From positions 2,836,220 through 2,900,219 of the forward strand of contig NZ_CP007128.1 in assembly GCF_000522985.1 (NCBI RefSeq): a stretch of 64,000 nucleotides of DNA, given 5' to 3'. The notes beneath the pieces were generated by a model. It searched no databases. It was not told where the DNA came from and worked only from the letters and a program-made list of their open reading frames with translations. This DNA comes from Gemmatirosa kalamazoonensis (GTDB taxonomy: Bacteria; Gemmatimonadota; Gemmatimonadetes; Gemmatimonadales; Gemmatimonadaceae). Positions 1 to 64,000 of this stretch are shown piece by piece (the stretch's first letter is position 1; each line of letters opens with the position of its first letter). Made by a program: the position numbers and the translations under genes.

Positions 1-188
1 AACAGCTCTTCCTTGTTCGGGAAGTAGAGGTAGATCGTCCCCTTCGCGACGCCGGCGCGTCGGGCGATGTCGTCGAGGCGGGCGCGGTCGAGGCCCTCCT
101 CGTCGAAGACGGCGAGGGCAGCGTCGAGGATCTGCTGGGGGCGCTCGTCGGGCGCGCGTCGGCGCGCCGAGTCCAGAGGCAGCGTCAT
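1..188 (-). CDS. TetR/AcrR family transcriptional regulator, N-terminal part (cut by window edge)
   Basis: Reading from the ATG at 188 toward position 1 gives 62 residues that form a typical TetR DNA-binding domain. The helix-turn-helix lies at about residues 38-57, with the hallmark stretch GVAKGTIYLYFPNKEEL. The ligand-binding domain lies outside the window, so the inducer cannot be guessed. The gene starts just behind two palindromes (199-212 and 257-270) that look like its own operators, so it is probably autoregulated. TetR proteins usually repress a nearby or divergent efflux or metabolic gene; here the divergent side holds only the downstream end of the cyclophilin/small-membrane-protein pair, so the regulated partner is probably to the left of the window. 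Confidence 0.9.
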   Translation of the reverse strand, partial: MTLPLDSARRRAPDERPQQILDAALAVFDEEGLDRARLDDIARRAGVAKGTIYLYFPNKEEL

Positions 189-198
189 GGTTGTAATA

Positions 199-270
199 AC
201 TGACCAGTCAGTCACGAGCTTGCCATAAGAAAGCGCGCCACGTGGCGCGCTTAATGACTGACCGGTCAGT
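199..270. promoter_or_regulatory. Paired palindromic operators, probably bound by the TetR regulator
   Basis: Two nearly identical 14-bp palindromes flank the TetR promoter: ACTGACCAGTCAGT at 199-212 and ACTGACCGGTCAGT at 257-270. The second is a perfect palindrome and the first differs at one central base. Centre-to-centre spacing is about 58 bp. Between them lies a 22-bp perfect G+C-rich palindrome (231-252, core GCGCCACGTGGCGC). Repeated near-perfect palindromes next to a tetR start are the usual arrangement of an autoregulated repressor; binding itself is inferred. Confidence 0.7.
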
Positions 271-315
271 AATCTAAGGGGCCCCGCCGGGGTGTCAACC
301 CGACCCCCGTGCGGC

Positions 316-495
316 TCAGTGCGTGGCCGCCGCAGCCGCCCCCTCGGGAGCCTCGCCCGCGTACTTCTTGTTCGTCAGGGTCACGATCGTGACCACGACC
401 ACGAGCAGGAACACGACCGCCGAGAGCAGGCCGAGGTACGCGGCCGGCTTGTCGACGTTCGGGGCGGGGTGGTGATGCGTCGTCTGGTTCGCCAT
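316..495 (-). CDS. Small single-pass membrane protein, 59 aa
   Basis: This short frame runs from the ATG at 495 to a TGA at 316-318. The N-terminus carries a His run (residues 7-9) and Pro/Asn residues. One strongly hydrophobic helix follows at about residues 19-40 (Val/Leu/Ile rich), then a Lys-Lys and an Ala-rich tail ending in His. I do not recognise a family. The composition (soluble His-containing N-tail, one TM helix, KK stop-transfer) is that of a small inner-membrane accessory subunit. It lies 37 bp downstream of the cyclophilin gene on the same strand, so the two are probably co-transcribed. Confidence 0.6.
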   Translation of the reverse strand: MANQTTHHHPAPNVDKPAAYLGLLSAVVFLLVVVVTIVTLTNKKYAGEAPEGAAAAATH

Positions 496-532
496 GGGAC
501 GGTTCGGTTCCGATCGATCGGCGCGGAGCGGA

Positions 533-994
533 TCAGCTCACGCGCACCGTGTTCATCACGTCGTTCGCCTGGATCTGCTTCACCACGTCGAGCCCCTCCA
601 CCACCTTTCCGAACACGGTGTGCACCCCGTTCAGGTGCCGCGTCGTCCGCTCGCTCAGCACGATGAAGAACTGGCTGCCGCCCGTGTTCGGCCCGGCGTG
701 CGCCATCGACAGCGCGCCCTCCTCGTGCTTGTGCGGGTTGCCCGCCAGCTCGTCCGGGATCTTGTAGCCGGGCCCTCCGGTGCCGATCCGACGGTCGCCG
801 GCCGGCAGGTCGCGCGACAGCGGGTCGCCCCCCTGGACCACGAAGTCCGGGATCACGCGGTGGAACTTCACGCCGTCGTAGAAGCCCTCGTTCGCCAGCT
901 TCTCGAAGTTGGCGACGGTCTTCGGCGCCTCGGCGTCGTACAGCTCCGCGACGATGGTGCCGCGGTTGGTCTCGAACGTAGCGCGCTTGGCCAT
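533..994 (-). CDS. Cyclophilin-type peptidyl-prolyl cis-trans isomerase
   Basis: The 153-residue protein is a minimal cyclophilin that interconverts cis and trans X-Pro bonds and acts as a folding helper. Visible motifs are the active-site segment [14 protein letters not shown] at 44-57 (catalytic Arg46), GSQFFI at 106-111 and [10 protein letters not shown] near 121-130. There is no signal peptide, so it should be cytoplasmic. A TAGCTT box (1019-1024 on the minus strand) lies about 24 bp upstream of the start and could be its -10 element. It is divergent from the GT9 gene at 1041 and shares a 46-bp promoter region with it. The small membrane protein follows downstream. Confidence 0.93.
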
Positions 995-1025
995 GGATGC
1001 GGGTGAGAGACGGAGAACAAGCTAG

Positions 1026-1031
1026 TAGGTT
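1026..1031 (+). promoter_or_regulatory. Candidate -10 box (TAGGTT) for the GT9 gene, near-leaderless
   Basis: TAGGTT ends nine bases before the ATG at 1041 and no Shine-Dalgarno sequence is present. The same TAnnnT-to-start spacing recurs at several other genes in the window, which suggests transcripts that begin at or just before the start codon. No good -35 element is visible. Confidence 0.4.
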
Positions 1032-1040
1032 CCGCCCTCG

Positions 1041-2048
1041 ATGGTACCGCCGCCCACCGCCCTCAACGTCGTCGTCAGCCGCACCGACCGCATCGGCGAC
1101 GTCGTGCTCACCCTGCCGCTGTGCGGGCTGCTGAAGGCGCGCGGCCATCGCGTCGTGTTCCTCGGCCGGCGCTACACGCGTCCGGTGCTCGAGGCGAGCG
1201 ACGCGGTCGACGAGATCCTCGAGTGGGACGACGCGCGCGGCGCGGAGGCCCGCGCGCGGCTCGCCGATGCCCGCGCCGACGTGGTGCTGCACGTGAAGCC
1301 CGACGTCGACATCGCGTGGGCCGCGTTCCAGGCGCGCATCCCGCTGCGCGTCGGCACCACGCGGCGAGCGTTCCACTGGCTGCTGTGCAACCGGCTCGAG
1401 TCGCTCGCGCGCAAGCGCTCGCCGCTCCACGAGGCGCAGCTGAACGTGCAGCTCGCGCGCACGCTGCTCCCCGCCGACGCGCTCGCACTGTCCCTCGACC
1501 GGCTCGCGGCGCGCGGCCGCCTGCGCCCGCGCGTGCCGGTACCCGACGCGCTGCAGCCGCTCGTCGCGCGCGACCGCTTCACGCTCGTCGTGCACCCGCA
1601 GTCGGGCGGCAGCGCGGCGGAGTGGCCGCTCGACCACTGGAGCGCGCTGGCCCGCGCGCTGCCCGCGGAGCGGTTCCGCGTGCTCGTCACGGGCACGCGC
1701 GCCGAGGGTGACGCGCTGCGCGCGTGGCTCGACGCGCAGCCGCCGCACGTGCACGACGTCACCGGCCGCACCGACGGACGCGAGCTGCTCGCGCTGCTCG
1801 CCGCCGCCGCCGGCTTCGTCGCCGCGTCCACCGGCCCGCTGCACGCCGCCGCGGCGTTAGGCACCCGCACGCTCGGCCTGTTCTCGCCGCGGCGCCCGAT
1901 TCACCCGGGGCGATGGGCGCCGATCGGGGAGCGGGCGGAGGTGCTCGTCCCGGAGCGGACGGGCGGGACGGCGGCCGACGACCTCGCCGCGATCACGCCG
2001 GATGCGGTAGCCGACCGCGTTCGCGCGTGGGCCGCGCGAGCGCGCTGA
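1041..2048 (+). CDS. Glycosyltransferase family 9 (heptosyltransferase-like)
   Basis: The 335-residue protein has the two-Rossmann GT9/ADP-heptosyltransferase pattern. The N-terminal RTDRIGDVVLTLPL loop lies near residues 14-27, and the C-terminal nucleotide-sugar site is marked by HPQSGG and by STGPLHAAAALGTRTLGLFSP. GT9 enzymes add heptose or related sugars to the LPS core on the cytoplasmic face of the inner membrane. The donor here cannot be told. The 3' end overlaps the convergent GT9-like gene by 56 bp (1993-2048). A second GT9 protein is encoded right next door on the other strand, as is common where LPS-core genes cluster. Confidence 0.88.
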   Translation: MVPPPTALNVVVSRTDRIGDVVLTLPLCGLLKARGHRVVFLGRRYTRPVLEASDAVDEILEWDDARGAEARARLADARADVVLHVKPDVDIAWAAFQARIPLRVGTTRRAFHWLLCNRLESLARKRSPLHEAQLNVQLARTLLPADALALSLDRLAARGRLRPRVPVPDALQPLVARDRFTLVVHPQSGGSAAEWPLDHWSALARALPAERFRVLVTGTRAEGDALRAWLDAQPPHVHDVTGRTDGRELLALLAAAAGFVAASTGPLHAAAALGTRTLGLFSPRRPIHPGRWAPIGERAEVLVPERTGGTAADDLAAITPDAVADRVRAWAARAR

Positions 2049-3192
2049 CGCCGAGGCCGAGCTCGCGCACGAGCGCGTCGAATGCGCAGAGGACGACGGC
2101 GGGATCGGTCTCGCGCAGCGGCCGCGCGTCGGGCAGCACGACCGTCCTGTTAGGCACGCCCCACGGTCCCCAGTCGCGCACGTCGGCGGCGAGCGGCGTG
2201 TGGATCGACACCACCGGCGTGCCGACCGCGGACGCGAGGTGCACGTTCGCCGTGTCGGGGGTGACGACGACCGCAGCGCGGCGGAGCAGCGCGACGAGGT
2301 CGCGCAGCGTGGGTCCGGGGCGCGCGACGATCACGCGCCCGGCGTCGCCGAGGCGCGCGGCGGCGTCCGCGGCGACGCCTTCCGCCTCCCCGACCACGGT
2401 CGGCGGCGGCGTGAGCACGACCGTGAGGCCCGCATCGTGGCCGGCGAGCGCGCAGGCGAGCTCCGTGGTCAGCGCGCGACCGAGCGCGCGCGCCGGCTCG
2501 GCGGCCCACGCGTTCAGCGCGACGAACGGCCCGCGCACGTGCGCGCACAGGAACGCGTCGACGCGCCCCTCCGCCGCGGCATCGCGCGCGAGCACGGCGG
2601 GCCACTGCGCGACGTCGGGGCGAGCCGGCGCGCCGTCGCCGATCGTGGCCTGAACGAGCGCGAGCAGCCGCGTCGCCATGTGCCGGTGCGCGCGCGACAC
2701 GCGGTGCAGGTGCGTGAACAGTCCGACGTACTGTGGCTGGCGCCACAGCGACACACGCGCCCCGTGCCGCCGGGCGACCATTCCGGCGAACAGTCCCTCG
2801 CGCAGCCCACGACTCATGAGCGGGCTCACGACGACGTCGTAGCGCCGCGCGCGCAGCGTGCGCACGAGCCGCAGCCACGACCGCCACGAGTGGTCGTTCA
2901 CCTCCACGCGGCGCACGCGCGCGTCGCCGTGCAGCAGCGCCGCGTTGCGCGGGCTCGCCACGACGTCGATCTCCGCCGCGGGGAGCGTCGCCGAGAGATA
3001 GGCGAGCGCGGGCAGCGTCACGGCCATGTCGCCCACCGCGTCGTGGCGGACGACGAGGACGCGACGGACCGACGCGGGACGCAGATGACCGGCCGGCGCG
3101 TCGGTGGGGAACAGCGTGCGGTACAGCCGGTTGAGCTGGCGATAGAGGACGCGACTGGCGCGCCGGCGCACCCGCTCGAGCGGCGTGGTCAC
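1993..3192 (-). CDS. Glycosyltransferase family 9-like protein
   Basis: The GTG at 3192 overlaps the nth stop codon as GTGA, which fixes this start and suggests translational coupling. The frame is open much further upstream, but that part only shadows nth. The 399-residue product has the GT9 N-terminal motif RHDAVGDMAVTLPAL (about 49-63) and the C-terminal donor-site motif TPDTANVHLASAVGTP. An Arg-rich amphipathic N-terminus (residues 5-35) may dock it to the membrane. It is probably an LPS-core or surface-glycan transferase. It is the last gene of a polX-nth-GT9 run, an odd mix of DNA repair and envelope synthesis. Its 3' end overlaps the convergent GT9 gene. Confidence 0.85.
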   Translation of the reverse strand: MTTPLERVRRRASRVLYRQLNRLYRTLFPTDAPAGHLRPASVRRVLVVRHDAVGDMAVTLPALAYLSATLPAAEIDVVASPRNAALLHGDARVRRVEVNDHSWRSWLRLVRTLRARRYDVVVSPLMSRGLREGLFAGMVARRHGARVSLWRQPQYVGLFTHLHRVSRAHRHMATRLLALVQATIGDGAPARPDVAQWPAVLARDAAAEGRVDAFLCAHVRGPFVALNAWAAEPARALGRALTTELACALAGHDAGLTVVLTPPPTVVGEAEGVAADAAARLGDAGRVIVARPGPTLRDLVALLRRAAVVVTPDTANVHLASAVGTPVVSIHTPLAADVRDWGPWGVPNRTVVLPDARPLRETDPAVVLCAFDALVRELGLGVSALARPTRERGRLPHPA

Positions 3193-3857
3193 ACCGCGGC
3201 CGACGGGCACAGCGCGACGAGCGCGCAGTCGCCGCACCGCGGCTTGCGCGCGTCGCACGTGCGCCGCCCGTGGAAGATCAGCAGGTGCGACAGCATCCCC
3301 CAGCGGTCGCGCGGGAACAGCGGCATGAGCGCCTGCTCCACCTTCACCGCGTCGTCCTCCTTCGTCAGCCCGAGCCGCGCGGCGAGCCGCAGCACGTGCG
3401 TGTCGACGGTGATCCCCTCGTTGATGCCGTACGCGTTGCCGAGGATCACGTTCGCGGTCTTGCGGCCGACGCCGGGCAGCACGACCAGCTCCTCCATCGT
3501 GCGCGGCACCTCGCCGCCGTGCCGCTCGACGAGCGCGCGCGCCATCGCGATGAGGCTCTTCGCCTTGTTGCGGAAGAACCCGGTCGTCTTCACGATCTCC
3601 TCGACGTCCTCCTGCCGCGCGTCGGCGAGCGCGCGCGCGTCGGGATACTTCGCGAACAGCGTGGGCGTGACCATGTTCACGCGCTTGTCCGTGCACTGCG
3701 CGCTGAGGATCGTCGCGCACAGCAGCTCGAACGCGTTGCGGAAGTCCAGCTCGCAGTGCGCGTCGGGATACGTCTCCTCGAGCAGCGCGTAGATGCGCGC
3801 CGGATCGGTCTTCGACTTCCGCGCCTTCGTGGTCTTCGTCGTGGTCTTCGTGGCCAT
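3189..3857 (-). CDS. nth: Endonuclease III (DNA glycosylase/AP lyase)
   Basis: This 222-residue protein removes oxidised pyrimidines from DNA and nicks the resulting abasic site. The helix-hairpin-helix LPGVGRKTANVILG (127-140) carries the catalytic Lys133, and Asp152 lies in VDTHV. The C-terminal 4Fe-4S cluster ligands are complete: Cys201, Cys208, Cys211 and Cys217 in the C-X6-C-X2-C-X5-C spacing. The first 16 residues are a Lys/Thr-rich tail, longer than in E. coli Nth. The ATG overlaps the polX stop by one base (TGATG) and the stop overlaps the next start, so the three genes are almost certainly one operon. Confidence 0.96.
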   Translation of the reverse strand: MATKTTTKTTKARKSKTDPARIYALLEETYPDAHCELDFRNAFELLCATILSAQCTDKRVNMVTPTLFAKYPDARALADARQEDVEEIVKTTGFFRNKAKSLIAMARALVERHGGEVPRTMEELVVLPGVGRKTANVILGNAYGINEGITVDTHVLRLAARLGLTKEDDAVKVEQALMPLFPRDRWGMLSHLLIFHGRRTCDARKPRCGDCALVALCPSAAV

Positions 3858-5605
3858 CAGCGGTGCGCCTCGCGGCGCGCGCGCGCGAACGCGAGCACGT
3901 CGTCGGCGGTGCGGGTGTTCAGGATGTCGTTAGGCTCGAGCCAGCCCTTGCGCGCGACGCCGACGCCGATCTCCACGTTGTCCAGCCCGTGCGCGGAATG
4001 CGCGTCGGGGCCGATCTCCACGAGCACGCCGCGCTCCTTCGCGCGCTTGCAGAGCCGCCAGTCGAGATCGAGGCGATGCGGGTCGGCGTTCAGCTCGATC
4101 GCGACACCGGTCTCCGCGGCCTTGTCGATCACCGCCTCCATGTCGATGGCGTACGGCTCGCGCGTGAGCAGCAGGCGTCCGGTGGGATGGCCGAGGATCG
4201 TGAGGTGCGGATCGTCGAGCGCGCGGCAGACGCGCTCCGTCATCGCGGACTCGCTCATGCCGAACCGCGAGTGCACGGATCCGATGACGTAGTCGAACCG
4301 CTCGAGCAGGTCGCCGCCGAAGTCCACGCGTCCGTCCTCGAGGATGTCGGCCTCGATCCCCTTCAGCACGCGGAACGCGGCGCCCTCCGCGCCGAGCGAC
4401 TCGTTCAGCGCGTCGATCTCGTCGTGCTGCCGGAGCACGGCGTCGCGCGTGAGACCGCCCGCGTAGAACGCGCTCTGCGAGTGGTCGGTGATGCCGAGGT
4501 AGCTCCACCCCCGCGCGCGAGCCGCCGCCGCCATCTCGGCGATCGTCGTGTTGCCGTCGGAGTAGTCGGAGTGGCAGTGCAGCACGCCGCGCACGTCGTT
4601 AGGCGACACGAGGCACGGCAGCGCTCCCATGGCCGCCGCCTCCACCTCGCCGCGGCCCTCGCGCAGCTCGGGCGCGACGAACGCCAGCCCGGCGAGCGCG
4701 TACAGCGCCGGCTCGTCGGGTACGGGCACGACACGACCGCGCGCGTCGGTGATGGCGTCGCCATCGAGGCGGCAGCCGCGCGCCGCGAGCCGCGCCGCGA
4801 CCTCCGCCACGTGCTCCGCGGTGCCCGTGGCGCGCCAGAGCGCGACGGCGAACTGCTCGGGGACCACGCAGTGCACGTCGAGCTGCGTGCCGTCGACGTA
4901 GCGCAGCCGCGCCGAACCGCCTCCGGCGCCGAGCACGTCGCGCACACCGGGCGCGCGGCCGAAGGACTGCGCGACGGCGGCCGGCTTGCCGCGCACCGCA
5001 GCGACGACGTCGACGTCGCAGATCACCTCGCGCCGACGGCGCACGGAGCCGGCGACCGCCGCCTCGACGACCTCGGGATGACGCCGCACGTCCTCCAGCA
5101 GGCGTCCCGCCTCGGCGGCGGCGTGCGGGTACAGCACGAGCGCGCCGTTCGCCTTCAGGAACGCGATCCCCTTCGCGATCTTCTCGGCCGTCTTCGGCCC
5201 GAAGCCGCGCAGCCCCGCGAGCCGACCGTCGCGCGCCGCGAGCTCCAGATCGTGCAGCGTCTCGACGCCGAGGCCCTCGTGGATCGCGTGGATCTTCGTC
5301 GTGCCGAGGCCGGGGACGCGGAGCATCTCCAGCAGCCCCTCGGGCGTGTCCTCCTGGAGCTGCTCGAGCAGGGAGGAGTCGCCGGTGGCCACGAGGTCGC
5401 GCAATACGGCGAGCGTCGCGGGGCCGAGCCCCGGCAGCGTCTCCAGCTCTCCCGCCCGCAGCAGCGGCCCGATGTCGTCCGTGTCGAGCGCGAGCACGCT
5501 GCGGGCGGCAGTGGCGTAGGCGCGCGACTTGAACCGGTTGACGCCGTTCAGCTCGAGCAGCGCGGCGATCCGCGTCAGGACGTGGGCGGCGGAGCGGGGG
5601 TCCAT
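3857..5605 (-). CDS. polX: DNA polymerase X with PHP domain
   Basis: The ATG at 5605 begins a 582-residue bacterial family X polymerase/3'-5' exonuclease used in base-excision and gap repair. Helix-hairpin-helix motifs lie at about 56-64, 96-104 and 132-140. The nucleotidyltransferase signature is GSVRR (186-190) with Asp197, Asp199 and probably Asp243. The C-terminal PHP domain has HCHSDYSDG (343-351) and TDHS (373-376) for metal binding. Length and domain order match the usual PolX of about 570-580 residues. A TATATT box ends seven bases before the start. Downstream nth is coupled, so a lesion-removing glycosylase and a gap-filling polymerase are made together. Confidence 0.95.
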   Translation of the reverse strand: MDPRSAAHVLTRIAALLELNGVNRFKSRAYATAARSVLALDTDDIGPLLRAGELETLPGLGPATLAVLRDLVATGDSSLLEQLQEDTPEGLLEMLRVPGLGTTKIHAIHEGLGVETLHDLELAARDGRLAGLRGFGPKTAEKIAKGIAFLKANGALVLYPHAAAEAGRLLEDVRRHPEVVEAAVAGSVRRRREVICDVDVVAAVRGKPAAVAQSFGRAPGVRDVLGAGGGSARLRYVDGTQLDVHCVVPEQFAVALWRATGTAEHVAEVAARLAARGCRLDGDAITDARGRVVPVPDEPALYALAGLAFVAPELREGRGEVEAAAMGALPCLVSPNDVRGVLHCHSDYSDGNTTIAEMAAAARARGWSYLGITDHSQSAFYAGGLTRDAVLRQHDEIDALNESLGAEGAAFRVLKGIEADILEDGRVDFGGDLLERFDYVIGSVHSRFGMSESAMTERVCRALDDPHLTILGHPTGRLLLTREPYAIDMEAVIDKAAETGVAIELNADPHRLDLDWRLCKRAKERGVLVEIGPDAHSAHGLDNVEIGVGVARKGWLEPNDILNTRTADDVLAFARARREAHR

Positions 5606-5612
5606 GGCAACC

Positions 5613-5618
5613 AATATA
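5613..5618 (-). promoter_or_regulatory. Candidate -10 box (TATATT) for leaderless polX transcription
   Basis: TATATT is followed by seven bases and then the polX ATG, with no Shine-Dalgarno sequence. With the usual 6-8 bp between -10 box and transcription start, the mRNA would begin at or next to the A of the start codon. Confidence 0.45.
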
Positions 5619-5878
5619 CGGCGGCCCGTACCGCTCACACCGAACGCAACGCCGCCCGCGTGACCTACTTCACCGCGGTCGGACCCGGGGCGAGGTAGGG
5701 GCGCTGGCGGCGCTGCCAGAGTGAAAACCCCCGACCGACCGAACGTGTTTTCCGAGACTCCGCCCGGCCGGCCGGAGGAGCGGCCTTCACGCTTCGCGAC
5801 GTCACAGGGGGCGACCGCCGTTCCACGCTCCGGCCACACAAGGACTTACGTGCGCCGCACGGGCGCAGGTTCCTCACC

Positions 5879-5921
5879 ATTATACGCCGGGACCGCGCCA
5901 GTGTTGCATTGGCGCAACACT
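5879..5921 (-). promoter_or_regulatory. Candidate promoter (TATAAT) with an inverted-repeat operator at the -35 position
   Basis: On the minus strand a perfect TATAAT (5879-5884) lies downstream of the inverted repeat AGTGTTGC-N6-GCAACACT (5900-5907 and 5914-5921). The repeat covers the place where a -35 element would be, a classic repressor-site position. Transcription from here would give the polX operon a leader of about 265 nt. As an alternative, the repeat could form a stem-loop ending the S33-like hydrolase transcript, whose stop is at 5989, but no U-run follows. Which protein would bind is unknown. Confidence 0.4.
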
Positions 5922-5988
5922 TCAGGTGCGACAGACGGTGGGCAATTGTGGATCTGCGGCTCCAGAATCGCCGCAGTCGGCGGTTCAG

Positions 5989-6861
5989 TCAGCCGACCAC
6001 CTCGCGCAGGAACGGCTCCACGGCGTCCCACAGCCCCTGCGGGTTCTCGACGTACGGGACGTGACCGCTCCGCTCCAGCACCACGAGCCGAGCGTCGGGG
6101 ATCGTCTCGGCGGCCGCCTCCGACGACGCGAGCGGGATCGGATCCTCGCGGCCGTGGACGACGAGCGTCGGGCAGGAGACGCGGGCCAGCGACACGTGCA
6201 GGTCGTAGTCGGCGAGCGACTTCCAGACCGACTCCTGCACGCGGCCGGTGACACGGAACGGCGTGAGGTCGTGCGTCGCGGCGGGGTCGTGGAAGTAGCC
6301 CGCGACGCTCAGCTCGAAGCTGCGCTGCCGGTACGCCGCCGGATCGCGCTCGCGCAGGCCGGAGGCCGCGAGCTCGGCGCGCAGCGCCTGCACCGCGGGG
6401 CTCTGCTGCCGCCGCAGGAACTCCGCCTCGAACTCGGCGCGGTACGCGCGGGAGATCGGCGCGGGGTCGATGAGCGTGAGCGACGCCGGCGGACGGCCTC
6501 GCCCGTGCAGCGTGTACAGCAGCGCGAGCAGCCCGCCCCACGAGTAGCCGACGAGGTGCAGCGGCCCGGGGGCCAGCTCGTCGGCGATGCGTGCGAGGTC
6601 GTCGACGTGCGTGCGCCAGGTGATCGGCGCCGGATCGTCAGTCTTCGAGCGGCCGCCGCCCCGCTGGTCGTAGAACAACGCGTCGTACCGCTCGGCCAGC
6701 CGCAGCATCTGCGGCAGCAGATAGTCGTGGTGCGCGCCCGGCCCGCCGTGGAGCACGACGACGCGCGGCGCGCCCACCGGTCCCCACGCGGCCCAGTAGA
6801 GCGGTAAGTCGGTGGTGGCGGCGTAGCCGGACGCGCGGGGCGCGGGGATGTGCTTGGGCAT
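5989..6861 (-). CDS. Alpha/beta hydrolase, proline iminopeptidase (S33)-like
   Basis: The 290-residue protein has the S33 pattern: oxyanion-hole HGGPG (38-42), DQRGGGRS (65-72), nucleophile elbow GYSWGG with Ser107, an Asp near residue 240 in GREDPI and the catalytic His near 267 in SGHVPY. S33 enzymes release N-terminal proline or hydrolyse related small amides and esters in the cytoplasm; exact substrate is not predictable. It is the last gene of a four-gene minus-strand operon and starts 13 bp after the deacetylase-like gene stops. Confidence 0.88.
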   Translation of the reverse strand: MPKHIPAPRASGYAATTDLPLYWAAWGPVGAPRVVVLHGGPGAHHDYLLPQMLRLAERYDALFYDQRGGGRSKTDDPAPITWRTHVDDLARIADELAPGPLHLVGYSWGGLLALLYTLHGRGRPPASLTLIDPAPISRAYRAEFEAEFLRRQQSPAVQALRAELAASGLRERDPAAYRQRSFELSVAGYFHDPAATHDLTPFRVTGRVQESVWKSLADYDLHVSLARVSCPTLVVHGREDPIPLASSEAAAETIPDARLVVLERSGHVPYVENPQGLWDAVEPFLREVVG

Positions 6862-6874
6862 GCGGACAACCTAG

Positions 6875-7777
6875 TCACGCGAACTGCCGGGCGACGCGCA
6901 CGGTGTTGAGGTGCACGGCGACGGTGTCGCGCACGTCGCGGCCGTATCCGCCGGCGATCGTTAGGCACACCGGGAGGCCGACGTCGCGGCACGCCTCGAG
7001 GACCACGGCGTCGCGGCGCATGAGCCCATCGAACGTGAGCCGCAGGCGGCCGAGCCGGTCGTGCTCGTGCGGGTCGGCGCCGGCGAGATAGACCACCAGG
7101 TCGGGCGCGGCGTCGCGCAGCACGCGCGGAAGATGGTGGCCGAGCAGCTCCAGGTAGCGCTCGTCGCCGGTGCCGTCGTCGAGCTCCACGTCGAGCGAGC
7201 CGGGGATCTTGTGGAACGGGAAGTTGCGCGCGCCGTGCATGCTGAACGTGAACACGCTCGCGTCGCCGGCGAAGCACGCGTGGGTGCCGTTGCCCTGGTG
7301 CACGTCGAGATCGACGACGCACACGCGCCTAACGGATCCGGCGCGCTGCAGCCGGCGGATCGCGACGGCGACGTCGTTGAACGTGCAGAACCCCTCGCCG
7401 CGGTCGGGAAAGGCGTGGTGCGTGCCGCCGGCGAGGTTCATCGCGACGCCGTCGACGAGCGCCGCGGCGGCGGCCTCGCACGTGCCGCGCACGACGCGGT
7501 AGGCGCGCTCCACGAACGCCTCGCTCCACGGAAGGCCGATGCGCCGCTGCTCCGCCGCGCTCAGCGTGCCGGCGGTCACCGCGTCGACGTAGCGCGGCGT
7601 GTGGACGAGCAGCAGGTCCTCGCGTGGCGCGCGACCCGGGTCGTGCAGCCGCGCCGGCGTGACGAGCCCCGCCGCGAGCACCGCGTCGCGCAGCAGAGCG
7701 TACTTCGGCATGGGGAAGCGATGCCCGTCGGGCAGCGGGATCGCGTAGGCGGCGGACGACCAGAGGTGCAGCGCCAT
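6875..7777 (-). CDS. Histone deacetylase-family amidohydrolase (class IV-like, acetoin-utilisation/acetylpolyamine type)
   Basis: Translation from the ATG at 7777 gives 300 residues with the full HDAC-type zinc site: tandem His120-His121 (GGTHHA), DLDVHQGNGT with Asp158 and His160, Asp235 in AGADPHEHD, and Tyr278 in AGGYG. Bacterial members deacetylate small acetylated amines or lysines, or have unassigned substrates. The frame is open far upstream, but that part shadows the CPBP gene. The start follows the CPBP stop by 17 bp. Neighbours are a secreted peptidase, a membrane protease and an S33-like hydrolase, so a role in breaking down or processing acylated peptides or amines is conceivable but unproven. 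Confidence 0.9.
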   Translation of the reverse strand: MALHLWSSAAYAIPLPDGHRFPMPKYALLRDAVLAAGLVTPARLHDPGRAPREDLLLVHTPRYVDAVTAGTLSAAEQRRIGLPWSEAFVERAYRVVRGTCEAAAAALVDGVAMNLAGGTHHAFPDRGEGFCTFNDVAVAIRRLQRAGSVRRVCVVDLDVHQGNGTHACFAGDASVFTFSMHGARNFPFHKIPGSLDVELDDGTGDERYLELLGHHLPRVLRDAAPDLVVYLAGADPHEHDRLGRLRLTFDGLMRRDAVVLEACRDVGLPVCLTIAGGYGRDVRDTVAVHLNTVRVARQFA

Positions 7778-7794
7778 GCCCGACGGGTGTGACG

Positions 7795-8778
7795 TTAGGC
7801 GGCCGAGGCGAGCGACGTGTGGAGCGGCTCGTCGGCCACCCGCGCCCGGCCGACGCTCCGCAGCAGCGCGACCAACGCGAGACAGCTCAGGAAGAACGCG
7901 GCCGCGGACGGCCAGAAGATCGACGGCGTGTTGGCCCACCGCTGCAGCACGTGCTCGTCGATCCCCGGCGCGGCCGTGCCGCCGCCGAGCAGCATGCCGT
8001 TGTAGATCGCGTGCAGGATGACGCCCGGCCAGATGGACCGCGTGGACCACGCGAGGTAGCCCGCCGTGAGGCCGAAGATGACGCGCACCGGCAGCCCGAA
8101 GAGCTGGAAGTGCGCGAGTCCGAAGATCACCGCCGTGGCGATGATCGCCGTGCCCGGGGCGAAGCGCCGCTCGAGCCGGCTCTGGAGCCAGCCGCGGAAC
8201 AGGAACTCCTCGAGCAGCGGCACGAGCACCGCGGCGAGCGTCACGACGGTCGCGATGCCGAACGGCAGCTGGAGGAACGCGGTGAGCGGATCGTCGCGGT
8301 CGTGCGGGATGGGAATGAACCGCGGCACGACGACGAGCGAGGCGTAGACAGCGACGACGACCGCCGCGGCGATCATCGGCAGCCGGACCATGGCGGCGCG
8401 CGGCGGCACGCGCAGCCGGAACGTCTCGCGCCGGTAGCTCGCGAGCCGTCCGCCGCGCACCACGAACCACCAGACGAACAGCGCCGCCAGCGCGAGGTTG
8501 TAGAACAGCCCCGCCAGCGGCGGGATGACGGGCTGCAGCGGCGCCCCGTTGCGCATCGCGAGCGGGTTCGCCGGGAACACCGACATGCTGTGCAGCACCG
8601 TCCACAGCAGGAACGCGCCGACGGTCTGCCACCACTCGGGCCGGGGAAGGGCGGGCGCGGGCTCGTGCTCCGGCGCCGGCTCCGCGGCCATGCCGGGCTC
8701 CGTGAACGGCGTCGTCGTCGGCTCCATGACCGATTGCGTCATCTGCGGCGTCTCCTGCGGCGTTGGCGGTTCCGTCAT
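7795..8778 (-). CDS. CPBP family intramembrane glutamic endopeptidase (CAAX protease/Abi type)
   Basis: The 327-residue protein has a Pro/Glu-rich cytoplasmic N-terminus (about 48 residues) followed by seven or eight hydrophobic segments. The CPBP motifs are complete: EEFLFRG with Glu190, Glu191 and Arg195, the second motif with His223 (GLAHFQLF), and HAIYN with His256 and Asn260. Members process prenylated or other membrane proteins, or bacteriocin-related peptides. The stop codon TAA is part of one of the dispersed GTTAGGC motifs (7794-7800). The start ATG overlaps the M28 stop (ATGA), so the two proteins are translationally coupled. Confidence 0.92.
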   Translation of the reverse strand: MTEPPTPQETPQMTQSVMEPTTTPFTEPGMAAEPAPEHEPAPALPRPEWWQTVGAFLLWTVLHSMSVFPANPLAMRNGAPLQPVIPPLAGLFYNLALAALFVWWFVVRGGRLASYRRETFRLRVPPRAAMVRLPMIAAAVVVAVYASLVVVPRFIPIPHDRDDPLTAFLQLPFGIATVVTLAAVLVPLLEEFLFRGWLQSRLERRFAPGTAIIATAVIFGLAHFQLFGLPVRVIFGLTAGYLAWSTRSIWPGVILHAIYNGMLLGGGTAAPGIDEHVLQRWANTPSIFWPSAAAFFLSCLALVALLRSVGRARVADEPLHTSLASAA

Positions 8779-10073
8779 TCGCCACGCTTCCCGAGCGTGA
8801 CCGTGAGCGTGACGCGCTCACCCATCGTTCCGCGCTGGACCACGACGCGAACGACGTCACCAGGCTTGTAGGCGTTCAGGGCGTCGGTGTAGGAGTACAG
8901 GTCGGTGACGACCCGGTCCCCGAACTGTACGACGACGTCCCCCGCCTTCACGCCACCTTTGTCCGCCGGGCTGCCCGGGGTGACCCCGGTGAGGCGCATC
9001 CCCGCGGCGTCGGAGCCCATGTCGGGGATGCTGCCGAACCACGGGCGCGGTCCCGCCGTCGGGTCGGAAGCCATGCGCTGCGTGGTCGCGGTCGGCGTGA
9101 ACGTGAGGCGGCCCGGCCGGTCGGCGATGGCCCGCGCGATCGCGTGGCCGAGGTCCACGACGCGCGCCTCGCCCGGGGCATTGATCTTCTCGACGTCGTC
9201 GCCCGCCGCGTGGTAATCGGGGTGGACGTCGGTGAAGAAGTGGAGGACGGGGAGCTCCTTGAGATAGAACGGCGCGTGGTCGGACGGCCCGACGCCGTCG
9301 GGAAGCGTCTTCAGGGCGAGGCGCGGCCCGGCCGCGTTCAGCGAGTCGACGAGCCCGGGCAGCTCCGGCGCCGTGCCCACGCCGTAGACGAGCAGCTTGT
9401 CGTTCGCGAGGCGGCCGACCATGTCGAAGTTCAGCATCGCGACGACGCTGTCGAGCGGCACCGGCGGGTGGTCGACGAACCACTGGGAGCCGAGCGCCCC
9501 TTCCTCCTCGCCGCTGAACGCGACGAGCAGCACCGACCGGCGCGGCGGGTGCGCCGCGAGCAGCCGCGCCAGCTCCAGCACCGCGGCCGTCCCCGAAGCG
9601 TTGTCGTCGGCGCCGTTGCGGATCGCGGTGCCGGTGTCGCTCGCGAACAGCCGGTCGCGGCCGAGGTGGTCATAGTGCGCGCCGATGACGACCGACTGGC
9701 CGCGGAGCGCCGGGTCGCGGCCCGGAACGATCGCCACGACGTTCTGGCTCGTCAGCTCCGGCGACCGGCCCGCGTGGGCGAACGCGGCCACCTGCGCGGT
9801 GAACCGCTGCTCGACGGTGCTCAGGCCGAGGGCGCGGAAGCGTCGCGCGATGTACGCGGCCGCGCTGTCGTTGCCCGGCGAGCCCGCGAGCCGTCCCTCC
9901 AGCCGGTCGTCGGCGAGGTAGGCGACGTCGGCGTGGATGCGGGCGGCGTCGGCGGTGGAGGGGGCGCCGCGGGCCCCGCCCGGGGTGCCGGCGGTGCGGC
10001 AGGCGGCCAGCAGGATCGCCGCGGCGGCCGCTGCTCCGCGGCCGCCGAGTCGGCGGAACGTCATCGGGGACAT
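8775..10073 (-). CDS. Secreted M28 family aminopeptidase lipoprotein with C-terminal PDZ domain
   Basis: The 432-residue product begins with a lipoprotein signal, lipobox LAAC with Cys25. The zinc ligands of M28 peptidases are visible: His133 (GAHYDHLG), Asp156 or 157 (NGADDNASG), the catalytic/ligand Glu pair at about 189-190 (SGEEEGALGS), Asp217 (NFDMVG) and a His in TDVHPDYH at 282-288. Residues about 345-430 form a PDZ domain, which often binds peptide C-termini. It probably trims peptides in the periplasm. Two ATGs (10073 and 10064) are possible and neither has a clear Shine-Dalgarno sequence; I used the first. It is the first gene of a four-gene operon. Confidence 0.9.
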   Translation of the reverse strand: MSPMTFRRLGGRGAAAAAAILLAACRTAGTPGGARGAPSTADAARIHADVAYLADDRLEGRLAGSPGNDSAAAYIARRFRALGLSTVEQRFTAQVAAFAHAGRSPELTSQNVVAIVPGRDPALRGQSVVIGAHYDHLGRDRLFASDTGTAIRNGADDNASGTAAVLELARLLAAHPPRRSVLLVAFSGEEEGALGSQWFVDHPPVPLDSVVAMLNFDMVGRLANDKLLVYGVGTAPELPGLVDSLNAAGPRLALKTLPDGVGPSDHAPFYLKELPVLHFFTDVHPDYHAAGDDVEKINAPGEARVVDLGHAIARAIADRPGRLTFTPTATTQRMASDPTAGPRPWFGSIPDMGSDAAGMRLTGVTPGSPADKGGVKAGDVVVQFGDRVVTDLYSYTDALNAYKPGDVVRVVVQRGTMGERVTLTVTLGKRGE

Positions 10074-10191
10074 GGAGTTGGCGCGATGCGCCGAGGTGGG
10101 AGCCGCCCGAATGTTAACGCCGCCCGGCGTCGCCGGCAGCCTGCGGCGTGGACGCCTCAACTTCGGCGGGGCCGCGTCGATACTCGATCGC

Positions 10192-11619
10192 ATGGAGCCC
10201 CAACTCGCCTTTGCCCGCACCCTCTCCCGTCTCGTCGGACTGCTTCGGCATTCCGGCAGCACGATCGAAGAGGTCAAGGACACGCTCCGTCTCGCCGTCA
10301 CCCACTCCCGGGAGCGCACCATCGCGTTCCGGCTCGACGAGTGGAAGCTGGCGCTGGACGGGGACGTCGTGCCGGCGTCCGCGACGGGGATGGAGGAGCT
10401 GACCGAGCAGCTGAAGGCGCACGGCGTGCGCGAGCTCACGATCCGGCAGTTCGCGTCGGCGTCGGAGCTCATCAAGCTGGTGCGCCTGCTGGCCGAGGAA
10501 GCCGTCATCGACCCGCAGGAGTTCGCGCAGCGCATCGCCGCGCAGAAGCTGTGGAACGTCGACGTGACGGCTGCCGCGGCCTCCGATCCGTCGCCCGAGC
10601 CGACCGCGCCGTCGCCCGACCACCTGAAGGTCGAACACCACCTCGCACGCGTGCGACAGGCATCGGTGCCGCTCGACGCGACGCACGCGCTCGCGGAGCT
10701 GGTGGAGCTGACCGACCAGCACATGGAGGCGGGGCACGCCGAGGCGGTGGCCGAAGTGCTCGTCGGGCTCTGGCGGATCGAGCGGGAGGTCTCCGACGAA
10801 ACGATCAAGGCCGCCTGCGCGAAGACGATCGAGCGGCTGTCGCGGCCGCACCTGACGCGCCTCGTCGCGCAGCTGCTGCCGGGGCTTCTCTCGGCGGGAC
10901 GCCAGAAGGAGTACGCGGAGCACCGCGACGCGGTCGGCCGGTGCGGCAACCCGGGTGCGGCGGCGCTGCTCGCGCATCTCATGGCGGCCGACTCGTTCGA
11001 GGAGCGGCGGGTCTTCTACAACGCGATCGTCGAGCTGCGCACGGGGATCCCGATGCTGATCGACGCGCTCGGCCACCCGCAGTGGTACGTGGTGCGCAAC
11101 GCGGCGAGCCTGCTCGGCGAGATGCGCGAGCCGCAGGCGGACGGCCCGCTCGCCCGACTGCTCGAGCACCGCGACGAGCGCGTGCGCGAGGCGGCCGCCG
11201 CGGCGCTGTCGCGGATCGACACGCCGATCGCGCGCATCGCGCTCCAGCGCATGCTGCAGGACCGCTCGCCGCAGGTGCGGCTGCACGCGGCGGGCGCGTT
11301 CGCGGCCTCGCCGGCGAAGACGGCCACGCCGCTCGCCACGGCGCTCGAGGCGGAGAGCGACACGGACGTGCAGCTCGGGATCATCTACGCGCTCGGCCGA
11401 CTCGGGACGCCGGACGCGGTGCAGAAGCTGGTGCGCGCGGTGATGCCGTCGAACCTGCGTCCGCGCCCGGTGAGCTTCCGCATCGCCGCCCTCGAAGCGC
11501 TCACCGCCGCCCGCGGCAACTCCGCGATGCCGACGCTGCGCACGCTGCTGACGGACGCCGAGCCCGCGGTGCGCGACGCGGCCAAGCGGCTGATCGCGAC
11601 GACGGCGCTGGCGTCGTAA
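10192..11619 (+). CDS. HEAT-repeat protein with an unassigned N-terminal domain
   Basis: From the ATG at 10192 the protein has 475 residues. The C-terminal half (about 260-470) is a run of alpha-helical HEAT-like repeats such as HPQWYVVRNAASLLGEM, HRDERVREAAAAALSRI and RSPQVRLHAAGAFA, forming a solenoid that binds proteins. The first 120 residues are a separate helical/beta domain with a hydrophobic start (LSRLVGLLRHSGSTIEE), then an acidic Pro/Ser linker near 125-140. No catalytic motif or signal peptide was seen, so a cytoplasmic scaffold is likely. The frame is open upstream of 10192, but that region overlaps the divergent M28 gene's promoter and start. Convergent to the M42 gene. Confidence 0.75.
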   Translation: MEPQLAFARTLSRLVGLLRHSGSTIEEVKDTLRLAVTHSRERTIAFRLDEWKLALDGDVVPASATGMEELTEQLKAHGVRELTIRQFASASELIKLVRLLAEEAVIDPQEFAQRIAAQKLWNVDVTAAAASDPSPEPTAPSPDHLKVEHHLARVRQASVPLDATHALAELVELTDQHMEAGHAEAVAEVLVGLWRIEREVSDETIKAACAKTIERLSRPHLTRLVAQLLPGLLSAGRQKEYAEHRDAVGRCGNPGAAALLAHLMAADSFEERRVFYNAIVELRTGIPMLIDALGHPQWYVVRNAASLLGEMREPQADGPLARLLEHRDERVREAAAAALSRIDTPIARIALQRMLQDRSPQVRLHAAGAFAASPAKTATPLATALEAESDTDVQLGIIYALGRLGTPDAVQKLVRAVMPSNLRPRPVSFRIAALEALTAARGNSAMPTLRTLLTDAEPAVRDAAKRLIATTALAS

Positions 11620-11620
11620 G

Positions 11621-11703
11621 CATAGAGCGTGGAGCGTAGAGCGCAGAGGGGGCCCTGAGGACTGAGTTCCCCAGGGCCCCCTCTACGCTCTACGCTCTGC
11701 GCT
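11621..11703. repeat. Heptamer-built inverted repeat between convergent genes (likely bidirectional terminator)
   Basis: A perfect 13-bp stem (11645-11657 with 11672-11684, AGAGGGGGCCCTG and complement) has a 14-nt loop. Outside it the arms continue imperfectly and are made of heptamers: TAGAGCG, TGGAGCG, TAGAGCG on the left and CTCTACG, CTCTACG, CTCTGCG on the right. It sits exactly between the HEAT gene stop (11619) and the M42 stop (11702). It should end transcription in both directions, and it belongs to a wider family of repeat-built hairpins in this window. Confidence 0.75.
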
Positions 11704-12769
11704 ATCTCTCAGTGAAGTCCGCGTTCTTCCCGACCGCGCGGCAGGTCTCGGCGATGAGCTCCGCGGAGCGATCGAGGTCGTCGACGGCGACCATCTCGCT
11801 CGGCGAGTGCATGTAGCGGTTCGCGACGGAGACGAGCGCGGTGGCGATGCCCTCGGCGGCGTTGTGGATCGCGTCGGCGTCGGTGAACGACTCGCGGCCG
11901 GCGGCGTGCAGCTGGTACGGGATCTTCAGCCGCTCGGCGGCGTCGCGCACCATGTTGAACACGATCGGCGAGACGATCGAGCCGCGCGTGAGCACGGGAC
12001 CGCCGCCGAGGTTCGCCTCGCCGTGCTCCTTCTTGTCGACGCCCGGGTGGTCGGTCGCGAACGTCACGTCGACGACGATCGCCATGGCCGGCGCGACCTT
12101 CACGGCCGACGCGAGGGCGCCGCCGCCGCGCCATGCGATCTCCTCCTGCGTCGTCGCGACGGCCACGACGCGCGCGTCGCCGGGGCGCGCGGCGTAGCGC
12201 CGGAGCGCCTCGAGCACGACGAACGCGCCGATGCGGTTGTCGATCGAGCGCGACGCGATGCGGCCGTTCGGCAGCTCGAGCAGCTGCTTGTCCACGACGC
12301 CGGCGTCGCCGACGGACAGGCGGGCGAGCGTCTCCGCCTTGCTCGTCGAGCCGATGTCGACCCACAAGTCGCACATGCGCGACGCCTTCTCGCGCTCGTC
12401 GGGCTTGATGAGGTGGATCGGCTTCTTGCCGATGACGCCGACGACGTCACCGTCCTTCCCCATGAACCGCACGCGCTGCCCGACGAGCACCTGCGGATCC
12501 CAGCCGCCGATCGGGCCGACGTACGCGTAGCCCTGGTCGTCGACGTAGGTGACGATGACGCCGATCTCGTCGATGTGGCCGGCGAGCATGATCGTCGGCG
12601 ACCCGCCCGGGTTCACGACGGCGATGCTGTTGCCCATCACGTCCCCGCTCACCGTGGCGAAGGTGCTCGCTTCGGCGCGCCAGACGCGCGCGGGGACGGT
12701 CTCGAAGCCGGAGGGGCCGGGCGCGTCGAGCAACCGCTTGAGGAACGCGTAGGATGTGTCGTTCAACAT
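11702..12769 (-). CDS. M42 family metallopeptidase (glutamyl aminopeptidase/endoglucanase-like)
   Basis: The 355-residue protein matches tetrahedral M42 aminopeptidases. Metal and catalytic residues are visible: His65 and Asp67 (GHIDEIG), Asp177 (SIDNRIGAF), Glu209-Glu210 (TTQEE), Asp234 (VVDVTFATDHPG) and a late His near 323 (MHSPSEM). These enzymes trim short peptides in the cytoplasm. No signal peptide is present. A consensus -35 TTGACA lies at 12801-12806 on the minus strand, about 32 bp before the ATG, but a matching -10 is weak. The gene lies downstream of the amidohydrolase with a 76-bp gap that includes a short G+C hairpin (12811-12822). Confidence 0.92.
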   Translation of the reverse strand: MLNDTSYAFLKRLLDAPGPSGFETVPARVWRAEASTFATVSGDVMGNSIAVVNPGGSPTIMLAGHIDEIGVIVTYVDDQGYAYVGPIGGWDPQVLVGQRVRFMGKDGDVVGVIGKKPIHLIKPDEREKASRMCDLWVDIGSTSKAETLARLSVGDAGVVDKQLLELPNGRIASRSIDNRIGAFVVLEALRRYAARPGDARVVAVATTQEEIAWRGGGALASAVKVAPAMAIVVDVTFATDHPGVDKKEHGEANLGGGPVLTRGSIVSPIVFNMVRDAAERLKIPYQLHAAGRESFTDADAIHNAAEGIATALVSVANRYMHSPSEMVAVDDLDRSAELIAETCRAVGKNADFTER

Positions 12770-12845
12770 AGATTCGCACGCAACGCGAGCAGGGGAACCT
12801 TGTCAACCCCGGGGCTCGCCCCGCATCCAGGGTTCGCGACCGGGC

Positions 12846-14519
12846 TCATTTCGCCTCGTAGACCACCCGCCCGCCCATCCACGTGGACAAGACGCGCGTA
12901 CCCAGGATCTGGTCATCGGGCACGCGCATGATGTCGCGGTCGAGCACCACGAAGTCGGCGTACTTGCCCGGCGTCAGGGAGCCCATGTCGCGCTCCTGGA
13001 ACGCGGCGAACGCCGGCCACAGGGTCATCGACTTCAGCGCCTCCCCGCGCGTCATCCGCTGCTCGGGGAGCCAGCCGCCGGCGGGCCAGTTGCGCGCGTC
13101 CTGCCGCGACACCGCGGCGTGGAACGAGATGAGCGGGTTCACCTGCTCGACGGGGAAGTCGCTTCCGTTAGGCACCACGGAGCCCGCGTCGAGCAGCGAC
13201 CGCCACGCGTAGGCGCCGAGCAGGCGCGCCGCTCCGAGGCGGTTCGCGGCCCAGTACATGTCGCTCGTCTGATGGCTCGCCTGCATGCTCGGGATCACGC
13301 CGAGCGCGGCGAAGCGCGGGATATCGTCGTGATTCAGGATCTGCGCGTGCTCGATGCGGAAGCGATGGTCGGCCACCGGCACGGCGGCGAGCGCCTTCTC
13401 GTACGCGTCGAGCACGAGCCGGTTGCCGCGGTCGCCGATGGCGTGCGTGTTCACCTGGAAGCCGGCTTTCAGCGCGCGCGTCGCGACGTCCTGGATGTGC
13501 GCCGGCGCGGAGACGAGCAGGCCGGAGTTCTTCGGGTCGTCGGCGTAGGGCTCGAGCAGCGCCGCACCGCGGGAGCCTAACGCGCCGTCGGCGTACAGCT
13601 TCACGGCGCGCTCCCACAGGCGACCGTCGTTCAGCGCGACGCGCGGCCCGCGAGCGAAGTAATAGGCGAGCGCCGCGCTGTCGTCGGCGATCATGACGTA
13701 CGTGCGGAGGTCGAGCTCTCCCTTCGCCGCCATGTCCTCCATCAGCTCGATCACGGCGCGCGGCTCTCCCGGATCGTGCACGCCGACGAGCCCCCACCGG
13801 TGCGCTTCGGCGATGGCGCCCTTCAGCGCGGCGCGCTGCTCCTCGCGCGACGGCTGCGGCACGACGCGGTCGATGATGGCCATCGCGTTGTCGACGAACA
13901 CGCCGGTCGGCGCGCCGGAAGCGTCGCGCTCGAGGCGGCCGCCCTCGGGGTCGCGCGTGCGCGCCGTGACGGCCGCGGCGCGCATCGCGGCGGCGTTCGC
14001 GAGCACCGCATGTCCGTCGACGCGCTCGAGCACCACGGGGTGGTCGGGGACGGCGCGCGACAGCGCCTCGTGCGTGGGGAAGCGCGTATCGCCCCAGTCG
14101 TTCTGGTCCCATCCGCGGCCGACGATCCATGATCCCGCCGGCGCCTCGCGCGCGCGCGCGGCGACACGCTGCACGACCTCGTCGTACGACGTGGTGCCGA
14201 CGAGATCGACGTTGCGCAGCGCGAGGCCGAGTCCGAGCAGGTGTCCGTGCGCGTCGACGAGGCCGGGGAGGACCGTGTGCCCCTGCAGGTCGACGACGCG
14301 CGTCGCGCCGCCCTTCAGCGCGAGCGCGCCGCGCTCGTCGCCGACGAACAGCACGCGCCCGTCGCGCACGGCCATCGCCGCGGCGACGGGGCGCGCGCCG
14401 TCGACCGTGTAGATGCGCGCGTTCGTGACGACGAGATCGGCCGGCTGCGCGATGGTGGCGCGCGCGATGCCGAGGATGAGCAGCGCGGGAGTGACGAGCG
14501 GATGTCGGCGAGCGTGCAT
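12846..14519 (-). CDS. Secreted amidohydrolase (YtcJ-like, amidohydrolase 3 family)
   Basis: The ATG at 14519 gives 557 residues with an N-terminal signal peptide (about 1-24, ending in TIAQ), so the enzyme is exported. The metal-binding motif HGH is at 91-93 in GLVDAHGHLLGLG. Later motifs include NTHAIGDRGN and NGSDFPVE, typical of YtcJ-like metal-dependent hydrolases. The N-terminal beta-sandwich half (NARIYTVDG) and the C-terminal half (GKYADFVVLD) close the composite domain. Substrate is unknown; relatives act on N-substituted amides or cyclic amides. A 14-bp CG run (around 14147-14160) occurs in frame within the gene and could be slippage-prone. Confidence 0.88.
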   Translation of the reverse strand: MHARRHPLVTPALLILGIARATIAQPADLVVTNARIYTVDGARPVAAAMAVRDGRVLFVGDERGALALKGGATRVVDLQGHTVLPGLVDAHGHLLGLGLALRNVDLVGTTSYDEVVQRVAARAREAPAGSWIVGRGWDQNDWGDTRFPTHEALSRAVPDHPVVLERVDGHAVLANAAAMRAAAVTARTRDPEGGRLERDASGAPTGVFVDNAMAIIDRVVPQPSREEQRAALKGAIAEAHRWGLVGVHDPGEPRAVIELMEDMAAKGELDLRTYVMIADDSAALAYYFARGPRVALNDGRLWERAVKLYADGALGSRGAALLEPYADDPKNSGLLVSAPAHIQDVATRALKAGFQVNTHAIGDRGNRLVLDAYEKALAAVPVADHRFRIEHAQILNHDDIPRFAALGVIPSMQASHQTSDMYWAANRLGAARLLGAYAWRSLLDAGSVVPNGSDFPVEQVNPLISFHAAVSRQDARNWPAGGWLPEQRMTRGEALKSMTLWPAFAAFQERDMGSLTPGKYADFVVLDRDIMRVPDDQILGTRVLSTWMGGRVVYEAK

Positions 14520-14630
14520 GAGGTCGGGACTTTGGCCGGGCGTTCCGGGCGTCCAGGTTACTCGGAGTCGGGCGACGCCGCCCGGATCATAGCGCAACCG
14601 TCTCTGCGCTTCATCTCAGGAGTCTCGCAC

Positions 14631-15299
14631 ATGACGTCTCGTGGGCGGGCGATCCGCGTGGCGGGCTGGTGGAGTGCCGTCGCCGCTTGCAGCCTGTCCG
14701 GCGTCGCGCCGCGCGTCGCGCGCGCGCAGGGCTTCGGGCTGAACGAGATCGGGAGCTGCGCGATCGCCCGCGGCTTCGCGGCGACCGGCTCACCGTGCGA
14801 GGACGTGTCGACGATCTACTGGAATCCAGCGGCGACGACGACGCTGCGTGGTCTCGCCGTGTATGCCGGGGCGTCGGCGATCGCGGTGAACGGGTCGTTC
14901 AGGGCGGACACGACCGGGAAGGTGTGGCCGAGCGAGGTGCCGACGGCGTACCCGCCGTTCCTCGGGGTGAACTGGACACCGGCGAGCCACCGCGTCGCGC
15001 TCGGCGTCGCGGCGTACGTGCCCTACGGGCTCACGTCGCAGTGGGCGCCGGACTTCGTCGGCCGCTTCAGCGCGCAGAAGGCGTCGCTGGCGAGCGTGTA
15101 CGTGCAGCCTAACGTCGCGGTGGAGCTGGTACCCGGGAAGCTCTCGGTCGGCGGCGGCCCGACGATCGGCTGGTCGCAGCTCGAGCTGCGGCAGTCGATC
15201 GACATCTCGTCGCAGACGCCGCCGGGCGCGCCGTCGGGCGTCACGTTCGCGCAGCTCGGCATCGCGCCGGGCACCGAGTTCGCGCGCGCGCGCGCGTGA
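14631..15299 (+). pseudogene. FadL/OmpP1-type outer-membrane transporter, N-terminal fragment
   Basis: An AGGAG Shine-Dalgarno (14618-14622) precedes the ATG. The 222-residue fragment has a signal peptide (about 1-32) and the FadL start GFGLNEIGSCAIARGFA, then the NPA motif in TIYWNPAATT. FadL-type barrels carry long-chain fatty acids or other hydrophobic compounds across the outer membrane. The frame ends at TGA 15297-15299 directly after eight CG dinucleotides (15281-15296). Taking away one CG joins it to the next frame as ARARVKGSASGVGFN, which is where FadL proteins continue. So one intact gene has a +2 shift here, or the gene is phase-variable, or the assembly is wrong at this site. Confidence 0.82.
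15281..15296 (+). repeat. (CG)8 dinucleotide tract at the FadL frameshift
   Basis: Eight CG units follow GAGTT and are followed by TGAAGG. Seven or ten units would keep FadL in one frame; eight do not. The tract encodes alternating Ala and Arg, so small in-frame changes would be tolerated. Confidence 0.85.
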
Positions 15300-16126
15300 A
15301 GGGGAGCGCGAGCGGCGTCGGATTCAACGTCGGGGCGCACTGGCAGCCGACGCCGGCGCTCGGCCTCGGCGCGCGCTATCTGTCGAGGGTCCGATTCGAG
15401 TACGACGGCGCCGACGCGACGTTCACCCAGGTGCCGAGCGGGGTGACGCTGTTCCCGGGAAGCCCGATCATCCCCGCGGGCACCACGGTACCTCCCACCG
15501 GCGTCCCGTTCGACGCGGTGCTCGCCGGGCAGTTCACGGGGAGCGGGCTGCTGCACCCGGGTCAGCACGCGAGCACGCGGCTCGAGTTCCCCGCGCAGCT
15601 CCAGGTCGGCGTCGGCTACAGCGGGATCGCGAACACGACGCTCTCCGTCGACTACGCGCGCATCCAGTGGAGCTCCTTCACGACGCTACCCGTGGACTTC
15701 GGCCCCGGCTCGCCGCTGACGCGCACGTTGCGCGAGGACTACGAGAACTCGAACTCGCTGCGCGTCGGCTTCGAGCACCGCTTCTTCGCGACGTTCGTCG
15801 ACCCGGACGACGTCGCCGCGACACCCGCGGCGCAGAACGGCGTCGCGCTGCGCCTCGGCTTCGCGTACGCGCAGACGCCGGCGCCCGACGTGACGGTGAC
15901 GCCGCTGCTCCCCGACATGAGCCGCTTCAACTTCGCGGGCGGGTTGGGCATCCCGATCGGCACCACGTTCGCGCTCGACGCGTCGTACCTGCGCGTGGAG
16001 ACACAGGGCCGCCGCGGACGCGTCATCGAGCGCACGGCGGACAGCCAGACGGCCGCGCAGCTCAACGGCGGCTGGTACACCCTGAACGCGAACGTCTTCT
16101 CGCTGAGCCTCAAGGCGCAGTTCTGA
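15296..16126 (+). pseudogene. FadL/OmpP1-type outer-membrane transporter, C-terminal fragment
   Basis: This frame of 276 codons continues the FadL barrel after the CG tract. It has amphipathic beta strands such as GVGFNVGAHWQPTPALGLGA and LQVGVGYSGIANTTLSVDYA, and ends in a C-terminal strand with terminal Phe (FSLSLKAQF), the outer-membrane insertion signal. It starts with GTG overlapping the upstream TGA (GTGA), so ribosomes could restart here, but without the N-terminal half and signal peptide the product would not reach the outer membrane. The SGNH lipoprotein gene starts 7 bp further on and is probably co-transcribed. Confidence 0.82.
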
Positions 16127-16133
16127 GCCGACC

Positions 16134-17417
16134 ATGACCATGCGGATCCTCTCCCGTGCCGGCCGCCGCGCGCTCGTCGCCGGTGCGACCGCGGCGTCCG
16201 TCCTCGCGGCGTGCGCCAAGGACGCCGAGCTGCTCACGCCCCCGGAGCCGGCGAACAGCGCCGCGTTCATGGCGCGCTACGTCGCGCTCGGCAACAGCAT
16301 CACGGCCGGCTTCCAGTCCGACGGGATCAACGACTCGACGCAGAAGCAGAGCTACGCGCGCCTGCTCGCGGCCGCGGCGGGCACGCGCTACGCGTACGCG
16401 GCCCTCGCCGGGCGCGGCTGCCGCCCGCCGCTCACGAACTTCCTGCTGCAGACGCGCGTCGGCGGCGGCACGGCGCTGACGTGCGACCTACGCGCGACCG
16501 GCTCGATCAACGCGGTGCTGAACAACGTCGCCGTGCCCGGCGCGAACTCGTTCGACCCGACGGGGCAGGCGGGCGGCGGCTACAGCGCGCTGACGACGTT
16601 CATCCTCGGCGGGCTGACCCAGGTGCAGAAGGCGGTCGAGGTCGACCCGACGTTCGCGACGGTCTGGATCGGCAACAACGACGTGTTGAGCTTCGCGTTA
16701 GGCGGCACGCGCGCCGGCGTCACCGATTCGTCGACATTCGTCCGCAACTACGCGCGGATGATCGACGACCTGCGCGCCGGGAGCCCGAACCTGACGAAGG
16801 GCGTGCTGATCGGCGTGGTGAACGTCGTGAACGCGCCGCTCGGGATCCCGATCTCGGTGCTCGATCAGGCAGCGACGCCGTCGCAGCCGGCGTTCGCGTA
16901 CCAGCCGGCCGCGGCGGCGGCGGTCGTGTCGCTGCTCGGCCACCCCATCGCGTTCGCGCCCAACTGCAGCACGGGCACGCCGCAGATCTCCATCCCTGCA
17001 CTGCAGGGGATCGCGACCGCGATCGCCGCGCTGCCGGCGGCGGCGCCGTTCACGTTCGTCTGTGCCGACATCCCCGGCGTCGCCACGAAGACCCCCGGGC
17101 TCCTCTCCGACGCCGACCGCACGTTCTTCGTCAACCGCGTGGCGGGGTGGAATGGCTACATCCACGCGAAGGCGGACTCGATCGGGTTCGCGTACTACGA
17201 CCCGAACACGCGTCTCTTCACCTGGCGCGCGACGGGGCAGGTGCCGCCGTTCCCGAACCTCGCGGCGCCCGCGGGCACGTCGCCGTTCGGGCAGTTCGTG
17301 TCCTTCGACGGCGTGCACCCCTCGGCAGCGGCGCACCTGGTGGTGGCGCAGGATCTCGTCGCGCTCATCAACCAGAAGTACGGGAGCTCGATCCCGTCGC
17401 CGACGGCGAATCCGTGA
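16134..17417 (+). CDS. SGNH/GDSL hydrolase-type lipoprotein
   Basis: The 427-residue protein starts with a lipoprotein signal (lipobox LAAC, Cys27). It has an SGNH hydrolase layout: block I is ALGNSITAG with the nucleophile Ser55 (GNS instead of GDS), block III is IGNND, and block V is FDGVHPSAAAH with the catalytic Asp and His. It is probably an esterase or lipase held at the cell surface or periplasm. It follows FadL by 7 bp; an esterase that frees fatty acids next to a fatty-acid porin makes a sensible uptake pair. Another in-frame ATG two codons later is possible. Confidence 0.85.
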   Translation: MTMRILSRAGRRALVAGATAASVLAACAKDAELLTPPEPANSAAFMARYVALGNSITAGFQSDGINDSTQKQSYARLLAAAAGTRYAYAALAGRGCRPPLTNFLLQTRVGGGTALTCDLRATGSINAVLNNVAVPGANSFDPTGQAGGGYSALTTFILGGLTQVQKAVEVDPTFATVWIGNNDVLSFALGGTRAGVTDSSTFVRNYARMIDDLRAGSPNLTKGVLIGVVNVVNAPLGIPISVLDQAATPSQPAFAYQPAAAAAVVSLLGHPIAFAPNCSTGTPQISIPALQGIATAIAALPAAAPFTFVCADIPGVATKTPGLLSDADRTFFVNRVAGWNGYIHAKADSIGFAYYDPNTRLFTWRATGQVPPFPNLAAPAGTSPFGQFVSFDGVHPSAAAHLVVAQDLVALINQKYGSSIPSPTANP

Positions 17418-17468
17418 GGCGGGGCCTGCGTTCGGGAGATCTCTTGCGCAACGGATGGGTGCACCTAC

Positions 17469-17486
17469 TGTGGTGCCGGCACCACA
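17469..17486. repeat. Perfect 18-bp palindrome between SGNH and protease genes
   Basis: TGTGGTGCC followed directly by its complement GGCACCACA, with no loop, lies 51 bp after the SGNH stop and 59 bp before the protease start. It may be a protein-binding site or part of a terminator; no U-run follows. Confidence 0.5.
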
Positions 17487-17545
17487 CCCTCCCGTAGGCG
17501 CGTTCGTCCCCCCGGCGCCGGCCACCCTGCCTCGCGGAGCCCCGC

Positions 17546-18679
17546 ATGCCCGCCCGACCCGCTCGAGTCGCGCGCCGTCTCCTCTCCGTCGCGACGCTCT
17601 TCGTCGCGACGGTCGCCGCCGCCCAGCCGCTGCCGACGCTGCCGAAGACGGCGGATCACGTGCCGCTGATCCTGCGCAGCGACATCCTCGGTCTGGACGG
17701 CACGGTCGACCCGTCGCTCATCAACTTCTTCGACGCGGTGGTCGACGGCATCAACGCGAACGCGGTCGCGCGGCTCAGCGTCTTCATCACGCCGACGAGC
17801 GGATTCTCGTGCACGGGCGCGCTCGTCGGACCCCACACGATCCTCACCGCGGCGCACTGCGTGACCGACGATCTCACGGGCGATCTCGTGACGGGGCAGG
17901 ACCGAGTGCGCGCGCGGTTCGTCGGCCCGGGCAACACGCCGGTCGACATCTGGTCGCGCTCGGTCGTCGTGCGGGACTCGTGGCAGGGCTTCTTCAACCC
18001 GGCCTCCGACGGCGGTCAGGACGTGGCGCTGATCGATCTCGATGGCACCATCCCGAACTGGCTGACGCCGTACTCGATCTTCCACGGCGACCCGTTCTTC
18101 CAGAACACGGACTTCATCGGCGCGGGGACGTTCGGCAACGGCGCGCTCGGCGACCTGGGATTCGACGGGCGGCGGCGGTGGGGGCAGAACCGCGTCGACC
18201 TCGTGTCCGACGAGTTCTTCGGCCCCGGCGACGGGATCCTGTGGACGGACTTCGACAACGGGCTGCGGCGCAGCGACGCGTTCTGCTGGGCGACGGGCGG
18301 CGGCGACCCGAATCCATTCTGCAACCGCGGCCGCGGCCCGACCGAGATGGGGCTCGGTGCCGGCGACTCGGGCGGGCCGCTGTTCATCGATCGACAGCTC
18401 GCCGGCGTGGCGTCGTTCGGCACGGTGTTCTGCGGCGATCCGGATTGCAACACGTTCGCCTCGCCGCCGCTGTTCCGGACGAACGTGATCGACGGGTGGG
18501 GCTCGCTGAACGGGTTCGCGAGCGTGCAGTACAACGAGGCGTGGATCCTCTCGCAGATCGCGGGCTTCAACTCGTCCGCGGTCGTCGTCTCGACGCCTGA
18601 GCCGACGACGATCGCGCTCACGGCGCTCGGGCTGCTCGCGCTCGGCGTGCACGCGCGGCGGCGCACGCGCGCGGACTGA
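17546..18679 (+). CDS. Trypsin-like serine protease with PEP-CTERM sorting signal
   Basis: The 377-residue protein has a signal peptide (about 1-26), a chymotrypsin-fold domain with His104 (TAAHC), Asp159 (QDVALIDL) and Ser275 (GAGDSGGPLF), and a PEP-CTERM tail. In the tail PEP is at 351-353, a hydrophobic helix at 355-369 and RRR at 371-373. PEP-CTERM proteins are cut and handled by exosortase; an exosortase and EpsI are encoded at 46.6-48.3 kb, so this is a probable substrate. It should end up at the cell surface as an active endopeptidase. Long acidic loops between Asp and Ser suggest metal-stabilised or specialised specificity. Confidence 0.9.
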   Translation: MPARPARVARRLLSVATLFVATVAAAQPLPTLPKTADHVPLILRSDILGLDGTVDPSLINFFDAVVDGINANAVARLSVFITPTSGFSCTGALVGPHTILTAAHCVTDDLTGDLVTGQDRVRARFVGPGNTPVDIWSRSVVVRDSWQGFFNPASDGGQDVALIDLDGTIPNWLTPYSIFHGDPFFQNTDFIGAGTFGNGALGDLGFDGRRRWGQNRVDLVSDEFFGPGDGILWTDFDNGLRRSDAFCWATGGGDPNPFCNRGRGPTEMGLGAGDSGGPLFIDRQLAGVASFGTVFCGDPDCNTFASPPLFRTNVIDGWGSLNGFASVQYNEAWILSQIAGFNSSAVVVSTPEPTTIALTALGLLALGVHARRRTRAD

Positions 18680-18701
18680 CGACGCTCGCCGTAGGCGATC
18701 G

Positions 18702-18734
18702 CGCGGGGCGGTGCTCTCCGGGCACCGCCCCGCG
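18702..18734 (+). terminator. Strong hairpin terminator after the PEP-CTERM protease
   Basis: Perfect 13-bp arms (CGCGGGGCGGTGC at 18702-18714 and its complement at 18722-18734) enclose a 7-nt loop. The hairpin begins 23 bp after the protease stop. Only a short T-containing stretch follows, which also holds the next gene's TATCTT box. Confidence 0.75.
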
Positions 18735-18737
18735 TCG

Positions 18738-18743
18738 TATCTT
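18738..18743 (+). promoter_or_regulatory. Candidate -10 box (TATCTT) for a leaderless RDD-SpoIIM transcript
   Basis: TATCTT is followed by six bases and the ATG at 18750, without a Shine-Dalgarno sequence. It lies directly after the upstream terminator hairpin. Confidence 0.45.
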
Positions 18744-18749
18744 CACCGC

Positions 18750-20594
18750 ATGACCGCGCCCGTGCTCCGTCCGTCCGCCACGCCGCCGCGACTCGAGAGT
18801 CGAGTCGACGTCGAGACGCCGGAGCAGGTCGTGCTCTCGTACACCGTGGCCGGCGTGGGCTCGCGCGCCGCCGCGGCGATCGTCGACGCGCTGATCTGCG
18901 TCGGCGCATTCGTCGTCGTCGGCATCGTGTGGAACGCGCTCGGCGCACCGGGACACGGGCGGCTCGGCGCCGCGGAGCGGTGGCTGTTCGCGATCGTCGT
19001 GTTCGCGCAGTTCGCGCTGCTGTGGGGCTACTACGTGCTGTTCGAGGTGCTGCACGACGGACAGACGCCGGGCAAGCGGCTGCTCGGGCTGCGGGTGGTG
19101 CAGGACGGCGGGCAGGCGCTCTCGCTCGGCGGCGCGGCGGCGCGCAACCTCGTGCGCATCGTGGACATGCAGCCCGCGTTCACGTACCTCGTGGGCATCG
19201 TGTCGGCCGCGATGTCGCCGCGCGGGCGGCGACTCGGCGACGTCGTGGCGGGCACGATCGTGGTGCGCGAGCAGGCCGTGTCGGCGCCGTTCGCGGCCGA
19301 TGTCGTGCCGGGCGCGCCTAACGATGCGGAGCGCGCGCTGCCGCCCGCGGCGCTGCTGAGCGACGAGGAGTTCGCGCTGCTGGAGCGGTACATGGCGCGC
19401 CGACAGGCGATCGACCCGGCGCGTCGTCAGGCGATCGCGCTGCAGCTCGCGCGCCGCCTCAAGCCGCGTGTGCCGACGGAGGTCGACGCGGGGCTCGGCG
19501 CCACCGACTACGCGTGGCTGGCCGCGCTGCACGACCGCGAGCGGCGGGCCCGCGCCGGCGTCGCGGTGCTGCGCGCGGCGGGAACGGCGCGTGGGTCGTC
19601 GCCGACGGCGCTGCCGCACGCGCTCGTGGCGCGCGGCGCGGGGCGGTGGCGAGAGTTCGCGGCGCTCTTCGCCGCGGTGCAGCGGCGACGCGGCGGGCTG
19701 CGCGCGCTCGGCGAGGACGAGGTGAGCGACTTCGTCGCGCGCTACCGCGAGGTGGCCACCGACCTCGCGCGCCTGCAGACGGCCGCGCGCGGCCGCGACC
19801 ACGACGCGGTGTTCTATCTCGCGCGGCTCGTCGCGGCGGGGCACAACCTCGTGTACCGGCGCGAGGAGTCGACCGCGCGCACGGCGATCGACTTCGTGCT
19901 GCGTCAGGTGCCGGCGGAGGTGCGCCGGTCGTGGCGGCCGATCGCGATCGCCGCGCTGCTGCTGTTCGCGCCGGCCGTCGCGTCGTTCACCGCCGTGGTG
20001 CGCGACCCCACGCTGGTGACGGAGCTGGTGCCCCCCAGCCTGCTCGAGCGCGCCGAGTCGGGGCAGCGCCGCGGGCCGCGCGGCGGCTACCTGCCGGAGG
20101 ACGAGGCGGGCGCCCGCGGCCCGGTGCTGGCGAGCGTGATCATGTCGAACAACGTGCAGATCACGTTCGGCGCGTTCGCGTTAGGCATCACGGCGGGCAT
20201 CGGCACGTGCTTCCTGCTCGTGATGAACGGCGTCGCCGCGCTCGGTGCGCCGCTCGGCCTGTACGCGAGCAAGGGGATCCTCGGCCAGATCCTCGGCTTC
20301 GTGCTGCCGCACGGCGTGCTGGAGCTGTCGGCCATCTGCATCGCGGGGGGCGCGGGGCTGCTGCTCGCGTCGGCGATCCTGCTCCCCGGCGCACGCACGC
20401 GGCGCGACGCGCTCGTGGACGAGTCGGCCCGCGCGGTGCGACTCATCTGCGCGTCGACGCTCATGCTCGTCGTCGCGGGACTGCTCGAGGGCAACGTGTC
20501 GCCGCTCGTGTGGCCGCTCGCGGCGAAGGGTGCCGTGTCGGCGGCGACGGCGGTGATGCTCGCGGGCTGGCTGTGGCCGCGACGGGCCGCGTGA
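18750..20594 (+). CDS. RDD domain - SpoIIM (stage II sporulation protein M-like) fusion membrane protein
   Basis: The 614-residue protein joins two membrane modules. The N-terminal RDD domain (about 30-180) shows Arg39 and Asp46 in GSRAAAAIVD, and the motif QTPGKRLLGLRVV. The C-terminal part (about 390-610) is a SpoIIM-like domain with several TM helices and the segment NNVQITFGAFALGITAGIG. A charged helical linker of about 200 residues joins them. RDD and SpoIIM genes are often neighbours of DUF58-MoxR loci; here they are fused and face exactly such a locus. SpoIIM in non-sporulating bacteria has no firm role, probably membrane or wall remodelling. Confidence 0.88.
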   Translation: MTAPVLRPSATPPRLESRVDVETPEQVVLSYTVAGVGSRAAAAIVDALICVGAFVVVGIVWNALGAPGHGRLGAAERWLFAIVVFAQFALLWGYYVLFEVLHDGQTPGKRLLGLRVVQDGGQALSLGGAAARNLVRIVDMQPAFTYLVGIVSAAMSPRGRRLGDVVAGTIVVREQAVSAPFAADVVPGAPNDAERALPPAALLSDEEFALLERYMARRQAIDPARRQAIALQLARRLKPRVPTEVDAGLGATDYAWLAALHDRERRARAGVAVLRAAGTARGSSPTALPHALVARGAGRWREFAALFAAVQRRRGGLRALGEDEVSDFVARYREVATDLARLQTAARGRDHDAVFYLARLVAAGHNLVYRREESTARTAIDFVLRQVPAEVRRSWRPIAIAALLLFAPAVASFTAVVRDPTLVTELVPPSLLERAESGQRRGPRGGYLPEDEAGARGPVLASVIMSNNVQITFGAFALGITAGIGTCFLLVMNGVAALGAPLGLYASKGILGQILGFVLPHGVLELSAICIAGGAGLLLASAILLPGARTRRDALVDESARAVRLICASTLMLVVAGLLEGNVSPLVWPLAAKGAVSAATAVMLAGWLWPRRAA

Positions 20595-20614
20595 CCGTGG
20601 CACCGCTCTTACGG

Positions 20615-20739
20615 CTCCACGTACCTGCGTTCGTAGGACTGAAGAGGGACTGAAGGAGGACTGAAGAAGGAACCTTCAAGAGTCCTTCTTCAGTCCTCCT
20701 TCAGTCCCTCTTCAGTCCTCCGAAAACACGTACGTGGAG
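20615..20739. repeat. 37-bp perfect-arm hairpin built from 11-bp tandem units
   Basis: The left arm (20635-20671) and right arm (20683-20719) are perfect complements over 37 bp around an 11-nt loop. Each arm is three copies of an 11-mer (AGGACTGAAGA, GGGACTGAAGG, AGGACTGAAGA). An outer 10-bp pair, CTCCACGTAC (20615-20624) with its complement (20730-20739), closes the structure. It sits between convergent genes and is probably a bidirectional terminator; the tandem-unit build goes beyond what termination needs. Apart from this element I see nothing else in 20595-20772. Confidence 0.9.
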
Positions 20740-20772
20740 TCCCGGACCGGCGCGACCGCACGAGCCGCTGAA

Positions 20773-22149
20773 CTACAGCGCCCCGCGCGCCTTTATCTCG
20801 AGGTAACGGTTCACCACCGCCGCCGCCATCGCCGCGGGCGCGACGTCGACGACGTCCACGCCGGCGCGCCGCATGCGCGCGAGCGCCTCGTCGCGCGCGG
20901 AGAGCAGCTCCTCGGCGGCGGCCGCGGCGTACGCATCGCGTGCGGGTGCGTCGGGCGCGGGGAGCGACGCGGCGACGAGCGAGTCGTTGCGCAGCGCGAC
21001 GACGAGTGGCAGATGGCGCGACGCGCTGCGCCCCGCGACCGCGACGAGCACCTGCGACGCGCGCGCGTCGATGACGTCGGTGAACAGCACGACGAGCGCA
21101 CGTCGGCGCTGCCGCGCGGCGAGCGTGCGGAACGCGGTCTCGTAGTCCGGCTCGACGAGCGTCGCGCGCGCGGGGACGAGCGCCGAGCGCACCCGCCGGA
21201 GCGCGTCGGCGCCGGATGCGGGCGGCACCCACGCGCGCACCTCGTCGTCGAACAGCAGCAGCCCGACGTTGTCGCCCGACTGCACGGCGACGTCGGCGAG
21301 GAGCGTCGCCGAAGCGAGCGCGAACTCGAAGCGCGGCTGCGGCGGGTCGCCGGCGGCGAGCTGCGTCATGAGCCGTCCCGCGTCGACGGCGACGATCACC
21401 GTCTGCCGCTGCTCCACGGCGTACTCGCGCGTGATCGGCTTGCCGCGGCGCGCGGTGGCCTTCCAGTCGACGTGGCGCGGATCGTCGCCGGGGAGATACT
21501 CGCGCAGCGACGCGAACGACGTCCCCTCGCCGCGCCGCCGCAGCGCACGCAGGCCGGCCTCGCGCAGTCGGTGCTCCGCCGCGAGCAGCCGGTAGCGCCG
21601 CACGCCGGCGAGCGACGGCGCGACGGTCACCTCGTCGTCGAGCGCGACACGGATCACGCGCGCGACGAGGCCGAGCGCTCCCTCGACGCGAAGCGCCGCG
21701 GGGCCGAGCGCGTGCCGCCCGCGCGCGCGTCCCACGAACGCGGCCGGTACGGTGGCGGCGCCTAACGGCGGTAGGCGCACCGCGGTCGCGGGCGGCTCGT
21801 GCGACTCGTCGTCCACGCCGGCGTCGGCGCCCCCGGCGCGAAGCCGTACCACGGCCGGCGGCAGCGCGTCGAGCAGCGTGACGGTGAGCGCGCGCGGCCA
21901 CCGCGACGTCACCCGATACGCTCCCTCGGCGCGGTCGCCGAGTCCGACGACGTCGGGGAGCTCGCGCGCCACCTCGACGTCGCGCGCGCCCGGCGCGCGC
22001 AGCCAGTCGCTCGCCGCCGCGGCGACCAGCGCGCCGAGCAGCGTGGCGCCGACGACCACGCCGGCGGTGCCGGGCAGCAGCCACGCCGGCGCGACGAGCG
22101 CGGCGGCGAGCGCCAGGCGGCGCGTCGGCACCACGCTCGTCGCTCTCAC
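20773..22149 (-). CDS. DUF58 domain protein
   Basis: The GTG at 22149 overlaps the MoxR stop (GTGA), fixing the start of a 458-residue protein. Two TM helices near the N-terminus (about 10-45) are followed by a beta-rich region and the DUF58 signature [20 protein letters not shown] von Willebrand-like segment follows ([11 protein letters not shown]). DUF58 proteins work with MoxR ATPases, which are thought to act as chaperones on vWA-like partners, for example in outer-envelope or stress functions. It is the last gene of the run. A longer open frame upstream is only a shadow of moxR. Confidence 0.9.
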
Positions 22150-23141
22150 TGTGGCGCGGGAACGCGCGTGAGCAGCGCCTGCAGCACGTCGTCGGCCGTG
22201 CGTCCCTCGACCTCGAGCTCCGGGGCGACGCGCACGCGGTGGCGCAGCACGGCCGGCGCGAGCGCCTTCACGTCGTCGGGCGTGACGAAGTCGCGACCGT
22301 CGAGCAGCGCCGCGGCGCGAGCGGCGCGGAGCAGCGCGACCGTCGCGCGAGGCGAGCCGCCTAACGTGAGCGCGGCGTCGTCGCGGGTCGCGCGCACGAG
22401 CGCCACGACGTAGGCGCGCACTTCCGGGGCGACGCGCACGCCGTCCGCCGCGTCGCGCAGCGCGCCGAGCGTCGCGGCGTCGAGCTCCGGCGCGGGCGGT
22501 GCGCTGCGCTCGGGATCGAAGCCCTCCGCGTGGCGGTCGAGCATCGCCGCCTCGGCTTCCGCGGTCGGATAGGGGACGACGACCTTCAGCAGGAAGCGAT
22601 CGAGCTGCGCTTCGGGGAGCGGGTAGGTGCCCTCGTACTCCACCGGGTTCTGCGTCGCGAACACGGTGAAGAGCCCGCCTAACGGCCGCGGCTCGCCCTC
22701 GACGGTCACCTGTCGCTCCTGCATCGCTTCGAGCAGCGCCGATTGCGTCTTCGCCGGAGCGCGGTTGATCTCGTCGGCGAGCAGCAGATCGGTGAACACG
22801 GGCCCGGGATGGAACTCGAAGCCGGCGGCGCGATCGGGTCCCTGCGTGCGCAGCACGCTCACCCCGGTGACGTCCGCGGGCATGAGGTCGGGCGTGAACT
22901 GGATCCGCCCGAAGCGCGCGCCGAGCGCCGCGGCGAGCGTGCGGACGAGCAGCGTCTTCGCGACGCCGGGCACGCCCTCGAGCAGCACGTGGCCGCGTGC
23001 GAGCACGGCGACGAGCGCGTCGTCGATCGCCGCGTCCTGTCCGACGACGCGCTGGGCGACCGACGCGCGCACGCGGCCGAGCGCCTCGACGACGCGCGCG
23101 TGGTTGGAGAGCGGGGCTGGAGACTCGGCGGGCTCGGTCAC
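22146..23141 (-). CDS. MoxR-family AAA+ ATPase
   Basis: From the GTG at 23141 (overlapping the upstream TGA as GTGA) the protein has 331 residues. Walker A is GVPGVAKT (56-63), Walker B is LLLADEIN (119-126), and the MoxR segment [23 protein letters not shown] is visible in pieces such as [18 protein letters not shown]. Sensor and lid regions follow ([16 protein letters not shown]). MoxR ATPases activate or assemble vWA/DUF58 partner proteins. Both neighbouring genes overlap it by 4 bp, so the three are translationally coupled. Confidence 0.95.
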
Positions 23142-24385
23142 GTCGGCGGTGTGCGTGGGGTGAGGGCGCGATCGACGCGTGCGGCGGCGGTGGCGAGCGC
23201 CGCCGGATCCGCGTCGGCATGCTCGGTCGCAGCGAGCAGACGCTCGACATCGTCGGCGACGGCGGGGCGGCGCGACGCGACGGTGCGCAGGAACGCGGCG
23301 TCGCCGTGCGGATCGCCGGCGCGCCACACGCCGCGGCCGTGTCGCCGGCGGATGCCGCGCGCGAGACGGCGCGCGACGACGCGCGTGGCGCCCACGTGCG
23401 CGTACGCACGCGCGAGCGCATCCACGTGCTCCAGCGGCGAGCGGCGCGCCGTGCGGGCCCGCGGGGCAGGGGGGAGCGCGCGCGCGCCGGCGGCGGCCAA
23501 CAGCACCAGCGCCGCGAGCGCGAGCTGCAGCGTCGCGCGGCCACCCGGTGTGCTCGCGAGCGCGCGTCGGACGACGCGGAGCGGATGCGGCTCGCCGGCA
23601 CCGCTCTGATGGTACTCGTCGAACACGATGCGGCGCTCGCCGCCGGCGACGGCGAGCCACTCGGCCATGCGCACCGCCGCCACGCCGGCGCCCCACCGGC
23701 AGACGCGCAGCACGTCGTTGCGCAGGAGGTCGGGATCGGCGATCGCGACGACGCGGCCGCGGCCTAACGGAAAGCCGCGCGCGGCGTCGAACGCGCCCCG
23801 TCTGCCACCGCGCAGGAACTGCGTCTCGGCGCGCGCGAAGCGAACGGCACCCGGCTCCGGGCGCCGCGAGAGCAGGTAGAGCGTGTGCACCATGCCGTCG
23901 GCCCACGTGATCGCGCCGCCGGCGCCCCACGGTCCGGCGGGACAGCGCACCGTGTCCTCGCGCTCGGGCGCGAGCGTCCCCGCGTTCACGCTCGCCGAGT
24001 AGCCGAGCGAGTCGGCGAGCGGCGTGTGGTTGGTGACGACGACGAGCAGTCCCGCGCCGCGCCGCACCGCGTCGAGCAGCACGCCGACCTCCGACGCGCG
24101 CAGCGGCGTGCGCGGGTCGAGCACGGCGTGCACGACGCGCGGCTGCGGCGGCTCGGCGAGCTGGCCGGCATACGCCGCATCGCGCCGCTCGACGCGCCAG
24201 CCCACGCGCTGCAGCGTCTCGGCGAGCGCGCGCGCACCCTGCGGCGCCGCGGACCGCGACGACAGCCGCGCGTCGCCGGTGCGTCCCTCCTCGGGGCTCA
24301 CGAGCAGCGCGGCGACGAGCAGCAGCACGAACACGCCGCCCACGACGCGCGGCGTCAGCACGCCGCCCAGCACGCGATCAGCCAC
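23138..24385 (-). CDS. DUF4350 domain membrane protein
   Basis: The 415-residue protein has an N-terminal TM helix ([17 protein letters not shown]), a central Rossmann-like DUF4350 region with [17 protein letters not shown] and [15 protein letters not shown], and a second TM segment ([19 protein letters not shown]) before an Arg-rich C-terminal tail. DUF4350 is regularly found between DUF4129 and MoxR genes; its job is not known. Start codon: a GTG at 24385 overlaps the upstream stop by 8 bp; another GTG at 24373 is possible. The stop overlaps the MoxR start. Confidence 0.78.
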
Positions 24386-24995
24386 GGCGCGGGGACTTCG
24401 CGTCCCCCAGCGGCAGCGTGCGATTCGCGGCATCGAGCAGGCGCGCGAACTGCGCGCCGTCGCACGTGCCGAGCCCGTACACCACGCGGTCGTAGTCGCG
24501 CGCGAACTCGCGGAACGGCGCGAACGCGCGCGAGCCGAGGCCGCGCAGGTCGCGCGCGTAGTCGCCGGCGGTCTTCGACGGGTGCAGCGACAGGCGCTCG
24601 TGCCGCGCGAGGCGCGCGAGGAGCGCGGCGTACAGCGCGTGCGCCGCGTCGGTGAACGCGCCGGCGGCGGCGAGCGTCGCGGCGACGCGCCATGGGTCGG
24701 CCGCCGCCGCGCCGCGCGCGCCGTCGATCGCGCCGCCGGCTGCCTCGCTACGCCGGCGCGCGAGCCACCACCACCGCGCGACGCCGAGCGCGGCGAGCGC
24801 ACCGACCGTCGCAACGAGCGCCCACGTCAGGAGCGGCGAACGCTGCGCCTCGCCGCGGATCAGCTCCATGAGCCGGGCGAGCCATGCGAGGATCTTGCTC
24901 CACAGTGTCTCCCGCACCGTGCGGTCGTACGCACGCTGACGGAACGTCGCCTCGAGCGCGGCGCGGACCGCGGTGTCGGCGGCGGGAGGGAGCAC
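24378..24995 (-). CDS. DUF4129 domain membrane protein
   Basis: The 205-residue product starts at a GTG (24995). It has one TM helix at about 55-72 (LTWALVATVGALAALGV) followed by WWWLARRR and a cytoplasmic DUF4129 domain with AHALYAALLARLARH and SKTAGDYARDLRG. DUF4129 often occurs with transglutaminase-like or MoxR/DUF58 proteins in envelope loci. It begins 12 bp after the membrane protein gene upstream and overlaps DUF4350 by 8 bp. Confidence 0.8.
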   Translation of the reverse strand: MLPPAADTAVRAALEATFRQRAYDRTVRETLWSKILAWLARLMELIRGEAQRSPLLTWALVATVGALAALGVARWWWLARRRSEAAGGAIDGARGAAAADPWRVAATLAAAGAFTDAAHALYAALLARLARHERLSLHPSKTAGDYARDLRGLGSRAFAPFREFARDYDRVVYGLGTCDGAQFARLLDAANRTLPLGDAKSPRRG

Positions 24996-25006
24996 CGCGG
25001 GCGGCG

Positions 25007-25957
25007 TCAGGGCCGCGCGCCCTCGGCCATCGTCGGCTCCGCGTCGAGCTCGCGCGCCAGCAGCTCGATGTCGAGCCCCTCGTGCCGGATGCGCAGGTCG
25101 TAGTACAGCACCGCGACGAGCACCGCCCCGAACGCGTAGACGGGGATGTTCACGATGTTCGCGAGCACCGAGGCCGCGGTCGGGCTGCCGAGCACCATCG
25201 CGAGCAGCATCGTGCCGCCGAACACCACCACCAGGAAGATCGCGCCGACGAGCAGCAGCAGCACCGTCAGGCGCCGGAGCGAGCCGCGGGAGAGCTCACG
25301 CGCGCGGCGCATGGTGGCCGTCACGCCGAGCTGCTCGTTCGCCGCCACGGCAGGCAGCGTCACGTAGCGCGCGACGAGCCAGGCGCCCGCTCCGAGCATG
25401 CTGAGGAACGTCACGACCATGACGACGACGCCGATCATGCCGACCACCATGGTGCCCGCCGTGTTGCCGCCGATGCCGCCGGCGATGAGGCCGATCGCGC
25501 CCGCCAGCAGACCGAACGCGGTCGTGAACACGAGGACGACGCCGATGAGCTGCACGAACACCAGGAGGTACGTCAGCAGCCCCGCGCCGAGCAGGACGCC
25601 GGCACGCGGCCACGCGCGGCGGATCGCCTCCACCGGATCGATCGGCGTGCCGTCGACGTACGCGCTCGACGCCGCGCCGACGAGCGCGCCGAACGCGACG
25701 AGGAACCACATCGTGACGACGACGATGACCGGCAGCATGACCACGACCGCGCTCAGCACGTCCGTCGGGCGCGCGCTCGTGCGCGCCGTCTCCAGCGCGT
25801 CGCCGAACAGCAGCGAGTTCACGAGGCTGAACGCGAGGCTGGGGATCGTCAGCACGGTCGCGAGCAGCAGCAGCGGCCGCGCGTTCTGCTTCAGCAGCTG
25901 CACGCTCGCGTCCACGACCTCGGGGCCGGAGCGGGGGCGGAGATGCCAGGCGGGCAC
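25007..25957 (-). CDS. Multi-pass membrane protein (glycerophosphodiester-phosphodiesterase membrane-domain type)
   Basis: The 316-residue protein has about six hydrophobic segments, for example LLLLATVLTIPSLAFSL, VVVMLPVIVVVTMWFLVAF, VFTTAFGLLAGAIGLIAGG and LLLLVGAIFLVVVFGG. The C-terminal tail begins YYDLRIRHEGLDIELLA, a phrase common to proteins annotated with the GDPD membrane domain in MoxR loci. No catalytic GDPD domain is present. It probably forms the membrane platform of this locus. It follows the acyl-CoA dehydrogenase by 10 bp on the same strand. Confidence 0.72.
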   Translation of the reverse strand: MPAWHLRPRSGPEVVDASVQLLKQNARPLLLLATVLTIPSLAFSLVNSLLFGDALETARTSARPTDVLSAVVVMLPVIVVVTMWFLVAFGALVGAASSAYVDGTPIDPVEAIRRAWPRAGVLLGAGLLTYLLVFVQLIGVVLVFTTAFGLLAGAIGLIAGGIGGNTAGTMVVGMIGVVVMVVTFLSMLGAGAWLVARYVTLPAVAANEQLGVTATMRRARELSRGSLRRLTVLLLLVGAIFLVVVFGGTMLLAMVLGSPTAASVLANIVNIPVYAFGAVLVAVLYYDLRIRHEGLDIELLARELDAEPTMAEGARP

Positions 25958-25967
25958 GGAGCGACTC

Positions 25968-27131
25968 CTACTTGAGGACGGCCTTCGCGATGGTCTGGAG
26001 CTGCATGTTCGACGTGCCCTCGTAGATGGTGCCGATCTTCGCGTCGCGGTAGTACTTCTCGACCGGGTATTCCTTCGTGTAGCCGTAGCCGCCGAACAGC
26101 TCGACGCACAGCGACGTCACGCGCTCGGCCACCTGCGACGAGAACAGCTTCGCCATCGCGCCCTCGCGGGCGATGTCCTGGCCCGCGTCCTTGAGGCGCG
26201 CGGCGTTGTAGACCATGAGTCGCGCCGCCTCGAGCTCCGTGGCCGCCTGCGCGACCTGGAACTGGATGCCCTGGAACTCGGCGAGCGCGTGGCCGAACTG
26301 CTTGCGCTCCTTGAGGTACGACGTCGCCGCGGCGAGCGCGCCGCCGGCCACGCCGATCATCTGCGCGCCGATGCCGACGCGGCCGCCGTTCAGCGTGTCG
26401 ATGGCGATCTTGTAGCCCCGGCCGACCTCGCCGAGCACGTTCGCGTCGGGGACGAACACGTTCTCGAAGTGCAGCGCCGTGGTGCTCGACGCGCGGATGC
26501 CCAGCTTGTCCTCCTTGCGGCCCACCGCGAAGCCGTCGGTGCCCTTCTCGACGACGAACGCGGTGATGCCCTTGTAGCCGGCGTCGGGGTTCGCGTTCGC
26601 GAAGACCACGAAGATCTCCGCCTCACCGCCGTTCGTGATCCACAGCTTGGAGCCGTCGAGCCGCCAGCCGCCGTCGGCCCGCGTGGCGCGCGTCGCGAGG
26701 CCGAACGCGTCGGAGCCGGAGCCGGGCTCGGAGAGCGCGTACGCGCCGACGGTGCCGCTCGTTAGGCGGGCGAGGAACCGCTCGTGCTGGTCGGTGGTGC
26801 CGTACGTGTGCAGAGGATAGTTCACGAGCGTGTTCTGCACGTCGACCTGGATGGCCGCCGAGGCGTCGGCCTTCGACAGCTCCTCGACGGCGAGGACGAC
26901 CATCATCGACGTGCCGCCCGCGCCGCCGAGCGCCTCGGGCACCTCGATGCCCATGAGGCCCAGCTCGAAGAACTGGCGCGTGAGCGCGGGATCGATCTTG
27001 CCCGCCTGCTCCATCGCGTGCACCCGTGGGCGCACCTCGGAGTCGGCGAGGGCGGTGACGGCGTCGCGGAACATGACCTCCTCCTCGGAGAGGAGCGTCA
27101 GCGGCGGGCGGGAGGCGAGGTCGGTGGACAT
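25968..27131 (-). CDS. Acyl-CoA dehydrogenase (short/branched-chain type)
   Basis: The ATG at 27131 gives a 387-residue FAD enzyme that introduces the alpha-beta double bond in acyl-CoA. Visible are the FAD/substrate loop YALSEPGSGSD, LWITNGGEAE, the ACAD signature GGYGYTKEYPVEKYYRDAK and the catalytic Glu371 in YEGTSNMQ. Length matches the family. It lies first in the minus-strand run that continues with the membrane protein, DUF4129, DUF4350, MoxR and DUF58, with only 10 bp to the next gene; whether the metabolic link is functional or accidental is unclear. Confidence 0.95.
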   Translation of the reverse strand: MSTDLASRPPLTLLSEEEVMFRDAVTALADSEVRPRVHAMEQAGKIDPALTRQFFELGLMGIEVPEALGGAGGTSMMVVLAVEELSKADASAAIQVDVQNTLVNYPLHTYGTTDQHERFLARLTSGTVGAYALSEPGSGSDAFGLATRATRADGGWRLDGSKLWITNGGEAEIFVVFANANPDAGYKGITAFVVEKGTDGFAVGRKEDKLGIRASSTTALHFENVFVPDANVLGEVGRGYKIAIDTLNGGRVGIGAQMIGVAGGALAAATSYLKERKQFGHALAEFQGIQFQVAQAATELEAARLMVYNAARLKDAGQDIAREGAMAKLFSSQVAERVTSLCVELFGGYGYTKEYPVEKYYRDAKIGTIYEGTSNMQLQTIAKAVLK

Positions 27132-27185
27132 GAGGCGGTGGGAGGGGTGTGCCGATGGAAAATGCCGGCCTGGCCCTGCGAATTG

Positions 27186-27191
27186 TAGATT
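27186..27191 (+). promoter_or_regulatory. Candidate -10 box (TAGATT) for a leaderless transcript
   Basis: TAGATT is followed by seven bases and the ATG at 27199, with no Shine-Dalgarno sequence. This fits the same near-leaderless pattern as several other genes in the window. Confidence 0.4.
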
Positions 27192-27198
27192 CCGCCCC

Positions 27199-27837
27199 AT
27201 GCTTTCCTCGTCGCACCGTGTCGCCGTCGTCCTCCCGCTCGTGTCGCTGGTGTCGCTGCTCGCCGCGTGCGGCGGTGGGGGCGGCGAGCAGCCCGCCGCC
27301 ACGCCCGCGTCCATCACCGCTGTCGAGCCGCCGGGCGGAACGCTCTCCGCCGTCGTCGGCTCGCCGGTCGCGGTCCGGGTGCGCGTCGCGGACGCACAGG
27401 GCAACGCGCTGCGCGGCGTCCCGGTCTCGTGGAGCACGTTCGCCGGCGGCGTGTCGGCCACGTCCAGCACGACGGATGTGGGCGGCGTCGCGACCACGAC
27501 CTGGACGCTCGGTCCCGCGGCCGGTACGCAGTCGTTGAGCGCGACGGCCGGCTCGGCCCCATCGCTGACGTTCACTGCGACGGCCACCGCCGACCGCGCC
27601 GCCACCGTGACGATCGCCCGCGACACGACCATCGCGCTCGTGCCGGGCGCGCGCGTGCGCTTCACCGCGACGGTGCGTGACCGCTACGGCAATCCGGCCT
27701 CGGCGATCGTGCGCTGGTCGACGAGCGACGTGAACGTCGCGTCGATCGACAGCGTCGGGAACTTCCAGGCGTTCAACGCCGGCGCCGTGTCGGTCATCGC
27801 CGTCGCCGACACGGCGCGCGCGCGCAGTCCACCGTGA
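27199..27837 (+). pseudogene. Ig-like lipoprotein metallopeptidase, N-terminal fragment
   Basis: The 212-residue fragment has a lipoprotein signal (lipobox LAAC, Cys24) and two Ig-like domains. The first (about 35-125) contains RVRVADAQGNALRGVPVSWS, and the second is BIG2-like with RFTATVRDRYGNPAS. It ends at TGA 27835-27837. The break lies at a CG run (27815-27824): removing one CG gives ADTARAQSTVTIARPAP, joining smoothly to the next frame. So the two pieces were one gene of about 830 codons. Confidence 0.8.
27815..27824 (+). repeat. (CG)5 tract at the second frameshift
   Basis: Five CG units lie between ACGG and CAGTCC. Four units would give one continuous frame. As in FadL at 15281-15296 the gene is one CG too long. 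Confidence 0.75.
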
Positions 27838-29696
27838 CGATCGCTCGACCGGCGCCGTTCACGGTCACGCGCATCCCGACCGACACGCTGAAGGCGAGCG
27901 CGAATCTCACGCTCACCGGCGACGGGTTCGCGCCGGGCGCGATGTCGGCGTCGATCGCCGGATTTCCGGCGAGCATCCTCGACGTGACGTCGACGCGGCT
28001 GCTCATCGCCGTGCCGTCGGCGTCGGGGCTGCCGTGCGCGCCGCCGTCGGTCGCGCGCATCGTGGTCCGGCGCACGAGTGGCGGCGTGGTGGACTCGGTC
28101 GTCGGCGAGGCGCCGCTCGACCCCGCGACGCCGCGCATCCTGGCGATCGGCCAGCGCGCCGTGCTCGCGCGGCCGGACGAGCTGCGGTGCACGCGGCTGG
28201 AGCATGGTGGCGAGTTCGTCGTGTCGATCTACGACGCGAGCACGACCGCGCCGGGCGGCGTCGCCGCGCAGCTTCGGGGGCGGTCGATGGGCGGCACGAT
28301 CGCCGTGCGCGCGCCCGTCGCCGTGCGCGCGGCCGCGGCGGCGCCGCGCGTGCAGCCCGATCCCGTCGCCCTCGCGCACGCGGTGCACCTGGCGCGCGAG
28401 CGCACGCGCCTGAGGGCGTTAGGCGCGCGCGCCGTGGCGCCGCCGCCCCGCCGCCCGCTCGGCGCGCGCGCGGTGGCCGTGCCGGCGGTCGGCGACGTGG
28501 TGACGCTGAACGCGATGTACTTCGACTGCGCCGCGCCGACGCCGGTGCGCGCGCGCGTCGCCGCGGTCGGCGCGCACAGCCTCGTGGTCGAGGACACGGC
28601 GGCCGCCGGCGCGGGGTCGCGCGACGCGCTGTACCGCGACCTCGCCGACGAGTTCGATCGCGTCATGCTTCCGATCGTGACGACGTACTTCGGCGATCCG
28701 CTCGCGCTCGACGCGAAGTTTGGCGGCGACGGCCGCGTGCGGATCCTGTTCACGCCGTACGTGACGGACAGCGTGCCGAACACGTTCGGCTTCATGACGG
28801 GATGCAACTTCGTGCCGAAGACGCAGCTCGCGTCGAGCAACGAGGCCGCGGTGTTCTACGCGCGCCTGCCGCTCGGCGTGGAGACGGCCACCGAATGGCG
28901 ACGGCAGCTGCGCGCGACGCTCGTGCACGAGACGAAGCATCTCGCCGCGTACGCGGAGCGGTTCGCGCGCGCGGGGGCGGGGCAGCCCGTGCTCGAGGAG
29001 ACGTGGCTCGAGGAGGCGACGGCGCGCGTGGCCGAGGAGCTGTACGCGCGCACGTTCTCGGGCGCGACGTGGAAGGGGAACGCGGCGTTCGCGCCGACGG
29101 TCGGCTGCGAGCTCACGTCGTGCGACGGCCGTCCGATCGCGATGCTGAAGCACTTCTCCGCGCTCGGCGACTACTACGCGCGCGTCGACTCGCTCACGCC
29201 GCTCGGTCCCGTGTCGCGCTTCGACGGGTCGTTCTACGGCAGCGGGTGGCTGCTCGTGCGGTGGGCGGCGGACAACTTCGCGTCGGACGAGGCGGCGTTC
29301 TTCCGCGCGCTCACCACCGAGACCGCGGTGACGGGGATCCAGAACCTCGTGCGCCGCACCGTGCGCGCGCCGTACGACATGCTCCCCGACTGGTCGCTCG
29401 CGCTCGCGGTGGACGATCGCCCCGGCTTCACGCCGCGCGACGCGACGCTGACGATCCCGAGCTGGAACACGCGCGACGTGTTCCGCGGTCTCAGCGCCGC
29501 GAACCCGATCGGCTTTCCGCGGCCGTTCCCGCTGCTCGAGCGCACGGCGTCGTTCGGCGACTTCGTCGTCGACGTGCCGCTGCTGCGGTCGTACACGTCG
29601 GCGTTCGTCGAGCTGTCGGGGCCCGTGGGGACGAAGCAGCTCCTCTCGCTGCAGGCGCCGACGGACGTGGGGCTGGCGATCGTGCGGGTGCGGTGA
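27834..29696 (+). pseudogene. Ig-like lipoprotein metallopeptidase, C-terminal fragment with HExxH site
   Basis: The 620-codon frame starts with GTG overlapping the upstream TGA (GTGA). Residues about 1-90 resemble an IPT/TIG domain (LTLTGDGFAPGAMSASIAGF). The catalytic part begins near 265 and has GDGRVRILFTPYVTDS, then HETKH at 365-369 with a downstream Glu (WLEEATA, 393/394) as third zinc ligand. This arrangement resembles gluzincins of the M30 (hyicolysin) type. Without the N-terminal fragment it has no export signal. If the frame is restored it would be a surface lipoprotein protease. Confidence 0.78.
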
Positions 29697-29750
29697 GCGG
29701 CGCGCGCGAGTCCGACTCCTCGACGGGCCGACCCTCCCAAGGTTTCGGAT

Positions 29751-29786
29751 AGCGGATCAGCGGATTCGCGAATCCGCTGACCCGCT
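29751..29786. repeat. Inverted repeat with 8-bp tandem units after the peptidase gene
   Basis: Arms 29751-29768 and 29769-29786 pair over 18 bp with one mismatch. The left arm is the doubled unit AGCGGATC/AGCGGATT. It starts 55 bp after the peptidase stop and is a probable terminator of the same repeat-built class as those at 11.6, 20.6 and 41.8 kb. Confidence 0.75.
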
Positions 29787-29976
29787 TACCAACACACGAG
29801 GGGTTTTCTCCGGCGAGGCGATGTGAGATCGAGCCGCGATGCTCGGCGCCGCGATCCCGGGATCCGGTGTGCGTCGGATTGGTACCGCGGCTCGATCAGC
29901 GCACAGCACCTTGGGCGAAGGGGGGGGAGCCCCCCCCTGGTAACTGCGATCCGGCGCGCCGTGTCCCGTGGCGGAT

Positions 29977-30051
29977 CGTCCCGCTGTCGAACGTCCCGCC
30001 GTCAGTCGTCCCGCCGTGCGTCGTCCCGCCGTTGATCGTCCCGCCGTACCA
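29977..30051. repeat. Five tandem 15-bp units (CGTCCCGCCGT plus 4 variable bases)
   Basis: Units start at 29977, 29992, 30007, 30022 and 30037. The first 11 bases are constant apart from one C/T change in unit 1, while the last four differ in every unit (CGAA, CAGT, GCGT, TGAT, ACCA). The array ends five bases before the rmlA stop codon. Constant core with drifting tetramers is unusual for a simple slippage array. Confidence 0.85.
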
Positions 30052-30056
30052 CGCCG

Positions 30057-30944
30057 TTAGGCCAGCGCGTCCAGCCCCGGCTGCTCCACGACCCCGCGCA
30101 GGTACTGCCCGTAGCTCGACTTCCCGCACGCGTCGGCGAGCCGCAGCAGCTGCGCCCCATCGACGTATCCCGCGCGGAACGCGATCTCCTCCGGCGATGC
30201 GATCATCAGCCCCTGCCGCGACTGGATCGCCTCGATGAACGCGGAGGCCTCCTGCAGCGACCGGTGCGTCCCCGTGTCGAACCACGCGTAGCCGCGGCCT
30301 AGGACCTCCATGCGCAGCGTGCCGCGTTCGAGGTACGCCGCGTTCACGTCCGTGATCTCGAGCTCCCCGCGCGCCGACGGCCGCAGGCCCGCCGCGATCG
30401 CCGGCGCGTCGGCATCGTAGAAGTACATCCCCGTCACCGCGTACGGCGACCGCGGCGTCGCCGGCTTCTCCTCGATCGACAGCACGCGGCCGGCGGCGTC
30501 GAGCTCCGCGACGCCGTAGCGCTGCGGGTCCGCCACGCGATAGCCGAAGATCGTCGCGCCGTCGCGCTGCGCGGCGGCGCGCCGGAGCAGGGCGATGAGG
30601 CCACCGCCGTAGAAGATGTTGTCGCCCAGCACGAGTGCCGCGCCCTCCCCGCCGAGGAAGTCGCGGCCGATGACGAGCGCCTGCGCGATGCCCGCCGGCG
30701 TCGGCTGCTCCGCGTAGCGGAAGCACATCCCCCACTGCTCGCCGTTGCCTAACAGATCCTGGAACCGCGGCAGGTCGTGCGGCGTCGAGATCACGAGCAC
30801 CTCGCGGATCCCCGCCAGCATGAGCGCCGACAGCGGGTAGTAGATCATCGGCTTGTCGTACACCGGCAGCAGCTGCTTGCTGACGACGCGCGTGAGCGGG
30901 TACAGGCGCGTCCCCGAGCCGCCGGCGAGGAGGATTCCTTTCAC
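30057..30944 (-). CDS. rmlA: Glucose-1-phosphate thymidylyltransferase
   Basis: The enzyme makes dTDP-glucose from glucose-1-phosphate and dTTP, the first step toward dTDP-rhamnose and other dTDP-sugars. The 295-residue length is standard. Motifs: [11 protein letters not shown] (8-18), [23 protein letters not shown], the EEKP loop and [10 protein letters not shown]. The GTG start at 30944 overlaps the rmlB stop (GTGA). The TAA stop is part of a GTTAGGC motif. The frame is open well upstream, but that is a shadow of rmlB. Confidence 0.96.
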
Positions 30945-31999
30945 GCGCGCGCCGCGAGCCCCAGCCGCTCGCCCCGATAGACGCCGGAACGCACGCGCGT
31001 CCACCACCACGCGTTGTCGATGTACCACGCCACCGTGCGCCGCAGCCCGTCCTCGAACGACACGCTCGCGCGCCACCCCAGCTCGCGCTCGATCTTCGAC
31101 GGGTCGATCGCGTAGCGCAGGTCGTGTCCCGGCCGGTCGTCGACGAACGTGACGAGCGCTCGGCGCGAGCCGAATCGCGCGTCGGGGCGCAGCTCGTCCA
31201 CGAGGTCGCACACCGCGTGCACGACGTCGAGGTTGCGGCGCTCGCTCCGGCCGCCGATCGCGTACGTCTCGCCCGGCCGTCCGCGCTCCAGCACCGCGAC
31301 GAGCGCCGCGGCGTGATCCTCCACGTACAGCCAGTCGCGCACGTTCTCGCCGCGCCCGTACACCGGCAGCCGCTCGCCGGCGAGCGCGTTGAGGATCGTG
31401 AGCGCGATGAGCTTCTCCGGGAACTGGTACGGGCCGTAGTTGTTCGAGCAGTTCGTGATCACGCACGGCAGCCCGTACGTGCGGTGCCACGCGCGCGCGA
31501 GATGGTCCGACGCCGCCTTCGTCGCCGCGTACGGCGAGCTCGGATCGTACGGCGTCGCCTCGTCGAACGTCCCCGTCGCGCCCAACGAGCCGAACACCTC
31601 GTCGGTGGATACGTGCACCACGCGGAACGCGTCGGCGGCCGCTCCGCGCAGCCCCGCCCAGTGGCGCCGCGATTCCTGCAGCACGGTGAACGTGCCGACC
31701 ACGTTCGTGTCGACGAACGCGCGCGGGCCGTCGATCGAGCGGTCGACGTGCGACTCCGCGGCGAGGTGGACCACCGCCGTCGGCCGATGCCGCTCGAACA
31801 CCGCGCGCAGCGCCGGCGCGTCGCACACGTCCACGTGCTCGAACGCGTACAGCGGCGACGCCGCGACGTCCGCCACCGAGTCGAGATTGCCGGCGTACGT
31901 GAGCGCGTCGACGTTCACCACGCGCGCGCCACCGTGCACGAGATGGCGCACGAGCGCGGAGCCGATGAATCCCGCGCCGCCGGTGACGAGAACGGTCAC
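30941..31999 (-). CDS. rmlB: dTDP-glucose 4,6-dehydratase
   Basis: The 352-residue SDR enzyme turns dTDP-glucose into dTDP-4-keto-6-deoxyglucose. The NAD-binding GGAGFIGS motif is at 7-14, the STDEVFG segment carries the catalytic Thr-Asp-Glu, and [11 protein letters not shown] holds the YxxxK pair. Starts at GTG 31999, 22 bp after the FemAB-GNAT gene. rmlC and rmlD are not in the window, so the final dTDP-sugar is not certain; rhamnose is most usual. Confidence 0.96.
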
Positions 32000-32021
32000 G
32001 CCGGCGTTCCGGACGGAGCCG

Positions 32022-33857
32022 TCACGGGGACGTCCGGGCGCGCCTCATCCACGTGAAGCGCGCGCCGAGCACACGGAGGACGTGCAAGCTCGCTACGTGC
32101 CGAAAGCCGCTTTTCTCGATGTTGTGCCGCGACGTCACGTTGTTCGCTCGCACGCCGATAACGACGGTGTCGACGCCCGGCATGGTCGCCGCGTCGCGCG
32201 CCCGGCGCCGGATCGACTGCGTGTGCAGGCCACGACCGCGGGCCGCCCGGATCGTGTTGTCATCCCAGAGGACGGCCGAACCCTCGGGCAGCGGATATGG
32301 CGGGAGCCCCAGGTCGGTGTCCAGCGAGCGCGCCGGCGCGGTGAGCCAGCTCCAGTGCGCCAACCGGTCGTCGACCACCGCCGTGTAGACGTGGCTGCCC
32401 GACGACAGGCGCGCGCGCACGACCCGCGCGTGCTCCTCCGGCGCGGGATGCCATGGCTCATCGGGCCCATAGCGTCCCAGGTGGTCCTCGGCGTCGCGTG
32501 CGAGCTCCTCGCCGCCGGGCAGCGAGCGCGCGTGGTCCGCGGGCATCGCGTACACGCGAAACTCGCCGTGACTGGCGACCCGGGTCGCGATGCCCCGCGC
32601 GAGGCGTCGAACCATGGCGGCGACGGGACGTGCGCTGCCGGACCGGGGACCACGTGCGTCGGCGCCCGCGGAGACTGCGGCTGCGCGCCGCTCGGCGCGG
32701 GCTCGCCACTCGCGCGCGCGGCGTGCCGCACCGCTCACGGCCGCGGCCACGCGCGCGCGCGCGCGATGTGGGGTCAGCACCCACTCCTCGCCCACGAGTC
32801 GCTCGTCCTGCGAGAAGTGGCGCTTGAAGTCGGAGATCCCGGCGAGGGGATCCGATCCCGGGGTGCCGTCCGTGACGCCCGCGAAGTCGAACCAGCGCGC
32901 GCCGTTCGTCTTCGCCCATATGACCAGGTCCCAGAGGAGCGCGTACGCGAGCGGAGCGTTCACGTCCGCGCGCCGCGTCGATCCGCCCGCGTCGTAGTGC
33001 GCGTACTCGCCGTGGTGGCATCCCCACGAGAACGCCAGCAGGTCCCCTGGGTCGCGGCTGCCGGCGACGAACATGCCGATGAGGCGCGAGCGGCCCGGGT
33101 GGCCCCGGCACAGCTCGATGATCGCCGACCAGTCCATGGGGGACGCATGGCCTCCCGTGCGCGCCATGGTCTCCCGCACCAGCGCGTCGAGCCGTGTGCC
33201 GTACGCCGGATCGTCGATCTCGCGCAACTCCAGCCCGCGCCGCGTCGGCAGACGGATCTTGCGGCGCGTGTTTTCCGGCAGCGCCGCGAACAGCGACGCG
33301 GTGTCGCCGGTCGTTAGGCCGAGCGTGATCGTGCGGCGATAGATACGTTCGTGGACGTTCCGACGTCGGAAGCCGAGGGCGGCGAGCGCCGCGCCGATGG
33401 CGCGGCGGCGCTGCTCGTCCGGCGTCACCACCGTCGTCTCCACCATGAGCACGCGAGGCTGACGCCGCGCCGCCAAGGCGATGGCGTCGATCGCGCGGAC
33501 GAGCGAGGCGATCGGCACGTCGAGCCCGAGCCGCTCCACCCGCCAGATCTCGTGTCCCGGCAGCGCGCGGCTCGACGACGCCGTGATTGCGACGCCGACG
33601 CTCGGCGCGCCGTCGGCGTCGCGCACCGCCACGAGCTGCGCACGCCGCGCGGCGAGAAGTTCGCTCCACGCCAGACGACTCGAGAGCGCGAGCGGCACGC
33701 CAGCGCGATCCAGCTCGCCCTCGAACGCGGACCAGCGCGGATCGTCGACAGCGAGCAGCTCGACGGGCGGCACCGCGGCGGTACCACGCGCGGTCGGGTC
33801 CGTGCGGCGCGATCGCTGCTCGGAGTGCGCGACTGACGCCTGCGGTCCGTTCGTCAT
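32022..33857 (-). CDS. FemAB-like acyltransferase fused to a GNAT N-acetyltransferase
   Basis: The 611-residue protein has two acyltransferase modules. Residues about 30-345 resemble FemAB/lipid II:glycine transferase-like proteins ([60 protein letters not shown]). After an Arg/Ala-rich linker (about 350-410) comes a second domain ending with a GNAT-like core ([40 protein letters not shown]). FemAB-like proteins are frequent partners of exosortase and surface-polysaccharide loci; the acceptor may be an amino-sugar. The ATG overlaps the deacetylase stop (ATGA). A 15-bp GC run in the linker (near 32751-32765) could be slippage-prone. Confidence 0.78.
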
Positions 33858-34882
33858 GCTGGCGCGCTGATCTGCATCGCGCCGAACCCGGTGACGACGC
33901 GGACCATCCCGGGCACGCTGTATTGCTCGGGGAACCGCGGCACACGCCACCGCGCCGCGGAGTCGTCGGATCGCAGGTAGTCGGCGGTGACGTAGCCGGG
34001 ATGTGTCGCGAAGGACGCGCGAATCCCCGCTGTGGCGAGCAACTTCATTTCGCGCGCACCGTAGTCGGCCGGTTGACCGTTCGGGTAGGCGAACATGTCG
34101 ATCGGGCCCGCGCACTGCTCGCGCAGCCGCTGCAAGGAGTCGCGGATCTCACGCTCGGCCTGCGTGTCGTCGCAGCGCGCGAGCACCGGGTGCGTCACCG
34201 TGTGTCCGCCGATCGTGACGCCGGCCCGCTCGCACGCGCGCACTTGCTCCCAGGTCATGCTCGCGTACATCGCGGGCGCCGTCTCGGGGAGCGCGACGCC
34301 CAGCTCGGCGGCGAGGCGCGCCGTCACGGACAGACGCTCCTCCGTGCTCAGGCTCTTCAGCCGGGCGCAGACGGCGGCCACGACGGCCTCCCGCTCGTGG
34401 GCGTCCGCCCATTGCGCATTAAGGGGCCCTTCCTTGGTCGCCACCGCGACACGTGCTGCGCGCGTACGCTCGAAGAGGTACTCCACCTGGTCCCACCAGA
34501 ACCAGCACGCGCGGTCGACAGCGCCGGAGGTGACGAACACCGTGCACGGTGCCTCGTAGCGCGCGAAGAGCGGTAGCGCCACCTCGGCAAAGTCGGCGTA
34601 GCCGTCGTCGACGGTGAACGCGACCCAGCCGCCGACGCGATCCCCGCGCTCAACCGCGTCCAGGAGCGTCGAGAGCGACACCAGCCGATAGCCGCCACGC
34701 CGCAGCGCATCCAGTGTGTCCTCGACGAGCAACGCGGGCGCGCCGCGCCCCCCGTTCGATTCGCTCGCGAAGCGGTGGAGCATGAACACGGTCGCGCGGC
34801 CGCGCGTCGCGAGCCGCAGGAGCCGCCCGACCGGCGTCGACGTGGCGGCCCGCCGGAGGAGTGCCTTCGTAGCGCGCATCAC
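33854..34882 (-). CDS. Polysaccharide deacetylase (NodB-like, carbohydrate esterase 4)
   Basis: The 342-residue protein has the NodB motifs: TVDDGY with Asp92-Asp93, and the metal-binding HTVTH with His227 and His231. These enzymes remove N- or O-acetyl groups from polysaccharides such as poly-GlcNAc or peptidoglycan. No clear signal peptide is seen; the Arg-rich N-terminus may tether it to the membrane. Such deacetylases are common in exosortase-linked exopolysaccharide loci. The gene starts 6 bp after the methyltransferase/MTHFR stop and is coupled to the FemAB-GNAT gene. Confidence 0.9.
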   Translation of the reverse strand: MMRATKALLRRAATSTPVGRLLRLATRGRATVFMLHRFASESNGGRGAPALLVEDTLDALRRGGYRLVSLSTLLDAVERGDRVGGWVAFTVDDGYADFAEVALPLFARYEAPCTVFVTSGAVDRACWFWWDQVEYLFERTRAARVAVATKEGPLNAQWADAHEREAVVAAVCARLKSLSTEERLSVTARLAAELGVALPETAPAMYASMTWEQVRACERAGVTIGGHTVTHPVLARCDDTQAEREIRDSLQRLREQCAGPIDMFAYPNGQPADYGAREMKLLATAGIRASFATHPGYVTADYLRSDDSAARWRVPRFPEQYSVPGMVRVVTGFGAMQISAPA

Positions 34883-34888
34883 GTGATG

Positions 34889-36868
34889 CTAATAGGACGC
34901 GGCGACGTCGGCACCGGCGGCGCGCGGGGCCGTGACGTCTTCGAAGACGTCGAGCGCGAGCTCCACCTTCCCGAACGGCGCCGAGACCTGCACCCCCTGC
35001 ACCTCGGGGCGCACCGCCTCCAGCATCTCGCGCGCGATCGCGATCCCCTCCGCGACCGCGTGCTCCTTCGAGCGCTCGTTCGCCGCGCGCATCCGCTTCA
35101 GTACCGCGTCCGGCACCGTCACGCCCGGCACCTCGTTCGCCAGGAACTCCGCGTTGCGCGCCGAGACGAGCGGCCAGATCCCGGCGATCACCGGGATGCG
35201 CACGTCCTCGATCGTGCGCAGGAACCGCTCGAGCTGCGCCGCGTCGAACACCGGCTGCGTGATGGCGTACTCCGCGCCGGCCTCCACCTTCCACGCGAAG
35301 CGCTGGCGCTCGTGCGCGGGATCGATCGCCGCCGGGTTCACGCCGACGCCGATCGCGAACCGCGTCGGCGCGCCGATCTCGTTCATCCCCGGGTCCAGCC
35401 CGCGGTTCAGGTTGCGCACGAGGTTCGTGAGCCCGATCGCGTCGATGTCGAACACCGCGGTCGCGTCGGGGTAGGGGCCCATCTTCGGCGGGTCGCCGGT
35501 GATGAGCAGCAGGTTGCGGAGGCCGAGCGCCGAGGCGCCTAACAGGTCGCTCAGCATGCCTAACAGATTGCGGTCGCGGCAGGCGTAGTGCGTCACGCTC
35601 TCGATGCCCACCTGCTGCTCGAGCAGGAGGCTCGTCGCGATGGCGCCCATGCGGCTCTGCGCGCGCGGCCCGTCGGGCACGTTGATCGCGTCCACGCCGG
35701 CGGCGTGCAGCGTCGCCGCGTCGCGCAGCAGCTTCGCCGTGTCGACGCCGCGCGGCGGCACGATCTCCACGCTCGTCACGAACTCGCCGCGCGCGATCTT
35801 CCCCGAGAACCGCGACCGATCGGCGAACGGGACGGGCTCTTTCGCCCGCGGGACTCGGGACTCGGGACTCGGGACTCGGTTGTCGTTCACGAGTCCCGAG
35901 TCCCGAGTCCCGAGTCCCGACTCGACGTGCACCATGGCGCGCTCCACGCGGAGCGCCGAGCACATCGCCTTGATGTGGTCGGGCGTCGTGCCGCAGCACC
36001 CGCCGACGACCTTCGCTCCCGCCTGCACGAGGTGCCGCGCGTACGTCGCGAAGTACTCCGCGCTCGCCATGTAGATGCGTCGGCCGCCCACCTCGCGCGG
36101 CATGCCGGCGTTCGGCATCGCGCTCAGCTTGCGCCGCGTCACCCCCGCCATGCGCTCGATCCCCTCGAGGATCGCCTGCGGCCCCACCGAGCAATTGAGA
36201 CCGACGATGTCGGCGCCCCAGTGGTCGAGCGCGCGCGCAGCGTCTTCCGGCGACGCGCCGTACGGCGTGCGCAGGTCGGTGCCGACGGTGACGTGGGCGA
36301 TCACCGGCACCGTCGCATCGACGTCGCGCGCCGCGGCGATCGCCTGCTCGAGCTCCAGCAGGTCGACGAACGTCTCGAACAGGAACACGTCGCACCCACC
36401 GGCGCGGAGCGCCGCGAGCTGCTCGCGGAACATCTCCCGCGCCTCGTCGCGCGACGTCGGGCCGTACGGCTCGATGCGCACGCCTAACGGACCGACCGCG
36501 CCGGCGACGAGCACCGGGTGCTGTCGCCGTCCGCTCACCGGGCGGGCCGCGTCGGCGGCCTCGCGCGCCAGCTCCGCCGCCCGGCGGTTGATCGCCTCCA
36601 CCTGGGTCTCGAGCCCGTACGCGACGAGCTTCGCGCGGTTGGCGCCGAAGCTGTTCGTCTCCAGCACCTCCGCGCCGGCCGCGGCGTACGTGTGGTGCAC
36701 GTCGCGCACGAGGTCCGGCGCGCGCAGGCACAGCTCGTCGTAGCACTGGTTGATGAAGATGCCGCGCGCGTACAGCTCGGTCCCCATGGCCCCGTCGAAC
36801 AGCACGATCTCGGCGGGATCGAGCAGTCGCTGGACGGCGGCCTGGCGGTCGGGGGGGGAGGCGGTCAC
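34889..36868 (-). CDS. Bifunctional homocysteine S-methyltransferase / 5,10-methylenetetrahydrofolate reductase
   Basis: The 659-residue protein joins a zinc homocysteine methyltransferase domain (about 10-310; Cys in GLNCSVGP and the pair in [11 protein letters not shown]) with a MetF-type methylenetetrahydrofolate reductase domain (about 350-645; LLLITGDPPKMG, EYAITQPVFDA). Together they make methyl-THF and methionine from homocysteine without cobalamin in the first domain. The linker (about residues 316-345) is encoded by a heptamer hairpin (35850-35918) that must have been inserted in frame. The gene is divergent from the ArsR-methyltransferase gene, with a palindromic A+T-rich site between them. 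Confidence 0.93.
   Translation of the reverse strand: MTASPPDRQAAVQRLLDPAEIVLFDGAMGTELYARGIFINQCYDELCLRAPDLVRDVHHTYAAAGAEVLETNSFGANRAKLVAYGLETQVEAINRRAAELAREAADAARPVSGRRQHPVLVAGAVGPLGVRIEPYGPTSRDEAREMFREQLAALRAGGCDVFLFETFVDLLELEQAIAAARDVDATVPVIAHVTVGTDLRTPYGASPEDAARALDHWGADIVGLNCSVGPQAILEGIERMAGVTRRKLSAMPNAGMPREVGGRRIYMASAEYFATYARHLVQAGAKVVGGCCGTTPDHIKAMCSALRVERAMVHVESGLGTRDSGLVNDNRVPSPESRVPRAKEPVPFADRSRFSGKIARGEFVTSVEIVPPRGVDTAKLLRDAATLHAAGVDAINVPDGPRAQSRMGAIATSLLLEQQVGIESVTHYACRDRNLLGMLSDLLGASALGLRNLLLITGDPPKMGPYPDATAVFDIDAIGLTNLVRNLNRGLDPGMNEIGAPTRFAIGVGVNPAAIDPAHERQRFAWKVEAGAEYAITQPVFDAAQLERFLRTIEDVRIPVIAGIWPLVSARNAEFLANEVPGVTVPDAVLKRMRAANERSKEHAVAEGIAIAREMLEAVRPEVQGVQVSAPFGKVELALDVFEDVTAPRAAGADVAASY
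35850..35918. repeat. Intragenic heptamer hairpin, 4 + 4 units with 28-bp perfect arms
   Basis: Four copies of GGGACTC (35850-35877), a 13-nt loop, then four copies of the complement GAGTCCC (35891-35918). It lies inside the coding sequence at the domain boundary and adds about 23-30 residues of Ser/Arg/Gly/Pro-rich linker (ESGLGTRDSG and later PSPESRVP) without breaking the frame. Same architecture as the intergenic hairpins here, but different word. Confidence 0.92.
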
Positions 36869-36910
36869 GATCGGTGTCGGCGAGGGAAGCGGGGGTAGCG
36901 AGATGTGCGA

Positions 36911-36924
36911 GATATAAATATATC
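36911..36924. promoter_or_regulatory. Palindromic A+T-rich operator candidate in the methionine divergent promoter
   Basis: GATATA-AA-TATATC lies in the 118-bp gap between the MTHFR fusion (minus) and the ArsR-methyltransferase gene (plus). An A+T stretch this long (36911-36931) is striking in this genome. ArsR-type regulators bind such short A+T palindromes, so this is the best candidate site for the adjacent regulator. Confidence 0.55.
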
Positions 36925-36986
36925 CTTATACTTCACGCGTCGAGCCCGGACCTGCCACCACCCCAACCTACGGAGGCGCCGACATC

Positions 36987-38027
36987 GTGGACATCGTGCT
37001 CGCTGCCCTCCGAGCCGCCGGGGAACGTACCCGCCTCCGACTCCTCGCCCTCCTCGGCCGCGGGGAGCTCACCGTCGGCGAGCTCGCTGCGGTCCTCGGC
37101 CAGAGCCAGCCCCGCGTCTCACGCCACCTCAAGCTGCTCTGCGACGCCGGGATCCTCGACCGCTACCCCGAGGGGACCTCCGTCTTCTATAGACTGGCCG
37201 ACCGCGGCGACCCGGCCGCCATCGCCCGCGCCGCGCTCGAGAAGCTCGCCGACGATGATCCCGTCCTCGTCGCCGACCGCGCCCGCCTCGACGCCGTGCG
37301 CCGGACCCGCGCTGCCGCGGCCGACGCCTACTTCCGCGCCGCCGCCGCCGACTGGGACCGCACCCGCTCCCTGTACGCCGACGAGCGCGAGGTCGAGCGG
37401 GTGATGCTGGACGTCCTCGGGCCCGGCCCGCTCGGCGAGGTGCTCGACGTCGGCACGGGGACCGGGCGCATCCTCGAGCTGCTCGCGCCGAGCGCGCGCC
37501 GCGCCGTCGGCGTCGATCTCAGCACCGCGATGCTCGGCGTCGCCCGCGCCACCGTCGACGCGGCGTCGCGACCCAACGTCCAGGTGCGGCACGCGGATAT
37601 GTACCACCTGCCGTTCGCGCCGCGCGCGTTCGACCTCGTCGTGTTCCACCAGGTGCTGCACTACGCCGACGATCCGGCGTCCGCGGTGGCCGAGGCCGCG
37701 CGCGTGCTGCGCCCCGGCGGCCGCGTCCTCGTCGTCGACTTCGCGCCGCACGACCTCGAGTTCCTCCGCGCCGAGCACGCGCACCGGCGGCTCGGCTTCA
37801 GCGACCGCGAGGTCGCGAGCTGGTTCCGCGCCGTGGGCCTCGGCTGCGCGGAGCCGCGCGTCGTCCCCGGCCAGCCGCTCGACGTCGTCGTGTGGGTTGC
37901 CGCGCGTACGCCGGGTGCCGTTAGGCCTCTCGACGTCTCACGCGGAGACGCGCCGGACGCGGAGAATGCCTCTCTGGTCTCCTCCGCGTTCTCCGCGTCT
38001 CCGCGTGAATCTGCTTCGCCAAAGTGA
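36987..38027 (+). CDS. ArsR-family regulator fused to a SAM-dependent methyltransferase domain
   Basis: A GGAGG Shine-Dalgarno (36972-36976) precedes the GTG. The 346-residue protein has an ArsR winged helix (about 5-75, QSQPRVSRHLKLLCDAGIL) and a class I methyltransferase domain (EVLDVGTGTGRILE at 151-164, DLVVFHQVLHYADD). Because it heads metH and is divergent from the MTHFR fusion, the methyltransferase fold may sense SAM or SAH; ArsR-type SahR regulators that respond to SAH are known. The last 30 or so residues (from about 317) are encoded by a repeat hairpin and look foreign (SRGDAPDAENASLVSS). 12 bp separate it from metH. Confidence 0.88.
   Translation: MDIVLAALRAAGERTRLRLLALLGRGELTVGELAAVLGQSQPRVSRHLKLLCDAGILDRYPEGTSVFYRLADRGDPAAIARAALEKLADDDPVLVADRARLDAVRRTRAAAADAYFRAAAADWDRTRSLYADEREVERVMLDVLGPGPLGEVLDVGTGTGRILELLAPSARRAVGVDLSTAMLGVARATVDAASRPNVQVRHADMYHLPFAPRAFDLVVFHQVLHYADDPASAVAEAARVLRPGGRVLVVDFAPHDLEFLRAEHAHRRLGFSDREVASWFRAVGLGCAEPRVVPGQPLDVVVWVAARTPGAVRPLDVSRGDAPDAENASLVSSAFSASPRESASPK
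37938..38008. repeat. Repeat-built inverted repeat overlapping the 3' end of the ArsR-methyltransferase gene
   Basis: The right arm 37989-38008 (units TCTCCGCG) pairs with 37938-37950 and 37956-37966; the left arm has a small insert of five to nine bases. The element supplies the last codons of the upstream gene and ends 32 bp before the metH start. Either the original stop codon was lost when the element arrived, or the gene has always run into it. Confidence 0.75.
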
Positions 38028-38039
38028 ACCGTTAGGACC

Positions 38040-41807
<3,768 letters not shown>

Positions 41808-41824
41808 TCCGGCTCGGCGTTCGA

Positions 41825-41981
41825 ACCGCGGAGGGCGCAGAGGGCCGCTGAGGGCCGCAGAGGACTGCCTCTTCGAACAGCAAAGCCCTGGGGATGAATG
41901 GATCCTCAGGATCCAACGATCCTTTCATCCCCAGGGCCTTGCTGTTGCTGTTCTCTGCGGCCCTCTGCGCCCTCTGCGGTC
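41825..41981. repeat. 157-bp nested hairpin with 9-bp tandem units between convergent genes
   Basis: Outer arms 41825-41863 and 41953-41981 pair with few mismatches and are made of 9-mers around CCTCTGCGG. An inner stem (41876-41898 with 41924-41946, 23 bp, one mismatch) encloses a 17-nt perfect palindrome centred on TGGATCCT-C-AGGATCCA. It follows metH by 17 bp and touches the stop codon of the YggT-like gene (41980-41982). Likely bidirectional terminator and the largest of the repeat-built elements here. Confidence 0.9.
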
Positions 41982-42597
41982 AATTGAAGAGACTGAGCAC
42001 GCCCTTCTCGAGGATCGACAGCAGGAAGTACGCGACGATCGGCGACACGTCCATCATCCCGAGCGGCGGGATGATGCCGCGCAGCGGGCGTAGCAGCCAC
42101 TCGGTGAGGCCGAACGACCAGCGCACCCACGGCGAGTGCGGCGCGATCTGGAACCACGACGACGCCACGCGCACGAGCAGCGCGAGCTGCAGCAGCCCGA
42201 ACGTCCACGACACGAGCAGCGTCGCGAGCCCGCGCGGGCCCATCGTCGCCGCGACGGTCGCCATCGCGATCTGCTGGCGCACGAACCCGAGCACGCTGAT
42301 GACGACGATGCCGCCGATGACCACCGCGGCGAGCGTCCACCACGGCGCGCTCGCGGGCCGGCCACCGGCGCGGATCACGCGCCGCTCCACCGGCGCGAAC
42401 AGCGGGTCGATCGAGTCGCGCGTCAGCCGCGCGACGGAGCTGAACGGGCTGACGCGGCGCGTGCGCACCACGTAGGACAGCCCCGCGAGCGCGGCGACGA
42501 GCACCCCGCCGCCGAAGAGCAGGATGCGCAGCACGGCGATGAACGCGTCGAGCGCGCCGATGATGGTGGTCACTCGAACAAGCTCGCGTGACGCCAC
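41980..42597 (-). CDS. YggT family membrane protein
   Basis: The protein of up to 205 residues has two YggT-like halves with several TM helices. The second half includes SWTFGLLQLALLVRVASSWF and WLLRPLRGIIPPLGMMDVSPIVAYFLL, the conserved phrase R(P)-(I)P-G-DxSP of the family. YggT proteins sit in the inner membrane and have been linked to osmotic stress or cell-division gene neighbourhoods; the function is not settled. Both 42597 and 42573 are GTG starts; the second gives a more typical N-terminus. The gene ends inside the repeat element. Confidence 0.85.
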   Translation of the reverse strand: MASRELVRVTTIIGALDAFIAVLRILLFGGGVLVAALAGLSYVVRTRRVSPFSSVARLTRDSIDPLFAPVERRVIRAGGRPASAPWWTLAAVVIGGIVVISVLGFVRQQIAMATVAATMGPRGLATLLVSWTFGLLQLALLVRVASSWFQIAPHSPWVRWSFGLTEWLLRPLRGIIPPLGMMDVSPIVAYFLLSILEKGVLSLFN

Positions 42598-42689
42598 GCG
42601 ACGCGGTAGTGGGCGCTTCCCCTCGCCCGCGCGACACGGCGAGATTACGCTGCGGCGTTCCTCGCGCCGACCATCTCACCGCGCCGACC

Positions 42690-43763
42690 GTGGCTGACTC
42701 GCTCTTCCGGCACAAGCCGTTCATCACGGACCGCAGGATCCGGTTCGCGCTCGTCGGCTGCGGCCGCATCTCGGCGAACCACCTGCAGGCCATCGCGCGC
42801 CACGCCGACCGCGCGGAGCTCGTCGCCGTCTGCGACGTGGACCCCGCGCGCGCCGATGCCGCCGCCGCGCAGAGCGGCGCGGCCGCGTTCTACTCGCTCG
42901 ACGAGCTGCTCGCACGGAGCGACGCCGATGCGGTGATCCTCGCCACGCCGAGCGGGCTGCACCCCGCGCAGGCCATCCGCTGTGCGCGCGACGGGCGTCA
43001 CGTCGTGACCGAGAAGCCGATGGCCACCCGATGGGAGGACGGCAAGGAGATGGTGCGCGTCTGCGACGCCGCGGGCGTGTTCCTGTTCGTCGTCAAGCAG
43101 AACCGCCGCAATCCCACGCTGCAGCTCGTGAAGCGCGCGATCGAGAAGAAGCGCTTCGGCCGCATCTACATGGTGAACGTCAACGTGTTCTGGTCGCGAC
43201 CGCAGTCGTACTACGACAGCGCGGCGTGGCGCGGCACGTGGGAGTTCGACGGCGGCGCGTTCATGAACCAGGCGAGCCACTACGTGGATCTGCTCGACTG
43301 GCTCATCGGGCCCGTCGAGAGCCTGCAGGCCTACACGGCGACGCTCGCGCGCGACATCCAGGTCGAGGACAGCGGCGTCGTGAGCATCCGGTGGCGCACG
43401 GGAGCGTTAGGCTCCATGAACGTCACCATGCTCACCTACCCGAAGAACCTCGAGGGCTCCATCACGATCCTCGGCGAGAAGGGAACCGTGCGCCTCGGCG
43501 GCGTCGCCGTGAACCGCTTCGACCACTGGGAGTTCGCCGAGGCCGACGCCGACGACGCGCTCGTGAACGATGCGAGCTACGAGACGACGTCGGTGTACGG
43601 CCACGGGCACCCGCTGTACTACGACAACGTGATCAAGTCGCTCCGCGGCGAGGCCGATCCCGAGACCGACGGACGCGAGGGACTCCGCTCCCTCGAGATC
43701 CTCATCGCCACGTACCTCTCGGCGCGCGACGGCCGCCGGGTCGCGCTTCCGCTGGAGTACTGA
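42690..43763 (+). CDS. Gfo/Idh/MocA oxidoreductase, WbpB-like UDP-sugar 3-dehydrogenase
   Basis: Translation from the GTG at 42690 gives 357 residues. The Rossmann motif [11 protein letters not shown] (21-31), the catalytic Lys in TEKPMA, and [20 protein letters not shown] match the WbpB/WlbA branch, which oxidises UDP-GlcNAcA at C3 in the route to UDP-ManNAc3NAcA. The very next gene is a WbpD-like acetyltransferase, which supports this reading. Transaminase (WbpE) and UDP-GlcNAc 6-dehydrogenase (WbpA) genes are not in the window. Divergent from the YggT-like gene. Confidence 0.85.
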
Positions 43764-43765
43764 CC

Positions 43766-44359
43766 GTGCCCGCGAAGATCCATCCCACCGCGATCGTCGA
43801 CGACGGCGCCGTGATCGGCGACGACACGCGCGTCTGGCACTGGGTGCACGTCTCCGGTGGCGCCCGCATCGGCGCGCGCTGCTCGTTAGGCCAGAACGTC
43901 TACGTCGGCAACCGCGTCGTCATCGGTGACAACGTGAAGATCCAGAACAACGTCTCCGTCTACGACAACGTGACGCTCGAGGACGACGTGTTCTGCGGGC
44001 CGAGCATGGTCTTCACGAACGTCTACAACCCGCGCTCCGCCGTGTCGCGCAAGGACGAGTACCGCGACACGCTCGTGAAGCGCGGCGCGACGTTGGGCGC
44101 CAACTGCACCATCGTCTGCGGCAGCACGATCGGTGAGCACGCGTTCGTCGGCGCCGGCGCCGTCGTCAACCGCGACGTCCCCGACTTCGCGCTCATGGTC
44201 GGCGTCCCCGCGCGCCAGGTCGGATGGATGAGCCGCTACGGCGAGCGCCTCGATCTCCCGCTCACCGGCAACGGACACGCCGTCTGCGAGCACACCGGCG
44301 ACCGCTACGAGCTGGTCGACGGCCGCGTGCGCATCACGGCGTACGGCTCGCTCGGCTGA
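43766..44359 (+). CDS. WbpD-like UDP-amino-sugar N-acetyltransferase (left-handed beta-helix)
   Basis: The 197-residue protein consists of hexapeptide repeats of a left-handed beta-helix ([40 protein letters not shown] in consecutive turns) and a C-terminal extension with [12 protein letters not shown]. WbpD/WlbB acetylates UDP-GlcNAc3NA to UDP-GlcNAc(3NAc)A. It starts at GTG two bases after the WbpB-like stop. The 3' end overlaps the convergent VanZ-like gene by 26 bp. The epimerase at 52.3 kb could complete the step to the manno sugar. Confidence 0.88.
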
Positions 44360-45695
44360 CGCCTCCGGCACCGAGCCGGCGCGCCCCCTCGGCCAGCCCG
44401 GCGCCGGCGAGCACGCCCCCGAGCGCCGCGAGCCACTCCCACGGTCGCGCGGGGCCGAAACCGGCCGCCGCCGGGATCAGCACCAGGCCGCCGAGTAGCG
44501 TCGCCAGCAGGCACGCCGTCGCGGTCAGCTCCGAGCGCCACCCGCCGCGCGCGCCCCACCGCACCCAGTACCCGATCGGCAGCGCGAGCCCGGCCAGCCA
44601 CGCCACCGACGCGAGCGGCGCGAGTGGCGCGTCGATGCGCGGGATCGGGCTCACGAGCGCCCAGCCGAGCGACGGCCACAGACGGATCTCGCGCTGCCGC
44701 CGCTCGCGCCCGCGCTCGAACGTCACCGTCACCGAGTCGCCGATCCGCTCGCCGCGCACGCGGTACGGCTCCGTCGCCGGCGCGTCGGCGCCGAGCACGC
44801 CGTCGATCGCCACCGTCGGCGTCTGGAGCCGCAGGCGCCACGCGCGCGTCCCGAGCGCCACCACCGCGCCGTCGCCGCGCTGGGCGAGCACGAGCCACGG
44901 CATCCGCATCTCCGGCGCGTAGACGATGAGCAGGGGCACCTGCTCCGGGCGGTGGTCGCGGCCTCGCGCCACCACCTCGGCCACGGCGGGCGACGTCGGC
45001 ACCGCCTTGACGTACACCGGCCCCGTGCCGCGATGCTCGGTCGTCACGCCGTCGAAGCGGGCGCGCAGCACCTCGCCGTCGAACCACGGCATCCCGATCG
45101 CGAAGCTCGCCGCACGCCGGATCGGCGTCGGCGGGTACCGGCCGATCGTCCCCTGATACGACAGCGCCCACGACGCGAGCGCGAGCGCCGCGAGCCAGAC
45201 CGCCGACGCCATCGTCGCGAGCGCGATCCCGGCCCGCGGCGCCGGTCGGCACCACGTCCGCCAGCTCGCGACGAGCAGCGCGCCGAGTGCCGCGCCCGTC
45301 GTGTTCGTGAGCACGTCGCTCACCGACGCGAAGCGGCCCGGGATCGCCAGGTACTGCGTCAGCTCGATGCCGAGCGACAGGGCGAGCCCGGCGAGCAGCG
45401 CGCGCCGCCAGCGCACGCCGAGCAGCGCCAGCCCCACGCCGAGCGGCGCGAACAGCAGCACGTTCGCCAGCACGTCCGATCCCGCCGCCGTACCGCAGAT
45501 CACGCACGCCTTCCGCGGCGCCATCGCCTCCGCGGTCGGCTGCGGCGAGAGCGTGAGCGCGAGGATGGCGGCGGTCGCGCACGCCGTGAGCGCGAGGCCC
45601 AGCCACCGACGGACGCGATGCGGCCGTGGGCGCGGGCTTCGCTCCGGCGGGTCCGGGGCAGGGCGGGGCGCGTTCGGGACGGGACGGGCGGACAT
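44334..45695 (-). CDS. VanZ-like family membrane protein
   Basis: The ATG at 45695 gives 453 residues. The VanZ-like core (about 30-160) has several TM helices and the motif [21 protein letters not shown], with [17 protein letters not shown] periplasmic domain with a LamG/concanavalin-like look (about 200-370) follows, then three more TM segments. VanZ-like proteins are frequent in exosortase/PEP-CTERM loci, and an exosortase gene lies 0.9 kb away. Function is unknown. The frame is open on both sides, but only as shadows. Confidence 0.8.
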
Positions 45696-45942
45696 CGGAT
45701 GGACGGTAATCGGGCGCCCTGTCGGCCGTGAGCGGACGCTACTTGCCCGGCTGCCTACCGGGCGGCAGTTTGAGGTACGGACGTCGCCGAGCCCGATGAT
45801 GCGGTCAGGTTCGGCGATTGTTGCGTCCTCTCGGACCCGGCGTCCTCCGCACGTCGTAGTGCGGCATGCGCGCATGACCGCACTCTCGCGTCGCGGCGCT
45901 CGGCGGTCCGCCTTCACCCATTCGACCCGGCGCCACACGTGC

Positions 45943-45971
45943 TTTCCGACGGGAATATCCAGCGGTACACT
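45943..45971 (+). promoter_or_regulatory. Candidate promoter TTTCCG-N17-TACACT
   Basis: The boxes at 45943-45948 and 45966-45971 are exactly 17 bp apart, and the ATG at 45978 follows six bases after the -10 box. There is no Shine-Dalgarno sequence, so the mRNA would be nearly leaderless. The rest of the 282-bp gap to the VanZ-like gene shows no further gene. Confidence 0.5.
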
Positions 45972-45977
45972 CGGGCC

Positions 45978-46460
45978 ATGTACCCCGTAACGCTGCTGCT
46001 GATCTTGGTCCCGCTCGTGGATCTCAGCCTGCGCATCTTCCCGCCCCAGTTCGGGTCCCTGCAGTGGCGCTTCGGGGCCGTGGGGACGCTGCTCGGCAAC
46101 TTCGGCACGATCCTGCTCGGGATCGGGCTCACCGGGCTGCTCGCGGCGTTCAACGGACACCGGGGCCTCCTCCGCATCATCGGCTACGTCACGCTCGTGC
46201 TGAGCGCCGTGAGCATCGCCGTCCTCGCGCTGTTCGCGCTCGACGCGGTGCAGATGCGCACCCTCGCGAACCCGAACTACAAGCGCGCCGTGCTGCTCTC
46301 GTCGGGCGGCGCCATGTTCGCGGGGCTGTTCGGCGTCTTCACGCTGTTCTCGCTCGGCCGCGGCGCGCTCGCGGCGAGCCGCGGCGCCCCGGGCGCGACG
46401 GCCCGGCGCACCCAGCCCGCGGGCGCGCCGCTCGTCGTCGCCGGGCGCGGCGAGGCGTGA
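45978..46460 (+). CDS. Small multi-pass membrane protein of unknown function
   Basis: The 160-residue protein has four hydrophobic segments (PVTLLLILVPLVDLSL, GNFGTILLGIGLTGLLAAF, IIGYVTLVLSAVSIAVLALFAL, AMFAGLFGVFTLFSLGRGA) and an Arg/Ala/Pro-rich C-terminal tail. I do not recognise a family. It lies directly upstream of the exosortase gene on the same strand (about 150 bp), so it may belong to that system. It is preceded by one of the clearest promoters in the window. Confidence 0.7.
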   Translation: MYPVTLLLILVPLVDLSLRIFPPQFGSLQWRFGAVGTLLGNFGTILLGIGLTGLLAAFNGHRGLLRIIGYVTLVLSAVSIAVLALFALDAVQMRTLANPNYKRAVLLSSGGAMFAGLFGVFTLFSLGRGALAASRGAPGATARRTQPAGAPLVVAGRGEA

Positions 46461-46611
46461 GTGAGCGCGTCGGCGGCGTCGATCGGGGACTCCTCTTCCT
46501 CTCTGGTGTAGCTTGTCCTCTGACGACAGCACGCTGAGCCTGGAGGCGCCGCCCGAGTCGGTGGGGGGCTCCGCGCTCACGTCGCCCGCGCCGCATGCGC
46601 CGCCCGCGCCC

Positions 46612-47592
46612 ATGTCCGACCCCGCCCGCCCGCTCCCGATGACGGATGCCGCCGCCCCGCGGCCGGCCGACGCGACGCCGCTCGCGACGCCGCCCGCGGC
46701 GTCGCCGCGCCCGTTCTCGCTGCGTGGGATCCCGCCGATCCCGCTGCTGCTGTCGGCGGCGCTGTTCGCGGTGCTGTTCGAGCGGCCGTTCGAGCTTCTC
46801 GTGAAGGACTGGTGGAGCAACCCGGAGGCGGGACACGGCCTCCTGCTCGCGCCGCTCGCCGTGTACTTCGCGTGGAAGCTCGGCATCGCGCCCGACGCCC
46901 GGCCGAACCGCCTCGTCGGCGGGCTGCTGCTCCTCGCCGCGGTGTTCTTCCGCTATCTCTCCGACCTCGCCGCCGAGCTGTTCACGATGCGCGGGTCGAT
47001 GATCATGGCGGCCGCCGGGCTCACGGTGTGGTACTTCGGCTTCCGTCAGCTCCTTCGCTGGTGGCTGCCGTTCGCGCTCATCGCGCTGTCGGTGCCGCTG
47101 CCCGAGCTGATCCTGAATCGCATCGCGCTGCCGCTGCAGTTCACCGCGTCGAAGATCGGCGCCGGGCTCCTCGCATGGCGCGACATCCCGGTGATGCTCA
47201 CCGGCAACGTGATTCGCATTCCCGGGCACCAGCTCTTCGTCGCCGAGGCGTGCAGCGGTCTGCGGTCGCTCACCGCGCTCCTCAGCCTCGGTGTGCTGCT
47301 CGGCGCCATCACGCTCACGTACCCGATCAACCGGGTGCTGCTGCTGCTCATCTCGATCCCGGTCGCGATCGTGCTGAACGGAGTGCGCGTGTTCCTCACC
47401 GGCTTCCTGGTGTTCTTCGTCGACCCGGCGCTCGGCGAGGGGTTCATGCACATCACGGAAGGGTGGCTGATCTTCCTCGTGGCGTTCCTCATCCTCGGCG
47501 GCGTCGCGTGGGCGTTGCTCGCGCTGGAGCGGTTCGTCGCCAGCCGGCGCGCCGGTGCCATGTCGGACTCGAAGGCGGTCCTCGATGCGTGA
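46612..47592 (+). CDS. Exosortase (EpsH-type membrane transpeptidase)
   Basis: The 326-residue protein (from the ATG at 46612) has about eight TM helices. The exosortase catalytic residues are complete: Cys214 in AEACSGLRS, Arg259 in LNGVRV and His280 in GFMHITEGW. Exosortases cut PEP-CTERM proteins at the membrane and attach them to the surface or export them. A TTG at 46513 and a GTG at 46561 would give longer Pro/Ala-rich N-tails; a TAGCTT box overlapping the TTG argues for a later start. The EpsI gene overlaps the 3' end by 8 bp. Confidence 0.93.
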   Translation: MSDPARPLPMTDAAAPRPADATPLATPPAASPRPFSLRGIPPIPLLLSAALFAVLFERPFELLVKDWWSNPEAGHGLLLAPLAVYFAWKLGIAPDARPNRLVGGLLLLAAVFFRYLSDLAAELFTMRGSMIMAAAGLTVWYFGFRQLLRWWLPFALIALSVPLPELILNRIALPLQFTASKIGAGLLAWRDIPVMLTGNVIRIPGHQLFVAEACSGLRSLTALLSLGVLLGAITLTYPINRVLLLLISIPVAIVLNGVRVFLTGFLVFFVDPALGEGFMHITEGWLIFLVAFLILGGVAWALLALERFVASRRAGAMSDSKAVLDA

Positions 47593-48262
47593 CGCGATGC
47601 GCTTCGCGCCGGCGGCGATCCTCGGCGTCGGCTGTGTCATGATCTCCGGCATGCGCACGCAGAAGCGTGTGCCGCCGCGCACGCACATGAGCGCCGTGCA
47701 GATATCGGCGCCGGGCTTCGCCTCGAAGGACACCGTGATCTCCGCCGACGAGCAGAAGATCGCCGGCATGAGCGACTACGTGCTCCGGCTGTTCGAGCGC
47801 GATTCGACCGACCTGGGGTTCAGCGTCTACATCGGCTACTACGACTACCAGGTTCAGGGGAAGACGATTCATTCCCCGAAGAACTGCCTCCCCGGCGCCG
47901 GCTGGGAGGCGCTCTCCGCGAGCGTGCAGCCCGTGCACGCCGGCGGCGCGACGTACCCGGTGAACCGGTACATGCTCGCCAACAAGGGGGCCCAGGCGCT
48001 CGTGTACTACTGGTACCAGGGGCGCGGCCGCGTCGAGGCGAACGAGTACAAGGTGAAGTACAACCTCCTCCACGACGCCGCGCTGTACGGGCGCACCGAG
48101 GAGGCGCTCGTGCGCGTCGTCGTCCCGATCGACATGCGCAAGCTGCAGCGCGACGGGCAGGCGGCGACGTACGCGGCGGCGGACTCGCTCGCGGGGCAGG
48201 TGGCGACGCAGCTGCTGCCCGCGGTCACGAAGGCGCTGCCGCCGTCGCCCGCTGGGAGCTGA
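47585..48262 (+). CDS. EpsI domain protein associated with exosortase
   Basis: The 225-residue protein has one N-terminal TM helix (FAPAAILGVGCVMISGM) and a periplasmic EpsI domain with the signature IHSPKNCLPGAGWE and ALVYYWYQGRGRVE. EpsI domains are either fused to exosortase or encoded next to it and are required for export in systems such as Methylobacillus EPS. Overlap with the exosortase gene indicates coupling. A GTTAGGC motif (48274) sits in the short gap to the convergent flippase gene. Confidence 0.9.
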   Translation: MRDAMRFAPAAILGVGCVMISGMRTQKRVPPRTHMSAVQISAPGFASKDTVISADEQKIAGMSDYVLRLFERDSTDLGFSVYIGYYDYQVQGKTIHSPKNCLPGAGWEALSASVQPVHAGGATYPVNRYMLANKGAQALVYYWYQGRGRVEANEYKVKYNLLHDAALYGRTEEALVRVVVPIDMRKLQRDGQAATYAAADSLAGQVATQLLPAVTKALPPSPAGS

Positions 48263-48298
48263 GCGGCCCGACTCGTTAGGCCGTCCGCCGGGCCGCCC

Positions 48299-49846
48299 TC
48301 AGGCGGCCCCCGCGCGCAGGTTGCGCAGCACCCGCAGCACGCGCATCACGCGCTCGCGGTGCACGAGCCACGTCGCCGCGCCGAACGCCGTCGCGCCGAC
48401 CGCGACTTCCAGCAGCGCGCGCGCCAGCAGCGACAGCTGCGCCGGGAGCAGCGCGCGCGCCGCGAGCACCACCACGCACATCACGAGTGTGCCGCTCACG
48501 GCCGGCCACAGCGCCCGTAGATACTCCGCGCGGCTCACGACGCCCGTCCGGAACAGGCAGTCGATCCCCCACCAGAACTGGAACGGATAGATCACCGTCC
48601 AGACCGTGGCGATGCCCACCGGACCCCACCGGCTGCCGAACCAGAAGCCGAGCGGAAAGACGATCGCCGACACGATGCCCTGCCACATGAGCATGCGCGT
48701 CTCGCCGACGACGGTCAGCACGTTGTTCAGCACCGGCCGCACCGTGCGGATCGCCGCGTACAGGCACAGCACCTGGACCACGGGCACCACGCCGACCCAC
48801 TGCCGGCCGAACACCGCGGGTACGAGCTCGCGTGCCGTGAGGCCGATGCCGATCGACGCCGGGATCGAGAGGAGCGCGAGCCCCTCGGTGATCATGAGCA
48901 GGTAGCGCCGCAGCTGCGCGCGGTCGTCCTGCACGGCGGAGAAGAACGCCGGCGTGATCCCCCCGATCAGGGCCGTGATCTTGTCGACGGGGAGACTCGT
49001 CAGCGTCCAGCCGAACGTGTAGCCGCCTAACGCCACCTGCCCGAGCCGGCGGCCGGCGACGAAGAAGTCCGCGTTCGAGTACACGTACCACGAGAGGCGG
49101 CCGATCACCATGCGGTTGCTGAACGTCAGCACGTGCCGCAGCGGCTTCCACTGCGGCCACATGAACCGGTGCGACCGCAGCGTGAGCGTGAGCACCAGCA
49201 CGACCGCGGTGGACGCGACCTGGCTCCACGCCAGCGCCCAGTAGCGGTAGCCCATCTCCGCGAGCGCGATCGCGACCGCGGCCGCGACGAACGCGCCCAT
49301 CGAGTCCCGCACCGCGAGCTGGCGGAACTGCAGCTCCCGCTGCAGGAGCGCGAGCGGCACCGCACGCAGCGACGCGATCACGAACGTCGTGCCGAGCACG
49401 AACAGCACCGGCGGCAGGTTCGGTGCGTGGAAGTAGTGCCCTAGCGGGACCGCGAGCGCGCATGACAGCGCGAACGCCGCCACACCCGAGAGCACCGAGA
49501 TCGTGTTGATCTGCGCCACCTCGTCGTCGGACAACCCGCGCAGGACGACGATCGCCGAGCCGAATCCGAGCTCGCTGACCATGGTGACGAAGCCCATGTA
49601 CAGCGTCGCGTATCCGAGCAGACCGTAGTCCGACGGCGAGAGCAGGCGCGTGACGACGATCGTCGATGCCCACGTGACGAGCTGCATCAGCCACCGGCTC
49701 GCGGCGCTCCACGCGAGGCTGTGGAACAGCCGGCGGTCGAGGTGCTGCTGCGCACCGGCGTGCGCGCCGGCGCCGGGTGCTGGCGGGATCGGGGGCGACG
49801 CGGGGGTCGGGGCTGGCGGGAGTTCGACGGGAGCGGCGCGGTTCAT
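48299..49846 (-). CDS. Wzx-type lipopolysaccharide/polysaccharide flippase (MOP superfamily)
   Basis: The ATG at 49846 gives 515 residues with a Pro/Ala-rich N-tail (about 40) and 12-14 TM helices. The sequence SLAWSAASRWLMQLVTWAST, RLLSPSDYGLLGYATLY and ILR-like periplasmic loops match the RfbX/WzxC branch that flips undecaprenyl-linked sugar units across the inner membrane. It would deliver the repeat unit made by the glycosyltransferases nearby. It lies downstream of the methyltransferase and GT4 genes on the same strand. Confidence 0.9.
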   Translation of the reverse strand: MNRAAPVELPPAPTPASPPIPPAPGAGAHAGAQQHLDRRLFHSLAWSAASRWLMQLVTWASTIVVTRLLSPSDYGLLGYATLYMGFVTMVSELGFGSAIVVLRGLSDDEVAQINTISVLSGVAAFALSCALAVPLGHYFHAPNLPPVLFVLGTTFVIASLRAVPLALLQRELQFRQLAVRDSMGAFVAAAVAIALAEMGYRYWALAWSQVASTAVVLVLTLTLRSHRFMWPQWKPLRHVLTFSNRMVIGRLSWYVYSNADFFVAGRRLGQVALGGYTFGWTLTSLPVDKITALIGGITPAFFSAVQDDRAQLRRYLLMITEGLALLSIPASIGIGLTARELVPAVFGRQWVGVVPVVQVLCLYAAIRTVRPVLNNVLTVVGETRMLMWQGIVSAIVFPLGFWFGSRWGPVGIATVWTVIYPFQFWWGIDCLFRTGVVSRAEYLRALWPAVSGTLVMCVVVLAARALLPAQLSLLARALLEVAVGATAFGAATWLVHRERVMRVLRVLRNLRAGAA

Positions 49847-49890
49847 CGAGAGGGAGACGGAGCGTGCGCGCGCCCGTGATCGAGCGGCAT

Positions 49891-50616
49891 TCAGGTACGA
49901 CGGGCGACGACCAGCGTGTGGAGGCCGGCGCCCGCCGCGAGCGACACGCGATCGACCGTCCGGAGCAGCCCGGCCGAAGCCAGCAGGCCGCGGAGGCGAG
50001 GCGAGTTGAGCAGACGGCGTACCCCGCGCGTCCCGTGTCGGCCGATCAGCGTCGTATGGCGCACCACCTCGAACCCGCAGGACGCGACGAGCGCCACCAG
50101 CTCCCTCCGGGGCAGCACGTGCTCGATGAGCTGATCGGAGAGCGGTGTGCTCGGCGTCTCGCTCGCTCGCACCGTGTCGGCGTTCGGCGTAGTGAGGACG
50201 AGCAGCCCACCCCGCCGCAACCCGTGCCGCGCGAGCGCGAGGTGCGCCCGCTGGTCCTCGAGGTGCTCGACCACCTCGTGGCTCACGATCACGTCGAAGC
50301 CCTCGCGCTCGGGCTGCCAGCTCCCGATATCGATCTGCGCGAACTCGGCGAATGGGAACCGAGCCCGCGCGGCCTCCACCGCCTCGCCGGAGAGCTCCAC
50401 GCCGACCGTCGGACCGAATTGCGCGAGAATGGCCGTGAGCCATCCCGTGCCGCACCCCAGCTCGAGCATCCGCGGCTGGTGGAGGTCCGCCTCGCCGATC
50501 GCCTCCAGGATCGCCGCCGCCCGCTGCAGCTTCATGGCGTTCACGAAGCGCACGTCACGCCAGCGCGCGTCGTAGAAGTGGGTCTGCTCCTCGATCGACG
50601 GCGCAGCGTGGGACAT
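49891..50616 (-). CDS. Class I SAM-dependent methyltransferase
   Basis: The 241-residue protein has motif I MLELGCGTGWLTAIL (about 49-63), GVELSG as motif II and a VVEHLEDQ segment, typical of the UbiG/methyltransferase 11-12 group. In a glycan cluster such enzymes methylate sugars or cap chains; substrate is not predictable. It is located between the GT4 and the flippase genes, all on the minus strand with gaps of about 36-44 bp. Confidence 0.88.
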   Translation of the reverse strand: MSHAAPSIEEQTHFYDARWRDVRFVNAMKLQRAAAILEAIGEADLHQPRMLELGCGTGWLTAILAQFGPTVGVELSGEAVEAARARFPFAEFAQIDIGSWQPEREGFDVIVSHEVVEHLEDQRAHLALARHGLRRGGLLVLTTPNADTVRASETPSTPLSDQLIEHVLPRRELVALVASCGFEVVRHTTLIGRHGTRGVRRLLNSPRLRGLLASAGLLRTVDRVSLAAGAGLHTLVVARRT

Positions 50617-50652
50617 GGCGGTGCGGGAGGAGGGGCGGCGGGGAGGGGACTC

Positions 50653-52089
50653 CTACGTCTTGGCGTCCGGCGCGATCTGCTCGTACATCGCCTCGTACCG
50701 GGACGCCATGTCGATCGGGTCGAACGCCGCCAGCGCGTGACGTCGGGCCGCCTTGCCGAACTGCACCCGCCGGGGCTCGTCCTCTAGTAGTGTCCGAAGG
50801 GCATCCGCGAAAGCCTTGACATCGCCGGCCGGCACCACGAAGCCGGTCTCGCCCGGCAGCAAGACTTCGCGCACCCCGCCGACGTCCATCGCCACGACCG
50901 GAACGCCGACGATCTGTGCCTCCATCGCCGCGAGGGGCATCCCCTCGTTGCGGCTCGGCAGGGCCAGGACGCGCGCGCGGTTGTAGTAGTCGAGGATCGC
51001 CGCACGGTCGATCCGCCCGTCGAAGCGGACCGCCTCCTCCAGTCCCGCGGCCCTGACCTGGCGGCGCAACTGCGCCTCCATCGTGCCGGCGCCGATGAGC
51101 ACCAGCTTCGCCCGCGGCACGGCGGCGCGAACGATCTCGAACGCCTGGAGGAGCTGGTCGGGCCCCTTCACGTGCACGAGGTTGCCGGCGTACAGGACGT
51201 CGATGTCGCGCGCACGGCTCGGCTCCGGCTCGCGCGCCGCCGACGCATCCCAGACGGAGAGCGGCACGGCGTTGCGGATCACCTGCGACTTCTTCGCCGC
51301 CTCTGGCGACAGCTCGGCGAGCGTGGCTCCGAGCCCGGCCGAGACTGTCGTGATCCGTACCGCCGAGCGAATCAGCCGGCGGATCACGCCGCCGATCTCC
51401 GGCGAGTCGAAGTGGACGTTCACCTCGCTGCCACGGAACGTCACGACGATCGGAATCCCGTAGCGCTCCGCCGCGCGGCGAATCTCGTCGTAGCTCTCCG
51501 CGCAGTACTGGAAGTGCACCAGGCGCAGCCCGTAGCGGTGGATCAGGGTCCACAGCACGAGACTGATGAACCGCCGCTTGACCCAGTTGCCCACCAGCGC
51601 ACGCAGGAGACGTCCCGGGGTCCGCAGCGGCGTCGTCGAGAGCAACGGGGTCATCGACAGCGAGATCACCCGCTCGCCGACGGCGCCTCGCCTGATCGAC
51701 ACGAGGCTCGACGCGGACTCCATCTGCAGGACGACCACCGGAACACCGATGCGTCGCAGCGCCGCCACCGTGCTCGCGGCGCTCACCGCGACGCCGCCCA
51801 GGTTCCCCCCGTACCAGGGCGTCACGAGCAGGATCGGGCGCTTCAGGAACGGCGTCGGAGCGGGTTCAGGGCGTGATCCGGGGCGCGGCACGATCGACCC
51901 GGCGTCCTGCGGTGCCGCGCGGGGGGCCCCAGGGGCCGGTCGTGGTGCGGGGTCCGTTGGGAGTGGAGAGGCCACGTCGAGCTTGGAGTCAGGTCCTCGC
52001 CGCACGACGACGCCCCCGGCGTTCGCACGGACCATCCGCCACCGGACCGATTGTCGAATGGCGGGTGAGAACAATGTATTCGTCGCCAT
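50653..52089 (-). CDS. Glycosyltransferase family 4
   Basis: The 478-residue frame has a GT-B fold: N-terminal PILLVTPWYGGNLGGVAVS near 84-102, VTFRGSEVNVHF, and C-terminal donor motif SRNEGMPLAAMEAQIVGVPV with the EX7E-like Glu pair. It transfers a nucleotide-sugar residue to the growing glycan at the inner membrane. The first 80 residues are Pro/Arg-rich and not part of the fold; a later start (for example Met19 at 52035) is possible. Divergent from wecB with a 163-bp gap in which I see no other feature. Confidence 0.9.
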   Translation of the reverse strand: MATNTLFSPAIRQSVRWRMVRANAGGVVVRRGPDSKLDVASPLPTDPAPRPAPGAPRAAPQDAGSIVPRPGSRPEPAPTPFLKRPILLVTPWYGGNLGGVAVSAASTVAALRRIGVPVVVLQMESASSLVSIRRGAVGERVISLSMTPLLSTTPLRTPGRLLRALVGNWVKRRFISLVLWTLIHRYGLRLVHFQYCAESYDEIRRAAERYGIPIVVTFRGSEVNVHFDSPEIGGVIRRLIRSAVRITTVSAGLGATLAELSPEAAKKSQVIRNAVPLSVWDASAAREPEPSRARDIDVLYAGNLVHVKGPDQLLQAFEIVRAAVPRAKLVLIGAGTMEAQLRRQVRAAGLEEAVRFDGRIDRAAILDYYNRARVLALPSRNEGMPLAAMEAQIVGVPVVAMDVGGVREVLLPGETGFVVPAGDVKAFADALRTLLEDEPRRVQFGKAARRHALAAFDPIDMASRYEAMYEQIAPDAKT

Positions 52090-52252
52090 CCGCGCCGTGA
52101 GACGGTCGCCACAAATTCACGGCAGTGTCATGCAGGGTGCGTGATCGCGCGCGACCTGCCGAGACTTGACCCGTATCGGCGGTCCGACGAAGGTTTCGGG
52201 CTGCCTCCCCCCATCCGTCGGGCGCGGCGCGCCCGGATCGTCTCTCGCACTC

Positions 52253-53311
52253 ATGAACATCCTTCACGTCGTCGGCGCTCGGCCGAACTTCCCGAAGCTC
52301 GCTCCGGTGCACCGCGCCGCCAAGGCTCAGGGCATCGAGCAGCTCGTGGTGCACACCGGCCAGCACTACGACGCCGCGCTCTCGGAGGACTTCTTCCGCG
52401 ACCTCGGCATCCCCGCGCCCGACGTGAACCTCACGGTGGGCTCGGGCACGCACGCGGCGCAGACGGCGCGCATCATGGAGCGCATCGAGCCGGTGCTCGA
52501 GGAGCGGCGCCCGGACTGGGTCGTGGTCTACGGCGACGTGAACTCGACGATGGCGGCGGCGATCGTCGCGTCCAAGCTGCACCTGCGAGTGGCACACGTT
52601 GAGGCGGGGCTGCGGAGCCACGACCGCACGATGCCGGAGGAGATCAACCGCCTCGTCACCGACCGCCTCGCGGATCTCCTGCTGACTCCCTCGCGCGATG
52701 CCGACGAGCAGCTGCTGCGGGAAGGGGAGCCCGAGTCGGAGATCGCGTTCGTCGGCAACGTGATGGTGGACAGCCTGTTCTACGCGCTGCCCGCGGCCCG
52801 CGCGACGCGCTTCCGCCAGTCGCTCGGCGCCGACGGCTCGCACGTCGTCGTCACGCTGCACCGGCCGTCGAACGTCGACACGCCGGAGCGTCTGCGCGCG
52901 GTCGTCGACGTGCTGGCCGAGATCGCGCGCGAGCGGCCCGTGTACTTCCCGGCGCACCCGCGTACGCGGGAGCGGTTGACGCGCTTTGGGCTCGATGCCG
53001 GCGGCGTGCGACTCCTCGACCCCGTATCGTACTTCGAGATGCTCGACCTCGTGGAGGGCGCGCACGCGGTGGTGACCGACTCCGGCGGCCTGCAGGAGGA
53101 GACGACGGCGCTCGGCGTGCCGTGCTTCACCGTGCGGCAGAACACCGAGCGGCCGGTGACGATCACCGAGGGGACGAACCGGCTGACGCCCGACCCCGCG
53201 CCGCTCGCCGCTCTCGTGCGGGCCGCGAAGCGCCCCGCCGTGCCGCGGCGTCCCGAGGGGTGGGACGGCTGTGCAGGGGTGCGCGCGGTCGCGGCGCTCG
53301 CCGCGCGATGA
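52253..53311 (+). CDS. wecB: UDP-GlcNAc 2-epimerase (non-hydrolysing; WecB/WbpI type)
   Basis: The 352-residue protein has the family signatures ARPNFPKLAP, HTGQHYDAALSEDFF, VYGDVNST, HVEAGLRSHDRTMPEE and TDSGGLQEE. It converts UDP-GlcNAc to UDP-ManNAc, or, as WbpI, UDP-GlcNAc(3NAc)A to UDP-ManNAc(3NAc)A. With WbpB- and WbpD-like genes 9 kb away, the WbpI role is possible; sequence alone does not decide. The upstream TTG frame start at 52166 is unlikely since homology begins at Met 52253. The stop overlaps the next start (ATGA). Confidence 0.93.
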   Translation: MNILHVVGARPNFPKLAPVHRAAKAQGIEQLVVHTGQHYDAALSEDFFRDLGIPAPDVNLTVGSGTHAAQTARIMERIEPVLEERRPDWVVVYGDVNSTMAAAIVASKLHLRVAHVEAGLRSHDRTMPEEINRLVTDRLADLLLTPSRDADEQLLREGEPESEIAFVGNVMVDSLFYALPAARATRFRQSLGADGSHVVVTLHRPSNVDTPERLRAVVDVLAEIARERPVYFPAHPRTRERLTRFGLDAGGVRLLDPVSYFEMLDLVEGAHAVVTDSGGLQEETTALGVPCFTVRQNTERPVTITEGTNRLTPDPAPLAALVRAAKRPAVPRRPEGWDGCAGVRAVAALAAR

Positions 53312-54777
53312 GCGCGGCGAGGAGCGACGACGCGCCGGTGCCGTTCCACCACACCGCGGAGCCGCCGTCGCCGTTCGCCCGGCGCATCCTTCTCGTGAGC
53401 CCGCACTTCCCGCCATCGACGACGGTGGGCGGGCTCCGCTGGCAGAAGATGTCACAGGTGGCGGCCGAGTGGGGGTGGGGCACCGACGTCGTGTGCAACG
53501 ACCCGGCGACCCTCGACGACACGGATGTCGCGCGACTGCGCGATCTGCCGCCTGGCATGCGGCTCTTCGGCGTGCCGCACTCGAGGGCGGTCGGCTTGCG
53601 CGCGCTCGACGCGCTCCTGCGCGTGACCCGGGGCCTGCGCGTTCCCGCGCGGCCGCGCGGCCGCGCGGTGGGGGCGGCGGCCGGCGCCATGCCTGACGGC
53701 GCGCGGGCGCCGGGCGGCGGCACGCCGGGCAGCGTCGCGCGCGACGAGGCGCGCCGCCTCCGCCTGTCGTCGCGGGAGCTGTTCCGCAACGTCACGTCGC
53801 TGCAGTGGATCGGCGGCGAGCTGCGCTGGGCGTCGACCGCGACTGCGTTAGGCAGTCGGCTGCTCGACGCGCGTCACCACGTGGTGGTGTCGTCCGGACC
53901 GCCGCACTTCGCGCATGTGGCGGCGCGCCGGATCGCCCGGCGCGCCAGGCTGCCGCACGTCGTCGACATGCGCGATCCGTGGCTCCTCGGGGAGCGCGTC
54001 GCGGTCGGCCTCGCGAGCCCCACGTACTTTCGCGTCACGGAGCAGTTCGAGCGGCGCGTGATGGACGACGCGGCGCTCATCGTCTGCAACACCGAGCTCG
54101 CGGCGCGTGCGATGCGCGCCGCGTACCCAAGGCGCGCCGATCGCATCGTCACCGTGATGAACGGCAGCGACGCGGAGGATCGTCCGAGCGTCGCGCGCGA
54201 TCCACGCTTCCTGGTCGCGTACACCGGCGCAATCTACTTCGACCGCGACCCGCGGCTGCTGTTCCGCGCCTCCGCGCAGGTGATCGCGGAGCTCGGGCTC
54301 ACGCCCGCGGAGTTCGGCCTGGAGCTCATGGGCCCGGTCGACGTGTTGTCGCCGCCGGTCGTTGCGCTCGCGCAACAGGAGGGCGTCGAGCCGTTCGTGC
54401 GCTATCACCCGCCGGGCCCGCGCTCGGCGGCGGCGCGGCTGCTCGCGAGCGCGTCGCTGCTCGTGTCGCTCCCGCAGGATACCGAGACCGCCGTGCCGTC
54501 GAAGGTATTCGAGTACGCGACGTACGATGCGTGGCTGCTCGCGCTCGCGCGTCGCGACAGCGCCACGGCGCTCGTGCTCGAGGGCTCCAGCGCCGATGTC
54601 GTGGCGCCCGACGACGTTGCGGGAATCGCGCAGGTCATTCGTCGTCATGTGTTGCAGTACCGCAACGGTGAGCGCCCCGTCGCCGTCGGCGCCGATGGAC
54701 GCTTCAGCCGCCGACGACAGGCGGTCACGCTGCTGGAGCACGTCGACCGCCTAACGGCAATTTCACGAGAGTCGTGA
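53308..54777 (+). CDS. Glycosyltransferase family 4-like protein
   Basis: The 489-residue protein starts at an ATG overlapping the wecB stop. It has the GT-B layout: RILLVSPHFPPSTTVGGLRW near residue 28, VVDMRDPWLLGE in the middle, and AYTGAIYFDRDPRLLFRA plus PSKVFEYATYDAWLLALA in the C-terminal donor domain. An Arg/Gly/Ala-rich insert (about 115-150) has low complexity. Probably a surface-glycan transferase coupled to the epimerase that makes its sugar. Confidence 0.87.
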   Translation: MSAARSDDAPVPFHHTAEPPSPFARRILLVSPHFPPSTTVGGLRWQKMSQVAAEWGWGTDVVCNDPATLDDTDVARLRDLPPGMRLFGVPHSRAVGLRALDALLRVTRGLRVPARPRGRAVGAAAGAMPDGARAPGGGTPGSVARDEARRLRLSSRELFRNVTSLQWIGGELRWASTATALGSRLLDARHHVVVSSGPPHFAHVAARRIARRARLPHVVDMRDPWLLGERVAVGLASPTYFRVTEQFERRVMDDAALIVCNTELAARAMRAAYPRRADRIVTVMNGSDAEDRPSVARDPRFLVAYTGAIYFDRDPRLLFRASAQVIAELGLTPAEFGLELMGPVDVLSPPVVALAQQEGVEPFVRYHPPGPRSAAARLLASASLLVSLPQDTETAVPSKVFEYATYDAWLLALARRDSATALVLEGSSADVVAPDDVAGIAQVIRRHVLQYRNGERPVAVGADGRFSRRRQAVTLLEHVDRLTAISRES

Positions 54778-54783
54778 CGGTGT

Positions 54784-54805
54784 ACGCGTGACTCCCGTCA
54801 CGCGT
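54784..54805 (+). terminator. Hairpin terminator after the GT4 gene
   Basis: ACGCGTGAC (54784-54792), a TCCC loop and GTCACGCGT (54797-54805) form a perfect 9-bp stem seven bases after the stop codon; a pyrimidine-rich stretch follows (CTCTCGTCTGTT). Confidence 0.65.
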
Positions 54806-54917
54806 CTCTCGTCTGTTGGATGCGCGCGGACGGCCCGGCATCATCGGTACGTCCCACCTCCCGCCGCCTTCCCGCCGCCGCGCGCAACGTAGGTCGGATC
54901 TCCTGGTGACGGAGATC

Positions 54918-54983
54918 GGCTGACAACGGCAAACCCGGTGAAAACCGGGGACGCAAAGCTACGAGGCTACCGCACGCCGGACT
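54918..54983 (+). ncRNA. Cyclic di-GMP-I (GEMM-I)-like riboswitch aptamer
   Basis: The conserved GEMM pieces are in order: GGCAAA (54928-54933), a stem CCCGGT/ACCGGG closed by a GAAA tetraloop (54934-54949), and GGGACGCAAAGC (54948-54959). After this a full aptamer has a longer second helix; here only a short AGCT-ACGA-GGCT hairpin (54957-54968) and TACCG follow. A hairpin GCACGC/GCGTGC (54972-54977 with 54991-54996) lies next, then a GGAG Shine-Dalgarno (55029-55032) before the ATG at 55039. It probably controls translation of the downstream surface lipoprotein in response to c-di-GMP or a related dinucleotide. The shortened helix lowers certainty about ligand binding. Confidence 0.7.
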
Positions 54984-55038
54984 CGCTCCAGCGTGCCACG
55001 CCAGTCGAGCCGCCAAACGATCCACCCCGGAGTACTAG

Positions 55039-57546
55039 ATGTCCCCCACCCTCCCTCGTGCCCCGCGGGGCACCTGGGCCGCGGCGGCGTCGCTGTTGGT
55101 TCTGGTCGGCGCCTGCGACTCCCCGTCCACCGCGCCCTCCGATCTGGTCCCGCAGGCTCCGAATCGCGAGTCCGGTACCGGCGCGACCGTCAAATGGCTC
55201 GGCCTCTCCGCCAGCACCACGCGCCTCGTCGTGGGCAAGAGCTTCCGTTACGTCGCCCTCGCCCTAAATCCGAGCGGGCAGCAGATCACGCCCGTCCCCG
55301 CGTTCGTCTGGTCCTCGTCGCGCGCCGACGTCGCGACCATCGACTCCACGGGCCTCGCGCGCGCGCTCAAGCCCGGCCAGGTGTCGATTGTCGTCCGCCA
55401 GCGCAACGACACGCTCGGAGCGCAGACGGGCGTCGTGCTCAACGTCGTCGACGCCGTGGCCGGCAACACCGTCGCGCTCAAGGTCTCGCCGACGACCGCG
55501 AAGGTCGCCGTCGGCGGCACGACGCAGCTCACGCCGACGCCCGTCGATGCGCAGGGCAAGGCGATCACGGGCCGCACGTTCTCGTACAGCGCGCTGAAGA
55601 CGGCGATCGCCACCGTCACCTCGGCCGGCGTCGTGAAGGGCGTCGCGAACGGGACCACGACGGTGAAGGTCTCGTGCGACGGCCTAACGGTCTCGGTGCC
55701 GGTGGAAGTCGGCACGGCGTCGACGTCGTCGACGACGTCGTCGACTTCGACCTCCACGACCACGACCACCACCACCTCGCCCACGACGACGGCGAGCACG
55801 CCGACGGCGCCGACCGGCACGTCCACGAGCACGCCGGTCGTAGCGACCGTCACGGTGTCGCCGGCGAAGCTCACCGTGCAGGCGGGCAGCTCGCAGCTCC
55901 TCGTCGCGTCGACGCTCGCCGCGAACGGCACTGCCGTCGCCGGCACGACCGTCACGTGGTCGAGCAGCGCGCCTAACGTCGCGACCGTGGCCAGCGATGG
56001 CCGCGTGACGGGCGTCGCCGCCGGCACCGCGAACGTCGTCGCCACCGCCGGCACCGTAAAGGCGACCGTGCCGGTGACGGTCACCGCGGCGGCCCTCCCC
56101 ATGGGCACGCAGGTGACGCTCGCGGTCCAGCGCTTTGACGGCGGCAGCGGCCCGGTGATGGTCTCGAACGGCATCCCGCTCACGCGCGGGATGGTCACCG
56201 TGGCGAACCTCGCGCAGGTGCACGTCGTCGTGAACGGTGTCGAGCAGCGTGTATATGTGCGGCCGCTGTACGGCCGGCACAGCGACGGCTCGCTCCGCGC
56301 GCTGTTCGTGCAGTTCGACTACAACATCCCGAACGCGGCGCCCATCGCGGCGACGCTCGTCGTCGGCGGCGGCTCTCGCACGCAGCCCGACCTCGCGGCG
56401 CGCCCCGCGAAGCAGGTTCCGGCGGCGGCCGCGCTCCCGACGGACGCCACGTACCTCGTGTCCACGCGTTGGACCGGTGTCACGTACGCGGCGAAGAGCT
56501 TGACGCCGATGTCGCTCGCGCCGCAGTACGAGAGCGACTACGCGCGCCTCGAGGCCGCCGACTGGTCGGCGTGCGGGCCCAAGTTCGACTGCGGCCGGAC
56601 GGCGGGCTACGACCGCGCGTACATCCTGTATCAGGCGTGGCAGCGCAGCGGTAATCCCACGTACTGGTATCACGCGACCGCCGCCGCTGCCGACTACCTC
56701 AACGGGTACGTCATCCCGAACGGCGGCCCGACGGCGTGGTGGAGTCAGACCGAGGGCGTCGCCGTGCACTACTGGGCGACCGGCGACGAGATGAGTCGCT
56801 ATCAGCTGCGCAAGATGGCCGAGATGCTCGCGTGGATGGTCCGCCCCGGTTTCTCGGCCTACATCGGCGGCACGTACGGCGACGATCGCTTCCGGGCCAA
56901 GGCGATGATGGCGGCACTCGACGCCGCCATGCTGGAGATCTCCACGCAGCCCGCCGACGCCGCGAACTACTACAAGTCAATGGGCGCGGCGAACACCTAC
57001 TACGCGTCGTACCTGACGCCGTCGACGCTGGGCACGTGGGTGACCGCGGTGCTCGGCACCCAGCGAAAGAACGGCCAGTTCGGTGGCCGGTACTACAGCG
57101 CCGGCACGTGGAGCGCGGATTCCGGCGGCCAGTCGAACTACATGGTCGGCATGCTGCTCTCGGCGCTCATTCGCTACTACGACGAGGTCAGCCCCGACTC
57201 GCGTATCCCGGCGGCGGTAAAGAAGTGCATCGACGATATGTGGGCGCGCGAGTGGGAGCCGTCGCAGCTGGCGTTCGAGTATCACAGCCTCCGCGGCACC
57301 GACGAGGGGGCGACCACGCCGGCGCGCCCGAACCCGGAACCGGGGCTGAACGGCTTCATGGCGTACCCGTTCGCGTGGTACGCGCGGGTGGCCGGCGGTG
57401 CGACGTACGACGCACGGGTCGACCAGATCCTGACGGGTCTCGCGCAGTCCGTGAGCCGCAACTGGTGGGCGGCGTCGGGCAAGGCGTTCGACGAGGCGTT
57501 CGCGCACCTGTTCAACACCTTCGCGTTCCGCGCGGGGCTGCACTGA
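55039..57546 (+). CDS. Surface lipoprotein with three Ig-like domains and a lyase-like alpha-helical C-terminal domain
   Basis: The 835-residue protein has a lipoprotein signal (VGAC, Cys26), three BIG2-type Ig domains (about 50-135, 145-225, 268-350) and a Ser/Thr-rich spacer (about 228-262) between the second and third. From about 355 a beta-sandwich region resembles the N-terminal domain of PcRGLX/YetA-like proteins (VSNGIPLTRGMVTVANLAQ, DGSLRALFVQFDY). An all-helical part follows (YWYHATAAAADYLNGYVIP, MAEMLAWMVRPGFSAYIGG). I infer a polysaccharide lyase or hydrolase held out from the surface. It follows the c-di-GMP-I-like aptamer. Its C-terminal 480 residues are nearly repeated in the next gene. 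Confidence 0.75.
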   Translation: MSPTLPRAPRGTWAAAASLLVLVGACDSPSTAPSDLVPQAPNRESGTGATVKWLGLSASTTRLVVGKSFRYVALALNPSGQQITPVPAFVWSSSRADVATIDSTGLARALKPGQVSIVVRQRNDTLGAQTGVVLNVVDAVAGNTVALKVSPTTAKVAVGGTTQLTPTPVDAQGKAITGRTFSYSALKTAIATVTSAGVVKGVANGTTTVKVSCDGLTVSVPVEVGTASTSSTTSSTSTSTTTTTTTSPTTTASTPTAPTGTSTSTPVVATVTVSPAKLTVQAGSSQLLVASTLAANGTAVAGTTVTWSSSAPNVATVASDGRVTGVAAGTANVVATAGTVKATVPVTVTAAALPMGTQVTLAVQRFDGGSGPVMVSNGIPLTRGMVTVANLAQVHVVVNGVEQRVYVRPLYGRHSDGSLRALFVQFDYNIPNAAPIAATLVVGGGSRTQPDLAARPAKQVPAAAALPTDATYLVSTRWTGVTYAAKSLTPMSLAPQYESDYARLEAADWSACGPKFDCGRTAGYDRAYILYQAWQRSGNPTYWYHATAAAADYLNGYVIPNGGPTAWWSQTEGVAVHYWATGDEMSRYQLRKMAEMLAWMVRPGFSAYIGGTYGDDRFRAKAMMAALDAAMLEISTQPADAANYYKSMGAANTYYASYLTPSTLGTWVTAVLGTQRKNGQFGGRYYSAGTWSADSGGQSNYMVGMLLSALIRYYDEVSPDSRIPAAVKKCIDDMWAREWEPSQLAFEYHSLRGTDEGATTPARPNPEPGLNGFMAYPFAWYARVAGGATYDARVDQILTGLAQSVSRNWWAASGKAFDEAFAHLFNTFAFRAGLH

Positions 57547-57555
57547 GGCGCGTCA

Positions 57556-57587
57556 CCTGACGTGCTGACGTCCTGACGTCGGGACGT
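57556..57587. repeat. Four tandem 8-bp units (CCTGACGT)
   Basis: CCTGACGT, GCTGACGT, CCTGACGT, CGGGACGT follow one another 10 bp after the stop codon of the first lipoprotein. GACGTC is itself palindromic, so the array folds back on itself. Another 3'-end array with its own word. Confidence 0.7.
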
Positions 57588-57593
57588 CGGCTG

Positions 57594-57635
57594 GACGCGG
57601 GGCCGGTGTGCATCGATGCACACCGGCCCCGCGTC
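57594..57635 (+). terminator. 42-bp perfect palindrome terminator
   Basis: Arms of 21 bp (57594-57614 and 57615-57635, core GGCCGGTGTGCATC) meet without a spacer and are followed by TCTTTC. It lies 47 bp after the first lipoprotein gene and should insulate the second copy from riboswitch-controlled read-through. Confidence 0.8.
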
Positions 57636-57871
57636 TCTTTCGGCGCACGGCTGCCCCGAACCGGAATGTGCGCTATCTTGTGCTGTAGATCACGCGCTTT
57701 CGTTACGCCCGGGTTCGATTCAGAGTCGCTCACGCGATCGTGATCGCGAAAGCCCTCAGCTCGGCCTCCCAGCCCCTGGGAGCCGACCGTCGCGCCCGGA
57801 CGGATCGGCTCTCGCCTTCCGGGGCACCGATCGAACCGCCTGTACGCGGCTTCGTCTCTGCAGCCCGGATC

Positions 57872-59839
57872 ATGCCCCTGTCGGAGTCTCGCCTGCTGAT
57901 CGCCGCGCCCATCGCCGTGTGCATCGCGCTCGCCGCGGCATGCGACTCGACACCGACCGCGCTCGCCGCGCGCGCCGTGCCGTCCCGGCTCACGCTGGCC
58001 TCGGCGAGCCGTCTCGAGCTCACGTTCCTCGCCGGCGACGTCGACACCACCACCTGGACGGTCCGGCTCGGCGGTGCGGCGAACTTCGCCGCCGTCGCCT
58101 ACGATAGCAGCAACAACAAGTTCGCCGTGTCCGGGGCGGTGTATCACAGCTCCGACGACTCGGTGCTCGCCGTCGACTCGACGACCGGGCAGCTGCTCGC
58201 CGTGCACCTCGGCGCCGCCTCGGTCGTCGCCACCGTGAACGGGATCTCGGGGTCGAGCCCGGTGATCACCGTGGTCGACACGGTCGCGCCGCCGCCCGAC
58301 TCGACGCCCGCACCGCCGGATTCGACACCCGCGCCGCCGGACTCGACCGCGACGCCCCCTCAGCCATCCCCCGACTCCACGTTCGTCGCCCCGGGTAGTG
58401 GGCAGGTCGCGCTGATGGTGCAGCGCTTCGATGGCGGGAGCGGAGTCGTGACGGTCTCGAACGGCATCCCCCTCACGAAGGGCCTCGCGAACGAGTCGAA
58501 CCTCGGGCAGTTCCACGTGCGCGTGAATGGCGCCGAGCAGGCCGTATACGTGCGGCCGCTCGCCGGCCACTTCAAGGACGGCTCGCTGCGCGCCGTCCTC
58601 GTGCAGTTCGACTACGACGTCCCGGCGAGCGGTGCGATCCCGGCCACGCTCGTGATCGGCGGCGGGCCGCGTACGCAGCCCGACCTTGCGGCGCGTCCCA
58701 CGCAGCAGGTGCCCGCGGCGGCCGCGCTCCCGACAGACCCGAACTACCTCGCGGCGAGCCGGTGGGGTGGTGTGCTGTACGCCGCGCGCCCTCCCGCGCC
58801 GTCGGTGCTCGCCGCGCAGTTCGATGCGGACTATGCCCGTCTCGAGGCCGCCGACTGGTCCAAGTGCGGGCCCCGGTGGGGATGTAACCGGACGGCGGGC
58901 TACGACCGCGCGTACATCCTGTACCAGGCGTGGCAGCGCACTGCGAATCCCACGTACTGGTATCACGCGACCGCCGCGGCCGCCGACTACGTGAAGGGCT
59001 ATATCGTGCCGAGCGGGGCGCCGACGGCGTGGTGGGCCCAGTCCGAGGGTATGGCGGTGCACTACTGGGCGACCGGCGACGAGATGAGCCGCTACCAGCT
59101 GCGCAAGATGGCGGAGATGCTCGCCTGGATGGTCCGCCCCGGCTTCTCGGCCTACATCGGCGGCACGTACGGCGACGATCGCTTCCGCGCCAAGGCCATG
59201 ATGGCGGCGCTCGACGCGGCGATGCTCGAGATCTCCACGCAGCCCGCCGACGCGGGGAACTACTACAAGTCGGTCGGCGCGGCGAACACCTACTACGCGT
59301 CGTACCTCACGCCGTCGACGCTGGGCACGTGGGTGACCGCGGTGCTCGGCACCCAGCGGACGGACGGGCAGTTCGGCGGCCGCTACTACAGCTACGGCAC
59401 GTGGAGCCCGGATTCGGGCGGCCAGTCGAACTACATGGTCGGCATGCTGCTCTCGGCGCTCATCCGCTACTACGAGGAGGTCACGCCGGACCCGCGTATC
59501 CCGGATGCGGTCAAGAAGTGCATCGACGACATGTGGACGCGCGAGTGGGAGCCGTCGCAGCTGGCGTTCGAGTATCACAGCCTCCGCGGCACCGACGAAG
59601 GCGCGAAGGTCGCCGCGCATCCGAACCCGGAGCCCGGGCTGAACGGGTTCATGGCGCATCCCTTCGCCTGGTACGCGCGCGTGACGGGGGACGGCAGCTA
59701 CGACGCGAAGGTCGATCAGATTCTCGCTGGTCTCGCGCAGCCGGTCAGCCGCAACTGGTGGGCGAGCTCGCCGAAGGCGTTCGACGAGGCCTTCTCGCAC
59801 CTCTTCAACACGCTCGCCTATCGTGCCGGGTTACGCTGA
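57872..59839 (+). CDS. Second surface lipoprotein with the same lyase-like C-terminal domain (tandem paralogue)
   Basis: The 655-residue protein begins at an ATG and has its own lipobox (AAAC, Cys24). It carries one Ig-like region (about 35-135) and a spacer made of APPDSTP repeats (about 140-165), where the first copy has three Ig domains and a Ser/Thr spacer. From VQRFDGGSGVVTVSNGIPL onward it parallels the first copy almost residue for residue (YGDDRFRAKAMMAALDAAML and SYLTPSTLGTWVTAVLGTQR are identical in both). The pair arose by tandem duplication with exchange or decay of the N-terminal part. It has no visible riboswitch. Function inferred as in the first copy. Confidence 0.75.
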   Translation: MPLSESRLLIAAPIAVCIALAAACDSTPTALAARAVPSRLTLASASRLELTFLAGDVDTTTWTVRLGGAANFAAVAYDSSNNKFAVSGAVYHSSDDSVLAVDSTTGQLLAVHLGAASVVATVNGISGSSPVITVVDTVAPPPDSTPAPPDSTPAPPDSTATPPQPSPDSTFVAPGSGQVALMVQRFDGGSGVVTVSNGIPLTKGLANESNLGQFHVRVNGAEQAVYVRPLAGHFKDGSLRAVLVQFDYDVPASGAIPATLVIGGGPRTQPDLAARPTQQVPAAAALPTDPNYLAASRWGGVLYAARPPAPSVLAAQFDADYARLEAADWSKCGPRWGCNRTAGYDRAYILYQAWQRTANPTYWYHATAAAADYVKGYIVPSGAPTAWWAQSEGMAVHYWATGDEMSRYQLRKMAEMLAWMVRPGFSAYIGGTYGDDRFRAKAMMAALDAAMLEISTQPADAGNYYKSVGAANTYYASYLTPSTLGTWVTAVLGTQRTDGQFGGRYYSYGTWSPDSGGQSNYMVGMLLSALIRYYEEVTPDPRIPDAVKKCIDDMWTREWEPSQLAFEYHSLRGTDEGAKVAAHPNPEPGLNGFMAHPFAWYARVTGDGSYDAKVDQILAGLAQPVSRNWWASSPKAFDEAFSHLFNTLAYRAGLR

Positions 59840-59880
59840 AACCACCTCGGTCGTAGGATAGGTGCAGCTATCGCTCGATC

Positions 59881-59915
59881 CGCGGGGCTGGCGCCCACTG
59901 TGCGCCAGCCCCGCG
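59881..59915 (+). terminator. Hairpin terminator after the second lipoprotein
   Basis: Perfect 14-bp arms (59881-59894 and 59902-59915, core GGGGCTGGCGC) enclose a 7-nt loop. The GTG at 59900, a possible start of the next frame, lies in its loop, which argues for the later ATG at 59963. Confidence 0.7.
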
Positions 59916-59962
59916 CTCGCTCCCGCCCCGGCGGGCGCAGCGCGATCCAACTCGGTCCGTTG

Positions 59963-61156
59963 ATGCTCCTTCTTGCTCTCGGGTTGGCCGCCATTCCGGC
60001 CGCCGTGCTGCTCTTCGTGCTCGCCGGCTACCCGCTCCTGGTCCGTCTGCGCGCGACCGGACGCCAGGCGCCGTCCGACGTCGCGATCGCGCGCGCGAAG
60101 GTCGAGCCGGCCGCGGAGCTGCCCGAAATCTCGGTCGTCGTCGCCACGCGGGATGCGCCGCAGGTGGTGGCTGCCCGCGTGCGAAACCTCCGCGCCTCCG
60201 CCTATCCGGCCGATCGGATGGAGGTCGTGGTGTCCGTCGACGCCCGTGCCGCGGAGCCGCTCTCGGCGTACGTGGACGCCGTGAACGGACAGGCGACCGT
60301 CGTCCGAGGCGACGAGCCGGGCGGGAAGGCGGCCGGGCTGAATGCCGGGGTGCGTGCGGCGCGCGGCTCCGTCCTCGTCTTCGCGGACTCGCAGCAGTCC
60401 TTCTCGCCGAACACGATCACCGACCTCGTCACCGGTCTCCGCGGTGAGGGGGTCGGTGCCGTCGGCGGCCGCATCGTCTCGGCGAAGGACGATCCGCTGA
60501 TGGATCGGTACTGGGAATACGAGGTCGCCATCCGCCGCCGGCAGGCTGCGATCCACAGCATCATCTGCGTCTCCGGGGCCGTCTACGCGCTCCGCCGGGA
60601 GCTCTGGCGGCCCATGCCGCCGGCACTGATCTGCGACGACCTGTTCGTGACGCAGGGCCTCGTGTTGCGCGGGTGGCGCGTCGGGTTCTGCGAGACGGCG
60701 CGCGCCGAGGACCCGCGAGAGTTCACCCGGCAGCAGCACTTCGACCGGAAGGTCCGCACGCTCACGGGCCTCATCCAACTCTGCGTGTGGGAGCCGGCCG
60801 TGCTGCTGCCGTGGCGCAACGCGATGTGGATCGACTTCGCCATCCACAAGCTCACGCGCATCATCATCCCGTACCTGGCGTTGCTGTCGCTCGTCGGCAT
60901 CGCGTGGACGGCGTACCTCGTGCTCGGCGGGCTGGTGGTGCTCGCGGCGGCCGTGGTGACGGCGCTGGTCGCCGCGCTCGTGCTGCTGCGCCGCCCCGCG
61001 CTCGGCACGTCCGCGCTGTGGGCGGGGCGGCTGTTCATGGTGCCCCTCATCGCGACCGCGAACGCACTTCGCGGCCGCTGGCATGTCTGGGCGTCGCACG
61101 CGGCGCGCGAGGCGGACACGAGGCCGCCGGCGCCCGCGGCGAGGACGCTCAGCTGA
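59963..61156 (+). CDS. Membrane glycosyltransferase family 2
   Basis: The 397-residue protein has an N-terminal TM helix (LLLALGLAAIPAAVLLFVLAG), a GT2 catalytic domain (ISVVVATRDAPQVVAARV, then VVSVDA and FADSQQSF as DxD-like region, and the acceptor motif QQHFDRKVR resembling QxxRW) and C-terminal TM helices. Processive GT2 enzymes of this form polymerise or extend surface glycans. It lies in tandem with a second GT2 gene. Confidence 0.88.
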   Translation: MLLLALGLAAIPAAVLLFVLAGYPLLVRLRATGRQAPSDVAIARAKVEPAAELPEISVVVATRDAPQVVAARVRNLRASAYPADRMEVVVSVDARAAEPLSAYVDAVNGQATVVRGDEPGGKAAGLNAGVRAARGSVLVFADSQQSFSPNTITDLVTGLRGEGVGAVGGRIVSAKDDPLMDRYWEYEVAIRRRQAAIHSIICVSGAVYALRRELWRPMPPALICDDLFVTQGLVLRGWRVGFCETARAEDPREFTRQQHFDRKVRTLTGLIQLCVWEPAVLLPWRNAMWIDFAIHKLTRIIIPYLALLSLVGIAWTAYLVLGGLVVLAAAVVTALVAALVLLRRPALGTSALWAGRLFMVPLIATANALRGRWHVWASHAAREADTRPPAPAARTLS

Positions 61157-61191
61157 GCGTCGCGGCGCCGCTCGCCACTCCGCAGCCCCTC

Positions 61192-62196
61192 ATGCCCGCG
61201 TCTTCGCCGCGCATCACGGTCGTCGTTCCCGTGTTCAACAAGCGGGCACTGCTCGAGCCGACTCTCGAGGCGCTGTTCCGCGCCGCCGAGCGTCGCGACG
61301 ACGTCGAGGTCGTGCTGGTCGACAACGGGTCGACCGACGGCGCGTTCGACCTCGTCCAGGCACACGCGGGCCGTGCCGTCGTCCACCAGATGCGCGGTAC
61401 GATCTCGGCGCTGCGCAACTGGGGCGCTCGGCGGGGGCGTGGCGAGCTGCTCTCGTTCATCGACTCCGACGTCGTCGTCCCGGAGGACTACTTCGACCGT
61501 CTGGTGGCCGTCTTCGCCGAAGGGCGCGCGCGGGCGGTCGGCTGCGAGTACCACCTCCCGGACCACCCGGCCGTGATCGAGCGGGTGTGGCACGAGCTGA
61601 CCGTGCGTGAAGACGACGCGTTCCGGCACTACCTGAACGCCGGCAATTTCGCGATCACGCGCGCGCTGTTCGAGCGGGTCGGCGGATTTCCCGAGCATCT
61701 CGTGACGGGCGAGGACGTCGAGCTCTGCGCCGCCGTGCGCGCGTCGGGGGAGCCGATCTATCAGAGCCAGGCGCTCGCCGCGCAGCACCTCGGCAACGCG
61801 AAGACGGTCGGCGCGTTCTACCGACGGCTTCGGTGGCACGCCCAGGGGATCAGCGACGGTCGGCGCGTGAACCTCTCGCAGAAGCCGACGATCATGATGC
61901 TCGTGAACGTCGGCCTGCTCGCGCTCGCGCTCCTCGTGGCCGTGCTCCCGCTCCCGCTGAGCGGCGCAGCGCGGGTCGGAGTGAGCGCCGCGCTGCTGCT
62001 GTTCGTGCCGCTGCTGACGTACGCGTTCCGTGTCGCGCAGGTGCGCCGACTCGTGAACCTTCCGGTTGCCCTGCTCCTCGTCGAGCTGTTCTACGCCGCC
62101 CGCTTCGCCGCGATGGTCGACGCGCTACGGACGATGCGGCGGAATCGCCGCGTGACGGGGCCGAAAGGCCGGTCGGCCGCGACCCAGGACGCGTGA
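61192..62196 (+). CDS. Glycosyltransferase family 2
   Basis: The 334-residue protein has the GT-A start ITVVVPVFNKRALLEPTLEA, the DNGSTDGAFDLVQAHAG region, the metal motif IDSDVV and a late FYRRLRWHAQG, followed by two or three hydrophobic segments and ending RRNRRVTGPKGR. It starts 36 bp after the first GT2. Its end overlaps the O-antigen ligase gene on the other strand by 72 bp. Confidence 0.88.
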   Translation: MPASSPRITVVVPVFNKRALLEPTLEALFRAAERRDDVEVVLVDNGSTDGAFDLVQAHAGRAVVHQMRGTISALRNWGARRGRGELLSFIDSDVVVPEDYFDRLVAVFAEGRARAVGCEYHLPDHPAVIERVWHELTVREDDAFRHYLNAGNFAITRALFERVGGFPEHLVTGEDVELCAAVRASGEPIYQSQALAAQHLGNAKTVGAFYRRLRWHAQGISDGRRVNLSQKPTIMMLVNVGLLALALLVAVLPLPLSGAARVGVSAALLLFVPLLTYAFRVAQVRRLVNLPVALLLVELFYAARFAAMVDALRTMRRNRRVTGPKGRSAATQDA

Positions 62197-63528
62197 CGGC
62201 GCCTGGGCGACGGGGCGCGGCAGCGCGCTCGTCGCGCCGGCCATCTCCGCCGCGCGGACGCGACGAGCCAGCGCGCACAGCCCGACCGCATAGAACAGCA
62301 GGTACGAGTAGGCGTGCGACAGGAAGAACGCCGCCGTGGCGAAGGAGATGAGCGCTGCGAGGATCTCCGGCCGGTGCAGCTTCGTCGGCCCCCGGCTGCG
62401 CGGTCGGTACAGCGGCAGCGCGTCTCGCGCCGCGCGATAGAGCATGTACAGCAGGCCGCCGATGCCGAAGATCCCTACCTCCACCATCGCCTGGACGTAG
62501 GTGTTGTGCGCGGTCAGCCAGCTCCCGGGAATGCCCATCTGCGTGAGCGCGGCGCCGTCGCGGACCGGGAAGTTGTTCGGCCCGACGCCGAGGATCGGGC
62601 TTTCGGCGAAGTAGCCGAGGCCGCGCTTCCAGATCTCGATGCGTCCCTGGTGCGAGGTGTAGGTGTAATCCTGCTCGATCGTGAACAGGGACATCGTTCG
62701 GACGCGGAACGTGCGCGGCCCGAACGTCCACGCGGCCGGAAGCGCGATGCCGAGAGCGAGCACGAGCACGACGAACCGACGGATGTTCTGACCGAGGAGC
62801 AGCACCGACGTCGCCAGCGCGAAAGCCACGACGCCGCCGCGCGATCCGGTCTTCACGAAGACCACGAACATGATCGTGAGGCAGCCCAGGGCAGCGAGCC
62901 GCCACCGGCCTCGCGTCCGCATCGCCATGCCGATGGCGAGCAGCATGAGCATGCTCATCATCGATGCGAGGTCGTTCGAGTCGTAGCTGCCGTACGTGCT
63001 GAGCCGCGCGCCGCCGACGACGTCGAAGCGCGTGCGCGCGATCAAGGCGGTGTACGCGGCGAACACGCCGCCGAAGATCACGGTCCAGTTCATGAGCCGA
63101 TCGAGATCCTGTCGCTTCGGCTGCACGAGCAACATCACGACGGTGAGCGCGATCAGGTACGGCAGCGCGTTGACCGTCGGCATCGAGCCGCCGCGCCACA
63201 GCCCGAACGGCACGTTCAGGCAGATGATGACGCAGTAGAAGAGCGTCGCGCGCAGCTGCCGGTCCCGCAGGGCCGTGTTCCACGCCTTCCCGGGTGTGCG
63301 CACCAGCAGCACGCTGACCGACGCGAACACGCCGAGCACCGCGGGATGCAGCGCCGCGAGCGGCGCATACACCTCGAGCAGTCGAATGACGAGGATGACC
63401 GTGAGCGCGGTCGCGGCCATCCACGCCTTCTCCCAGTACAGCTTCACGTCGGCGGCGGCCGCGGCGGATGCGATCGCCACGGGTGGCGGCCGGAGAGCTT
63501 GGCGCGGCTGGGCGTTCGCAGGAAGCAT
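62125..63528 (-). CDS. O-antigen ligase / Wzy-like polymerase
   Basis: The 467-residue protein has about 11 TM helices and the large periplasmic loop typical of O-antigen ligases, with GVGPNNFP, SWLTAHNTYVQAMVEVGIFG and KTGSRGGVVAFALA (the RG motif). Such proteins join O-antigen to the lipid A core or polymerise repeat units. It is in the same orientation as the GT4 gene to the right, 35 bp after it. The Pro/Arg-rich C-terminus overlaps the convergent GT2 gene. Confidence 0.85.
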   Translation of the reverse strand: MLPANAQPRQALRPPPVAIASAAAAADVKLYWEKAWMAATALTVILVIRLLEVYAPLAALHPAVLGVFASVSVLLVRTPGKAWNTALRDRQLRATLFYCVIICLNVPFGLWRGGSMPTVNALPYLIALTVVMLLVQPKRQDLDRLMNWTVIFGGVFAAYTALIARTRFDVVGGARLSTYGSYDSNDLASMMSMLMLLAIGMAMRTRGRWRLAALGCLTIMFVVFVKTGSRGGVVAFALATSVLLLGQNIRRFVVLVLALGIALPAAWTFGPRTFRVRTMSLFTIEQDYTYTSHQGRIEIWKRGLGYFAESPILGVGPNNFPVRDGAALTQMGIPGSWLTAHNTYVQAMVEVGIFGIGGLLYMLYRAARDALPLYRPRSRGPTKLHRPEILAALISFATAAFFLSHAYSYLLFYAVGLCALARRVRAAEMAGATSALPRPVAQAPSRVLGRGRPAFRPRHAAIPPHRP

Positions 63529-63563
63529 CGATTCGGTGAAGAGAGGTGAAGGCGAACGCGAGG

Positions 63564-64000
63564 TCAACGCGATCCGGGTGCGGTCGACGGGCGACCGGCA
63601 CCGCGCCGAGCGACCTCGTCGTACACCGCCTCGTGCGCTTCGGTCATCGCCTGCAGGCTGAAGTCGGCGAGCGCGCGTGTCCGACCGGCGGCGCCCACGC
63701 TGGCGCGCAGATCGCGATCGCCGAGGAGCCGGCGCACCGCTGCGGCCAGGGCAGACACGTCGCCCGGCGGCACGAGCAGCCCGTCGACGCCGTCCGTCAC
63801 GACCTCGGGAATGCCGCCGACCTGCGACGCGATGACCGGCGTCCCACTCATCATGGCTTCGAGGAGCGACATCGGTAAAGCCTCGCGTAGCGACGGCATC
63901 GCGTACACGTCGGCGGCCGCCAGCAGATCCGTCACGTCCCGCCGGCTGCCGAGCAGGTGCGCGCGCCGCTCCCACCCCTGGGCGGCGATGAACGCGCGGA
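63564..64000 (-). CDS. Glycosyltransferase family 4, C-terminal part (cut by window edge)
   Basis: The visible 145 residues are the donor-binding half of a GT-B enzyme: AADVYAMPSLREALPMSLLE, AMMSGTPVIASQVGGIPEVV and DGLLVPPGDVSALAAAV carry the conserved Glu pair. The N-terminal half lies to the right of the window. It precedes the O-antigen ligase on the same strand and is part of the surface-glycan cluster. Confidence 0.88.
   Translation of the reverse strand, partial: RAFIAAQGWERRAHLLGSRRDVTDLLAAADVYAMPSLREALPMSLLEAMMSGTPVIASQVGGIPEVVTDGVDGLLVPPGDVSALAAAVRRLLGDRDLRASVGAAGRTRALADFSLQAMTEAHEAVYDEVARRGAGRPSTAPGSR

Follow-up and report, generated by a model that had tools for sequence, protein, structure and literature searches.

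A predicted canonical class-I c-di-GMP riboswitch with a full-length P3 ahead of a lipoprotein gene in Gemmatirosa kalamazoonensis

The locus and its features

The window, that is, the whole stretch of 64,000 nucleotides from Gemmatirosa kalamazoonensis that was analysed, carries on its forward strand a predicted aptamer of the c-di-GMP-I (GEMM-I) type and, starting 20 nucleotides past the Rfam end of this aptamer, a gene (55039-57546) whose product is a lipoprotein with the lipobox LVGAC and three Big_2 stretches. This gene lies in a polysaccharide cluster encoding Wzx-like and Wzy_C-like proteins as well as glycosyltransferases, which bears out an earlier note on this DNA that had described the next gene as coding for a lipoprotein with Ig domains inside an exopolysaccharide cluster. 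The lipoprotein gene is separated from the following same-strand gene by a 21-bp inverted repeat that ends in a T-rich tail (57594-57640), so the riboswitch probably controls the lipoprotein gene alone. The features of the locus are the following:

54897-54917 (+): upstream hairpin GAUCUCC-N7-GGAGAUC, a candidate part of the expression platform (from sequence and fold)
54914-55022 (+): predicted c-di-GMP-I (GEMM-I) aptamer including an extended P1 (RF03167, RF01051 and model R1)
54914-54922 (+): P1 5' strand (model alignment and P1 covariation in 39 aptamers; outermost pairs from the sequence)
54914-54918 (GAUCG) with 55018-55022 (CGAUC) (+): outer pairs of P1, read from the sequence
U54921-A55015 and G54922-C55014 (the latter being G14-C93 of Vc2): inner pairs of P1, separated from the outer pairs by a 2x2 internal loop
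54928 (+): G20 in Vc2 numbering, contact to a ligand guanine (role according to PMC4744006)
54929-54954 (+): P2 with its GAAA tetraloop at 54940-54943 (94.9-100% of cells paired)
54929-54930/54953-54954 and 54934-54939/54944-54949 (+): helices of P2
54955 (+): A47, which stacks between the two guanines of the ligand
54958-54967 (+): P3 5' strand, with its partner at 55000-55010 (covariation in 39 aptamers)
54968-54999 (+): receptor-like internal loop (UACC/CAC) and capping stem-loop; a receptor role would follow by analogy with known GEMM-I structures
54972-54976/54992-54996 (+): capping stem of P3 (94.2% of cells paired)
55000-55013 (+): P3 3' strand with a bulged A-G, then J3/1 (G55004 is G83, C55013 is C92)
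C54952 and G55004 (+): C44-G83 contact (contact according to PMC3764141)
55029-55032 (+): Shine-Dalgarno GGAG, 6 nucleotides past the end of P1 (from the sequence; relatives are similarly short-spaced)
55039-57546 (+): target lipoprotein gene, with lipobox LVGAC, Big_2 stretches and a C-terminal domain at about residues 353-835
57594-57640 (+): 21-bp inverted repeat with a short T-rich tail, terminator-like, from the sequence

The C-terminal 483 residues of the lipoprotein gave no Pfam or NCBIfam match. Their predicted structure (pLDDT 82.6) combines a beta-sandwich with an alpha/alpha barrel, and the best structural matches were sugar 2-epimerases and GH88/GH105 proteins (TM about 0.4-0.5, about 10-13% identity), with one polysaccharide lyase among the weak matches. 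Within the domain, Y172-D173-R174, H225 and R265 (domain numbering) are conserved. The 'lyase-like' domain of the earlier note thus holds as a resemblance to alpha/alpha-barrel sugar enzymes at the level of the fold, and lacks a family match; we take the domain to be a predicted carbohydrate-active fold, putatively sugar-active.

Identity of the aptamer and the extent of P3

A scan of the whole window with Rfam returned a single match above gathering, that of RF03167 (c-di-GMP-I-GGC) at 54919-55018, with 65.9 bits (gathering score, 59) and an E-value of 2.4e-13. The same element scored 69.6 bits with RF01051 (c-di-GMP-I), whose gathering score is 35. A custom covariance model, R1, gave it 90.3 bits, the runner-up in 20 kb reaching 9.5 bits; since the window element is one of the 39 aptamers on which R1 was built, the independent evidence is that of the Rfam scores. 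GGCAAA, the GAAA-capped stem and GGGACGCAAAGC were all found in the window sequence. P1 reaches 54914, slightly 5' of the start in the earlier note, whose GEMM-I-like riboswitch at 54918-55041 was hence confirmed both by these motifs and by model matches above threshold.

The second helix had also been described as cut to about four pairs (54957-54968), and this part of the description did not stand. In the Rfam alignment, 54958-54967 pairs with 55000-55010, about 30 nucleotides further on and across an extra stem-loop. When 39 aligned aptamers were analysed, 93.3% of the cells of the whole structure were paired, with changes on both sides at 21 of the 27 pairs, and none of 500 shuffles was paired to such a level. 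For the long P3, 99.4% of cells were paired and seven of nine pairs showed double changes, whereas the four-pair helix showed none at any of its four pairs, and every shuffle paired at least equally well. What was taken for a four-pair helix is thus a fold-back of the P3 5' strand, and it appears conserved because the P3 strand itself is conserved. Within P3, a free-energy fold of the single RNA picks the local hairpin, which explains the earlier misreading. This local AGCU/GGCU pairing, favoured by free energy, is what speaks for a minimal GEMM-I variant whose second helix has four pairs, a reading to which the absence of compensatory changes in the short helix, against those of the long P3, leaves virtually no chance. 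The local hairpin is possibly an alternative fold of the ligand-free RNA; the fold energy of the window RNA was only 1.34 standard deviations below that of shuffles. The full-length P3 removes the supposed minimal variant, and the case shows how, with a long insert, the 5' strand of P3 can be mistaken for a short helix.

We also analyzed the ligand pocket, mapping Vc2 numbering onto the window by means of the conserved motifs. In Vc2 the ligand is contacted by G20, A47 and C92 (PMC4744006; PMC3764141), and GEMM-I RNAs share an interhelical contact between C44 and G83 (PMC3764141). The corresponding nucleotides of the window, G54928, A54955 and C55013, are all canonical, and among 95 aligned aptamers A47 was present in 95, G20 in 88 and C92 in 84. 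Position 91 is G in the window; the printed RF01051 consensus has the same base, as do 78 of the 95, and G-A-G-C at positions 20/47/91/92 was the commonest combination (63/95). The C44-G83 tie is present as C54952 and G55004, relatives having this C in 95/95 and this G in 94/95 cases. The change G20A has been linked to cGAMP (PMC7288161); the GEMM-Ib (3',3'-cGAMP) riboswitch has the same scaffold as the window element, but its hallmark is A at position 20, where the window has G54928.

The better E-value of RF03167, together with a score above its gathering value, would fit a c-di-GMP-I-GGC variant with a possibly altered ligand preference. The fold in general agrees with this family, but its consensus has G at position 47 (GACGC-G-AA), whereas the window has A54955, a mismatch in the model alignment, and all 95 aligned relatives have A as well. 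In our reading, the letters of GGC and UAU stand for positions 20, 47 and 92, 47 being the second letter of GGC. The bit score is higher with RF01051, and the printed consensus of RF01051 contains GACGCAAA, so that a GGC variant is quite improbable. Because the G at position 47 of RF03167 is absent from the window, that family leads by E-value only, and RF01051 is the more fitting family for the element. The P2 with a GNRA loop (GAAA) and the full-length, covarying P3 that mark RF01051 are both present.

With Vc2 and Vc1 of Vibrio cholerae (RF01051) the window element shares the P1/P2/P3 layout, the GAAA loop, the P3 receptor region, the C44-G83 tie, the G20/A47/C92 pocket and a surface-protein gene directly downstream. 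It differs from them in a longer capping stem-loop of P3 (54968-54999), an extended P1 with a 2x2 internal loop and a Shine-Dalgarno that follows at a very short distance; each of these differences falls within the range of its relatives. Collectively, we consider, with a probability of about 90%, that 54914-55022 would be a canonical class-I c-di-GMP riboswitch with complete P1, P2 and P3, as judged from its sequence; it is a typical member of the known c-di-GMP-I family and not a new variant. The earlier suggestions of a minimal variant, a variant with another ligand or a decayed aptamer all run against the full length of P3, the canonical state of the ligand-contact positions tested and the intact covarying pairs.

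Linkage to lipoprotein genes and distribution in Gemmatimonadota

A genome-contig search found no named relatives of the whole lipoprotein, and the C-terminal domain was then used as query. Homologues of this domain were detected in 14 of 395 genomes, and in seven other genomes an Rfam c-di-GMP-I aptamer was found near a homologue. Six of these seven (L108, L101, L113, L102, L110 and L103) are genomes in which the homologous domain is in frame in the first gene, about 17-30 nucleotides after the aptamer, so that the element is conserved ahead of homologues; in L106 a different frame of 134 codons lies between the aptamer and the homologue. The linked domains are distant, about 30-44% identical to that of the window, and the link is hence old or repeatedly gained. 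Aptamers of many relatives precede lipoproteins, often with Ig-like repeats, and short spacing between aptamer and start codon is common to many of them. The source genome also has three paralogues of the C-terminal domain, ahead of which no convincing aptamer was found with filters off (best score, 11.5 bits). One of these three lies within the window (57740-59839), is 80% identical over 58394-59833 and is without an aptamer. Near a distant homologue of the domain, a cobalamin riboswitch (62.5 bits) was observed at L117:5558-5736(-).

The architecture of the window aptamer recurs across Gemmatimonadota. Matches to RF03167 were present in 204 of the 395 genomes of this phylum, and matches to RF01051 in 73 of 99 sampled genomes of the same family. 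The exact P2-P3 signature was found in 85 named stretches, nearly all from Gemmatimonadota, one being labelled Alphaproteobacteria and two Clostridia. The source genome has two c-di-GMP-I aptamer copies. The second, L005:6762-6850(+), scores 48.3 bits with RF01051 and precedes a gene (6907-8898) whose lipoprotein product has three SdrD B-like domains. Just past that gene, a near-perfect inverted repeat of about 75 nucleotides (L005:8907-8981) is terminator-like. Many microRNA matches in L005 were rejected as spurious, since they arise from this one long inverted repeat.

A decayed or non-functional aptamer could be argued from the weaker score of this second copy, from a free-energy fold that by itself does not give the aptamer structure, and from P1, which has a 2x2 internal loop in the window and a bulge in relatives. 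Decay is highly improbable, given that every conserved position and helix is preserved, that the score is well over threshold and that the link between aptamer and gene is kept across genera. Against our own explanation we count this P1 loop, the free-energy preference for a local hairpin together with the small gap between the fold energy and that of shuffles, the lack of a consistent switching direction in constrained folds, and the three paralogues with no aptamer. The reading as a canonical c-di-GMP-I riboswitch places a family of surface lipoproteins, and a second lipoprotein of the SdrD-B kind, under likely c-di-GMP control in Gemmatimonadota. Among the papers searched, none named both Gemmatimonadetes and a c-di-GMP riboswitch.

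Possible mode of control and variant aptamers

The ligand c-di-GMP, translational control and the function of the gene are each what we infer for the window element. There are 22 GGDEF matches in the source genome, so the ligand is presumably made. It would bind where the three helices meet, in contact with G54928, A54955 and C55013, and, going by the known Vc2 structure, the GAAA loop of P2 would dock on P3. Binding would stabilise P1, whose 3' strand ends 6 nucleotides before the Shine-Dalgarno, and this stabilisation could alter ribosome access to the one surface-lipoprotein gene downstream. A scan of the interval between aptamer and gene showed no intrinsic terminator, and few nucleotides separate the aptamer from the Shine-Dalgarno, so that control is likely exerted at translation. 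When the aptamer was imposed as a constraint on the fold of 62 loci, the mean accessibility of the Shine-Dalgarno decreased from 0.30 to 0.23 (paired p 0.003, the loci being related), whereas in the window it rose from 0.39 to 0.47, opposite to this mean.

The 3' arm of the upstream hairpin (54911-54917) overlaps P1, and CUCC in its 5' arm (54900-54903) could pair with GGAG. In an expression platform lying 5' of the aptamer, ligand-stabilised P1 would free this CUCC, which would then mask the Shine-Dalgarno GGAG; we regard such an arrangement as rather unlikely. By eye, a similar hairpin, pyrimidine-rich arm first and purine-rich arm second, was seen directly before P1 in many relatives. A scan for sigma-70 promoters gave no match. 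About 10-35 nucleotides before the aptamer, many relatives have a recurrent GGCA-G/C-GATCGC, possibly a promoter element recognised by an alternative sigma factor.

Some GEMM-I aptamers keep G20 and A47 but have U92, and in a subset of these, from two genera of the family, GUCGCGCGG replaces GCCGAACGG. The U92 loci are L155:887-985(-), L152:4056-4154(-), L160:3962-4060(-), L140:5275-5375(-), L135:2091-2189(-), L197:3575-3674(+), L196:1646-1745(-) and L190:4577-4675(+), as well as L203-L212. Nine of ten pattern matches with U92 and GUCGCGCGG, from the two genera, directly precede a lipoprotein with an S8 peptidase signature, the tenth being unclear; the sequence after U92 was fixed by the search pattern and the uniformity of the genes was not. 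Pfam S8 and I9 were both detected on one U92-associated lipoprotein. Rfam assigns the U92 examples tested to plain RF01051. A G20A/C92U double mutant of a c-di-GMP-I riboswitch has been reported to bind c-di-AMP (PMC7288161). The U92 aptamers are possibly a group of altered specificity, and may deserve a study of their own more than the window element does.

Upstream tandem partners in which position 20 is A and position 48 is G (CAGAGCAAA ... GACGCAGAGC) were observed at L154:2134-2228(-), L166:1473-1569(-) and L153:5445-5540(+); these combine the cGAMP-type change at 20 with a canonical aptamer in tandem, before Big_2-like lipoproteins. Tandem c-di-GMP-I aptamers also precede a lipoprotein gene at L185:3534-3631(+) and 3712-3815(+), where the upstream one has U aligned at position 92.
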